Source: a virus. From it: a DNA stretch of 38,199 bases. The position numbers and the translations under genes were made by a program. The notes beneath the pieces were generated by a model. It saw nothing but the letters and a program-made list of their open reading frames with translations. It had not been told where the DNA came from and ran no database searches. Location of the stretch: positions 1 to 38,199 of the IMG/VR virus record IMGVR_UViG_3300028045_000004; one strand, given 5' to 3'. Of this stretch, positions 1 through 38,199 are shown one piece after another (the first letter of the stretch is position 1; each line of letters opens with the position of its first letter).

Positions 1-115
1 ATTTTGTCAATATTTATCAGAGTTCCGTCTGTTAGGCGTATGTTTCCGGCTTGCGGTTCTAAGCAACTCATTATTTACCGTCCTATAAAATATTTTTCTT
101 CAAGCGAAGCCATTA
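1..115. repeat. Left copy of the 115-bp terminal direct repeat
   Basis: Identical to the last 115 bases of the window (38085-38199). The repeat lies inside a continuous minus-strand operon: its left part covers the 3' end of the SGNH fibre gene and a 28-codon ORF completed at the other end of the window. This fits an assembly overlap of a circular or circularly permuted genome better than a genuine short terminal repeat, but sequence alone cannot decide. Confidence 0.95.
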
Positions 116-1862
116 TTTCATAGCCAGTATCATTCGGGTGTACATAATCATCCATATCATTAACCAACCAGTCTGGGTAATTGTTAATGATATAAGTCAT
201 CGTATCAATGCACCCCATCGAATTATTATTTGCATATTGTCTAGTCGTATATGCCTTCAATTCTATCGTGTAAGCGTTTCCTTTTGAGGGGTCTGTATCT
301 TCATCTCTAGGGTTTTGTGTTGTGAATACGAGGAGCGTGTTACTTAAAATACTATTTAAATCAGTAACAAATGCTTCAATATCAGAGTAAAACAATTCGT
401 AAATTCTTACACCCGAATTATGCCCAAAATTAATTATCATAGTTTGGAAACTATCGGGTACAGTGGCTAGTTTTATTTTTGTTATGTCCATGTTGGTATA
501 TTTCATACCAGAAATAGACCCGTTGTAAAAAATTAATACAGGAACCGATCCGACAAATTCAAATGAATCTGAACTATCACCCAATACCCATTTTTCAATG
601 TTAACAGGAACGGAAACAATCTCACCACCTATACCATTATAAACGATGAATTTATGAACAATACATTGGTCCGTATTTGCAACGTCCTGATTAATGCCAT
701 GTATCTCCCACGGGGCGTTAACATGTCTTTCTAATGTTGTGGTTGCTAAACCGGTCTTAGTGTCAGATAGCACCCAAGTTAACCCTAAGTCTGTGCTTTT
801 ATATAATTTTACAGTGTATCCACCTGCACCATCATCAACATCAATATCTAGTCTAAGGTGATGTACATCGGTTAAAATTGATGTTGTTAAAAACCCACTA
901 AATGTTTCACTCTGAAGAGCCACACCATCGCTCCACTCTAAAATCAAATCGCCTGTAGTGGCCTCGGCGACAACATTAAAGCTTTGTCTAGTAATATTGC
1001 CCAATGTCCATTTTGAACAAGGTCTAGCGTTGACACTTTTATCATAATCACTAAACATGAATTCTATACTTAAATCAGCACTATCCCATTCCCCATCATC
1101 AACTAACAGTGGGCATTTGAGCGTACCATTACTTTTAAGGCCTCGAATATCTTGGTGGTTTGCGGGGGCATTATATATTTGCGTCCGTGACCATTTAGGA
1201 GTACTGGTATCGTCATAGTCGTTGTATTCAACCATTACATTCTTATCTGAAAAATACGATCCTAATTTAGTGACTAATTGTCCTATTTGGCTGGTATCGC
1301 TTTCACCTGTGCTATCACCTAATGATGACATAACAGAATTTCTCCCAGCCAACAAATTATTAATTGGAGACTGACCTATAAATCTATTTGCAAAATATTT
1401 AGCGCCAACATCACTTATCAGATTACCAGTATTGATGCCACCCTCGTAAACCTTTGGAGCAGTACCGTCTTTCTGAAGTTCTACATAGTTTGCATTGCCT
1501 ACGTCTCCAACTTTTTCATCTTGTGCAAGATCTTCATTAATTGTTAGTTTAGAATCTAAAGCAGTTTGTTGAGCGGTTGAAACGGGCTTATTTACATCAC
1601 TAGTATTATCAACCTGATCAAGTCCAACGTCTGAACTATCAAGAGTAACGACACCAGTTTTGCCCGCAACGCTTGTTACAGAGGCGGCAGAGTGATCATA
1701 TGCCAATGAATTCCAAGCAGTTACACCATCACCAATCTTTCTTTTAACTTCGGTAGTATTAAGCCCGTCTGTTTCAATACCTATCTCACCCTCTGATAGT
1801 ATAGGGTTCGCACTTGTCCAGTTTGCCGATGTATCTCTTCTAAGTTGTATTCTATTGGCCAT
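75..1862 (-). CDS. Tail fibre with SGNH esterase and lectin-like insert
   Basis: A 595-residue tail-fibre protein. Residues 1-60 are the common fibre start with an RRDTSANW motif and a KIGDGVTAWNSL motif; residues 64-106 resemble the fibre linker (VAGKTGVVTL, DVGLDQVDNTSD). The rest carries split SGNH-hydrolase signatures: GDS with Ser184, a possible block-II Gly near 452, GHNSG with Asn482, and DDYVHPN with Asp572 and His575. Residues about 250-430 look like a concanavalin/LamG-type beta domain inserted between blocks I and II. It probably deacylates a host surface glycan during adsorption. The start overlaps the upstream stop as TAATG. Its place between the tail-completion gene and the tail-tube gene is unusual for a fibre. 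SGNH assignment is motif-based; substrate unknown. Confidence 0.82.
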   Translation of the reverse strand: MANRIQLRRDTSANWTSANPILSEGEIGIETDGLNTTEVKRKIGDGVTAWNSLAYDHSAASVTSVAGKTGVVTLDSSDVGLDQVDNTSDVNKPVSTAQQTALDSKLTINEDLAQDEKVGDVGNANYVELQKDGTAPKVYEGGINTGNLISDVGAKYFANRFIGQSPINNLLAGRNSVMSSLGDSTGESDTSQIGQLVTKLGSYFSDKNVMVEYNDYDDTSTPKWSRTQIYNAPANHQDIRGLKSNGTLKCPLLVDDGEWDSADLSIEFMFSDYDKSVNARPCSKWTLGNITRQSFNVVAEATTGDLILEWSDGVALQSETFSGFLTTSILTDVHHLRLDIDVDDGAGGYTVKLYKSTDLGLTWVLSDTKTGLATTTLERHVNAPWEIHGINQDVANTDQCIVHKFIVYNGIGGEIVSVPVNIEKWVLGDSSDSFEFVGSVPVLIFYNGSISGMKYTNMDITKIKLATVPDSFQTMIINFGHNSGVRIYELFYSDIEAFVTDLNSILSNTLLVFTTQNPRDEDTDPSKGNAYTIELKAYTTRQYANNNSMGCIDTMTYIINNYPDWLVNDMDDYVHPNDTGYEIMASLEEKYFIGR

Positions 1863-2422
1863 TAAGCGCCACCTCCATCAATAGCTAATTCAGGATCGAA
1901 TATTTCCGAAGCTTCACCGCCATCTATTGTACTTTCAAATGTTAGCTCTGAGTCGCCACCGTCAATATTGCCTATGTAACCCGTATAAATCTCTAACTCT
2001 CTATATTTAATAGTGGTGTTTATATTTATACCACCGTAAACACTCGAATGATCATTTGTATTTGCCAACTGTGCAACATAGTTATCTATCATTACCCAGT
2101 CGCACCAATCGTTTGTATTTCTATTTTTATAAATTATGTTCTTTAATTTTCTAAGTTCTATGTCTGAATCTTGCTCTAAATTATCACGGCCAGTATTCAG
2201 CACTACGTTTAAATCAATTCCAGCGTTTTGAATAAGGAAGTTTATAGGGCTTCCATCGTTGTCAATTTCTTCTATCTGCCTACCCAAGCAGATAACTGGG
2301 AATTTGCTCGAATCTAGTCTCGTAATTTTCTTTTCATCAAACTCTTGTATATCATAAACAGTGTAACCACCTGTAGTAAACAGGTCTTTCATCACATCCA
2401 TTACTTGATACAGGCTAGGCAT
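1862..2422 (-). CDS. Putative tail terminator / tail completion protein
   Basis: A 186-residue protein in the slot normally held by the tail terminator, after the HK97 gp10-like gene and before the tail genes. The N-terminal half (residues 1-140) has the mixed alpha/beta look of gpU/minor-tail completion proteins, but I see no diagnostic motif. The C-terminal 45 residues are acidic and contain three spaced IDGG units (IDGGDSE, IDGGEASE, IDGGGA), a repeat tail not expected in this family. Start and stop overlap the neighbours as TAATG. The function is inferred mainly from gene order. Confidence 0.5.
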   Translation of the reverse strand: MPSLYQVMDVMKDLFTTGGYTVYDIQEFDEKKITRLDSSKFPVICLGRQIEEIDNDGSPINFLIQNAGIDLNVVLNTGRDNLEQDSDIELRKLKNIIYKNRNTNDWCDWVMIDNYVAQLANTNDHSSVYGGININTTIKYRELEIYTGYIGNIDGGDSELTFESTIDGGEASEIFDPELAIDGGGA

Positions 2423-2847
2423 TATCTACGACCAAACGTTCCGACACATGGACTATCTGTACCTTTATCGGTATCGAAAAAAGCGTTCTCATCTAATTGA
2501 GTGAGCCATTTATTTAAACACTCTTTTGCGTTCTTTAATTTGTCACGGTATTTATCAATCAATACTTCTTGTGTCTCATAAGGTGCTCTTGCATCGTCAA
2601 TAAGATTCCGAAATATGAGAGTTTCAACATAACAAACGAGAACTTTCTTTACTTGATATATAGGTGGGCTTGCAAGATCTGCATCTAGTGGGTCAATTGC
2701 GAAATCACGTAACAATTTGCCGTAATATTGGTCACCCTCATACAAATAAACGTTATCGCCTGACACTTCCCAATCAGCACCATCTTGTTTAACTGCATCC
2801 TTAGAATCTTTATCAGTAAAATCAATAGGTTGTAGTATAGTTGCCAT
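2422..2847 (-). CDS. Putative head-tail connector protein
   Basis: A 141-residue soluble protein between the HK97 gp10-like gene and the putative tail terminator, overlapping both by TAATG junctions. The C-terminal half is mostly helical and Lys/Asp-rich (YRDKLKNAKECLNKWL). No catalytic motif, signal peptide or membrane segment is visible. Position and size fit a head-completion or connector (neck) protein. I do not recognise a family from sequence alone. Confidence 0.45.
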   Translation of the reverse strand: MATILQPIDFTDKDSKDAVKQDGADWEVSGDNVYLYEGDQYYGKLLRDFAIDPLDADLASPPIYQVKKVLVCYVETLIFRNLIDDARAPYETQEVLIDKYRDKLKNAKECLNKWLTQLDENAFFDTDKGTDSPCVGTFGRR

Positions 2848-3320
2848 TAAATAAAGTCCTCTATCTGTTCTGTAAGATCATCTGCAAATTGTTTACTAAA
2901 TACGTTCTTTCTTTTTTTCCACGCTCTGAATATAAACGGGTTGCCTTTATATCCGGGATGCATAACCTGTTTAGGCAAGCCGAACTTTCCAGTTACATGG
3001 GCATAAAATATACCATTACCATAAAGAGCTTTCTTATTCTTTGGCGCTATAGGGTGCGGCCTTGACCCTTCATACAATGGCTCAATGTACGGTATATCTT
3101 TCTTATCAACAAATATAGAGCTTTTAAGCCCTTTAGATACCGCCTGAGTCGCATTAACTGTTGCGCCTGTAGGATTCTTAAACCCTGCATTCTTTGTTGC
3201 ATAACTAGCTAAACTCTCCGTAGCATTAGCAAGCGAATTACTCGAAGCTCTAATAAGCAACGATTTATCTTGTAACCTATCTACAAGACGCTCTAACTCT
3301 GATACTTCAATACTAGGCAT
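2847..3320 (-). CDS. HK97 gp10-like head-tail joining protein
   Basis: A 157-residue protein with the layout of HK97-gp10-type neck proteins: a helical N-terminus (residues 1-50), a central stretch around GSRPHPIAPKNKKAL, then HPGYKGNPFIFRAW and a helical C-terminus. The pair 'SRPHPI' and 'HPG..GNPF..RA' is characteristic of this family, which acts at the head-tail interface during morphogenesis. It overlaps the upstream 71-residue gene by 8 bp and the downstream gene by TAATG. Confidence 0.75.
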   Translation of the reverse strand: MPSIEVSELERLVDRLQDKSLLIRASSNSLANATESLASYATKNAGFKNPTGATVNATQAVSKGLKSSIFVDKKDIPYIEPLYEGSRPHPIAPKNKKALYGNGIFYAHVTGKFGLPKQVMHPGYKGNPFIFRAWKKRKNVFSKQFADDLTEQIEDFI

Positions 3321-3528
3321 CTTCTTTAGTTTCAGGTTCTACAACTTTAGGCTTTCTGCCTCTTTTCTTTGGCTCTTCTTGACCCTTAAACTTAGGACAG
3401 TCTTCAGCACTCTTTTCTTCGCCCTGAAAACGATCATCAATAATCTTTGCTTTAGCCTTAATAGATTCAGACTTAACATTAATGTCGTAATGCTTATGTG
3501 TAGGGAATTTTAAATACCAAACTTTCAT
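3313..3528 (-). CDS. Small basic/acidic head-region protein
   Basis: A 71-residue protein whose first third is beta-like (KVWYLKFPTHKHYDI) and whose last third is highly charged, with a KKRGRKPK patch followed by an acidic tail. It lies directly after the capsid gene and its terminator. Comparable short proteins are common between capsid and connector genes, where they are decoration or head-completion candidates. The AT-hook-like GRKPK patch could contact DNA or simply be a linker. Function not recognised. Confidence 0.5.
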   Translation of the reverse strand: MKVWYLKFPTHKHYDINVKSESIKAKAKIIDDRFQGEEKSAEDCPKFKGQEEPKKRGRKPKVVEPETKEDA

Positions 3529-3540
3529 TATATACCTTTA

Positions 3541-3580
3541 GAAAAAAAAGCCCTCCCCCAAGGAGATAAGAGAGAGGGCT
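3541..3580 (-). terminator. Rho-independent terminator after the capsid gene
   Basis: AGCCCTC (3549-3555) pairs with GAGGGCT (3574-3580) across an 18-nt loop. Read on the minus strand, the stem is followed immediately by a run of eight T residues (3549 down to 3542). It begins 6 bp after the capsid stop. It would cap capsid-rich transcripts, with connector and tail genes expressed by read-through or another promoter. Confidence 0.9.
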
Positions 3581-3585
3581 ATTTA

Positions 3586-4545
3586 TTATGATTGGTCTGC
3601 GATAAGAACAACACCACCTGTGTGTTTGTCATTACTTACGTATTTATCCCAGTTTGTGCCAGTTGCAAGTTCTGCATCAGTAGGCGATTTACCGCCGTTT
3701 GTTACATCCCACGCATAACCTTTAACATTTACTCCAAAAGTATAATCCGTGTGAGAAATAAGCTCTGCACGATCCTTAGTAACATCTTCGCCCATTGTAT
3801 TAACAATATCAGAACCGTTATTAATTACTATGCCACCAGTTGTAAGCCCAAGTACACGATAATCAGTTGTTGCGTTTGTGAGTGCCGGAGCATCAGTAAC
3901 AACTGATATTTTACCCTGTACATCGATTACACGAACATTGCCAGCAGTGAAAAGAGTTGCTGTATTAACAAGAGCTTCATTAATCAATTGGTGATAAACA
4001 ATACCGTTCATGATGTTGGCAACAATTTGTTGTGATGCATCGCCAAATTTAGCGTATGTATCGTTGAGTGCGACCTGAGTTACAACCGCATTAGTTCCGG
4101 CAGTAATATCATTTGTTACACCAGCGTTATTTGCAAATGCCGCAGTAGCGGAAGCGATACCACTATTAAGCATATCTTGAAAGATACCTTCAGATACGCC
4201 ACGTGAAATTACCTCAATCCCTTCAGCAGGATTTTTCAATAGGTAGGTCATTTGAGCTGGCTCGAAAGCCATTTTAAAAGCACCTGCAACTTTAACGCCA
4301 ACACCTTCAATTTGCGCTAGGTCAGTAGCCGCTTTAGCGCCATTTGCCGCATATCGATCGACTCTATATTTTGAACTTTCAAAAGATGAATAGATTGCGT
4401 TTTTTATAAAATCGCCCTCAAACCCATCCATAGACATCTGAATAGCGCCATTAGATGCGCCATTAAAAGCTTCTAGCATTTGTGGGATAGTTTCGAGAAC
4501 GCTAGACTGAATCTCTCTACTATATACTTTCATATCTGATAACAT
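3586..4545 (-). CDS. Major capsid protein
   Basis: A 319-residue protein directly after the scaffold gene and followed by a strong terminator, the usual setting of the most abundant virion protein. Sequence features are an alpha-helical N-terminal arm (residues 1-45), a central Ala/Asn-rich stretch (about 125-200) and a beta-rich C-terminus ending in GGVVLIADQS. Start: ATG at 4545 with a GAGG ribosome-binding site 8 nt upstream. There is no separate protease domain; scaffold is made from its own gene. Assignment rests on context, size and composition. Confidence 0.8.
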   Translation of the reverse strand: MLSDMKVYSREIQSSVLETIPQMLEAFNGASNGAIQMSMDGFEGDFIKNAIYSSFESSKYRVDRYAANGAKAATDLAQIEGVGVKVAGAFKMAFEPAQMTYLLKNPAEGIEVISRGVSEGIFQDMLNSGIASATAAFANNAGVTNDITAGTNAVVTQVALNDTYAKFGDASQQIVANIMNGIVYHQLINEALVNTATLFTAGNVRVIDVQGKISVVTDAPALTNATTDYRVLGLTTGGIVINNGSDIVNTMGEDVTKDRAELISHTDYTFGVNVKGYAWDVTNGGKSPTDAELATGTNWDKYVSNDKHTGGVVLIADQS

Positions 4546-4561
4546 TGTATTACCTCTTTAA

Positions 4562-5254
4562 TTAAACAATTCCTTGAGCTTCTAGTCTCGCATGTATTGC
4601 CGCAGTACGTCCTTTAACGTCCTTTGGGTCAGTGTTGCGTAGGCTTGAACCTTCATTATAATTATTAGCACTAGGATTGCTCCCAGAGCCAGCTTTATGT
4701 ACAGAAGCAGTTAGGTATGGATTGTTTTCTGCGATTGTTTTTGCAAAATCTGATAAGTTTGTGTCTTCACCAATCTGGCTCATGTGTGCATTCATTGCTA
4801 AATCTTGTGCATTAGGGTCTTTAATATTGCTTGCTGTTAGCGCACTCCTAAAGCTATCCTTTAATACTCCAAGCTTATTTTTAGCTTCAGCTTGCTCCCA
4901 TTTACTAGTGATTTCATTCATTTTACCAGTTAAATCGGCTAATTGCTCTGTAGCATTAGCCGCTTCAAGTTCTTTGCTAGATGCACCCTTAGTCAAAGAG
5001 TCAATCTTTGTTTGGTATGTTTGCAGTGTTTCCCCAGCTTTTGAAATAAGGTCATCAGTAGGAATGTCTTTGTCAAGCCCTAAAAGTTCAGCCATTGTAT
5101 GCTTTACCCCTTTAAACTTTTTAACTTCACCTACTGCACTTTCTTTATTATCAATTAAGGCTCTCGCCTGAGACTCTATCTCAGTCAATGCGGATACCAG
5201 ACCCTCATTATCTTTTACCTGTTCTTTGATTTCGCTGAATTTACTTAAATCCAT
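4562..5254 (-). CDS. Capsid scaffolding protein
   Basis: A 230-residue, strongly helical, charged protein immediately upstream of the capsid gene. Long heptad-like stretches (residues 60-140) suggest a coiled coil, and the C-terminus is loose and polar (GSGSNPSANNYNEGSS), typical of minor scaffold proteins. The chosen ATG at 5254 has AAGGAAG 5 nt upstream. The same frame stays open to 5308, but that extension has no ribosome-binding site. It should direct procapsid assembly and then leave the head. Confidence 0.75.
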   Translation of the reverse strand: MDLSKFSEIKEQVKDNEGLVSALTEIESQARALIDNKESAVGEVKKFKGVKHTMAELLGLDKDIPTDDLISKAGETLQTYQTKIDSLTKGASSKELEAANATEQLADLTGKMNEITSKWEQAEAKNKLGVLKDSFRSALTASNIKDPNAQDLAMNAHMSQIGEDTNLSDFAKTIAENNPYLTASVHKAGSGSNPSANNYNEGSSLRNTDPKDVKGRTAAIHARLEAQGIV

Positions 5255-5349
5255 TTTACTTCCTTTTATTTGATTGACATCTAGTCTATTAGGTGCATCA
5301 AGCCCCATGTAATGAATTTAGAAACGTGAAAATTATCGTTTTACATTGA

Positions 5350-5377
5350 TTGCAAAAGTTATACATGTGATTAAAAT
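5350..5377 (+). promoter_or_regulatory. Candidate sigma70 promoter for the plus-strand island
   Basis: TTGCAA (5350-5355), a 16-bp spacer, and TAAAAT (5372-5377) in a very AT-rich 165-bp gap between divergent genes. Transcription would start near 5384, leaving a short leader before the ATG at 5421. The match is moderate; a second hexamer pair (TTGTAT, 18 bp, TATAAT at 5418-5423) overlaps the start codon and is less useful for that gene. Confidence 0.35.
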
Positions 5378-5420
5378 TATTTACTATATTAATTGTATAT
5401 AAATGTAGTTTAGGTGTATA

Positions 5421-5558
5421 ATGGGTAATATAAATGTAACGGGTCACGCTAAAGAGAAATTAGACTCACTAAAAAAACATGAAAACAGGACGGCCTCTAA
5501 CATGGTTGAAACTTTAATCATAAGAGCTTATAATGCGCTTAAATCGGTCGGCAAATAA
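5421..5558 (+). CDS. Ribbon-helix-helix (Arc/MetJ-like) regulator
   Basis: A 45-residue protein with a ribbon-helix-helix pattern: a short beta strand (NINVTGHA), helix A (KEKLDSLKKH), a turn (ENRTAS) and helix B (NMVETLIIRAYNALK). Such proteins bind DNA as dimers and act as repressors or antitoxins. It is the first gene of a plus-strand island inside the minus-strand head module. The stop overlaps the next start as TAATG; an AGGT lies 5 nt before the ATG. No obvious toxin follows, so a regulator of the island itself is the simplest reading. Confidence 0.65.
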   Translation: MGNINVTGHAKEKLDSLKKHENRTASNMVETLIIRAYNALKSVGK

Positions 5559-5737
5559 TGGCCATATACGATTTCAGGTGTCACGAATGCGATACCATAA
5601 AAGAGTTCTCACTTTCAATGGCTAAATTCGATGAAGAACGTAAAAATGTTATCTGTTGCGGAAAGGTGATGGATAGATATTTTGATAACGATAACTTACC
5701 CGGAATCAGAACTGATTCTAGCCCTAATAGAGCTTAA
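5558..5737 (+). CDS. FmdB-like zinc-ribbon protein
   Basis: A 59-residue protein starting MAIYDFRCHECD, like the FmdB-type regulatory zinc ribbon. Cys8 and Cys11 form the first knuckle and Cys33/Cys34 the second, the latter as adjacent CC instead of the usual CxxC. The tail is short and polar. It is translationally coupled to the ribbon-helix-helix gene. Family members are small nucleic-acid- or protein-binding modules; a specific role here is not known. Confidence 0.6.
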   Translation: MAIYDFRCHECDTIKEFSLSMAKFDEERKNVICCGKVMDRYFDNDNLPGIRTDSSPNRA

Positions 5738-5749
5738 GGAGCGTGAATA

Positions 5750-5947
5750 GTGGTAAAAGATATGAATGATTTTATAATAACAAGTCTAAATGACGCAAAA
5801 CAACATATTGGATTTATAGAGAATGATATCATAAAAGAGATAACGCTCTCTCTAATTGACGCATGCTTTGAATCGCTAAAAGATGAAAAGCCTAATTATG
5901 AACTAATAAATACATGGATGTGCGCAATAGGCGAGGCGTTTAAATGA
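5750..5947 (+). CDS. Small helical protein, unknown function
   Basis: A 65-residue protein, predicted almost entirely helical (FIITSLNDAKQHIGFIEND, then DACFESLKD, then LINTWMCAIGEAFK). The GTG at 5750 is preferred because AAGGAG lies 8 nt upstream; an in-frame ATG at 5762 is the alternative. The stop overlaps a short downstream ORF by ATGA. No family recognised. Confidence 0.55.
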   Translation: MVKDMNDFIITSLNDAKQHIGFIENDIIKEITLSLIDACFESLKDEKPNYELINTWMCAIGEAFK

Positions 5948-5994
5948 ACGACTACAAAAGCATCAACCATATATGGGGTGAGGTATGGATATAG
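5944..5994 (+). CDS. 16-codon linking ORF
   Basis: ATG at 5944 overlaps the previous stop (ATGA), and the frame closes at TAG 5994, ten bases into the next gene. Its interior contains GGGGTGAGGT, the ribosome-binding site for the membrane protein at 5985. It may be a coupling mini-ORF or chance. Confidence 0.25.
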   Translation: MNDYKSINHIWGEVWI

Positions 5995-6152
5995 TATTTT
6001 TAAAAACAGCTTTTTTATTTTTATTTCTGTTTGTATTGGGGGCTTTTATTCTTAATACGAAATACAGCAGTGATTTTATAGAGAGCTTATCTATAGGTTG
6101 TTTACTTATAGGGTTTACATTTTTTATGACATTTATTTTTACATACTTTTAA
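5985..6152 (+). CDS. Small two-helix membrane protein
   Basis: A 55-residue, very hydrophobic protein with two membrane segments (about residues 5-23 and 37-54) joined by a short polar loop (NTKYSSDFIES). GAGGT precedes the ATG by only one base (5981-5984), so initiation may depend on coupling. Lying in an accessory island, it could be a small envelope-acting protein such as a superinfection-exclusion factor, but no family is recognised. Confidence 0.5.
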   Translation: MDIVFLKTAFLFLFLFVLGAFILNTKYSSDFIESLSIGCLLIGFTFFMTFIFTYF

Positions 6153-6272
6153 CCTGACTAGTTATAAGTATCGATTCGTGTATAGGTCGTGCATGAATCT
6201 TAAGGTCAGGCCCGTTCACATGGAAGGTGTGGTGTGTATGCATGGTGGCGTTTGTGGAGTAATTACCCTTAT

Positions 6273-6297
6273 ATCGGTTCGAATCCGAGAGTGCACT
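6273..6297 (+). other. tRNA-like T-arm and acceptor remnant
   Basis: The stretch contains a T-arm signature: TCGG, the loop TTCGAAT, then CCGA, followed by AGTGCAC as a possible 3' acceptor strand. A partly matching 5' strand (GTGTGGT, 6227-6233) sits at the right distance for a 71-nt tRNA, but no acceptable D-arm or anticodon arm forms between them. It looks like a decayed or partial tRNA, or the tRNA-derived part of an attachment site. Confidence 0.35.
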
Positions 6298-6318
6298 TAA
6301 CTTAATGGGAGTATTGGT

Positions 6319-6537
6319 ATGGAGATAAAGTATAAATGTAATTGCGGTTGGATAGGTGCTGAATCAGAAATGGGTGCGGATTATTATTTTACTGAATATG
6401 ATGAGATATGGTCAAACTGGATATGTCCTAGTTGTAAAGAGTGGCATAGCTTAGATGATTATGACATAATGAGCAACATAGAAAATTTACATAATGAAAA
6501 ACTCAACTCTTCGGATAATCCCGATACAAATCATTAG
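6319..6537 (+). CDS. Zinc-ribbon protein, unknown function
   Basis: A 72-residue acidic protein with a clear zinc-ribbon pattern: CNCGWIG near the start (Cys7, Cys9) and CPSCKEWH (Cys36, Cys39). GGGAG lies 9 nt before the ATG. Its last 35 bases overlap the 3' end of the gp7-like head gene tail to tail, so its end and that of the minus-strand gene share DNA. It closes the plus-strand island. Function unknown. Confidence 0.6.
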   Translation: MEIKYKCNCGWIGAESEMGADYYFTEYDEIWSNWICPSCKEWHSLDDYDIMSNIENLHNEKLNSSDNPDTNH

Positions 6538-7573
6538 TGCGCAAATTAACAGGGGCCTGAGGATCAATATAGGTCTTTGGCTGGCCTAATCTCTCAGCTT
6601 TTGCGTTTAATTTATTGATCTCTGTTTGTAGTCTACTCTTATAAGTATCATTAGACCATTTCTTAGGTCTTTTAATTGTGCGCTTATACTCCGCTCTGCA
6701 TGAGCAATGTGGATGATGAGTACTGATAGTTGCATTCTCAACAGGGACAAACCCTAGACTCTCAGTAGCTACACAATAAGGGCAGGGTGCGTTTCCTTGA
6801 GTTACATTCTTTACTAGTTGAGTATCTTCATCCTGCATAGCCACATGATTACGAGTAACGGCCATTGCTCTTACAGTCTCAGACCTTGCAACCATATTTG
6901 CGTAATACTTTGTACGTCTCTCCATGGCAAAAAACGTTTGTTTGTCTACATTTTTGCCTACTTCAATAGCATCAATCAATCTAAGATAATCAGCACGCAA
7001 ACCAGCGGTTTTAATTCGTTTAGCCTGATTCTTTACGGCTGTAATCTGTTTTGCAGTGACACCAGCTTTTTTAAGATCATCAATATATTTAGGTAATTCA
7101 CGAGTAAACCCCTGTAACGTGTCATCACCAATATTGCCGACTATCTGAGCTATTGTTTTTCCCTGTTTTAACGACTGCTTAAGTATCTTTCTTTGATCTC
7201 TTACAATTAGTATGCTGTTGTTTCTAATTCGTGTAGATAGCTTTATTTTATCCTTAAACAGAGACTTACCCCAGAGGTAATCAGCCAAAGCTTGTTTAGT
7301 TGGTGCAGGTTGATTTTTCAAATATGATGATTCAACAATAACACGAACAGTTGAACTTTTCCACTTCTCTATGAAATTTGTACTTAACAACGCCTTGTCA
7401 TACTCTTTCATTAGTTTGTTTTGCGCTTCTCTAAGCCCCATTTTGTTATCTGGTATTAACTTAATCAATGTATCATTGACCTGATTATACAACTCAAGAA
7501 CCAAAGCACTAGTTTTGGCGTCATAATTCTTGAGATTCTTAAATGCTTTGGGGTAACTTAGGTCTTCTGCCAT
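6503..7573 (-). CDS. SPP1 gp7 / Mu F-like head morphogenesis protein
   Basis: A 356-residue minor head protein. The C-terminal third carries the Mu F/SPP1 gp7 domain: ARSETVRAMAVTRNH around residues 232-246, then GNAPCPYCVATESLGFVPV and HPHCSCRAEY, with paired cysteines and histidines in the usual places. Proteins of this family bind portal and enter the procapsid. The N-terminal two thirds are helical and basic. It follows portal with a TAATG overlap. Its 3' end overlaps the plus-strand zinc-ribbon gene by 35 bp. Confidence 0.88.
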   Translation of the reverse strand: MAEDLSYPKAFKNLKNYDAKTSALVLELYNQVNDTLIKLIPDNKMGLREAQNKLMKEYDKALLSTNFIEKWKSSTVRVIVESSYLKNQPAPTKQALADYLWGKSLFKDKIKLSTRIRNNSILIVRDQRKILKQSLKQGKTIAQIVGNIGDDTLQGFTRELPKYIDDLKKAGVTAKQITAVKNQAKRIKTAGLRADYLRLIDAIEVGKNVDKQTFFAMERRTKYYANMVARSETVRAMAVTRNHVAMQDEDTQLVKNVTQGNAPCPYCVATESLGFVPVENATISTHHPHCSCRAEYKRTIKRPKKWSNDTYKSRLQTEINKLNAKAERLGQPKTYIDPQAPVNLRTNDLYRDYPKS

Positions 7574-9012
7574 TATTCATCAATATTTGGTGGGTTATCG
7601 AATGTGTCGTTATTTGTCTCTGTAACAGAAGCTATTTCCATCTTGGCCAATTTATCCGCTCTGTCTGCATCACTTGGATAGACTATTTTAATCATGTCCG
7701 CTCTAATCTCTTTTGCAACTTTTTCGCTAACCCCTGCATCTATAAGCATTTGTAACGAGTTGAGTTCATCTGATTTTGTAAGGCTCTCGAAATCCTTTGG
7801 ATATACAACAATATAATCCCATGACCCATCAATGTAATTGGTAAGAGCTACATTTACTAACCATTTCTCCTGATCTTGTATGTCTTGAGCGTCTTGTTTA
7901 AGTTTTTCAATCCTTCTACGATCTGCCTCCATTCTTGCTTCACCACTCGCAGTAGATGCAATAGAGACTGTACTATTCATGTTCTGCTTAATCTCACGTA
8001 TAAGCCTAGCAACCTCTTCTATCATAACGCTAAGGTGCGCAGTAGGTGGGGCCACATATCCAGGAGCGTTCACACCTTCACCCATGTACATGAAAGTTGA
8101 ATCATTGCCCAAATCCATATCATCCGGTACCTTACCATTAATAGCAAGAAAAGCGAAACAGTTTTTGAAAAATGAATCATTAAACCATGAGGTTGTATTG
8201 TATATCTTCTTAACTACTGTTAAAATATCGATATACTTAGATTTAGCAATAACATTTCCTTGATATCTTGAGTTGTCCTCTAAGAGCGAAACCGGAAACT
8301 CTTCTAGAAATAAAACAGAATCTTCTATGACAGCTTCAGCATGATAATTAAATGTAACGTTGCGACCGTCATCGGCTCTTAGCCATACTTTCCATTTATA
8401 TTCATTTGATGATACATAAGTACCGTTCTCGTTATTTCTTTGGTCAATGTCCTCAAAATATATAAGTAGCTTTAGTGCTCCGCCCTCATCAAATGCATAA
8501 CCCTCTATCTGTAGTGGATTAACATAAAACGAATAAGGCATTAACTCTCTTGCTCCATTTGAGGCACCCGTTAATGCTGTGGCACTTGGAGCATCAAGCA
8601 CTTCCCATACTGCGCCATAAAGCTTTGTTTCAATCTCTTTACGTCTCTGGTACTCTGGCATTGATTCATTGTCTTTCTTTGTCGGGCCTTGTATAAATAG
8701 ATCAACAACAGGATTTACTTCACGCCTAACCTGTTCTTTTGCAAATATAGGGTCAACCATTGCCTCAAGCTCTGGCTTAAATACATTCTCATAGTGCGCT
8801 ATTTTCTTACGTACACTAAAAAAGTCAGTTGTACCGTTTGTACCGTCACCTTCTCTTGGAAATTGCTCAAGATAAGACCCAGTTGAGAACCCACCAGTGC
8901 CGTAATACATGTCCCTGAGACCTTTATACTCTGTTATATCGGTAGTCGAAAATGTATTATAGTAATAATCAACACCCTCGAATTTTATGCTTTTTGCGTT
9001 TATATTGGGCAT
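7573..9012 (-). CDS. Portal protein
   Basis: A 479-residue protein between large terminase and the gp7-like gene, the classical portal slot. Size, many charged helices (residues about 320-385, VARLIREIKQNMN and RRIEKLKQDAQDIQDQ) and central beta segments fit a siphovirus portal ring subunit, the dodecameric channel for DNA entry and tail attachment. TAATG overlaps at both ends indicate translational coupling. Confidence 0.83.
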   Translation of the reverse strand: MPNINAKSIKFEGVDYYYNTFSTTDITEYKGLRDMYYGTGGFSTGSYLEQFPREGDGTNGTTDFFSVRKKIAHYENVFKPELEAMVDPIFAKEQVRREVNPVVDLFIQGPTKKDNESMPEYQRRKEIETKLYGAVWEVLDAPSATALTGASNGARELMPYSFYVNPLQIEGYAFDEGGALKLLIYFEDIDQRNNENGTYVSSNEYKWKVWLRADDGRNVTFNYHAEAVIEDSVLFLEEFPVSLLEDNSRYQGNVIAKSKYIDILTVVKKIYNTTSWFNDSFFKNCFAFLAINGKVPDDMDLGNDSTFMYMGEGVNAPGYVAPPTAHLSVMIEEVARLIREIKQNMNSTVSIASTASGEARMEADRRRIEKLKQDAQDIQDQEKWLVNVALTNYIDGSWDYIVVYPKDFESLTKSDELNSLQMLIDAGVSEKVAKEIRADMIKIVYPSDADRADKLAKMEIASVTETNNDTFDNPPNIDE

Positions 9013-10337
9013 TACATTAATCCTTTTATTTTCATTGTTTTAGGTGGTGGCACTAATACAAAATACATTCTCATCATAAATGGGTCTGAGTAGTCAGTAG
9101 ATCTACCAGTCATTTCTTTTATTTTATCTTTTGGAATAACTCTTATCTTTTCGTCTTTGTCACTATTCCAGTCTCTTATTTGCTCTAGGTCTTCTATTAA
9201 TTTAGATTTTATTTCACTATCTGTAAATTTTATGGCAATTTCACCATTATTAACCATTTTTGCTATCTCAAAGTAGCATTGACTCTTTAAATTAGCGTAA
9301 TTTGTTTTCATTTTTGCTTTTGAGTTATTTACAAATCCTGTGTAATTACCAAAATCAACTAACCCACCACCTACTCCGTCCTCATCCACAATAATATTAT
9401 GTTGTTGAACCCTGTATTCTTTTGACAGCCTCTGTAACTGCTCATGAGTGTAGTCTAATGGTTTTTTTCCGAATGATAAAGCGTGTATTAATTGCCACCC
9501 AGACCAGACGTATATTACTGTTTTGTCCTCACCAAGGCGGGCTATATCGGCTGTAATATACATTGTTCCTTTCTCGGTGTAATTGTTGCTCCACATATCT
9601 ATTATCGAATCATATTCAAATAACTTTGTAGGATCTGAATCATAACGCCAATTACCATAAAGGAGCCTTTGCTTTGATGCTTCATCCATTTTATGTAATG
9701 ATTTGATATATTCAGGGTCAGCGTGTGGATTATCTGATATTAGAGCCTGTATGAACGCTTTATCATCAGTCAACACATTGTCTTCGTAAGGCTTGAAGAA
9801 CTCCGTAAACACCCAATTCTTAGCTGGGTTACAACTCATGAGCATCTTAGGAATTATATTAAATTCTTTGAGCTTATATCTAATACGAGATTTAACAACC
9901 TCTACTGCTTTTCTAACGCACTGATTGCATTCGTCTATAAATGCCCCCGATACTTCAAGAGATCCGAGACTGTCAAAATTAGGATCTGAAGGATACAGGA
10001 ACAAATCTTTAAGTATTATAACTGAATCATTATAAAACGATATTTCACCATTTTGGGCGTTATAGTTAAAGTGCTCAACCGGCTTTAAATTCAACAACTT
10101 ACATACATCAAAGAAAGTAGCTAGTGTTGTCTGTTTAAGATTTTTTAGCTTTGAACGACCTATAAGCCAACGAGATTCATCATAATTCAATGCCATTGTT
10201 ATAATCCATAGGCAACCGAGAAATGTCTTACCACCGAATACACCGCCACCGTACAATATTTCGTTGGTAGATTTATCCTCTAGTTTTTCCCATGCCACAG
10301 ATTGAGTCTGTGTAAGCTCGACATCAATTGTCGGCAT
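9012..10337 (-). CDS. terL: Terminase large subunit
   Basis: A 441-residue packaging motor. The ATPase half shows a Walker A motif GGGVFGGKT (residues 30-38), a Walker B segment AFIDE (132-136, Glu136 catalytic) and a coupling motif SCNP (168-171). The nuclease half has the expected acidic residues: Asp264 in TADIARLGED, Asp318/Asp320 in IIVDEDGVG and Asp415/Asp418 in STDYSDPF. All key residues appear intact. It overlaps the small-subunit gene by 14 bp and portal by TAATG. Confidence 0.95.
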   Translation of the reverse strand: MPTIDVELTQTQSVAWEKLEDKSTNEILYGGGVFGGKTFLGCLWIITMALNYDESRWLIGRSKLKNLKQTTLATFFDVCKLLNLKPVEHFNYNAQNGEISFYNDSVIILKDLFLYPSDPNFDSLGSLEVSGAFIDECNQCVRKAVEVVKSRIRYKLKEFNIIPKMLMSCNPAKNWVFTEFFKPYEDNVLTDDKAFIQALISDNPHADPEYIKSLHKMDEASKQRLLYGNWRYDSDPTKLFEYDSIIDMWSNNYTEKGTMYITADIARLGEDKTVIYVWSGWQLIHALSFGKKPLDYTHEQLQRLSKEYRVQQHNIIVDEDGVGGGLVDFGNYTGFVNNSKAKMKTNYANLKSQCYFEIAKMVNNGEIAIKFTDSEIKSKLIEDLEQIRDWNSDKDEKIRVIPKDKIKEMTGRSTDYSDPFMMRMYFVLVPPPKTMKIKGLM

Positions 10338-10632
10338 TTTTCTTTATAATGTTGATTTTTAGACCGTCATCGTCAGCATTGCCTATTTCTATGTTCTGCT
10401 TAGACTTGCCATATGACCTATCGAATAGTTCTTTAATTGCCCGTATATCGCCACTAATGGCCATGCCTTCAAGAACTTCAAGTATTGTATCGAGCTTGCC
10501 TTCCTTCTCTAATCTTTCCCTAAGCTTTAAATCGAAAGGCTTTCTCTTGCCTATTTTACCACACTCAGACGCTCTATTATCATCTTTTGTGAATGGGGTA
10601 AGATTGGGGTACTTTTCGCTATCTTCACTCAT
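10324..10632 (-). CDS. terS: Terminase small subunit
   Basis: A 102-residue protein just upstream of the large terminase. It has a KIGKRKPFDLKLRERL basic stretch followed by GMAISGDIRAIKELFDRSYGKSKQ, a helix seen in small terminases and related DNA-binding phage proteins. It lacks a good ribbosomal binding site of its own (only GTGG upstream), and its ATG overlaps the stop of a 20-codon leader, so coupling is likely. Its role would be recognition of the packaging site. Confidence 0.75.
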   Translation of the reverse strand: MSEDSEKYPNLTPFTKDDNRASECGKIGKRKPFDLKLRERLEKEGKLDTILEVLEGMAISGDIRAIKELFDRSYGKSKQNIEIGNADDDGLKINIIKKNADN

Positions 10633-10687
10633 AGTAAAACCACGTAATACCCACGTTTTCGGTGGTAATTGTAAAAACTTCTATCAT
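10625..10687 (-). CDS. 20-codon leader ORF before small terminase
   Basis: ATG at 10687 is preceded by GAGG with 5-nt spacing, a better signal than that of the terminase gene it precedes. It encodes MIEVFTITTENVGITWFYYE and ends at TGA 10625, 8 bp inside the small-terminase gene (ATGAGTGA). The GA of its GAGG lies within the 3' arm of the structured leader (10695-10754). It may be a coupling or sensing peptide; expression is unproven. Confidence 0.45.
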   Translation of the reverse strand: MIEVFTITTENVGITWFYYE

Positions 10688-10694
10688 AAACGCC

Positions 10695-10754
10695 TCAAGT
10701 GTAAATTATTTGCCAATCAATGGCCATTTACGGGAATCAATCCCATACACTTGA
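10695..10754 (-). promoter_or_regulatory. Three-way-junction leader of the late operon
   Basis: A 9-bp outer stem, TCAAGTGTA (10695-10703) with TACACTTGA (10746-10754), encloses two small hairpins: GCCAATCAATGGC (10712-10724) and GGGAATCAATCCC (10732-10744). Both hairpins have 4-bp stems and the same five-base loop, with an identical central AATCAAT. On the minus-strand transcript this is the expected 5' end, given the promoter just upstream. The outer stem runs into the GAGG of the leader ORF. It could be a regulatory RNA, a protein-bound DNA site, or part of the packaging site. Confidence 0.65.
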
Positions 10755-10782
10755 ATATAACTAAATTGTTAATTATTGCCAA
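10754..10782 (-). promoter_or_regulatory. Sigma70-type promoter for the late operon
   Basis: On the minus strand TTGGCA (10782-10777), 17 bp, TATATT (10759-10754). The -35 box overlaps the stop of the upstream lipoprotein gene. The start of transcription would fall near 10747, at the first arm of the three-way junction. The match to consensus is good without an activator. Confidence 0.7.
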
Positions 10783-11114
10783 ACCCTATCAAACTTAAAC
10801 AATACGCCACCAAGATACATGATAAGTACATCACTTTTAACATTGTAATAAACATCACCAAATGACTTTTCAAACAATTCGGACACTATTATTCCCTCGC
10901 TGTAATAACTTCCCTTAACCACGTTACGAGTATAGTATTTATATCCGACATCATACATAACGGGGTCGCCAGAATAAGCCTTTCCATCTTCGAACCTGTA
11001 ACATATGTCTTGATCTTTACACCATTTACCATCTAGTAAGATTTCTTCATTAGGCGCTGGCTCAATTATACACCCGACCATTAGTATTGATATGATAAGT
11101 ATTAAATATTTCAC
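10773..11114 (-). CDS. Small lipoprotein
   Basis: A 113-residue protein with a lipoprotein signal: MKYLILIISI followed by the lipobox LMVGC (Cys15). The mature part is beta-rich with a WCKDQDICYRF pair of cysteines and many aromatic residues. It overlaps the upstream gene by ATGA and is the last gene before the late promoter. Phage lipoproteins of this size often block adsorption or DNA entry by related phages (Cor/Llp-like role), which is inference here. Confidence 0.65.
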   Translation of the reverse strand: MKYLILIISILMVGCIIEPAPNEEILLDGKWCKDQDICYRFEDGKAYSGDPVMYDVGYKYYTRNVVKGSYYSEGIIVSELFEKSFGDVYYNVKSDVLIMYLGGVLFKFDRVWQ

Positions 11115-11380
11115 CCCTCACCCCCTTGTTTAAAATGACCACTAAACTCATCCAACACCGGCTTATTCAATACTCCGTCCTCATGCCCTTTTTTATACGC
11201 ATTGCACAGGTCTTTTTGGGTGTATCTGTTATCCTCTGATTTGAGGAGGGATTCTTTAGCCTTAACTAACCTATTAACATCGACCAGTATCCCGTCATAC
11301 TTCCACGAATGATGCATGTCTTTTAGTGAATTGATAGTTTTATCAATCTTTTCCACAGCCTCTTCTATATTCTTATTCAT
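11111..11380 (-). CDS. Small helical protein, unknown function
   Basis: An 89-residue protein from ATG 11380, chosen because AAGGAA lies 5 nt upstream; the frame is open further to 11413 without a start signal. The first 45 residues form a probable coiled helix (NIEEAVEKIDKTINSLKDMHHSWKY split by polar residues). It overlaps the upstream gene by 8 bp and the lipoprotein by ATGA. No family recognised. Confidence 0.5.
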   Translation of the reverse strand: MNKNIEEAVEKIDKTINSLKDMHHSWKYDGILVDVNRLVKAKESLLKSEDNRYTQKDLCNAYKKGHEDGVLNKPVLDEFSGHFKQGGEG

Positions 11381-11552
11381 TGAGTTCCTTTGATTTAAAT
11401 AGAGGCTCTCCATTCATATCAACAAACGTCACTCCATGCTCTTCAATTATTTTTCCTACAGTATCAAACAGATGCTTTGCTTCTTCTGCATATTCTTTAT
11501 TTGGTAATGGATTTCCAAAATTCGATGGCATAAACATAATATTCTTATTCAT
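11373..11552 (-). CDS. 59-residue protein, unknown function
   Basis: ATG at 11552 with GAGG 6 nt upstream; ends 8 bp inside the next gene. The sequence is half helix (KEYAEEAKHLFDTVGKIIEE) and half short strands (GVTFVDMNGEPLF). Its first 16 bases around the start (CAATGAATAAGAATAT) are the same as those at the start of the following gene, suggesting a local duplication of the initiation region. No function recognised. Confidence 0.5.
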   Translation of the reverse strand: MNKNIMFMPSNFGNPLPNKEYAEEAKHLFDTVGKIIEEHGVTFVDMNGEPLFKSKELNE

Positions 11553-11769
11553 TGGTTGCCTCTTCTTGTTTAACTCGTTGCTGAAGATCGTGTATCCTAT
11601 CCATGCAAGTCTGGAAACCTAATTCAAATCCTTGTCTGACCCCGATTGATACAGATTCTAATTTTTCGGCCTCATCAACAATTTTAATTATTTTACTTCC
11701 AGCTAATTCACTAGGGTGTGAATGTCGAACCTTTAGCCATATGCTAGCTATATAGTCTGAATATCTCAT
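11545..11769 (-). CDS. 74-residue helical protein, unknown function
   Basis: An all-helical, charged small protein (SKIIKIVDEAEKLES, then ELGFQTCMDRIHDLQQRVK). It sits in the chain of small early genes and overlaps the next gene by 8 bp. No motif or membrane segment. Confidence 0.5.
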   Translation of the reverse strand: MRYSDYIASIWLKVRHSHPSELAGSKIIKIVDEAEKLESVSIGVRQGFELGFQTCMDRIHDLQQRVKQEEATNE

Positions 11770-11789
11770 ATATCATCCATCCTTTTGGG

Positions 11790-11939
11790 TTAATTCTTTG
11801 TTTTTTCGCATTTAATACATTCCCAGAAATCAGGGCAACTACCGCCTGTTCTATCACTAGCATTAACGTATTTATAGTAATGAATGCATGTTTGTTGATT
11901 ATACACTTTTTTCAACCATATAATTATATCTCCAATCAC
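11790..11939 (-). CDS. Small Cys-rich, zinc-binding-like protein
   Basis: A 49-residue ORF from GTG 11939, two bases after the previous stop. It has CIH (Cys18, His20), then CPDFWECIKC (Cys35, Cys41, Cys44), a plausible single zinc-ribbon. No strong ribosome-binding site is visible, but the previous gene ends immediately before it, allowing coupling. Confidence 0.45.
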   Translation of the reverse strand: MIGDIIIWLKKVYNQQTCIHYYKYVNASDRTGGSCPDFWECIKCEKTKN

Positions 11940-11940
11940 C

Positions 11941-12363
11941 CTACCCCTCCAACACATTGCGTATTTTGGTTAAGAATTCAGCATGCTCTATAGCTAGATT
12001 TGTAGCTTCAAATTCTTTACACAGCCTAATATATTTGGTGTTCATTGCACATTCTTTCTCGATTAATTTCAGCACCTCCTCCACTTTCGGGGCTTCGGTT
12101 CGACTGATGTCCTGAATCTCAACCACTATAGGCGTGACCATTGTATCATCATCAAAACTACACCTCCATGCATTTTCCTTCTCGCCTATTAATTTGTTTA
12201 GGTCAATGTCTGATAGTTTGAATTGTTTTACTGTGAATTTGAATTTTATATGAGAAAAGCGTTCATTAAATTTCACACATCTTTTTAATGCGCCATTTTC
12301 AGTCTCCCAGTGACTATCGATACTATGTCCATCCTTATTACTGGCAATAACTAAATAAATCAT
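11941..12363 (-). CDS. 140-residue early protein, unknown function
   Basis: The first 90 residues look alpha/beta (MIYLVIASNKDG, then KFKFTVKQFKLSDIDL), the last 40 helical. The first 17 residues resemble small phage proteins with a YLV-strand followed by a short GH turn. It overlaps the upstream gene by 4 bp (ATGA). No catalytic motif; family not recognised. Confidence 0.5.
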   Translation of the reverse strand: MIYLVIASNKDGHSIDSHWETENGALKRCVKFNERFSHIKFKFTVKQFKLSDIDLNKLIGEKENAWRCSFDDDTMVTPIVVEIQDISRTEAPKVEEVLKLIEKECAMNTKYIRLCKEFEATNLAIEHAEFLTKIRNVLEG

Positions 12364-12545
12364 ACTACCACCCCAACACGCTTAACCACACTATCCCAGA
12401 TGGCCCGAAATGTTTTAGCGTTCTGCTCAATCCATAACAGCGCAACAGTAGTCCTACAGTGCCACCCCATTTTACCAAAGTTCTTCTCTCTCCATGCAAT
12501 TTCGCCTTTAATACATGGTCTTTGTAACTCCATGTCAGTTTTCAT
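12360..12545 (-). CDS. 61-residue protein, unknown function
   Basis: A compact basic protein with CIKGEIAWREKNFGKMGWHCRTTVALLW in its centre (two Cys, one His), then a helix. GAGGCGATT precedes the ATG. It follows the ribbon-helix-helix gene at 12566-12715 in the same operon. Function unknown. Confidence 0.45.
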   Translation of the reverse strand: MKTDMELQRPCIKGEIAWREKNFGKMGWHCRTTVALLWIEQNAKTFRAIWDSVVKRVGVVV

Positions 12546-12565
12546 AATCGCCTCACTTTTTATGT

Positions 12566-12715
12566 TTAATTAGATTTTTTAACCTTGAGCATCTTAGCTA
12601 TTCCAGCTCTAATAAACTCACTCTTATTCATCCCCAACTCTTTTGCCTTTGTAATCATTGACTCCTTAAGCGAAGGTGTTATTTTATACGAATCATTTAC
12701 TTTATTTTCTCTCAC
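12566..12715 (-). CDS. Ribbon-helix-helix (CopG/Arc-like) regulator
   Basis: A 49-residue protein from GTG 12715 (AAGGA 7 nt upstream). The pattern is a strand (DSYKITPS), helix A (LKESMITKAKEL), turn (GMNKS) and helix B (EFIRAGIAKMLKV), a textbook ribbon-helix-helix fold. It is preceded by an AT-rich region with a TATAAT box and an inverted repeat, so autoregulation is likely. Its targets may include other phage promoters. Confidence 0.7.
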   Translation of the reverse strand: MRENKVNDSYKITPSLKESMITKAKELGMNKSEFIRAGIAKMLKVKKSN

Positions 12716-12728
12716 TGTATTGTCCTTA

Positions 12729-12783
12729 CTTTTGTACTCACAATTAAATATACAATTATAATACTTAAAAGTGAGAATAAAAG
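12729..12783 (-). promoter_or_regulatory. Operator-like inverted repeat with promoter -10 box
   Basis: CTTTTGTACTCAC (12729-12741) and GTGAGAATAAAAG (12771-12783) match as an inverted repeat in 11 of 13 positions. A minus-strand TATAAT lies between them (12760-12755), with no strong -35 hexamer. A third GTGAG occurs at the GTG start itself. Placement around the -10 box suggests control by the neighbouring ribbon-helix-helix protein. Confidence 0.5.
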
Positions 12784-12803
12784 ATTAAATAGTTTAAAAT
12801 AAA

Positions 12804-13055
12804 TCACGTCTTGCAATTAATACGGCTGTTAACGTGACTTGCGGCATAATTGGTCATTCTATCAAGTTCCGACTCGCAGAAATAATAGGGTTTGCCGCCC
12901 TTTTTAACTTTAAAGCGTCCTGAGTCATCTTTTTTAATTTCGACATTACTACCAAAGTTGCCCCTGAATAACTTCTTAGACGATCGGCAAAAGCTAAAAT
13001 TAGGGTACTTCTGTAGTATTACTCTGCTTCGGTGGTCTGGGTGTGTTGCTTTCAT
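12804..13055 (-). CDS. 83-residue basic protein, unknown function
   Basis: A basic protein rich in Lys, Arg and Ser, with short strands (GRFKVKKGGKPYYFCESELD) and a helical C-terminus. Features suggest a nucleic-acid-binding protein, but no known motif is present. AAGGAGTAAGAGGA upstream gives good initiation at ATG 13055. Last gene before the operator region at 12729-12783. Confidence 0.5.
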   Translation of the reverse strand: MKATHPDHRSRVILQKYPNFSFCRSSKKLFRGNFGSNVEIKKDDSGRFKVKKGGKPYYFCESELDRMTNYAASHVNSRINCKT

Positions 13056-13073
13056 ATTCCTCTTACTCCTTTA

Positions 13074-13382
13074 TTAATTATCTGTTTGGCTAGACAGTGT
13101 TTCTTTAATTAAATTTCTTAGTATTTGTTTGATGCTTTCTTGTGAGTCTTCAGTAAATGCAATTCCAGCTCCTCTCTCTGATGGCTCATAAGCGCAAGAA
13201 GAAAGTTCTTCCAAAATACTAAGTGCAACCTCATCAAGCTTCTCTTCCTGTTCCTTTGCTTCAAAATATGGCTCCAATGCATCGCTGTAATTATCCCAGT
13301 TATCCACGCCACCCCTTTCAAGGCATGACATTTTAAACTCTATCTCTTCTAATTCTTTTAATCTTTCATTTGTTATATTCAT
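13074..13382 (-). CDS. 102-residue acidic protein, unknown function
   Basis: A helical acidic protein: LKELEEIEFKMSC at the start, EAKEQEEKLDEVALSILEEL in the middle, then SIKQILRNLIKETL. It begins 4 bp after the stop of the preceding gene, with AGGAAGAT upstream. No recognised family. Confidence 0.5.
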   Translation of the reverse strand: MNITNERLKELEEIEFKMSCLERGGVDNWDNYSDALEPYFEAKEQEEKLDEVALSILEELSSCAYEPSERGAGIAFTEDSQESIKQILRNLIKETLSSQTDN

Positions 13383-13386
13383 CTTC

Positions 13387-13716
13387 CTATCCTTCCTGTT
13401 GCTGGTTTGGTTGTGGGTTGGTTAAGTTTTTACTCACGATTACATTTCTTATATGATCTGCCATTTTTACACAATCAAGCATGTTAATCCTTAAATGCTC
13501 CTCTACTGATAATATGTACTCATCGTCATCATTACAGTCTCTATCGTCATCATCGGAGTTGAATATTGTGCACCCTAAAAACTTGACCACAAAAGTAAAG
13601 CTATCAGATTCTACATAAACATATTGTAGCTCATCTGTTATCTCTTCAGCCCTGTCACTTATGTCACAATTTATACTGTAAATAGCTTCAATTATTTCTT
13701 TAGTTAATTCATCCAT
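13387..13716 (-). CDS. 109-residue very acidic protein, unknown function
   Basis: Contains a striking acidic patch (SDDDDRDCNDDDEY, residues about 54-67) between beta-like segments (SFTFVVKFLGCTIF) and a helix. Such DNA-mimic-like charge is seen in some phage inhibitors of host nucleases, but similarity in charge alone is weak evidence. GGAAGGAAATA precedes the start. Function unknown. Confidence 0.5.
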   Translation of the reverse strand: MDELTKEIIEAIYSINCDISDRAEEITDELQYVYVESDSFTFVVKFLGCTIFNSDDDDRDCNDDDEYILSVEEHLRINMLDCVKMADHIRNVIVSKNLTNPQPNQQQEG

Positions 13717-13745
13717 ACTATTTCCTTCCTATTGTTCGCCCACCC

Positions 13746-13807
13746 TAATCCGTTTTAAGGCGTACTGGGGTTATTTGTTTAATGATTTGTCATTAATCCG
13801 TTTTAAG
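13746..13807. repeat. 14-bp direct repeat around the DUF4373 gene end
   Basis: TAATCCGTTTTAAG occurs at 13746-13759 and 13794-13807, 48 bp apart. The inner copy encodes the LKRIN residues near the C-terminus of the replication protein; the outer copy is beyond its stop. It may be a relic of a short duplication. Confidence 0.7.
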
Positions 13808-14616
13808 ATATCCTGAGTGTCTTTAATCTGCTGTTCGTGATCAAAGCTAGGGGTAGCCTGTTTAATTGGCTTAGGCGCACTCTTTGGGCTGTTAAAATTG
13901 TTATTAGCCCACCTTGCGAGTCTTGAGTTCAAATCCCAAGTTTTCTCAGTTTCCCATCTCATTTTAGATTTAGACTTATTCGGCTCTTTCCAGTAATCGA
14001 AAAATTCTTGAATCATTGGTTGATTGTATTTTTCAATTAAAGGTCTTAACTCATCTTTGAAAGCGAGTTCACGAGCTTCTATACTATTTGCTTTACTTTC
14101 TTTTACTTTACTTTTCTTTACTTTACTTTGCGAGGATGAGCGATCGGTATCCGAGTCGGACTCCGAGTCGGTATGCGAGAATTTGGCTGTTTTCGCCAAT
14201 TCATGATACTCCATCACCTCACCGTCTGACATTTTATCCAATTTGTCTCGAGTTATTTTACCATATTTTAACAGATTTCCTTTAATGCCTCCGATGCGTT
14301 TTCGCTCCTTATTTTCGAGATATGGAGTTAAATATTCAAGCATTTTTGGACTGAAAAAATCATCATCGTCATCAATGTTGAATAAGTCATAATTACAGAC
14401 AATTGCTCGAGTTTTTTGTTCAGACGTACCGAACTCATCTGCTAATAAATCAATATCTTCCATGGGATACTTAAAATCAGTCTGCTCTCTTAAAGTCTCG
14501 AGAACCATGAAATAAATCCCATATCCCTCAATACCTAATCCCTTCCTGACCCTTTTTAACTTTCTGTCTGCTCGAGCATTAGAAAAATGCGGGAAATAAT
14601 ATGCGTCTTTTTTCAA
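13771..14616 (-). CDS. DUF4373-type replication protein
   Basis: A 281-residue protein whose N-terminus (KKDAYYFPHFSNARADRK) and following helices to residue about 105 match the DUF4373 (Lin1244/Lin1753-like) domain found at the start of phage replication and DnaD-like proteins. The middle (about 150-180) is low-complexity Ser/Asp/Lys linker; the C-terminal part contains FFDYWKEPNKSKSKMRWETEKTWDLNSRL split by a helix, typical of replication initiators and helicase loaders. The TTG at 14616 is preferred: AAGGA lies 7 nt upstream and the protein then begins as family members do. An upstream TTG at 14664 lacks a ribosome-binding site. It is the best candidate for replication initiation in this genome. 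Confidence 0.7.
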   Translation of the reverse strand: MKKDAYYFPHFSNARADRKLKRVRKGLGIEGYGIYFMVLETLREQTDFKYPMEDIDLLADEFGTSEQKTRAIVCNYDLFNIDDDDDFFSPKMLEYLTPYLENKERKRIGGIKGNLLKYGKITRDKLDKMSDGEVMEYHELAKTAKFSHTDSESDSDTDRSSSQSKVKKSKVKESKANSIEARELAFKDELRPLIEKYNQPMIQEFFDYWKEPNKSKSKMRWETEKTWDLNSRLARWANNNFNSPKSAPKPIKQATPSFDHEQQIKDTQDILKRINDKSLNK

Positions 14617-14654
14617 TTTAGAATCCTTAAAATACAGAAAAAGCCATACAGATC

Positions 14655-14727
14655 GGATTCGCAAGAAAATCTATATGGGCTTACATTTCTGTAAAGAGTA
14701 TTAAAATTGTAATTGGGTTGCGAATCC
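14655..14727 (-). promoter_or_regulatory. Inverted-repeat leader of the replication gene
   Basis: GGATTCGCAA (14655-14664) and TTGCGAATCC (14718-14727) form a perfect 10-bp inverted repeat enclosing a small TTACA/TGTAA hairpin (14681-14694). A TTGGCA box lies upstream on the minus strand near 14754, but the -10 is poor. The element sits between the HExxH gene and the replication gene, so it may be an operator or 5'-UTR structure. Confidence 0.5.
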
Positions 14728-14787
14728 ATATTTTTAAGTTCTTATAATTGCCAAGCTAGACCCTCGACAGTCACTAACCTAACAACA

Positions 14788-15168
14788 TTATCGAGTGCCG
14801 TCAAGGGGTTTATCACATTCTCTATAAACTAATTCAATTTTATTTTCACAGCAGTAATTATATATCTTGGTCATTGCATATTCAACGGCATACGGTAACA
14901 CCTCATCCTCTGCATCTCCAATACTGCTAAAGCCTAAATAATCTTTAAATAGATCTCTTAGGCAGTGAAGTAGCTCATGCACAATATGAACCATAGCTAC
15001 ACCACCAGAAGTATTAAGAATTATCTCAGACGGCTCACCTTCTTTAAAAACGGTGCATGCATGAACATATTTGTGTACCCCTATTTCTTCATTATTAAAT
15101 TCATCCGTATAGACAATAACTATTGAACATTTAAACATTGGAAACAATATCTCTTGCTCTTCCTTCAT
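14788..15168 (-). CDS. HExxH metallopeptidase-like protein
   Basis: A 126-residue protein with a zincin signature HELLH (residues 64-68) in a helix VHIVHELLHCLRDLF. A downstream acidic segment (DAEDEV, then AVEYAM with Glu96) could supply the third zinc ligand. No signal peptide, so it would act in the host cytoplasm. It is short for a full peptidase but similar in size to phage zincin-like proteins of unknown substrate. It lies in the early operon, where host-takeover or anti-defence proteins are common. Confidence 0.6.
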   Translation of the reverse strand: MKEEQEILFPMFKCSIVIVYTDEFNNEEIGVHKYVHACTVFKEGEPSEIILNTSGGVAMVHIVHELLHCLRDLFKDYLGFSSIGDAEDEVLPYAVEYAMTKIYNYCCENKIELVYRECDKPLDGTR

Positions 15169-15186
15169 ATTCCTTACTCCTTTAAA

Positions 15187-15447
15187 TTAATTATTCTTTT
15201 GTGATTGGTTTAATCCTGTGAATGCCTTTTCTATTGAATCCAAGAAGCTATAATTTGAATCAATTGCCATATAGCTTGAATATGTTGCTTCACTTGATGA
15301 TGACACTTCATTAAATTGTATTAAGTGTGGGTCATTTCCTGTTAAATGCTCTTCAATGTTATTTAAACTCATACAACTACTGCAACTAGCAATTAATATC
15401 AAAGTAACACAAACTTCAATCCACGCTATGCTATTTTTTACTTCCAT
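15187..15447 (-). CDS. Small lipoprotein
   Basis: An 86-residue protein with a hydrophobic start (SIAWIEVCVTLILIAS) leading to a lipobox-like IASC and a nearby second Cys pair (CSSC). The mature part is Ser/Asn-rich. ATG 15447 has AGGAG 6 nt upstream; a GTG at 15450 is possible. A second envelope-targeted protein in the early region; exclusion or lysis accessory roles are possible. Confidence 0.5.
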   Translation of the reverse strand: MEVKNSIAWIEVCVTLILIASCSSCMSLNNIEEHLTGNDPHLIQFNEVSSSSEATYSSYMAIDSNYSFLDSIEKAFTGLNQSQKNN

Positions 15448-15458
15448 CACTCACTCCT

Positions 15459-15617
15459 TTAAAATTTATTCTCACACCGCTCTATCTCTTTCTCAATCAA
15501 CTCAGTAGCCCAAGTAGAGAACCTTAGTTTTTTCGACTCTAATACGCTCTCAACCCTCTCGCTTAACTCTTCTGTCATTCGTACCGCTTTGGTTGTTGTC
15601 TTGTTTGGTTGGGTCAT
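15459..15617 (-). CDS. Ribbon-helix-helix (Arc-like) regulator
   Basis: A 52-residue protein: a strand (TTTKAVRMT), helix A (EELSERVESVLES), a turn (KKLRFS) and helix B (TWATELIEKEIERCE). This is the ribbon-helix-helix pattern. It overlaps the upstream gene by 4 bp (ATGA) and has AGGAG downstream serving the lipoprotein. With 5421-5558 and 12566-12715 it makes three such proteins in one genome. Confidence 0.65.
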   Translation of the reverse strand: MTQPNKTTTKAVRMTEELSERVESVLESKKLRFSTWATELIEKEIERCENKF

Positions 15618-15928
15618 AATTTATTATCCACTACACTCTCAGTCGCTTCTCTACCATCAAATGAGTTATGTATTATTAAGTTATTTTCTATTTCAGGATT
15701 ACAAATACACTCGCCCCCACATGAATGCTCTTTAATGTCGTTTATGGGTAGTATATCAATATCACAAATTGATCCAAAATCCGATTTAATATTTTGAATA
15801 AGTGAATCTGACACCTCCACGCTTTTAGATATTAAATCGTCAATTCCGTAATGTGAAAATTTAAGCTGAATTAATGTTGCAACTGTAGATTTAAGCGCTT
15901 CTAAATTTATTTCTATTGATTCTTTCAT
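15614..15928 (-). CDS. 104-residue protein, unknown function
   Basis: Mostly helical N-terminus (NLEALKSTVATLIQLKF, LISKSVEVSDSLIQN), then a Cys cluster (CDID...CGGECICN). No recognised family. AAGGATTAAA upstream supports ATG 15928; it begins directly after the previous stop. Confidence 0.5.
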   Translation of the reverse strand: MKESIEINLEALKSTVATLIQLKFSHYGIDDLISKSVEVSDSLIQNIKSDFGSICDIDILPINDIKEHSCGGECICNPEIENNLIIHNSFDGREATESVVDNKL

Positions 15929-15929
15929 T

Positions 15930-16160
15930 TTAATCCTTTAATATATTTATTATGTATTTGTTTTCTTTTGGGTAGTTCTTTACTGTGAATTGGTGAGTCC
16001 TTCTTATCTTCGATATTATTGAGAATAAACTGTGATGGTTATCAACTTTAATAACATAACATTCTTTTGTATTTGCGACTTCAGCCATTACGCCTAGATC
16101 ATAAATGGTTGATTTTCCAAGTCTCAACCATTTATTAGCGGTCAAATTATTAGATTTCAT
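15930..16160 (-). CDS. 76-residue protein, unknown function
   Basis: A basic small alpha/beta protein (KWLRLGKSTIYDLG, then YVIKVDNHHSLFSIISKIRR). It overlaps the upstream 46-residue gene by 11 bp. No motif recognised. Confidence 0.45.
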   Translation of the reverse strand: MKSNNLTANKWLRLGKSTIYDLGVMAEVANTKECYVIKVDNHHSLFSIISKIRRTHQFTVKNYPKENKYIINILKD

Positions 16161-16290
16161 TCAATGTGTATTCCATCTGGAAGCCGTGTCTATCTTTAAG
16201 GTCATAAATTTCGTCATTTGCTTCCTCGATAGTTTCCACCGTTACTACTTTAACTACCTCTTCCATGTGATCTAATATTTGATATGTCAT
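16150..16290 (-). CDS. 46-residue acidic protein, first gene of operon
   Basis: ATG at 16290 with AGGGAG upstream, 29 bp after the -10 box of the promoter at 16319-16347. The sequence is acidic and helical (DHMEEVVKVVTVETIEEANDE split) with a short C-terminal strand. Similar short ORFs often open phage early operons. Function unknown. Confidence 0.5.
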   Translation of the reverse strand: MTYQILDHMEEVVKVVTVETIEEANDEIYDLKDRHGFQMEYTLNEI

Positions 16291-16318
16291 CCTGTACTCC
16301 CTTGTTGGTTATAAAGTA

Positions 16319-16347
16319 AAGATACATACTTGTTAAACAAATGTCAA
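16319..16347 (-). promoter_or_regulatory. Sigma70-type promoter with palindromic spacer
   Basis: On the minus strand TTGACA (16347-16342), 17 bp, TATCTT (16324-16319). The -35 box is perfect. The spacer contains the 11-bp palindrome TTGTTAAACAA, a possible operator. It would drive the genes from 16290 leftward. Confidence 0.75.
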
Positions 16348-16393
16348 ACAAATAATGTAAATAAAGTAAAATAAACTGAAATAAATTAATAAA

Positions 16394-16410
16394 CCCTTAT
16401 AGAATAAGGG
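16394..16410 (-). terminator. Rho-independent terminator
   Basis: CCCTTAT (16394-16400), a 3-nt loop and ATAAGGG (16404-16410). On the minus strand the stem is followed by TTTATTAATTTATTT. It ends the first leftward early operon 17 bp after the 51-residue membrane-protein gene, just before the next promoter. Confidence 0.75.
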
Positions 16411-16426
16411 CTGGTTACTTGATTAG

Positions 16427-16582
16427 TTAGTCTTTGCAATAATGATACGCAAATCCCATTAATACAATACCTAATATAAATAGGGTCCAATGTGATAAGC
16501 TGCCCCATTCTATTCCTAGATCATTTAATACTCTGCCAATCGCAAGCCCTGAGACGCAACCGAATAACGTTGATTTTTTCAT
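16427..16582 (-). CDS. Small membrane protein
   Basis: A 51-residue protein with two hydrophobic segments (residues 5-20 and about 31-46) and a short C-terminal YHYCKD. GAGGTGT lies upstream of the ATG, 6 bp after the DUF1064 stop. Last gene before the terminator. Function unknown; size allows a holin- or exclusion-type role. Confidence 0.5.
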   Translation of the reverse strand: MKKSTLFGCVSGLAIGRVLNDLGIEWGSLSHWTLFILGIVLMGFAYHYCKD

Positions 16583-16590
16583 GTACACCT

Positions 16591-16983
16591 CTAAGTTACC
16601 CGAAAAATATACTGAGGATATTTCAACAAAAACAACCTCATCTTAATCTTAAATACAGCCGTCTCAAATCCTTTTACATCCTCTACAATCGTGTTACTTC
16701 CTTCCTTATACATAAAGTCACAAGTATAGGTAACTTTGCTCAGGGTCTTACTAGGGCGCTTAATAGTGGGTATCAAATCGAACTTTACTTGGGTTCGTAA
16801 ATATTCGATCTTGCCGGCCTTCTCAAGTAGTCGTAACTCTGTGTATCGATTAGCCTCCTTCTTACTATCAAACTTAATCCCGCCCCGAATAGTCTTAATA
16901 TTATTATACTTAGATCTCTTCTTCGGTCTGGGCATTACTTTTTTAAGGTTCATTGGGCGCTTTAGGGTGTATTTATCTTTCAT
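16591..16983 (-). CDS. DUF1064 endonuclease-like protein
   Basis: A 130-residue basic protein. Residues 19-130 match the DUF1064 layout: PRPKKRSKYNN, then GIKFDSKKEANRYTELRLLEKAGKI (Glu43), a CDF motif (Asp89) and VEDVKG (Glu101, Asp102, Lys104). The D-ExK arrangement is that of restriction-endonuclease-like folds; family members are thought to act as phage nucleases or resolvases. ATG 16983 is chosen over a TTG at 16995. Confidence 0.8.
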   Translation of the reverse strand: MKDKYTLKRPMNLKKVMPRPKKRSKYNNIKTIRGGIKFDSKKEANRYTELRLLEKAGKIEYLRTQVKFDLIPTIKRPSKTLSKVTYTCDFMYKEGSNTIVEDVKGFETAVFKIKMRLFLLKYPQYIFRVT

Positions 16984-16985
16984 AT

Positions 16986-17189
16986 CTATTCCCAAAATCC
17001 CTGTTTTAAGAATTTTCCATCTGGATCAAACTCTACTTCAGTGAAAAAACCTGAATAACCATCTATCTTATTATTAACATGTGTCTCATATCCACCAAAT
17101 GCAATAACAGTACCAGCTTCATCTTTTGACTCATTAAACTTCACGCCGAATGAAGTATACAATTCTTTGAATTTCTCTAAATCACTCAT
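16986..17189 (-). CDS. 67-residue protein, unknown function
   Basis: A small alpha/beta protein with a helical start (LEKFKELYTSFGVKF) and strands (TVIAFGGYETHV, FFTEVEFDPDGKF). AAAGGAAATT precedes the ATG. A 12-bp hairpin (17211-17248) lies in its upstream region. Phage proteins of this type are frequent, but no function is known to me. Confidence 0.5.
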   Translation of the reverse strand: MSDLEKFKELYTSFGVKFNESKDEAGTVIAFGGYETHVNNKIDGYSGFFTEVEFDPDGKFLKQGFWE

Positions 17190-17210
17190 AATTTCCTTTT
17201 ATAATTTCCA

Positions 17211-17248
17211 TATCCCAATGAATTATATTCCTATGCTTCACTGGGATA
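17211..17248 (-). other. 12-bp hairpin after the HNH endonuclease gene
   Basis: TATCCCAATGAA (17211-17222) faces TTCACTGGGATA (17237-17248) over a 14-nt loop. The one imperfect pair is an A-C mismatch on the plus strand but a G-U pair in the minus-strand RNA, as expected for RNA made from this operon. It overlaps the HNH stop codon and has no T-run, so it is more likely a processing or stability element than a terminator. Confidence 0.6.
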
Positions 17249-17798
17249 CTTTCCATTTAAATCCATAGGAATATTCAACCAAGCCTTTAATGCATCTATT
17301 AACATTTCTACTATCATACCCAGCCCTAATAGCCTCTGCTTTTGACGGCCATATTTTTATAATATCTCCATTTTTTGATATTTGGGCTATTTTAACAGAA
17401 AACTTATTATTCCTGTTATTCGCTGAGTATGATTTAGCTCTTTTCATAATGCACGATCCATGATTTGTATTCTCTTTAGACGTAGCCCATTCAAGATTTT
17501 CAACCCTGTTATCTGTCTTAACTTCATTAATGTGATTAACCTCTGGCTTGTTACCAAGGTTCAATATAAACGCTGTAGCTACTAACCTGTGCACTGAGAA
17601 TGTTTTTCTTATACAGTCAACTGAAAAGACAACTTTTTTATAACCATTACGACCTGTACATTGCTTTAGTTCAATCTCTTTCTTCATATATGGAGAACCC
17701 CAGCTTTGCTTTGGCCTGCTTAAGCTTTTTACATTACCAAAGTTAGATATTTGGTAATAACCCTCATATCCACATATGTCCAACCACTTTTCACTCAT
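17238..17798 (-). CDS. HNH homing endonuclease (NUMOD4-HNH-NUMOD1 type)
   Basis: A 186-residue protein with a NUMOD4 start (EKWLDICGYEGYYQISNFG, residues 3-21), a central HNH domain (HRLVATAFI at 70, VNHINEVKTDNRVENLEW at 88-105, His89 and Asn98 among expected residues) and a C-terminal DNA-binding repeat (SKAEAIRAGYDSRNVNRCI, 152-170). This is the free-standing I-HmuI-like architecture. ATG 17798 gives the family start; the frame runs on to 17837 in-frame with the membrane peptide gene upstream. It is a selfish insertion in the early operon with little role in phage growth. Confidence 0.9.
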   Translation of the reverse strand: MSEKWLDICGYEGYYQISNFGNVKSLSRPKQSWGSPYMKKEIELKQCTGRNGYKKVVFSVDCIRKTFSVHRLVATAFILNLGNKPEVNHINEVKTDNRVENLEWATSKENTNHGSCIMKRAKSYSANNRNNKFSVKIAQISKNGDIIKIWPSKAEAIRAGYDSRNVNRCIKGLVEYSYGFKWKVSQ

Positions 17799-17799
17799 A

Positions 17800-17892
17800 C
17801 TAAGCCGCCCCATTAATAAAAGTACAAACGACCCCAAACATGATGAAAGCTGTTATTATAACCGATACGGTTGATAGGAATAGGTATTTCAT
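17800..17892 (-). CDS. 30-residue membrane peptide
   Basis: ATG at 17892 overlaps the previous stop (TAATG). The whole peptide is one hydrophobic segment after MKYLFLSTVSV, ending GAA. It ends one base before the HNH start. It may be a real small membrane protein or the start of a gene cut by the HNH insertion. Confidence 0.45.
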   Translation of the reverse strand: MKYLFLSTVSVIITAFIMFGVVCTFINGAA

Positions 17893-18212
17893 TAATTAAC
17901 CTCACATAAATTTGTATCTAATATTTCAACAAAATCATTAAACAAATAAGGATCTTGTAAGTTAGTTAAAAATACAGTTTGCTCGTTACCATGATAATCT
18001 ATAAAATAAGAATATACGCAATAAGCAAACCCTTCAAATATCACCTTAAAGTTTCGATCTTTTTTACGCCAAACATTTTCACCATCCTCTTCAAATCCGT
18101 GAAATCCTAAATAGAACGACCACATATCGCTTATATCTTTGGCTTTACATGATTCACACTCAACCTCACTTATCTTCATTTCTTCACCACATTTACAGGT
18201 AGCCGAATCCAT
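17892..18212 (-). CDS. 106-residue protein with N-terminal zinc knuckle
   Basis: The N-terminus has CKCGEEMKISEVECESC (Cys6, Cys8, Cys20, Cys23), a likely zinc ribbon. The rest is aromatic-rich alpha/beta (WSFYLGFHGFEEDG, FEGFAYCVYSYFIDYHG). GGAGGT upstream gives strong initiation at ATG 18212, which overlaps the previous stop (TGATG). No family recognised. Confidence 0.55.
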   Translation of the reverse strand: MDSATCKCGEEMKISEVECESCKAKDISDMWSFYLGFHGFEEDGENVWRKKDRNFKVIFEGFAYCVYSYFIDYHGNEQTVFLTNLQDPYLFNDFVEILDTNLCEVN

Positions 18213-18370
18213 CAATTCACCTCCAAAATATCACGCCTCTTAATACCTTCACGACCCATAACAATACCCTGAGCCTCTTCACTGTTGCTGGCTCCTACTG
18301 GGTAAGTCTCGATTGAACTACCTTTGCGGGCTGTTACTTCATACATTTTTTTCTTGTTTGAATATATCAT
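18212..18370 (-). CDS. 52-residue basic protein
   Basis: ATG 18370, AGAGGATAAA upstream, starting one base before the preceding stop. The sequence (KKMYEVTARKGSSIETYPV, then NSEEAQGIVMGREGIKRRDIL) looks like a small alpha/beta protein of the kind often annotated as phage hypothetical with a YEV-x-A core. Fills the gap between its neighbours exactly, which supports it as a gene. Confidence 0.55.
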   Translation of the reverse strand: MIYSNKKKMYEVTARKGSSIETYPVGASNSEEAQGIVMGREGIKRRDILEVN

Positions 18371-18371
18371 T

Positions 18372-18710
18372 TTATCCTCTCTTGTTTCCGAGCCATTCAG
18401 CTACAGCTTGGTCTATATCTTCTCTGGTCATTTCTGAAATCTTCATTACACATTTTCTCGATACGAAAGACGTAAATGACCTATGTTTAATTTCTGGGTA
18501 CTTTGATTCAATATATTTTTTACGGTTATAATTAAATATATCATACTCTTCCCTGTCTGATTTCCTCCAATAATTCATGTTAGCCTTATATTCAAGCGTA
18601 CACTCCTTACACGCATCCTTGTGACCGTCTAGCCTGTTACGATCACGGTGAAACTCACTTAACGGTTTGAGTTCTCCGTTGCATTTGGTTTTGGACGTGC
18701 AGGATTTCAT
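18372..18710 (-). CDS. Endonuclease VII-like zinc-ribbon protein
   Basis: A 112-residue protein starting MKSCTSKTKCNGELKPLSEFHRDR (split here at Cys4 and Cys10), followed by LDGHKDACKECTLEY (Cys32, Cys35). This is the zinc ribbon found at the N-terminus of recombination endonuclease VII-type proteins, but the HNH catalytic part is not evident; the C-terminal half is helical and basic. ATG 18710 overlaps the previous stop (ATGA). Probably DNA-binding; nuclease activity doubtful. Confidence 0.6.
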   Translation of the reverse strand: MKSCTSKTKCNGELKPLSEFHRDRNRLDGHKDACKECTLEYKANMNYWRKSDREEYDIFNYNRKKYIESKYPEIKHRSFTSFVSRKCVMKISEMTREDIDQAVAEWLGNKRG

Positions 18711-18904
18711 TTGGTGATCTTCTTCCATTCAAAAACGCCAGTATCAGAATTGTACTCAGCACAACCAAGTTCTACTGATTTTCCTCTAGCGTATTCGCCT
18801 GTTTGAGTATTATCTATTGCTATTGATATGTAAGCCCATAAAACAGCAGTAGCTAGACAGCTCACGGCCCCAAGTATAAAACTTTCCAATCTATCTATTT
18901 TCAT
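18707..18904 (-). CDS. Small single-pass membrane protein
   Basis: A 65-residue protein with one hydrophobic segment (residues 8-29, FILGAVSCLATAVLWAYISI) and a polar C-terminal domain. It starts directly after the preceding stop. Orientation and role unknown. Confidence 0.55.
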   Translation of the reverse strand: MKIDRLESFILGAVSCLATAVLWAYISIAIDNTQTGEYARGKSVELGCAEYNSDTGVFEWKKITK

Positions 18905-19279
18905 TTATTTAGTTACCTCATTTAAAATATTACTAATCCCCCTAAGTTGATTTAGCGTAATGTTTACTGGGCGGCCGTATCGGAACTTATCGCAAATTAA
19001 TCTTGATAAAACCCAATACTCTTCCTCATCTTTGATTGCTTGTTTTGATTCGTACACCTTATAGCATTTTGAGTACTCTGTGCGCTCATAAAATGTCTCT
19101 TTGTTGAATGCGTAATCAGATAAATATCCATCCAAGTAGAAGTACTTACGGCCAACCTTTACTACCTTATATTCATCTACAGGTATCTCAAGATTATTAT
19201 TTATGTAGTATCTTGCGCTATCACCAGTTTTTTTAACTAATACAGTTTGCCCTACTCTTAAGTTGAATTTTTTTTTCAT
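18905..19279 (-). CDS. 124-residue basic early protein
   Basis: The N-terminal half is beta-rich (LRVGQTVLVKKTGDSARYYI, then EYKVVKVGRKYFYLDG), reminiscent of a small SH3-like barrel seen in phage early proteins. The C-terminal part is helical. It overlaps the winged-helix gene by ATGA. Function unknown. Confidence 0.55.
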   Translation of the reverse strand: MKKKFNLRVGQTVLVKKTGDSARYYINNNLEIPVDEYKVVKVGRKYFYLDGYLSDYAFNKETFYERTEYSKCYKVYESKQAIKDEEEYWVLSRLICDKFRYGRPVNITLNQLRGISNILNEVTK

Positions 19280-19527
19280 TTAGTAACGTCCTTAGAAACT
19301 CTGTAATAACCTCTAACAGGCTCTCCATTTTCATCCTTAACATATTCAACTATGCCTTTTTCGATAAGGGCGTTTATTGCATTCTTTACACTACCTTGGT
19401 GCTTACACCCTTGTATATTCATCAACCTGACTCCGTTCTTATTTGTTCTTCTATTCCATAGAAAAGAAAAGACTATAGTTTGGTCATCACTCTTTCTAAT
19501 CATTTTCTGCACTTCAGATCTAGTCAC
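19276..19527 (-). CDS. Winged-helix DNA-binding protein
   Basis: An 83-residue protein with a helix-turn-helix/wing pattern: helix CKHQGSVKNAINALIEKG (residues 41-58) followed by IVEYVKDENGEPVRGYYRV, the wing and last strand. First gene of the leftward early operon, starting at GTG 19527 with GAGGG 6 nt upstream and a promoter about 30 bp upstream. It is a candidate regulator of the divergent control region. Confidence 0.65.
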   Translation of the reverse strand: MTRSEVQKMIRKSDDQTIVFSFLWNRRTNKNGVRLMNIQGCKHQGSVKNAINALIEKGIVEYVKDENGEPVRGYYRVSKDVTK

Positions 19528-19558
19528 TTAATCCCTCATTAATTTGTTTGTTAAATAA

Positions 19559-19587
19559 AATATAGTATAGATTTTGTGGTAATGCAA
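19559..19587 (-). promoter_or_regulatory. Leftward early promoter
   Basis: On the minus strand TTGCAT (19587-19582), 17 bp, TATATT (19564-19559). Transcription would start near 19552, 25 bp before the GTG of the winged-helix gene. Its -35 box coincides with the first ATGCAAA repeat. Confidence 0.7.
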
Positions 19588-19608
19588 AATAAATTGTAAT
19601 TATGCAAA
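19582..19608. promoter_or_regulatory. Direct-repeat operator candidate
   Basis: ATGCAAA occurs at 19582-19588 and 19602-19608, 20 bp apart (two helical turns), each followed by A/T and TAAA. The first copy overlaps the leftward -35 box; the second ends 7 bp before the rightward -35 box. One protein bound here could control both early promoters. Confidence 0.5.
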
Positions 19609-19615
19609 TAAAACC

Positions 19616-19644
19616 TTGACAATGATTTAAACTATTCATATTAT
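19616..19644 (+). promoter_or_regulatory. Rightward early promoter
   Basis: TTGACA (19616-19621), a 17-bp spacer and TATTAT (19639-19644): a perfect -35 and a one-mismatch -10. Transcription would start near 19651, with a short leader before the ATG at 19677. The strongest promoter match in the window. Confidence 0.85.
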
Positions 19645-19676
19645 TACTCATAACAAACCAAGCGTGTGAGAACGAT

Positions 19677-19916
19677 ATGAACATTAAACAAAAACATGAA
19701 TTACCCGATCTGGCAATTGATATTGAGTCAAGAGGAGTGAAAATCTCTATTGATTTCAGCATCAATCAAATCGTAACTATTACTATCTGGGCAAATACTG
19801 AAGAGCCTAAGATTGATTTTCAAAAATTGTTTTACTCGGATAATAATATTGAGTACGACATAAAAGAGATTGAGACGTTTCTTAAGAATCGTAAATTTGA
19901 AATCGAGGTGGCGTAA
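19677..19916 (+). CDS. 79-residue protein, first gene of rightward operon
   Basis: A small acidic alpha/beta protein (VKISIDFSINQIVTITIWAN, then IEYDIKEIETFLKN). The ribosome-binding site is weak (GAG). Its stop overlaps the next start by TAATG. Unknown function; as first gene it may be regulatory or modify host processes. Confidence 0.55.
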   Translation: MNIKQKHELPDLAIDIESRGVKISIDFSINQIVTITIWANTEEPKIDFQKLFYSDNNIEYDIKEIETFLKNRKFEIEVA

Positions 19917-20467
19917 TGGCTGAGTCGTTAACACACTGGCGTAAAGGGTTCAATCCTTTGTATCTTGGGGCATACAGTTTGGCTCCTACTTATAAAGATT
20001 GGATATTGACAATAAGTAATGTACAACAAGATGTAGAAGTTGTTGATCAGGACGGTAAAAAAGGGTATGCAATGATATGTCATTTTGTTGAGAATTGCAA
20101 GCCAATGATCCTTAACGCTACTAACTCAAAAGTAATCGTTAAGATTTCTAAATCTGAATTTATTGAAAAGTGGATCGGTTTAAAGATACAGGTTTTTGTC
20201 GCTAAAATAAGGGAACCCGGGGCTAAAAAAGGGTCTAATTCTATGATTGATTGCCTTAGAATTAGACCGTTTAAACCTGTAACAGAATTACCCGAGCTAT
20301 TACCAAATACAGAAACTTGGGATAATGCCATCAATCACATGGTATCAAACGGGTTTACTATTGATCAGGTCGAAAAAAAGTATAAGCTATCACCTGAAAG
20401 TAAGGTTCAATTGGTTAAAGAAGTATCAGAAAAGATTGTTGAGAATGGAGAAAGTGAAGATGTTTAA
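19916..20467 (+). CDS. Recombination-cassette partner protein, unknown
   Basis: A 183-residue protein immediately before the YqaJ exonuclease. The core (LGAYSLAP, DWILTISNV, MICHFVENCKPMILNATNSK, WIGLKIQVFVAKIR) has the beta-rich look of a phage protein recurrent beside YqaJ-type exonucleases; the C-terminus (about 130-183) is helical. A single-strand DNA-binding or exonuclease-partner role is plausible from the neighbourhood, but I cannot assign a family. It overlaps the next gene by 8 bp. Confidence 0.5.
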   Translation: MAESLTHWRKGFNPLYLGAYSLAPTYKDWILTISNVQQDVEVVDQDGKKGYAMICHFVENCKPMILNATNSKVIVKISKSEFIEKWIGLKIQVFVAKIREPGAKKGSNSMIDCLRIRPFKPVTELPELLPNTETWDNAINHMVSNGFTIDQVEKKYKLSPESKVQLVKEVSEKIVENGESEDV

Positions 20468-21110
20468 ATCTATACATCCAGACACGTCCAGAACATTTCA
20501 CGACATTCAACAAAACACCGATGAGTGGCAACAATGGAGAGCTAGAAGAGTAACCGGTTCAACATTCTTTACTATTTTACAGGGTAAGAAAACTGACGGA
20601 TACATTGATACCATCAAGAGAATAGCTGTTGAAAAACTATCTGGTGAGCCTGTAGAGACTGCTTTTTATGGAAATAAGACAACACAGCGGGGGCATGATT
20701 TAGAGCCTCTTGCAATCGCTGAATACGAAAAAGTAATGTTCTGTGAAGTTGACAATGGAGGCTTCTTTGAGTTCACTGATTTTGTCGGAGTGTCACCGGA
20801 TGGACACTACCGCAACGGTAAAGACTTTGTAGGAATTGAAGCTAAGTGCCCTGAGTATAAGCGATTCATTGACTACATGATTAACCCAAATGAATTAGTC
20901 AAAGACTATTTTACTCAAGTTCAAGGTGAAATATACGGTTGTGGATTTGATTATGTTGATCTATTTGCATACTATCCGGGATATAAATTAGTAAAAGTAA
21001 GAGTGTATCCCGATGATGCATTTTTATTCAAACTTGAAAATGAAATCGAGTTAGCAAAAGAAGCTGTAAACAAATTAATTGAGACACTTAAAACATATAG
21101 AATTAACTAA
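20460..21110 (+). CDS. YqaJ/lambda-type alkaline exonuclease
   Basis: A 216-residue exonuclease that degrades one strand of duplex ends to prepare DNA for annealing recombination. Catalytic signatures are RRVTGSTF (29-36), GHDLEPLA with Glu82, GVSPDG with Asp114, GIEAKCP with Glu127 and Lys129, and QVQGEIYG with Gln155, the complete YqaJ set. ATG 20460 is chosen because GGAG lies 9 nt upstream; the frame is open to 20325 without a good start. No classical RecT/Beta annealase gene is recognised nearby, so the neighbour proteins may fill that role. Confidence 0.9.
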   Translation: MFKSIHPDTSRTFHDIQQNTDEWQQWRARRVTGSTFFTILQGKKTDGYIDTIKRIAVEKLSGEPVETAFYGNKTTQRGHDLEPLAIAEYEKVMFCEVDNGGFFEFTDFVGVSPDGHYRNGKDFVGIEAKCPEYKRFIDYMINPNELVKDYFTQVQGEIYGCGFDYVDLFAYYPGYKLVKVRVYPDDAFLFKLENEIELAKEAVNKLIETLKTYRIN

Positions 21111-21124
21111 AAAGGAATTAAATT

Positions 21125-22345
21125 ATGTCAGAAAATATTGAAACAACAGAAGTAGTAACAGGTGAATTAACTGTAATGAATTATGAACTTACAGGCTTTG
21201 ACGAATCCTCGGTACCTACCAATCGTAGAGCTGAATTGAGAGAAACGTTTGTACCTATGCTACAAGGGTTTGATACTCACAAAGAGAATAAAGATATTAT
21301 CCTAAATGAGTTCGCTGATTTTAGAGACACTGAAAACTTGGTGCCTCCTGAACTTGAAGCAAAAGCAAAACGTCACCGCTTAGATATAGCTAAGTTCAGA
21401 ACTGCTACAGAAAAGGCTCGTAAGAAAATGAACGAGGACATTAATCTTGCTAAAGCTGGAAATGATGGTCTTGCAAAATACATTAAATCAATGATCGAAT
21501 CAGAAGAGAAAGATATTGGCGCTATTGAGGATCATAACGAATCAATCCGACTTAAACAAGCTCAAGCATTACAGGTTGAGCGCTCTGCAATAGCTTTGGG
21601 GTATGGCTTTGACGAAGTTATGGATTTCTCAGTCATGGCTCAAACAATATTTGATAATTTCATTGAGGGCCTGAAATCTAAGAAACTCGCAGAAGAAGAA
21701 GCTAACCGTAAACAGGATTTACGTGTGTCTCGACAAACTGAATGTTTAAATATATCCGAGTATATCGCAAATTATGACGCTATTGATTTGGCTGAATTAT
21801 CGGAAGACGCTTATAAATCAATGGTTGAAATCTCTAAACAGACAAAGATTGACCTTGAAGAAATTTCACGACTTAAAAAAGAGGAGGCTGAAAAAGAGCA
21901 ACAACGTATTAGAGATGAAAACGCAAAGTTACTCAAGGAAAAAGAAGAATCAGAAGCTAAAGCCAAAGCTGAAAAAGAGGCCAGAGAAGCCCGTGAATTA
22001 GCCGAAAAGTTACGACAAGACAAAGCTAACCAATTGGCGAAAGAGCAACGTGAAGAGGCTGAAAAGCAGGTTCGTGAAGCAAAAGAAGCCGAAGAGTTAA
22101 AAGTAAAAGAGGCGGAGTTAGCGAATAAACTAGCTGAAGAGGCTAAGTTGAAATTAAAACAAGCTGAAGATGCAGAAGCGGAACGAATCAAATCAATAAA
22201 AGCTCTTGCGAAATCATCAAAGGAAATAACTGCCGAATCAATAGCTAAAACGATTGCAGAAGGTAAGACTATTTTTGTCCAAGTAATTTCTATTGAAGAA
22301 ATAGATGGTCAAGCTGGAATATTTATCAAACAATCAGAAAAGTAA
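21125..22345 (+). CDS. Long coiled-coil protein of the recombination cassette
   Basis: A 406-residue protein. Residues 1-100 are a mixed-charge domain (VMNYELTGFDESSV...); residues about 100-160 and 180-370 are strongly helical, Glu/Lys/Ala-rich coiled coil with many 'EAxxK' repeats; the last 40 residues form a small domain (TIFVQVISIEEIDGQAG). AAGGAATTAAATT precedes the ATG. Such coiled-coil proteins follow YqaJ exonucleases in many phages and may be structural partners of the recombination machinery; function unproven. Confidence 0.55.
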   Translation: MSENIETTEVVTGELTVMNYELTGFDESSVPTNRRAELRETFVPMLQGFDTHKENKDIILNEFADFRDTENLVPPELEAKAKRHRLDIAKFRTATEKARKKMNEDINLAKAGNDGLAKYIKSMIESEEKDIGAIEDHNESIRLKQAQALQVERSAIALGYGFDEVMDFSVMAQTIFDNFIEGLKSKKLAEEEANRKQDLRVSRQTECLNISEYIANYDAIDLAELSEDAYKSMVEISKQTKIDLEEISRLKKEEAEKEQQRIRDENAKLLKEKEESEAKAKAEKEAREARELAEKLRQDKANQLAKEQREEAEKQVREAKEAEELKVKEAELANKLAEEAKLKLKQAEDAEAERIKSIKALAKSSKEITAESIAKTIAEGKTIFVQVISIEEIDGQAGIFIKQSEK

Positions 22346-22360
22346 TTATATTTAAATCTT

Positions 22361-22451
22361 CAACGCCTCACACGTTGGTTGGGGGTTAAGTGGTAACATA
22401 AGGCACTTAACCCCCATATTGTGAGAGGCATAACTATAAATTGTGTGAGGC
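22361..22451 (+). promoter_or_regulatory. Competing-hairpin leader before the 22456 gene
   Basis: A strong hairpin GGGGGTTAAGTG/CACTTAACCCCC (22381-22392, 22404-22415; 11-nt loop) is flanked by GCCTCACAC (22365-22373). That arm can pair with GTGAGAGGC (22421-22429, imperfectly) or perfectly with GTGTGAGGC (22443-22451), which contains the GAGG ribosome-binding site of the next gene. It also forms its own CAACG/CGTTG hairpin. The layout looks like a translational switch. Confidence 0.6.
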
Positions 22452-22455
22452 AATT

Positions 22456-23100
22456 ATGAAAGATCAAATCAAGTCAATACTTGGCGAATATCAGTGTAGG
22501 GTTAACGATGCTAAGACTCAGAAAAACTGCTACTATGTCACCCATATCAATAAACACCCTGAAGATAGCCATGAGCGAGTTAATAAAGATTTCGCAAAGG
22601 ATACTATCAACCTGTTTAAAAAGTCTCGACAGGTAGCGCACAATCATTATTTCGTAGATATGAACGAGATTAAAATTGAGGAAATAATCAGATTCAATCA
22701 GTACAGGAACGTATTTAAGCGTGACTTCTGCAATGACTATATTGTTAATCTCGGAAACATAACACAGGACATTGTTGATGAATCAGATATCAATATCGAG
22801 TGTCACAATGGGGAGTGGGAATATAATATAAATGTCGGTTTTGAGATGCTTGTATTTAATGCTCAAGAGTTTGAAATGTATATGATGAGCTTGGGTAGAG
22901 AGTTTAAAGAAGGATGGCTTAAGGAGTTACTGGATGAAGAATTTCAACACGTTACCAAGGTAGTTACTTCCGATCGATATAAAGATATTGGCGATACTAC
23001 TATTACTGTTGAGTATATTACTACAGTTAAAGAGGTGTTCATGATCCACCCTGAGAAATATCATGTGTTGGTTAATACTAAAAGTGAGGTGGTTAAATGA
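22456..23100 (+). CDS. 214-residue protein, unknown function
   Basis: Soluble alpha/beta protein with aromatic-rich segments (HNHYFVDMNEIKIEE, IEEIIRFNQYRNVF). ATG 22456 is preferred: GAGG lies 5 nt upstream, while the open frame above starts with a TTG at 22441 inside the hairpin region. Overlaps the next gene by ATGA. No motif recognised. Confidence 0.55.
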   Translation: MKDQIKSILGEYQCRVNDAKTQKNCYYVTHINKHPEDSHERVNKDFAKDTINLFKKSRQVAHNHYFVDMNEIKIEEIIRFNQYRNVFKRDFCNDYIVNLGNITQDIVDESDINIECHNGEWEYNINVGFEMLVFNAQEFEMYMMSLGREFKEGWLKELLDEEFQHVTKVVTSDRYKDIGDTTITVEYITTVKEVFMIHPEKYHVLVNTKSEVVK

Positions 23101-23426
23101 TTTTTATACAATACCTATCAATGCTAATAGCTATACATTTTATAGCAGACTATACGCTTCAAACCGAGGCTGTTGCACTTGGAAAAAACAGGGTAATTGA
23201 TAAGGCTCAATTTGGAGTTCCTTGGTACTACTGGATGACATCGCACGCCTTTACTCATGCATTTGGAGTTGGTTGGTTTACAGGTAATTATGAGTGCGCT
23301 GTATTTGAATTTGTAACACACTTTATTATCGATACACTTAAATGTCACGGTAAGATAGGGATACATTTAGATCAATACTACTATTTTTGCATTAAAATTT
23401 TAATTGTCATTTATTTAACAAATTAG
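23097..23426 (+). CDS. DUF3307 membrane protein
   Basis: A 109-residue membrane protein with the DUF3307 hallmark near the N-terminus (AIHFIADYTLQTEAVALGK, residues 12-30), followed by a WYYWMTSHAFTHAFG segment and a His/Asp-bearing C-terminal segment (FVTHFIIDTLKCHGKIGIHLDQ). Three hydrophobic stretches. DUF3307 proteins are common in phages and bacteria but of unknown function. Confidence 0.75.
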   Translation: MIFIQYLSMLIAIHFIADYTLQTEAVALGKNRVIDKAQFGVPWYYWMTSHAFTHAFGVGWFTGNYECAVFEFVTHFIIDTLKCHGKIGIHLDQYYYFCIKILIVIYLTN

Positions 23427-23432
23427 GTAATC

Positions 23433-23936
23433 ATGAACATAACAGAACTACAAAAAGACATACACCAGAACGCAAAAGATCATGGCTGGTGGGACGATAA
23501 GAGAAGCCACCTTGAGATAATGGCTCTAGTTATTTCGGAGTGCTCAGAGCTGTTAGAGGCATTCAGGAGTAAAGAAGGTGCTGACGTTCAGTGCGATAAA
23601 CCTATTAGCTTATCATGTAAAGAAGAAGAAACAGCAGATATATTTATTAGAATATTGGATTATTCCGAACATATGGTAAAGTCAAATGAGGGATATATAG
23701 AGTCAATACCTTACGAGTCTATTAAAAAAATGATGCTTAAAATGTCTGTAGGTGCTCAAATCGGCCATATAATGCGTAGGGTAACAATGTCATTTGATGG
23801 AGGGGATACGTATAAACATGTACTAGCTATATGTAAAGTATTCTCTGATATACACGGGTTTAGTCTTGAGCGGGCTGTATTGCTGAAACATGAGTATAAC
23901 AAGGGTAGACCGTTTAAACATGGTAAGAAGTTTTAA
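23433..23936 (+). CDS. MazG-like nucleotide pyrophosphohydrolase
   Basis: A 167-residue all-alpha protein with a MazG-type metal site: ISECSELLEA (Glu36, Glu39 in the ExxE motif) and EEETADIFIRILD (Glu66, Asp69 in ExxD). Phage MazG-like enzymes hydrolyse nucleoside triphosphates or ppGpp-like alarmones and may protect host metabolism during infection. The C-terminal half (about 100-167) extends beyond the minimal domain. Last gene of the rightward operon. Confidence 0.8.
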   Translation: MNITELQKDIHQNAKDHGWWDDKRSHLEIMALVISECSELLEAFRSKEGADVQCDKPISLSCKEEETADIFIRILDYSEHMVKSNEGYIESIPYESIKKMMLKMSVGAQIGHIMRRVTMSFDGGDTYKHVLAICKVFSDIHGFSLERAVLLKHEYNKGRPFKHGKKF

Positions 23937-23963
23937 ATTAGCCAAGGATGGCAACGAAAGGAG

Positions 23964-24058
23964 CCGCTCGCCTAGCAGAAGTTAAAGGAGCGGAGTTCAC
24001 CCACAGCACCCGACAAGAATGCTTTTCAAAGATAATATTATATTCTCGGGTGTTGTGG
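23964..24058. terminator. Terminator region between convergent operons
   Basis: CCGCTC/GAGCGG (23964-23969, 23988-23993) forms a small hairpin, followed by a 13-bp stem CCACAGCACCCGA (24001-24013) with TCGGGTGTTGTGG (24046-24058), one G-U pair. On the plus strand the second stem runs into TTATTTATTTGATT, a terminator-like tail. No such tail exists on the minus strand, so leftward transcripts may end elsewhere or read in. The region is GC-rich compared with its surroundings. Confidence 0.65.
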
Positions 24059-24062
24059 TTAT

Positions 24063-24374
24063 TTATTTGATTACCTTGAATGCGTAATTAATCACGAATA
24101 CTAGGCCAGTAACTAACCCAGAAACCCAATACATTTTATTCTTTAGGCTCGTAACCCCATCATTAGCTTTAGTTACCTTCTTGCCAAGCCCATCTATATC
24201 TTTCTCAATATTATCAATCTTAACTGTATGTTTTATAGTGTCTTGAGCGTATTTATTGATATTATCGGTCGCCACATCAACCTTAGTCTCTATTCGCAAC
24301 ATAAAACTCCTAAAGTCGCCTTTCAAATCATCAAAAAGTTTTATGGTTTCTTCTCTGGACATTTGATCACTCAT
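24063..24374 (-). CDS. XhlA-like holin or holin accessory protein
   Basis: A 103-residue protein with an amphipathic coiled-coil N-terminus (residues 10-78, with heptads such as IDNIEKDIDGLGKKVTKAND) and one C-terminal membrane segment (81-99). This is the layout of haemolysin XhlA-like proteins, which act with holins in lysis. It is the last gene of the late operon. Only one membrane pass, so a partner may be needed. Confidence 0.6.
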   Translation of the reverse strand: MSDQMSREETIKLFDDLKGDFRSFMLRIETKVDVATDNINKYAQDTIKHTVKIDNIEKDIDGLGKKVTKANDGVTSLKNKMYWVSGLVTGLVFVINYAFKVIK

Positions 24375-24428
24375 ATAATACCAATACTGTTAAAATTAAA
24401 AAATATTCTTGCTTACTGTAAAGTTTTG

Positions 24429-25001
24429 TTAACTGTTTATTTTTTCACAGACACAACCTGAGAAATTAAATGAGTCATCACCGCATTTGTCTACAGCTAA
24501 CCAATTTACTTTTGCTCGTTTCTTCCATAAAGATTTGGGCCTTAGATACCATGTGCGGTCAATTTTGTTATTTGTACGCTCTAACATGTTATCGTCTTCA
24601 ATGCCTTTTCTAACCCATGTATTGCCCTCCCAGTAGCCTATATCGTGCTTATCAGAAATAGAGGCGACCCAACGGTTAAACCATGAGAATAGATTGATTA
24701 AGAATGTAATAATTGGGGTCGTATCGCTTCCTGTACCATTTGGAGCAAAGGTTTCGAGGCAATTAACACAGTGACCGTGAGTTTTTTCATTGTCGAGATA
24801 TTCAAATACATGCCTAACTCTATCGCATTTACAAACAGAAAACAACTCTCCGCAATATCTACATATGTTAATTACATCGTCACCCTTAAGATCATATACA
24901 ACACGGGTGCTATTATTTGATAAAACTAATATTTTCTTTCTCAAATTATCCTCTATTTCTGGGATGCACCCTATTGAATTTATCAGACCTGTTATTGACA
25001 T
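24429..25001 (-). CDS. Cys-rich protein with phospholipase A2-like motif
   Basis: A 190-residue protein near the end of the late operon. Residues 47-59 (CRYCGELFSVCKC) and 78-81 (CVNC) look like a zinc knuckle. APNGTG at 86-91 is followed by DKHDIGYWEG (His119, Asp120, Tyr123) and IEDDNML (Asp136/Asp137), resembling the calcium-loop / HDxxY / D pattern of phospholipase A2-like domains. No classical endolysin is found in the window, so this could be a lytic or membrane-acting enzyme. The domain call is tentative. Confidence 0.4.
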   Translation of the reverse strand: MSITGLINSIGCIPEIEDNLRKKILVLSNNSTRVVYDLKGDDVINICRYCGELFSVCKCDRVRHVFEYLDNEKTHGHCVNCLETFAPNGTGSDTTPIITFLINLFSWFNRWVASISDKHDIGYWEGNTWVRKGIEDDNMLERTNNKIDRTWYLRPKSLWKKRAKVNWLAVDKCGDDSFNFSGCVCEKINS

Positions 25002-25183
25002 TTATCTCTCTTAATAAAATAACCCTTAATGACCGTATGAATTATACCTGTACGCTCTGCCACCTCGTCACATTCTGCATGGTCTAAAGTGGGAGCGTTA
25101 GGCATTTCATCTAACATGTGGTAGCCGTTTGTTTTGATGTATTCTACTACGCTTTCTACTTGCGTGTTATGACTATCGCCCAT
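24992..25183 (-). CDS. 63-residue protein, unknown function
   Basis: A small acidic protein (VVEYIKTNGYHMLDEMPNAP, then CDEVAERTGIIHTVIKGYF). It overlaps the upstream and downstream genes (TAATG type and 10 bp). It may be a late regulatory or lysis accessory protein. No family recognised. Confidence 0.45.
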   Translation of the reverse strand: MGDSHNTQVESVVEYIKTNGYHMLDEMPNAPTLDHAECDEVAERTGIIHTVIKGYFIKRDKCQ

Positions 25184-25836
25184 TATAAAACAAACTCCTC
25201 TTTACTTCCCGGCTTATTAAATTGAGCGTGGCTATCATTGTATTTAACAACAACACCAGATCCAACAGGGTCACTAGCGCCAAATAACAAACTAGTGTCA
25301 GCAGAGTCTCTAAATATTACGATATCAATTGAACTACTTATTTCCATATCTGAAATATCTATTTCTGGAAATTTTGTTATTTGAGCCAACGTACCCGATG
25401 TGTATGTAAAAGCATTAGTGGTATATTTTGCAATCGAATAGTTTGTAAAATCAGTTTCAAAAGTTGTCACATCTCCATAATTAGTCTTTTTCCACGCTAT
25501 CATAAAATTGGGTATAGCTGATTGTTGCTGTAGCCAGTGAAAGTGGGGTCTTAGCACTGCACCTGTGCCATATTTCAAAGCATGCTTAAGTTGTATTGGT
25601 ATTACTACTGGCTCATTGGGGTATCTTGCATTAGCGTTAAAATTAACACCGCCATTATATGGGTCGTAGTCTAATCTTCCACTCGATGTGTCCAATCTTG
25701 CCCCAAACAATGGGCCGCTTAAATCATCCCACGGAAAGAGATCAGTTTGTTCTAGCTGGTTATCAGAGCCATTACCTTTTGTTTTTATTACCTCTATTGA
25801 CCCGCTTGCTAGTATCGTTTGCAGCCCGTTTTCCAT
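25183..25836 (-). CDS. Tail-associated protein with MENGLQT N-terminus
   Basis: A 217-residue protein starting MENGLQTILASGSI, like the neighbouring 167-residue protein. The rest is beta-rich, with NARYPNEPVVIPIQLKHA in the middle and a C-terminus of strands. It resembles small receptor-binding or tail-tip accessory proteins encoded after the fibre gene. Start coupled to previous stop (TAATG). Function inferred from location. Confidence 0.55.
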   Translation of the reverse strand: MENGLQTILASGSIEVIKTKGNGSDNQLEQTDLFPWDDLSGPLFGARLDTSSGRLDYDPYNGGVNFNANARYPNEPVVIPIQLKHALKYGTGAVLRPHFHWLQQQSAIPNFMIAWKKTNYGDVTTFETDFTNYSIAKYTTNAFTYTSGTLAQITKFPEIDISDMEISSSIDIVIFRDSADTSLLFGASDPVGSGVVVKYNDSHAQFNKPGSKEEFVL

Positions 25837-26339
25837 TATTTTATTTCTCCCTGCCCATGAAGAGCGTTGTATTCACCCGCTACATCAGCCTTAGCTTGAA
25901 TAGTGCACTCATCTCCGTTATTTATTTGAACAGGGGCGTTAAACCCTATACTAAGTATTCCTGTTGTACTCTCTAGTTTGGCAGAACACTCTAGTTGTAT
26001 AACGTCATTAACTGCGAACGCAAAATGTATCAGTCTATTTGGGTTAGGCGCAGACCCCAAACTTACTGAGCCTATAACAGTTTTTACACCACTATCCCCA
26101 TTGTAGGTTATAACGCCTGTTGCTGGATTATAGGACCAATCCGGCCCGGCAAATGATGTTAGATTAGAAAGTCCAGGTATATACACTTGATAGGTGTCAT
26201 CTGTCAAAAAATCAATAACGTCTGGCACATCATCATTCTTATAATATCCAAAACCTTGGTAAGTAGTCTCATTTATCTCAGCAGAGTTAATTTCTGGGAC
26301 TGAGCCGTCCTGCATTAAAGTTTGTAATCCATTTTCCAT
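25836..26339 (-). CDS. Tail-associated protein with MENGLQT N-terminus
   Basis: A 167-residue beta-rich protein that begins MENGLQTLMQDGSV, matching the start of the next gene, then diverges. The C-terminal part (VNDVIQLECSAKLESTTG and IQINNGDECTIQAKADVAG-like strands) fits a head-domain or decorative beta sandwich, as in short tail fibres. It follows the SGNH fibre gene by 3 bp. Confidence 0.55.
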   Translation of the reverse strand: MENGLQTLMQDGSVPEINSAEINETTYQGFGYYKNDDVPDVIDFLTDDTYQVYIPGLSNLTSFAGPDWSYNPATGVITYNGDSGVKTVIGSVSLGSAPNPNRLIHFAFAVNDVIQLECSAKLESTTGILSIGFNAPVQINNGDECTIQAKADVAGEYNALHGQGEIK

Positions 26340-26342
26340 TAG

Positions 26343-28559
26343 TTAGGCCTCGTTGAATACGAACTTTCCTGTAAGCTCGTTAGTTACTGCAATGTTCGTT
26401 AATTCGTTGATTACTAGTTTACTGCCTGTACATTGTGTGTCGCTAACCACACAAGGCAATGCTTTAAATATCTGTGTAACCGTGTTATTTAAACCCCTTG
26501 TTACATTATTGCCCTCAGCAAGAAGCCTGTCACCACTGTTGTCTGGGTGTATCAGGTCAGGCGCATGAGTAGCATCTAAGTAATTTGGGCTACCACCTAA
26601 ACCAAGCAGTATATCAGCTCTAACACCCCATACATTTACATTGTCAATTTTAGTCAATTGTATTTGAGCAAAATCATCTGCCCACGTTACATTGGTGGGT
26701 GTTGAGATATCTCTAGGCATTGTAATAAATATGATTAACGGTATATTTGCCGCAGCACACTTCGCAATAACATTGTCTAAAACAGCTTCACTTTCGGCAA
26801 GAGTAAAATTCTGTGTATTGTCATTCTGCCCCATGAACCAAATGATTAATTTCGGGCTTGCCGCAATAGCCGCAGTAATATTTGCCGCAGAATCAGGAGC
26901 GTGACCGTTCGGATATGCCGCAAAATTGAAATCATCAGAGCACCCGTGAAAAGAATCATAGCCCGAGACAGCAAGATTAGATACTGTTACATCTGTAATT
27001 CCATTAACAGTTAGCCATGACTCAAACTCCTGTACATATTCACCTGAACCTGCACTAATACTATCACCAATTATTTTTATTTCAAACGGTGTAATATTAT
27101 CAAACGAGGTAGCTGTAGTATAATACGGATAGGTGAACTCTTGACCATTTGTAGGTGTGAGCTGATACCTGTTCTTAGTGCCTACAATCTTACCAATATT
27201 TGCATCGTTACAGCCAAGATATCTACTATTCATTAAGAACTTATCTAAGCTATTTAATGAATCTGTACTGTTAAAATCAATATCGCCTATTTCACCACTA
27301 AATGTTAAACTATCTACCGTTCCTGTAGTAAACCCGCCTATCATTATGTCTAGATCAGTATTGGGAGTATATCCGGTGTAATCGAAACTACTAACTGAAT
27401 CAGCCTTACCGGTTGCGGTAACTGTGAGTACTCTTGTTGCCGCCGTACCGCCATTACTACCTATCGTGTAATCTTTAATGTCATCAAACGCAATGCCTGA
27501 CATATTTATTACTCTAGAGCCTGTTACAGAGCCAATAGCAGAAATATTTATCCTAAATCTAGTATTAGGGACGTCATAGAACATCTGAATTAAAGAGCCT
27601 GAACCGTCAGCAATATAAAATAACTTACCATCGTCTGTAGTGTCGGAGCTTACCAGTATGTCTTTAAGTGAAAAAGTCCATTCCTTTGACATGTCGAAAG
27701 TGCTCTCTATTCTAAACGGGGCGTTAACCTCATGTATATTATAAATTACGTTATCATTTGAGAACTTGGAAACGCCTATTGTTGGCATGTGAAATAAGGA
27801 AACATCAGGCCATTCATAAGCCGTTGAGCTTGTGCCATCTGCTTTTATCTGTGTTGACCCGAGAACGCTTTCAGAAATTAACCATATAGCACCGTTATCT
27901 GAAGTTATACTTAAGCCATCACCTTGATTTGTTACAAAATTAGCTTTACCTAATCCTGTTGCTTCGTAACTTGATAATAGCATAGGAGAGAAGTTCATAA
28001 TGCCTTCGTCACTTCCAATAAAATGCTTATTTACCGTGAGATTTCCGGTCGGTGTATAGCTTGATGAATCATATAAAACACCATCTACATAACACTGTAC
28101 TGTATTTGCTACTTGGTTATAAGTAAATCTAAAAGAGTCAGCCTCTAATCCAGTAAGATCGGCTAAAAACTGATATGCCACACCGCCAGAATCACTTACA
28201 AGAAACCTAGCTTCTGAGCTTGATGAAATGTAAGATATTGAAACATTTGTAGATGGGTCAATACTAGATTCATGCCTAATATATCTATCACTAGGTGCTT
28301 GCTCAGAAAATATAACATTTGCATCAAGCTTTAAATCGAATCCTATAGATTTCCAATCTACACTAACACTAGTATTACCTACTGAGTCATTATCTGAAAT
28401 TCTTATGGGTGCACGATAAACAAAGTCAATATTCTGGGCTGTAGTACCGTTAAAGTATGTTGAAAAACCGCACAATGGCAAGACTCCACCTCCAACACTA
28501 AAAGGTTGATAAAACTTACTTCCACCTACCCTCATTATATTGCACCCTAGAAACCCCAT
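26343..28559 (-). CDS. Tail fibre with two lectin-like domains and SGNH esterase
   Basis: A 738-residue receptor-binding protein. Residues about 40-205 and 285-445 look like concanavalin/LamG-type domains. Residues about 493-690 form an SGNH hydrolase with a full set of motifs: GDS (Ser500), SNLAVSG (Gly533), GQND (Asn579) and PDLIHPD (Asp668, His671). It probably removes acyl groups from a host polysaccharide. ATG 28559 overlaps the glycosyltransferase stop (TAATG); a GTG upstream is less likely. Confidence 0.85.
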   Translation of the reverse strand: MGFLGCNIMRVGGSKFYQPFSVGGGVLPLCGFSTYFNGTTAQNIDFVYRAPIRISDNDSVGNTSVSVDWKSIGFDLKLDANVIFSEQAPSDRYIRHESSIDPSTNVSISYISSSSEARFLVSDSGGVAYQFLADLTGLEADSFRFTYNQVANTVQCYVDGVLYDSSSYTPTGNLTVNKHFIGSDEGIMNFSPMLLSSYEATGLGKANFVTNQGDGLSITSDNGAIWLISESVLGSTQIKADGTSSTAYEWPDVSLFHMPTIGVSKFSNDNVIYNIHEVNAPFRIESTFDMSKEWTFSLKDILVSSDTTDDGKLFYIADGSGSLIQMFYDVPNTRFRINISAIGSVTGSRVINMSGIAFDDIKDYTIGSNGGTAATRVLTVTATGKADSVSSFDYTGYTPNTDLDIMIGGFTTGTVDSLTFSGEIGDIDFNSTDSLNSLDKFLMNSRYLGCNDANIGKIVGTKNRYQLTPTNGQEFTYPYYTTATSFDNITPFEIKIIGDSISAGSGEYVQEFESWLTVNGITDVTVSNLAVSGYDSFHGCSDDFNFAAYPNGHAPDSAANITAAIAASPKLIIWFMGQNDNTQNFTLAESEAVLDNVIAKCAAANIPLIIFITMPRDISTPTNVTWADDFAQIQLTKIDNVNVWGVRADILLGLGGSPNYLDATHAPDLIHPDNSGDRLLAEGNNVTRGLNNTVTQIFKALPCVVSDTQCTGSKLVINELTNIAVTNELTGKFVFNEA

Positions 28560-29173
28560 TAATCTACCCACCTTTTTTTACATTCTCTCTTCAGGTTGTC
28601 ACTAAACCCTGCTTCTTGGTAAGCTATCCCGGGATTAAAGTAGCACGCCCTATACATTGGGTTGCCATCTTTATTCTTTGCAGAATAAGCATCTACAAGG
28701 CACAAATCTGAAGGTTTTTCAAACTTTTCTAACTCATTTATCCAAGGCTGGAATAGTGCGCTCTTAATAATTCCACCATGCAAAAGAACTGCCCCGCTCA
28801 GTAAAACAAATATTCTATCACTTTTTGTTTTTGGAGTGGCATTAAAAGCCCTTGCACCCAAGTATAATGCATGTACATTATCTGCTATTTCTTCATTTTC
28901 AACTGCTAACATAGGGTTTTCAGTGAACCTTACATCATCTTCGAAAATTGTAATACTTTCAAGCTTATTTTCGATCGCACTTTTTAGTATATCAATCAAT
29001 GTTTCACTAAGGGCTATATAGCCTCCTATTAGCCCGTGTTCGTTTGTTTCAATTTCAGACCCGTCCACACCGTCAACAAAATTAACACCCATTTTATATT
29101 TTTCGAACTCTTCAGATGCTGCTTTTCTTTTTTCTTCGTTTATCGTTATACAAACCATATTTTCTAAAATCAT
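28559..29173 (-). CDS. Glycosyltransferase family 25-like protein
   Basis: A 204-residue protein with the family-25 (LPS glycosyltransferase) pattern: an INEEKR start, NFVDGVDGSEIE, HGLIGGYIALSETLIDIL and an EDD motif in ITIFEDDVRF (Asp residues bind the nucleotide sugar and metal). The C-terminal part has ACYFNPGIAYQE. Members transfer sugars to lipopolysaccharide. It overlaps the spike gene (ATGA) and the SGNH fibre gene (TAATG), so it is expressed with the receptor-binding module. It may modify the host surface or the tail proteins. Confidence 0.8.
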   Translation of the reverse strand: MILENMVCITINEEKRKAASEEFEKYKMGVNFVDGVDGSEIETNEHGLIGGYIALSETLIDILKSAIENKLESITIFEDDVRFTENPMLAVENEEIADNVHALYLGARAFNATPKTKSDRIFVLLSGAVLLHGGIIKSALFQPWINELEKFEKPSDLCLVDAYSAKNKDGNPMYRACYFNPGIAYQEAGFSDNLKRECKKRWVD

Positions 29174-30720
29174 ACTACCAACTCTATTATTAGGTTATCG
29201 CCATCCGTGGGGTTACTAAGCCCAACGACTTTTGTGAACGTACCAACAATTGTAGCTGTGTTTGGAGTCCAAGAGGCGCTTGTTACGCTAAATACGCCCC
29301 AGTCATTGCCAGAATGAACTACAAGTTTATCGCCTGAAGCAACATTGAACCATACAGACTGTCTATTAAGACCATTAAGGTCTGTATCATTAATGAATAG
29401 ATTTGTAGAGCTTATAAAGGTAGCATTGTTACCTCTAATTTCATTTGTTGCGGTAGCTCCTGTAATTGTACTGTCAAACTCATAATTATATTTCAATTCT
29501 GTTTGATCATATCTCGCAGGTAGCAAACCTCCTGTAGCGTAGTCGCCCGCAACTGGGGTGTCAGAAGCGGTAGACTCGTAAGTCTTTTTGTCGTAACCAT
29601 CCCACTCTTCTAAAATTAACCTTACGCCGTCCTCTTTGTATCTCCATCCTCCATCATAGTAACCACCATAACAAATTCCTATTTTACCTGTGTCAGAATC
29701 ATAATAAAATGCACCGCCGACAGTCTCAACAAATTTATATGTACTATCCCACGGGTATATTGATACACCGAGCGACATTTGCCCGTATTCATTATACATA
29801 AATGCTGGGATTGATGAATTTTCAAAAAGACCTTTGAATCTGTCATCATAAGGAAATAAAGGACTGCTCTCAATTCTCTCTCTCATTATCTTATTGTTAA
29901 GCCCTGAAAGAGGTGCGTCTGTAGATACAATCCTATCTAAATATGGATCTCCATTAGTATCATATGGGTAAGGTATTATGTCGTATCTTGTTCTACGGTT
30001 AATAGCCAGCACACCATTAGCTTCTGATGATATACTAGTTACCCCATCTTGAATATTACCGAATGATGATCTTCCTGACCACATTTTCAACTGCGTAAAT
30101 ATAGGGTCTGGTAAAAACTGAGCTCTCTCATATTCAATCGATATGTTTGCCCACCCTGGTATAGACCCAAGATAGGTGTATCTAACAGTGTATTCAGGAG
30201 ACCCAGAATACCCGCCAGATGGCTTCATATTGGCAGTGGAACCACTATCCTTAGTTATTGGCCCGTAAAAGGAAACCGTTATATTATCAATACCACCTGA
30301 TTCTGGGAATTTCAAATAAAAATTAGAGTAAGCTCCTGAAAGATGAAGATCTCCATCACCTCCGTATATATTCTTTGATGATGTTATTATCGCAGTTGCT
30401 GTCTCATATGAGCCAAAGGCAAGTTCGACACGCTTACAGTATATGTCTAATACTAAGGTGCTTTCAAGCGCATCTATAAGCTCTTGCATTGTGGTTACAA
30501 CGGTAAACGCTCCACCACTACCAATAGCATTACTAACGGCATTTGAAATTAACTGATCAACCTTTAGTGAGTTATAGTAGGTTGTTAACTGATTTGATGC
30601 AGATCGATGAGATATAGTTGTATTTTCTGGCACTGACGGGTCAACCTGTACGGTTAATTGTCTTAATCCTGTAGCCCCAGTTGTCGCCTCGTAAACTTCA
30701 AAATAAACCGCTTCACTCAT
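29170..30720 (-). CDS. Tail spike / fibre protein
   Basis: A 516-residue beta-rich protein after the tail hub. Residues 1-60 are an adaptor-like region, 60-95 resemble a connector (TVVTTMQELIDALES), and the body contains repeated strands with Gly/Tyr-rich turns, fitting a beta-helical or trimeric spike. The C-terminus (about 420-516) forms a compact sandwich. No catalytic motif seen. Probably receptor-binding. Confidence 0.65.
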   Translation of the reverse strand: MSEAVYFEVYEATTGATGLRQLTVQVDPSVPENTTISHRSASNQLTTYYNSLKVDQLISNAVSNAIGSGGAFTVVTTMQELIDALESTLVLDIYCKRVELAFGSYETATAIITSSKNIYGGDGDLHLSGAYSNFYLKFPESGGIDNITVSFYGPITKDSGSTANMKPSGGYSGSPEYTVRYTYLGSIPGWANISIEYERAQFLPDPIFTQLKMWSGRSSFGNIQDGVTSISSEANGVLAINRRTRYDIIPYPYDTNGDPYLDRIVSTDAPLSGLNNKIMRERIESSPLFPYDDRFKGLFENSSIPAFMYNEYGQMSLGVSIYPWDSTYKFVETVGGAFYYDSDTGKIGICYGGYYDGGWRYKEDGVRLILEEWDGYDKKTYESTASDTPVAGDYATGGLLPARYDQTELKYNYEFDSTITGATATNEIRGNNATFISSTNLFINDTDLNGLNRQSVWFNVASGDKLVVHSGNDWGVFSVTSASWTPNTATIVGTFTKVVGLSNPTDGDNLIIELVV

Positions 30721-33563
30721 TATATACCTAGTCCGTTTGTTTTAACGTTGCCGGGGTTATTCCCATCCGTCTTAACGTTTGTAGGGTTATTGCCATCACT
30801 CCAAATATTAACCCTATATATAAATATATCAAAAGGATGTATATCGTAGGCTATTTTATATTCAATTCTACTTTCTTCTATGTTTAATTCACGCTCAACT
30901 ATCCAAGATTTCCTTAAAATACCATCGGTAATGAATTGATCCTCTATGCCGACAAAAGATAATAGCTCATTTGATAGATTTGTTTCGTTAATTGGTACGT
31001 GAACTTTGCCAAATGGCACCGCTCTATTCCTAAACCCTGACAATCCCAGTATAAACGAAAGGGCTTCACTCGTACCAGTACCGTCCGAGAAATCAGTTTT
31101 AATATATTTATTATCAATAACGGTTTGGCTATCTCTATTTATTCGATTTCTTCCAGCCTTAAGGGATTGCCAGCATGAAAAAGCTTGCTGATATTCAGAA
31201 GAGTCAACACCCTCGGTGCAAAGATCAAAATCAAACGTATTAAGGTCTGTTCTTTTTATTCTTATAGTGCTATCGTAATTACCTGTAGACTCATTTAGGT
31301 TAAAATTAAGTTGCATATCGGAATAGACTTTTGTTACATCGCCCTCAATAATAGGGCTTAAATATGTAAATCTATTTGCCCCTGTTTCCGTGTAATCAAT
31401 ATCTGTAGATGATTGACTAAATACTATACTCTTTGGGAGCCAGTTCTCTAACCTGAATCTACCATCCTGAGCCGGAAACATACCTAAATGGTGTGTTATT
31501 AACATATCAGACAATAGCGTATTGCCTTGGTTTTGATCTATTATTTGGTGCGCTAAATTTCTAACAGGATTATTAGGGAATATATTGAAGTCTATTTCTG
31601 CCTGATTGAATGATGCAGAGTCAATATCGCCCGAAGTTTTATCGTAATACTCGGTTAACATATAGTCAATTGTATCTGTAACCGTTTCAATTTCATTACC
31701 TACCTGTACATTTTCACCGTTACAGCCAATTGACATTTTGCTTATACTAGAGTCGCTAAAATATTTGAATGCCAAACCGCTTATAGAATCAAATCCCGTA
31801 GCCGGAAAAGGGTTTAGTATTGTAATAAATGGGCTAACCGGAACCGTAGTAGTTATTGTTATGTCGAAACTAAATGAAGATATTGCGCTTGAGCTTTTGG
31901 TATATTTCATAGTCATTAATTCGAACGCCCTCTCAAACAATAAGTCAAACCTGTATATCAAATCAAGACCGTCAACATTGACAACGACATTTTCACCGGC
32001 TATTGGTTCAATCAAGTCAATATAAGAGGAGAATGATATTTGACTTTTGTAATTAGCCTTTAACTTCATGCTAAAAACAGCACTAACTAAAGTAGTTGGT
32101 AATAAAAGCGCATCATCAAATCTTATTGAATCGAAGTAAAGATAGTTAGACGACCCTATTTTGCTCAACTCTATCATTTTCTCAAAGTCTGAGAACGTAA
32201 ATGTTATATCGGCCCTATATGTTGAAATCTCACTAGATGAATTTGTGCTTTTTACATATATAGGGTTGTTTAATTCATTTTGACCCATCGGCTCAGACCC
32301 TAACAATCTGAGTTTTTCAGATGAATCAAGGCTCTTAAGCTTAATTGTTTGGACACCCTCGGCATTTACAATATCTTCGTAAACATCTGGACTTGATAAA
32401 TTGTACTTTATTTCTTCATCAACTAAAACGAGTGGCTTTTCATTTTTTGAATTAATAGAAGTGTGTATTTTCTGGACTTCATTTTGACTTAAATTATAGT
32501 GGTTTTGGTATGGTACTATTTGCGCCAAAGAGACATCTTTTGTGCCAGACCCGCCAACAACAAAAACAGAATCAATCAGGTCGCTAACGTCACCGTCAAC
32601 ATAAATCCAATACTCATCTGAGGATGATAGCGAGCTTATAAATTCTGTACCAAGTATCCTGTAAGAATTTCCAGCACCGCCACCCATTGTTATTTCAAGT
32701 ATAGAGTTTTCAAAATTATCAACAGCGCCAATAGCCCAAGCTCCTGAATTATAGAAAAGAAATTTTATTCTTTTATTAACAACATCAACCTGAACCACGG
32801 CGTTATCTATTATAAAATCGCCGCCAGTTATCTGTGAGAAATAAGCAGATTCTGTACTTTTTCCAAAAACTAGTTTGCAATTATAGTTCTTGTTCAGGCA
32901 AATAGGTATTTCCTTAGATCCTACTTTTTCCTTGATCTGAGTAACCAAATCAGCGCACGAAAATTCAACCTCTAAATCACTGGTTGCCCTTATAGTTTCT
33001 ATTACACCAGTCCACCATTGGTGCCATGTTGTTATAGAGGCATTTACTAGCCCGATATAAAACATTACTTTACGGCCTCTAAAATACAAGCCGTCTTGCT
33101 GTATAATTGTAGATAATATTTGATTGGTTACATTAAAACCGAACGAATCGCCAGAAGACAAGCCGCCACCATCGAGGATATTTATTTTACTGTTTGGATT
33201 TCTTATGTCTGTTAATAAGTCTTCATCACTCAATAAAGTCCATAGCCCCCCAGAAATACCCAATCCGACATTATCATATAGTTCGCTTGTATCTTCAGTT
33301 TCACCAGTTTTTGAAGCAATCCCAGACACAGAGCCAGTAAGACCTTCAAGAGTATAAAAAAATCCGCTCCTATTCCTGATCTTTATATATCCATCAATAA
33401 GAGCGGTATTCTCTACAACGACAGCAGACGCCCCGCTATCATCTCCATTTACAACTTCATTTACTATAAAGTTTGCAGTAATAGAAACCGGTATTCTTAG
33501 GACATAACTCTGTATATCCTCGACCTCTATCTTATATCTCAATTCCTGATTATTAATAGCCAT
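30720..33563 (-). CDS. Tail tip / hub protein
   Basis: A 947-residue protein between the minor tail protein and the spike, the slot of central tail-hub/tip proteins. The N-terminus (31-87) carries a small inserted beta domain (VNEVVNG...GASAVVV...TGSVSGIA) also present in the tail-tube protein. The C-terminus (about 920-947) has two tandem copies of DGNNPxNVKT plus a partial third. The rest is long beta-rich sequence with no evident enzyme motif. Confidence 0.7.
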   Translation of the reverse strand: MAINNQELRYKIEVEDIQSYVLRIPVSITANFIVNEVVNGDDSGASAVVVENTALIDGYIKIRNRSGFFYTLEGLTGSVSGIASKTGETEDTSELYDNVGLGISGGLWTLLSDEDLLTDIRNPNSKINILDGGGLSSGDSFGFNVTNQILSTIIQQDGLYFRGRKVMFYIGLVNASITTWHQWWTGVIETIRATSDLEVEFSCADLVTQIKEKVGSKEIPICLNKNYNCKLVFGKSTESAYFSQITGGDFIIDNAVVQVDVVNKRIKFLFYNSGAWAIGAVDNFENSILEITMGGGAGNSYRILGTEFISSLSSSDEYWIYVDGDVSDLIDSVFVVGGSGTKDVSLAQIVPYQNHYNLSQNEVQKIHTSINSKNEKPLVLVDEEIKYNLSSPDVYEDIVNAEGVQTIKLKSLDSSEKLRLLGSEPMGQNELNNPIYVKSTNSSSEISTYRADITFTFSDFEKMIELSKIGSSNYLYFDSIRFDDALLLPTTLVSAVFSMKLKANYKSQISFSSYIDLIEPIAGENVVVNVDGLDLIYRFDLLFERAFELMTMKYTKSSSAISSFSFDITITTTVPVSPFITILNPFPATGFDSISGLAFKYFSDSSISKMSIGCNGENVQVGNEIETVTDTIDYMLTEYYDKTSGDIDSASFNQAEIDFNIFPNNPVRNLAHQIIDQNQGNTLLSDMLITHHLGMFPAQDGRFRLENWLPKSIVFSQSSTDIDYTETGANRFTYLSPIIEGDVTKVYSDMQLNFNLNESTGNYDSTIRIKRTDLNTFDFDLCTEGVDSSEYQQAFSCWQSLKAGRNRINRDSQTVIDNKYIKTDFSDGTGTSEALSFILGLSGFRNRAVPFGKVHVPINETNLSNELLSFVGIEDQFITDGILRKSWIVERELNIEESRIEYKIAYDIHPFDIFIYRVNIWSDGNNPTNVKTDGNNPGNVKTNGLGI

Positions 33564-34315
33564 TATACCTTAACCAAAGTTAATGAAGCAGTCCAAAATT
33601 TAACATTAACTTGCTTGAATGAGAAGCTTGTAACAACAACACTTGTACTTAATGAATTTAAAAATAATTCTATGTTCGTTGTGGTTAATATGAATGGATA
33701 CCCTCTTTGAGTAGATAAAAATTTCTGTAATTGCGCCAACTCTTCCGTGGTTTGATCTAGTACAATAGTTGCCGTCTCTGCGTTTATTACATTACCTAGA
33801 TTATCAACCCTAACCATGTTACCATAATCGCCCTGCGTTGATGCTGAAAACGGTCTTTTATGAAAGCTTATAAGTCTATTTACTGGCAATTGGTAGAATA
33901 GCTCGGGAAGTACGGCAGATACAGAGCCATCATAAACAATATTTGAAACAGCCTGTATCGATATTTGAAGTGTAGATGTGAGTATATCTCTAATCGGGTA
34001 AGAAACCTCATTTAATATATTACATGTAAACACTGAGGTATGATCAATGGCAGGGCCAAATATCTTTTCGCCCTCGGTATCAATTGTTATCTGTTTTTTC
34101 TCACTATTCAACGATGTAGCAATAAGCTTTAAATCGTCAATATCGCCAATTATAGAGAATGAGCAATTATACTTATCTGAATTTATCCCCCTGTCAGAAC
34201 TCAATAGAGACTGGCTGAATGAAGAATAGAACTTTATAGCCCTAGACCATGACGGCTGATATGACGGCTGTATATCTACCGTATATGCCGTTAAATCACT
34301 AAAAGTAATTATCAT
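33563..34315 (-). CDS. Minor tail protein (distal tail type)
   Basis: A 250-residue beta-rich protein directly after the tape measure, where distal or minor tail proteins lie. It has alternating strands throughout and a C-terminal FSFKQVNVKFWTASLTLVKV. It overlaps the tape measure by ATGA and the hub by TAATG. Family not recognised beyond position. Confidence 0.6.
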   Translation of the reverse strand: MIITFSDLTAYTVDIQPSYQPSWSRAIKFYSSFSQSLLSSDRGINSDKYNCSFSIIGDIDDLKLIATSLNSEKKQITIDTEGEKIFGPAIDHTSVFTCNILNEVSYPIRDILTSTLQISIQAVSNIVYDGSVSAVLPELFYQLPVNRLISFHKRPFSASTQGDYGNMVRVDNLGNVINAETATIVLDQTTEELAQLQKFLSTQRGYPFILTTTNIELFLNSLSTSVVVTSFSFKQVNVKFWTASLTLVKV

Positions 34316-36168
34316 ATTATCGGCTCTGGTCGTTGGTTCTTGTCTCTAGATATGCCTCTATAGTTCTCTATTGCCTGAGCTATCTTTGTTGGGTCTGAGC
34401 CTATCCCTGCGTTAATTGTTATGTATGTATTACCGCCATTACCATTAACGGCGCTCAACAAATCGGAATTACTAACCCCGCCCAATTGAGCGTTTGTTTG
34501 GGCATCTACAACACGCTCGCCCCTTGATAACATTGCGGGCACTGAATCGCTTCTATTAGTGCCTCCTCCATTTACAAACTCTGTACCGTCTGCGTATTTT
34601 GCGCCGTTAACTTTTGCCAATTGAGCAACCCCTGAAGCGCCAACAATCCCAGCCCTTATAAAGTCAAAAGGTGGTAGCAACTCAAATGATTTTTGTATTC
34701 CTATAGCTGTACTTAGAATTATTTCAGCACTTGCTAGGGCTTTACTTTCCCCAAATATCTCCTTAAATGACTGTATCGCCACCCTTGCATCACCTTCGTT
34801 TAACTCTCTCTTAAAATCAGAAGTTGCTTTAGATATATCATTTTCATTTTGTGAGGCCCGTGAGCGCATCGCCCCTTTCTTAGCTTCAAAAGCTTGTTGA
34901 GATTCAAATATTTTCTTTTGAAATTCTATTTCTGCTTTAACCTCTGACTCTCTACGTTCTTCATTTCGAATATTATATATTGCGTTTTGCTCTTGTAGCT
35001 TCTGATCTACAAGCATGTTTCGCTCGTCTGCATCTTTTTCAAGTTGAGCTAATAAGTTTTGAGCTAATAAAGCGTCAGCATCTACTTTTTTCTGAGCGTT
35101 TTCCTCTTGTGACTTTTTATTTAACTCTTCTTGAGCGGCCGTCCTTGCTTCAATAAATTCAAGTTCACTCTTTCTTACAATTATAGATCTTTCTAAATTC
35201 CTTATTACAGCCTCATCAAATTTATTAGCCGTCTTTTTTCTCTCTAGTAAATCATCTAGTATTGTTTTCTGTTGCTCTAATGTTCTATTTTCAAAGGCTG
35301 TTTTCTGAGCTATCTCTAAAGTTTTTGCCTGATTAAGATCTACAAATCTATCAGAAACAAATTCTAATAGAGAATTAAATACACCTTGTAAGGCATTAAC
35401 TTCGCTAAGTTTTGTTATATAAGACTCTGCATTGTTAGTAAGTACAACCCAAGTTTGGCCTGATGTTTTCTGTATCTTACCGAACTCATCATTTATAGCG
35501 TCTGACTGGCCCTGAATTGCGCCTATAAGCTGTTTTGTTGTAACCTTACCTTCTATTACAAGTTTCCTAAACTCTCCCTGTGTAACTTTAAGAGAAGCGG
35601 CAAATAGTTCCGCAATCCTTGGGGTCTGCTCTATGATTGAGTTGTATTCTTCAGCCCTTAATATACCGCCCTGTATCGCTTGAGATAATTGTCTAACCCC
35701 GCTTGAAGATTCCTCAGCGGATGCACCAGAAATGATAAACGCTTTGTTTAATGTTTCGACTAAATCTATCACTTTTTCGTCAGTTAATGATAGTTCTTTT
35801 GTAGCTCTATCTAACTTAGTGTAAAGTTCTGTAGTTGACTTAACGCTCTGCCTTGTTTCGTTTGAAACCTCTAAAAGTTTCGACTGAATGGACTCAAGAT
35901 TATTACCCTCATCAATAACGAGCCTTATTTGTGATCTCAATAAGCTGTATTGATCTGATAACTCTATTACGCTTTTACCAAGCTTTAAAGTCCCTGCGAA
36001 AACGCCAGCTATCCCAATTCCAGCAAGTAAATTTAGTGATCTTGTAGCCTTCTTAGATTCTTTATCAATCTTTTGGGCCGCTTCCTCGCCAGTCTTGCCA
36101 AGTTGCTTAAAGGAGGTTATCGCCCCCTTACTATCTACTTCAATTTCAATTCCAACTTTCTTAGCCAT
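34312..36168 (-). CDS. Tape measure protein
   Basis: A 618-residue tail-length determinant. Residues about 65-215 match the tape-measure N-terminal domain (VKSTTELYTKLDRAT, SGVRQLSQAIQGGILRAEEYNSIIEQ parts), preceded by a hydrophobic segment (LLAGIGIAGVFAGTL). Residues 290-470 are helical coiled coil; the C-terminus has DSVPAMLSRGERVVD, a common tape-measure end. At about 0.15 nm per residue the tail would be near 90 nm. ATG 36168 is chosen, 8 bp inside the chaperone frame. Confidence 0.9.
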   Translation of the reverse strand: MAKKVGIEIEVDSKGAITSFKQLGKTGEEAAQKIDKESKKATRSLNLLAGIGIAGVFAGTLKLGKSVIELSDQYSLLRSQIRLVIDEGNNLESIQSKLLEVSNETRQSVKSTTELYTKLDRATKELSLTDEKVIDLVETLNKAFIISGASAEESSSGVRQLSQAIQGGILRAEEYNSIIEQTPRIAELFAASLKVTQGEFRKLVIEGKVTTKQLIGAIQGQSDAINDEFGKIQKTSGQTWVVLTNNAESYITKLSEVNALQGVFNSLLEFVSDRFVDLNQAKTLEIAQKTAFENRTLEQQKTILDDLLERKKTANKFDEAVIRNLERSIIVRKSELEFIEARTAAQEELNKKSQEENAQKKVDADALLAQNLLAQLEKDADERNMLVDQKLQEQNAIYNIRNEERRESEVKAEIEFQKKIFESQQAFEAKKGAMRSRASQNENDISKATSDFKRELNEGDARVAIQSFKEIFGESKALASAEIILSTAIGIQKSFELLPPFDFIRAGIVGASGVAQLAKVNGAKYADGTEFVNGGGTNRSDSVPAMLSRGERVVDAQTNAQLGGVSNSDLLSAVNGNGGNTYITINAGIGSDPTKIAQAIENYRGISRDKNQRPEPII

Positions 36169-36876
36169 TTGCAACTCTATTTATTTTGGCACTAAATGCC
36201 TCGTTTACTTCTCTATCAGCCTTTTTCAATTCATCAATAAAACCGACATAATAATTTATTAAGCCGAAGTAATCAAAAAGTACTTTTGGTTGATCAAGCG
36301 GTGAACCTTTGAAAGGTAATAAGTCTTTATATTGATATGAGTCATACAAATACCTTAACGTTCTGAGTTCACCTTGGTAGTAATGGCTAGGACATCTCTT
36401 AGGATACACCCGACCTTTACCCTTACATTTGCGGCACTTCTTATTTTTACAGCATGGAATATACCATTTTGTTTGTTTGGTATTAACCCCCACACACCCC
36501 CATTCATTGGTAGATATGCAAGTGTGTGAAGTGCCACCTATTATAGAGGCTAATACCTTTACTTTTCCACTTCAATAGTTTCGTTTATAGATACTATCTT
36601 GTTGGCTATCTCTTTAATCACATCCCATGATGGTGTAAATTTTCCTTCTACATCAGAAACCGATACGATACCTAATTTACAGATACCTATATCGTATTTC
36701 TCACTATCAAGTGAAATGAATTTCTCAGTCTTCTTATTTAGCTTTGAGCAATCGAGAAATAACTGTCTAAACTTACCGTGTTCTTCAAAATCAAACACTT
36801 TAAGAGTATAAGTCTTCTTATCGTAAGCCGACTTATACTCTACATTCATACTTTTCGGTGGCACTAATTCGAACAT
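36161..36876 (-). CDS. Tail assembly chaperone G-T frameshift fusion
   Basis: The 238-residue product made if ribosomes slip -1 at GGAAAAG (36568-36562). The T part begins at residue 106 and has no acceptable separate start (only a GTG at 36493 without context), while the -1 frame is open from the slip to TAA 36161. It contains a Cys cluster (C120, C128, C142, C143, C148, C151, C162) and a helical C-terminus. In tailed siphoviruses the fusion binds the tape measure during tail assembly. Confidence 0.85.
36559..36876 (-). CDS. Tail assembly chaperone (G protein)
   Basis: A 105-residue protein between the tail-tube and tape-measure genes, the position of gpG-type chaperones. AAGGATAAAAT precedes the ATG. 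It ends ...TIEVEK then TAA, where the slippery heptamer lies. The fusion product shares its first 105 residues. Confidence 0.85.
   Translation of the reverse strand: MFELVPPKSMNVEYKSAYDKKTYTLKVFDFEEHGKFRQLFLDCSKLNKKTEKFISLDSEKYDIGICKLGIVSVSDVEGKFTPSWDVIKEIANKIVSINETIEVEK
36562..36568 (-). other. -1 ribosomal frameshift site GGAAAAG
   Basis: The reading codons are GTG GAA AAG TAA. The -1 frame has a TGA at 36574-36572 just upstream and then runs open past the zero-frame stop, so slippage is only possible in this 12-base window. It follows an A-AAG slip pattern like that of the lambda G-T site. Confidence 0.85.
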
Positions 36877-36886
36877 ATTTTATCCT

Positions 36887-38056
36887 TTAAATACAAACAA
36901 TCTCTAGCTCTTCGTCATCTTGACCAGTGAGCTTAAATTGTAGTTCTTGTTTCATGAATCCGTCTTGATCCGTTGGTGTTGCATTTTCAATTTTAGAAGT
37001 AGGAGCGAAGAACCAAAATGTATTACCTTGTTCCTGACCATAACGCCATTCGAGAGCTACACTATCACTATTCAACCAGTCGAGTGTAAAATCTGCATCT
37101 GCATTTGTAGGTGTATCGATTCTTATTGTCTGAGTCGGGGCGCGTCCAGTTACTACAAATCCCTCAACACCACCAGCGTTATTTGCATCTCTTCGGGCTG
37201 GTCTGTTGATAGCCAAATCAGTAGTATTAGTAGAATCCACAACAGGGACAAAACTAACCGATTGATTTACATAAGACAATCTACCAGATTGAAACAATGG
37301 TGGTACAGTTTCGTCTCTAACGATAGTACTCATTGACCCATCACGTAACCATTGAGGGATGCCAGTATCTTCATAGATGACGCCTGAAATCTCATAGTTA
37401 AGTAAAGGGATACCGCTATCATCAGCAGTGATTGTAAGAGTTGGTACAGCGTTATATATTTTACTAATAAGACCGTCCTCTTCAGCTTGGCAACTTAAAC
37501 GCTCACAAAGATTTGAATTGAACTTGTAAGACCACCCATGGTCAGCTTCAACACCCGTAGCCGTTGCACTACCAGATATAGAACCTGTAATAGTTTCAGC
37601 AGTAAAGCCCGGAGTAGTAACCGCAACTACTACAACCGTATCACCAGCAATAGTAGGTACAACAACACGGCCAACGCCAGTAGCGCCGCTTACAATCTCA
37701 TTATGTACAAATTGAGTAGCGATAGCACTAACAGGAATTGCTTCAAGTTTAGCGGGAGTCAATTGAACCGACTCTAGTACATCATTGAAATAAGGCTTAG
37801 TCGTTCCATCCGTATAGTCATCACCATACATTTCTGAAACGCCCGTCATAGTGCCAATTTTCAAAGCTACTAAATCAGCTTCAGGAGTATAAGACGATTT
37901 TAGAATGTCTCTCGCAACAACTTCAGGAGTCAATTGAGCGACAAACCCAGCGTTAAGCCTGTAATCGTCTGTTGAGGCAGGTTGATCAAATACGTCAGCC
38001 GATTGTTTTTTAATCAATAAATTTTTTAGGTTGGTTCTTTTTGCTGTACAGGCCAT
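36887..38056 (-). CDS. Tail tube (major tail) protein
   Basis: A 389-residue beta-rich protein upstream of the G/GT chaperone genes. Residues about 114-168 contain an inserted domain (FVHNEIVSG...TAETITGSISGSATATG) like that in the hub. C-terminal part includes FMKQELQFKLTGQDDEELEI. GAGGAAACACA precedes the ATG. It would polymerise around the tape measure. An extra Ig-like domain may decorate the tail surface. Confidence 0.8.
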   Translation of the reverse strand: MACTAKRTNLKNLLIKKQSADVFDQPASTDDYRLNAGFVAQLTPEVVARDILKSSYTPEADLVALKIGTMTGVSEMYGDDYTDGTTKPYFNDVLESVQLTPAKLEAIPVSAIATQFVHNEIVSGATGVGRVVVPTIAGDTVVVVAVTTPGFTAETITGSISGSATATGVEADHGWSYKFNSNLCERLSCQAEEDGLISKIYNAVPTLTITADDSGIPLLNYEISGVIYEDTGIPQWLRDGSMSTIVRDETVPPLFQSGRLSYVNQSVSFVPVVDSTNTTDLAINRPARRDANNAGGVEGFVVTGRAPTQTIRIDTPTNADADFTLDWLNSDSVALEWRYGQEQGNTFWFFAPTSKIENATPTDQDGFMKQELQFKLTGQDDEELEIVCI

Positions 38057-38068
38057 TGTGTTTCCTCG

Positions 38069-38155
38069 TTATTTTGTTTTTAAAATTTTGTCAATATTTA
38101 TCAGAGTTCCGTCTGTTAGGCGTATGTTTCCGGCTTGCGGTTCTAAGCAACTCAT
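38069..38155 (-). CDS. 28-residue protein crossing the circular join
   Basis: ATG at 38155 (equivalent to base 71) and stop at 38069. It starts 3 bp after the SGNH fibre stop, with AGGACGG upstream, and ends 12 bp before the tail-tube start. The peptide (MSCLEPQAGNIRLTDGTL, then INIDKILKTK) is compact and unlike random sequence. The copy at the left end is cut by the window edge. Probably a real small protein of the tail operon. Confidence 0.5.
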   Translation of the reverse strand: MSCLEPQAGNIRLTDGTLINIDKILKTK

Positions 38156-38199
38156 TATTTACCGTCCTATAAAATATTTTTCTTCAAGCGAAGCCATTA
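38085..38199. repeat. Right copy of the 115-bp terminal direct repeat
   Basis: Identical to bases 1-115. Joining the copies keeps the fibre gene, the 28-residue ORF and the tail-tube gene in one continuous operon, which supports a circular or permuted genome of 38,084 bp. Confidence 0.95.

Follow-up and report, generated by a model that had tools for sequence, protein, structure and literature searches.

What is the pair of hairpins that stands between a promoter-like sequence and the small-terminase gene (terS) in this viral genome, and does it act as DNA or as RNA? The sequence-only reading of the window (the whole 38,199-nt stretch of DNA analysed here) had described a late-operon leader folded as a three-way junction with two identical loops, either a switch for packaging genes or a terminase recognition site. 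Here we compare the locus with its counterparts in four relatives, L002, L003, L004 and L229, which were retrieved through the large terminase (TerL) and not through the hairpins, and with leaders in other phage groups. The twin hairpins are real, recur at two places and are conserved, and the leader is probably a control site, so far unrecorded, for virus head production.

Twin-hairpin leaders before terS and scaffold

The twin hairpins before terS (copy 1) lie where they had been reported, but on the minus strand, together with the late genes; the earlier description quoted the plus-strand complements, and in the RNA the loop is UUGAU (Table 1). When each stem arm must contain two or more G/C, twin hairpins with identical loops occur at one locus in the 38 kb (visible from both strands) and at none in 30 simulated windows. 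Folding of the leader as a whole (z −1.4) is weak evidence. The promoter TTGGCA-17-TATATT is likewise present, and a −10 box of the form TAnnTT occurs in every copy described below, but the promoter is one of 50 sigma70-like matches in the window where 48.5 are expected, and therefore carries no weight alone; its −35 match is not general, being found only in copy 1 of the window and L002, L003 and L004.

Downstream, a short leader ORF runs into terS, which, as had been noted, has no good Shine–Dalgarno sequence (SD) of its own. The leader ORFs of the window, L002 and L003 (20, 14 and 18 codons) show no clear sequence similarity among them; the stop of each overlaps the terS ATG by a few bases, and there is none in L004 or L229, whose terS is of another type.

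Table 1. Features of the two leaders and their genes, in window coordinates, with the corresponding hairpins of relatives
Feature	Position	Strand	Basis or remark
−35-like TTGGCA, copy 1	10777..10782	−	missing in L229 and in copy-2 promoters
−10-like TATATT, copy 1	10754..10759	−	17 nt from TTGGCA; TAnnTT box in 9/9 copies
Outer-stem 5′ arm TCAAGTGTA	10746..10754	−	overlaps −10; not conserved
Hairpin 1, copy 1, GGGA-UUGAU-UCCC = GGGATTGATTCCC	10732..10744	−	covariation and folds; 9 nt past −10
Hairpin 2, copy 1, GCCA-UUGAU-UGGC = GCCATTGATTGGC	10712..10724	−	covariation
Outer-stem 3′ arm TACACTTGA	10695..10703	−	overlaps hairpin 3; runs into GAGG
Hairpin 3, degenerate, ACACU-UGA-GGCGU	10690..10702	−	SD (GAGG) in loop and 3′ arm; one A·C mismatch in window
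Leader ORF, 20 codons	10625..10687	−	stop overlaps terS start; overlapping leader ORFs also in L002, L003
terS, 102 aa	10324..10632	−	precedes terL; 68% identity to L003 TerS over 85 aa
terL	9012..10337	−	PHROG 979, 6e-26
Small gene cluster	5558..6537	+	between head morphogenesis and scaffold genes
−10-like TAAATT, copy 2	5315..5320	−	TAnnTT box in 9/9 copies
Hairpin pair, copy 2	5276..5306	−	5′ of scaffold gene
Hairpin 1, copy 2, GGGGC-UUGAU-GCACC	5292..5306	−	one G·A mismatch; perfect in L002, L003, L218, L223
Hairpin 2, copy 2, GAC-UAGAU-GUC	5276..5286	−	UAGAU loop
Capsid scaffold gene (putative)	4562..5254	−	PF06810, 4.5e-5 (below curated cut-off), and gene order
Major capsid protein	3586..4545	−	PHROG 247, 8e-52
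Terminator-like hairpin	3576..3551	−	strong, with T run directly 3′ of major capsid gene
Copy 1 hairpins, L003			AGGC-UUGAU-GCCU; GCUC-UUGAU-GGGC
Copy 1 hairpins, L004			GGGC-UUGAA-GCUC; ACCC-UAGAU-GGGU
Copy 1 hairpins, L229			CGGG-UUGAU-CCUG; GCCC-UUGAU-GGGC
Hairpin 3, L002 and L004			ACACU-UGA-GGUGU
Hairpin 3, L003			GUACU-UGA-GGUAU
Hairpin 3, L229			AUACU-AGA-GGUAU

A second, diverged hairpin pair (copy 2), overlooked earlier, lies before the putative capsid scaffold gene in the window, and a pair at this position is also present in L002 and L003; L218 and L223 were added by a pattern scan. The scaffold assignment, suggested by a weak PF06810 match and by gene order in annotated relatives, agrees in position with the annotated scaffold genes of GJ44, Tsm2 and Kakheti25, and the gene probably starts at 5254 rather than at the mechanical ATG at 5308, which falls inside the leader. 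Upstream of this unit, a cluster of small genes runs on the plus strand, its first ORF zinc-ribbon-like with a weak PHROG 385 match; L003 has such a cluster too. An interposed plus-strand cluster would account for the separate promoter of the scaffold unit.

Conservation and covariation in the window clade

All four relatives carry two hairpins at the same position before terS: in L002 (98%) the element is identical to that of the window, and in L003, L004 (69% by TerL search) and L229 the stems differ, with G–U pairs used in all three. The loop is on the transcript strand in every copy. On gapless stem alignments of nine copies, eight of them distinct, from the window, L002, L003, L004, L229, L218 and L223, 93.8% of stem cells are paired compared with 57.4% after shuffling and 31–42% in slid registers, and 22 cells are doubly changed compared with 7.2 (0/500 shuffles), counts that come from related and hence non-independent sequences with hairpin registers and 4–6-bp cores chosen by hand, and that lean towards structure because L218 and L223 were detected by a pattern fixing loops and inner pairs, although the terS and scaffold positions and most outer pairs remained free. 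Pairing is thus conserved in related phages, bearing out the proposal that the stems and a specific loop are under selection.

Upstream of hairpin 1, a TAnnTT box occurs at 7–9 nt in all nine copies; because the box was picked to fit, its letters are in part invariant by design, and it is the constant distance that informs. Hairpin 2 ends 17–25 nt upstream of the AUG. A composite scan of 2.2 Mb for the −10 box, hairpin 1 and hairpin 2 returned the leaders of the clade and two chance places, with none in 40 simulated windows; it missed copy 2 of the window because of the G·A mismatch in hairpin 1. Further pattern scans gave only chance matches outside the known clade, without hairpin-1 stems. 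TerL relatives at 40–58% identity (L006–L012, L138–L216) have no twin hairpins. A prophage search with the TerL tail gave no match, nor did a similarity search of phage records with the leader DNA. TerS of the window and of L004 show no similarity, and those of L004 and L229 are 48% identical; at the same leader, terS has been swapped for an unrelated protein (window 10324–10632, L004:2338–2694, L229:583–939), with TerL about 69% identical.

The outer stem fared differently. The two 9-bp arms exist, but their pairing is modest, the strength of the duplex between upstream and SD regions having a P of 0.033 in the window, 0.145 in L003, 0.004 in L004 and 0.088 in L229, with none in copy 2; the arms differ in place relative to the −10 box, and pairing at the window's position is missing in L004 and L229. 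The fixed three-way junction was therefore rejected as the conserved fold. Nor does the RNA seem to begin with the 5′ arm, as had been supposed: the first base of the arm is also the final base of the −10 box, so most of the arm would be absent from RNA started at the copy 1 promoter. With real upstream sequence set against shuffled, closure of the SD stands out in L004 alone (0/200; window 0.155, L003 0.475, L229 0.18, copy 2 none), where a 14-bp arm lies 5′ of the −10 box, and occlusion of the SD in read-through RNA is not supported as a general rule.

A third hairpin, with a W-G-A loop and holding the SD, accounts for the conserved CACTTGAGG better than an arm of the outer stem does. In RNA with the late start, this hairpin forms with a probability of 0.90–0.99 in L002, L003, L004 and L229 and of 0.10 in the window, which hardly forms it because GGCGU gives an A·C mismatch. 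Covariation in hairpin 3 is modest, with a single pair doubly changed (46/500), and copy 2 is without this hairpin.

Other structures were seen around late starts in these genomes. In L003 (420–500), a GGGGTG...CACCCC hairpin with a T run lies just 5′ of the late promoter, where read-through from the early genes would come. L138 (2200–2330), a TerL relative at 58%, has a different terS leader, in which AGAGTTACC directly follows a TAGTAT box and has two potential pairing partners: GGTAACTCT, which lies in the loop of a long hairpin of terminator type (ACACAGG...CCTGTGTTTTTT), and the ribosome-binding region GGTGACGTAT; this leader looks like an attenuator or pseudoknot leader.

Kindred leaders in other phage groups

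Relatives of the window's capsid protein are gammaproteobacterial phages, and kindred twin-hairpin leaders are found in Serratia phage Tsm2 and Oceanospirillum phage GJ44, as well as in Otaku, Smarc3, VLCpiS11a, HSE2, K1H, PVP-SE2 (Jerseyvirus), phiEap-2, PhiSTP1 (Cornellvirus) and SZH-1; the Dhillonvirus GeorgBuechner has one 5′ of its scaffold gene. The carriers among Guernseyvirinae are phages of Salmonella, E. coli, Klebsiella, Enterobacter and Serratia, with the element before terS and scaffold, as in GJ44, and all seven terS leaders in reach (Tsm2, Otaku, Smarc3, HSE2, phiEap-2, PhiSTP1 and GJ44) contain it. Stems from Guernseyvirinae, GJ44 and the Dhillonvirus are 99.2% paired compared with 52.5% in shuffles, with 54 doubly changed cells compared with 19.2 (0/500). 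A pattern of a −10 box, twin NGG hairpins and an ATG gave 16 matches in 11 phage loci, where 0.2 were expected, and 15 of the 16 lie directly 5′ of terS or scaffold. The element is missing in Kakheti25, Gungnir39, TCUAN1, Taid and Haden, which have a more distant capsid protein or belong to other lineages; Vibrio 242E40-1 (AGACC-AGA-GGUUU) and 1.167 carry partial look-alikes.

The loops in Guernseyvirinae and GJ44 are NGG triloops, most often UGG (16) and AGG (17), the next commonest reaching 4; two GJ44 hairpins have GGG. Hairpin 1 lies 4–11 nt past the −10 box in eight of these leaders, and an SD-like AGGGG sits inside hairpin 2 in GJ44 and in the Guernseyvirinae scaffold leaders. In the window clade, UUGAU and UAGAU may be triloops UGA and AGA closed by a U·U mismatch; in hairpin 1 of L004 (UUGAA), a U–A pair closes the UGA triloop. 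Read in this way, a W-G-R triloop would be common to all leaders, and the scaffold leaders of both lineages have U-G-R in hairpin 1 and A-G-R in hairpin 2. A −10-like box, two hairpins with W-G-R loops (if the pentaloop of the window is so read), covarying stems and a place before terS, scaffold or both, the marks of the proposed tandem W-G-R triloop leader group, were all found. The UNGAU and NGG elements may thus share a common recognition; their architecture suggests homology, although convergence could have produced it.

Rfam 15 has no family at or above the gathering threshold for the window, L003, L004, L229 or the Guernseyvirinae, GJ44 and Vibrio loci. We found no description of a twin-hairpin leader in the open-access literature, nor of head-operon control in Guernseyvirinae (Jerseyvirus, Kagunavirus and Cornellvirus).

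Possible modes of action

The position of the leader at the start of a late unit and the link to packaging-gene expression drawn in the sequence-only reading are both supported. Our preferred reading, which we hold with slightly less than even confidence, is that late head mRNAs begin with an RNA operator, which a factor reads and which most likely controls translation. Judging from the −10-like boxes, transcription would begin near the base of hairpin 1, which would place this hairpin at about +1 to +5 (about +3 to +5 in copy 1 of the window) and hairpin 2 2–10 nt later, each capped by a W-G-R triloop and together occupying the initial 35–50 nt of the late transcript. That the loop stays fixed while the stems are free, and that it comes back two or three times in a leader, points to a factor that reads loops; such an RNA-binding factor, phage- or host-encoded, would recognise the repeated loop on the leaders of the terminase and scaffold/capsid units and set ribosome entry, whether up or down, on the first cistron (leader ORF–terS, or scaffold). 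Packaging and capsid proteins would then be made together, with translation of terS in the window coupled to that of the leader ORF.

The simplest account is control of ribosome entry, because the last hairpin sits on or just 5′ of the SD. Holding of the SD is not universal, since a mismatch breaks hairpin 3 of the window and copy 2 lacks such a hairpin altogether; moreover, hairpin 2 lies anywhere from 0 to 25 nt before the AUG across the lineages, a spread larger than we would like for a pure translational operator. CsrA/RsmA sites, T4 gp43 and coat-protein operators similarly place loop-specific hairpins, in multiple copies, at or near the SD; unlike these, the leader element is common to two units and several phage lineages. 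CsrA needs a GGA core, and the loops here are UGA, AGA, UGG, AGG and GGG. We also take seriously, without holding it probable, the wider possibility of an undescribed class of late-gene control RNA in which one factor would read the terS and scaffold leaders and couple the packaging motor to capsid production, in phages with unrelated terminases (the window clade, Guernseyvirinae, GJ44 and a Dhillonvirus).

Could the nascent hairpins instead be read by RNA polymerase or an N-like factor, with antitermination or anti-pausing carrying transcription through the whole late unit? HK022 put acts in this way without protein, through the β′ zinc-binding domain, and lambda nut consists of boxA followed by boxB with a GNRA-like pentaloop. 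Each late unit opens with twin hairpins directly past its promoter, which is also where putL lies (PMC9378689); the late region of the window holds opposite-strand genes and a terminator-like hairpin past the capsid gene (Table 1), and a host target, RNA polymerase for example, would suit occurrence in phages of different terminase lineages. Yet putL, near an early promoter, is about 70 nt long, with two long, irregular stem-loops, a triplex region and non-canonical pairs (PMC9378689), an anatomy that the leaders do not have: they stand in late operons, and their elements are about 35–50 nt, with short regular stems and a repeated W-G-R triloop, and no sequence relation was seen. Lambda-type nut/boxB likewise opens a phage operon with a short hairpin, its small loop fixed and its stem free to covary, but the likeness is offset by the tandem arrangement, the late head operons, a last hairpin at the ribosome site, loops of UUGAU/UAGAU or NGG rather than a GNRA-like pentaloop, no boxA-like motif by eye and no Rfam match. 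Antitermination would also leave the SD inside the last hairpin of several leaders unexplained, and we consider it a live but less likely rival.

Stabilisation by a 5′-terminal hairpin, as in ompA mRNA, is a further candidate: hairpin 1 at the extreme 5′ end, as its spacing from the −10 box in both lineages suggests, would shield late mRNAs from RppH/RNase E-type decay, and late structural mRNAs would benefit from a long life. The 4-bp stems are weak, however, and stabilisation fits hairpin 1 only, accounting neither for a fixed loop on varying stems nor for second and third hairpins with the same loop, which makes it a weaker rival still, though also a live one. For T4 gene e, soc, 49 and I-TevI, a 5′ arm upstream of or within the late promoter pairs with the SD (PMC3014915), and the window's arm across its −10 box and the longer arm of L004 invite a comparison, in which read-through RNA would fold the outer stem over the SD and late-promoter RNA, without the arm, would be translated. 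Such occlusion may take place in L004, the one clear case, but is improbable as the general mode, leaving unaccounted for the twin loops, which, rather than the outer stem, are the conserved part. Least of all do we expect a DNA-level site for packaging (cos/pac), TerS binding or a repressor, to which the palindromic arms next to terS and the promoter might have pointed. A cos/pac or TerS-binding site would be lineage-tied and single in a genome; the element has a second copy before the scaffold gene and persists beside unrelated TerS. Together with the free stems, the loop fixed on the transcript strand and the G–U pairs, which break the DNA palindrome, this argues for an RNA element and against the terminase recognition site proposed earlier.

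Guernseyvirinae are common Salmonella and E. coli phages. Because GeorgBuechner (Bas16) and Kagunavirus carry kindred elements, the preferred reading, an RNA operator read by a factor, can be tested in laboratory E. coli, the window phage itself being known from metagenomes only. The short RNA element could serve as bait for its partner, offering a testable idea for how packaging motor and capsid are balanced.

The window is a mosaic, with TerL nearest to Bacteroidota phages, a capsid nearest to gammaproteobacterial phages and SD-rich starts. A Bacteroidota host, suggested by the TerL matches, was rejected for translation, given SD motifs 5′ of most genes. Other minus-strand genes of the window encode a T7 gp5.9-like RecBCD inhibitor domain (13074–13382; PF25708, 4.6e-11), a protein with a phage ProQ C-terminal-like domain, RNA-related by name alone (18905–19279; PF24203, 1.9e-15), and a Major tropism determinant N-terminal domain (75–1862; PF18454), the last in a protein that also has a weak lipase/GDSL match.
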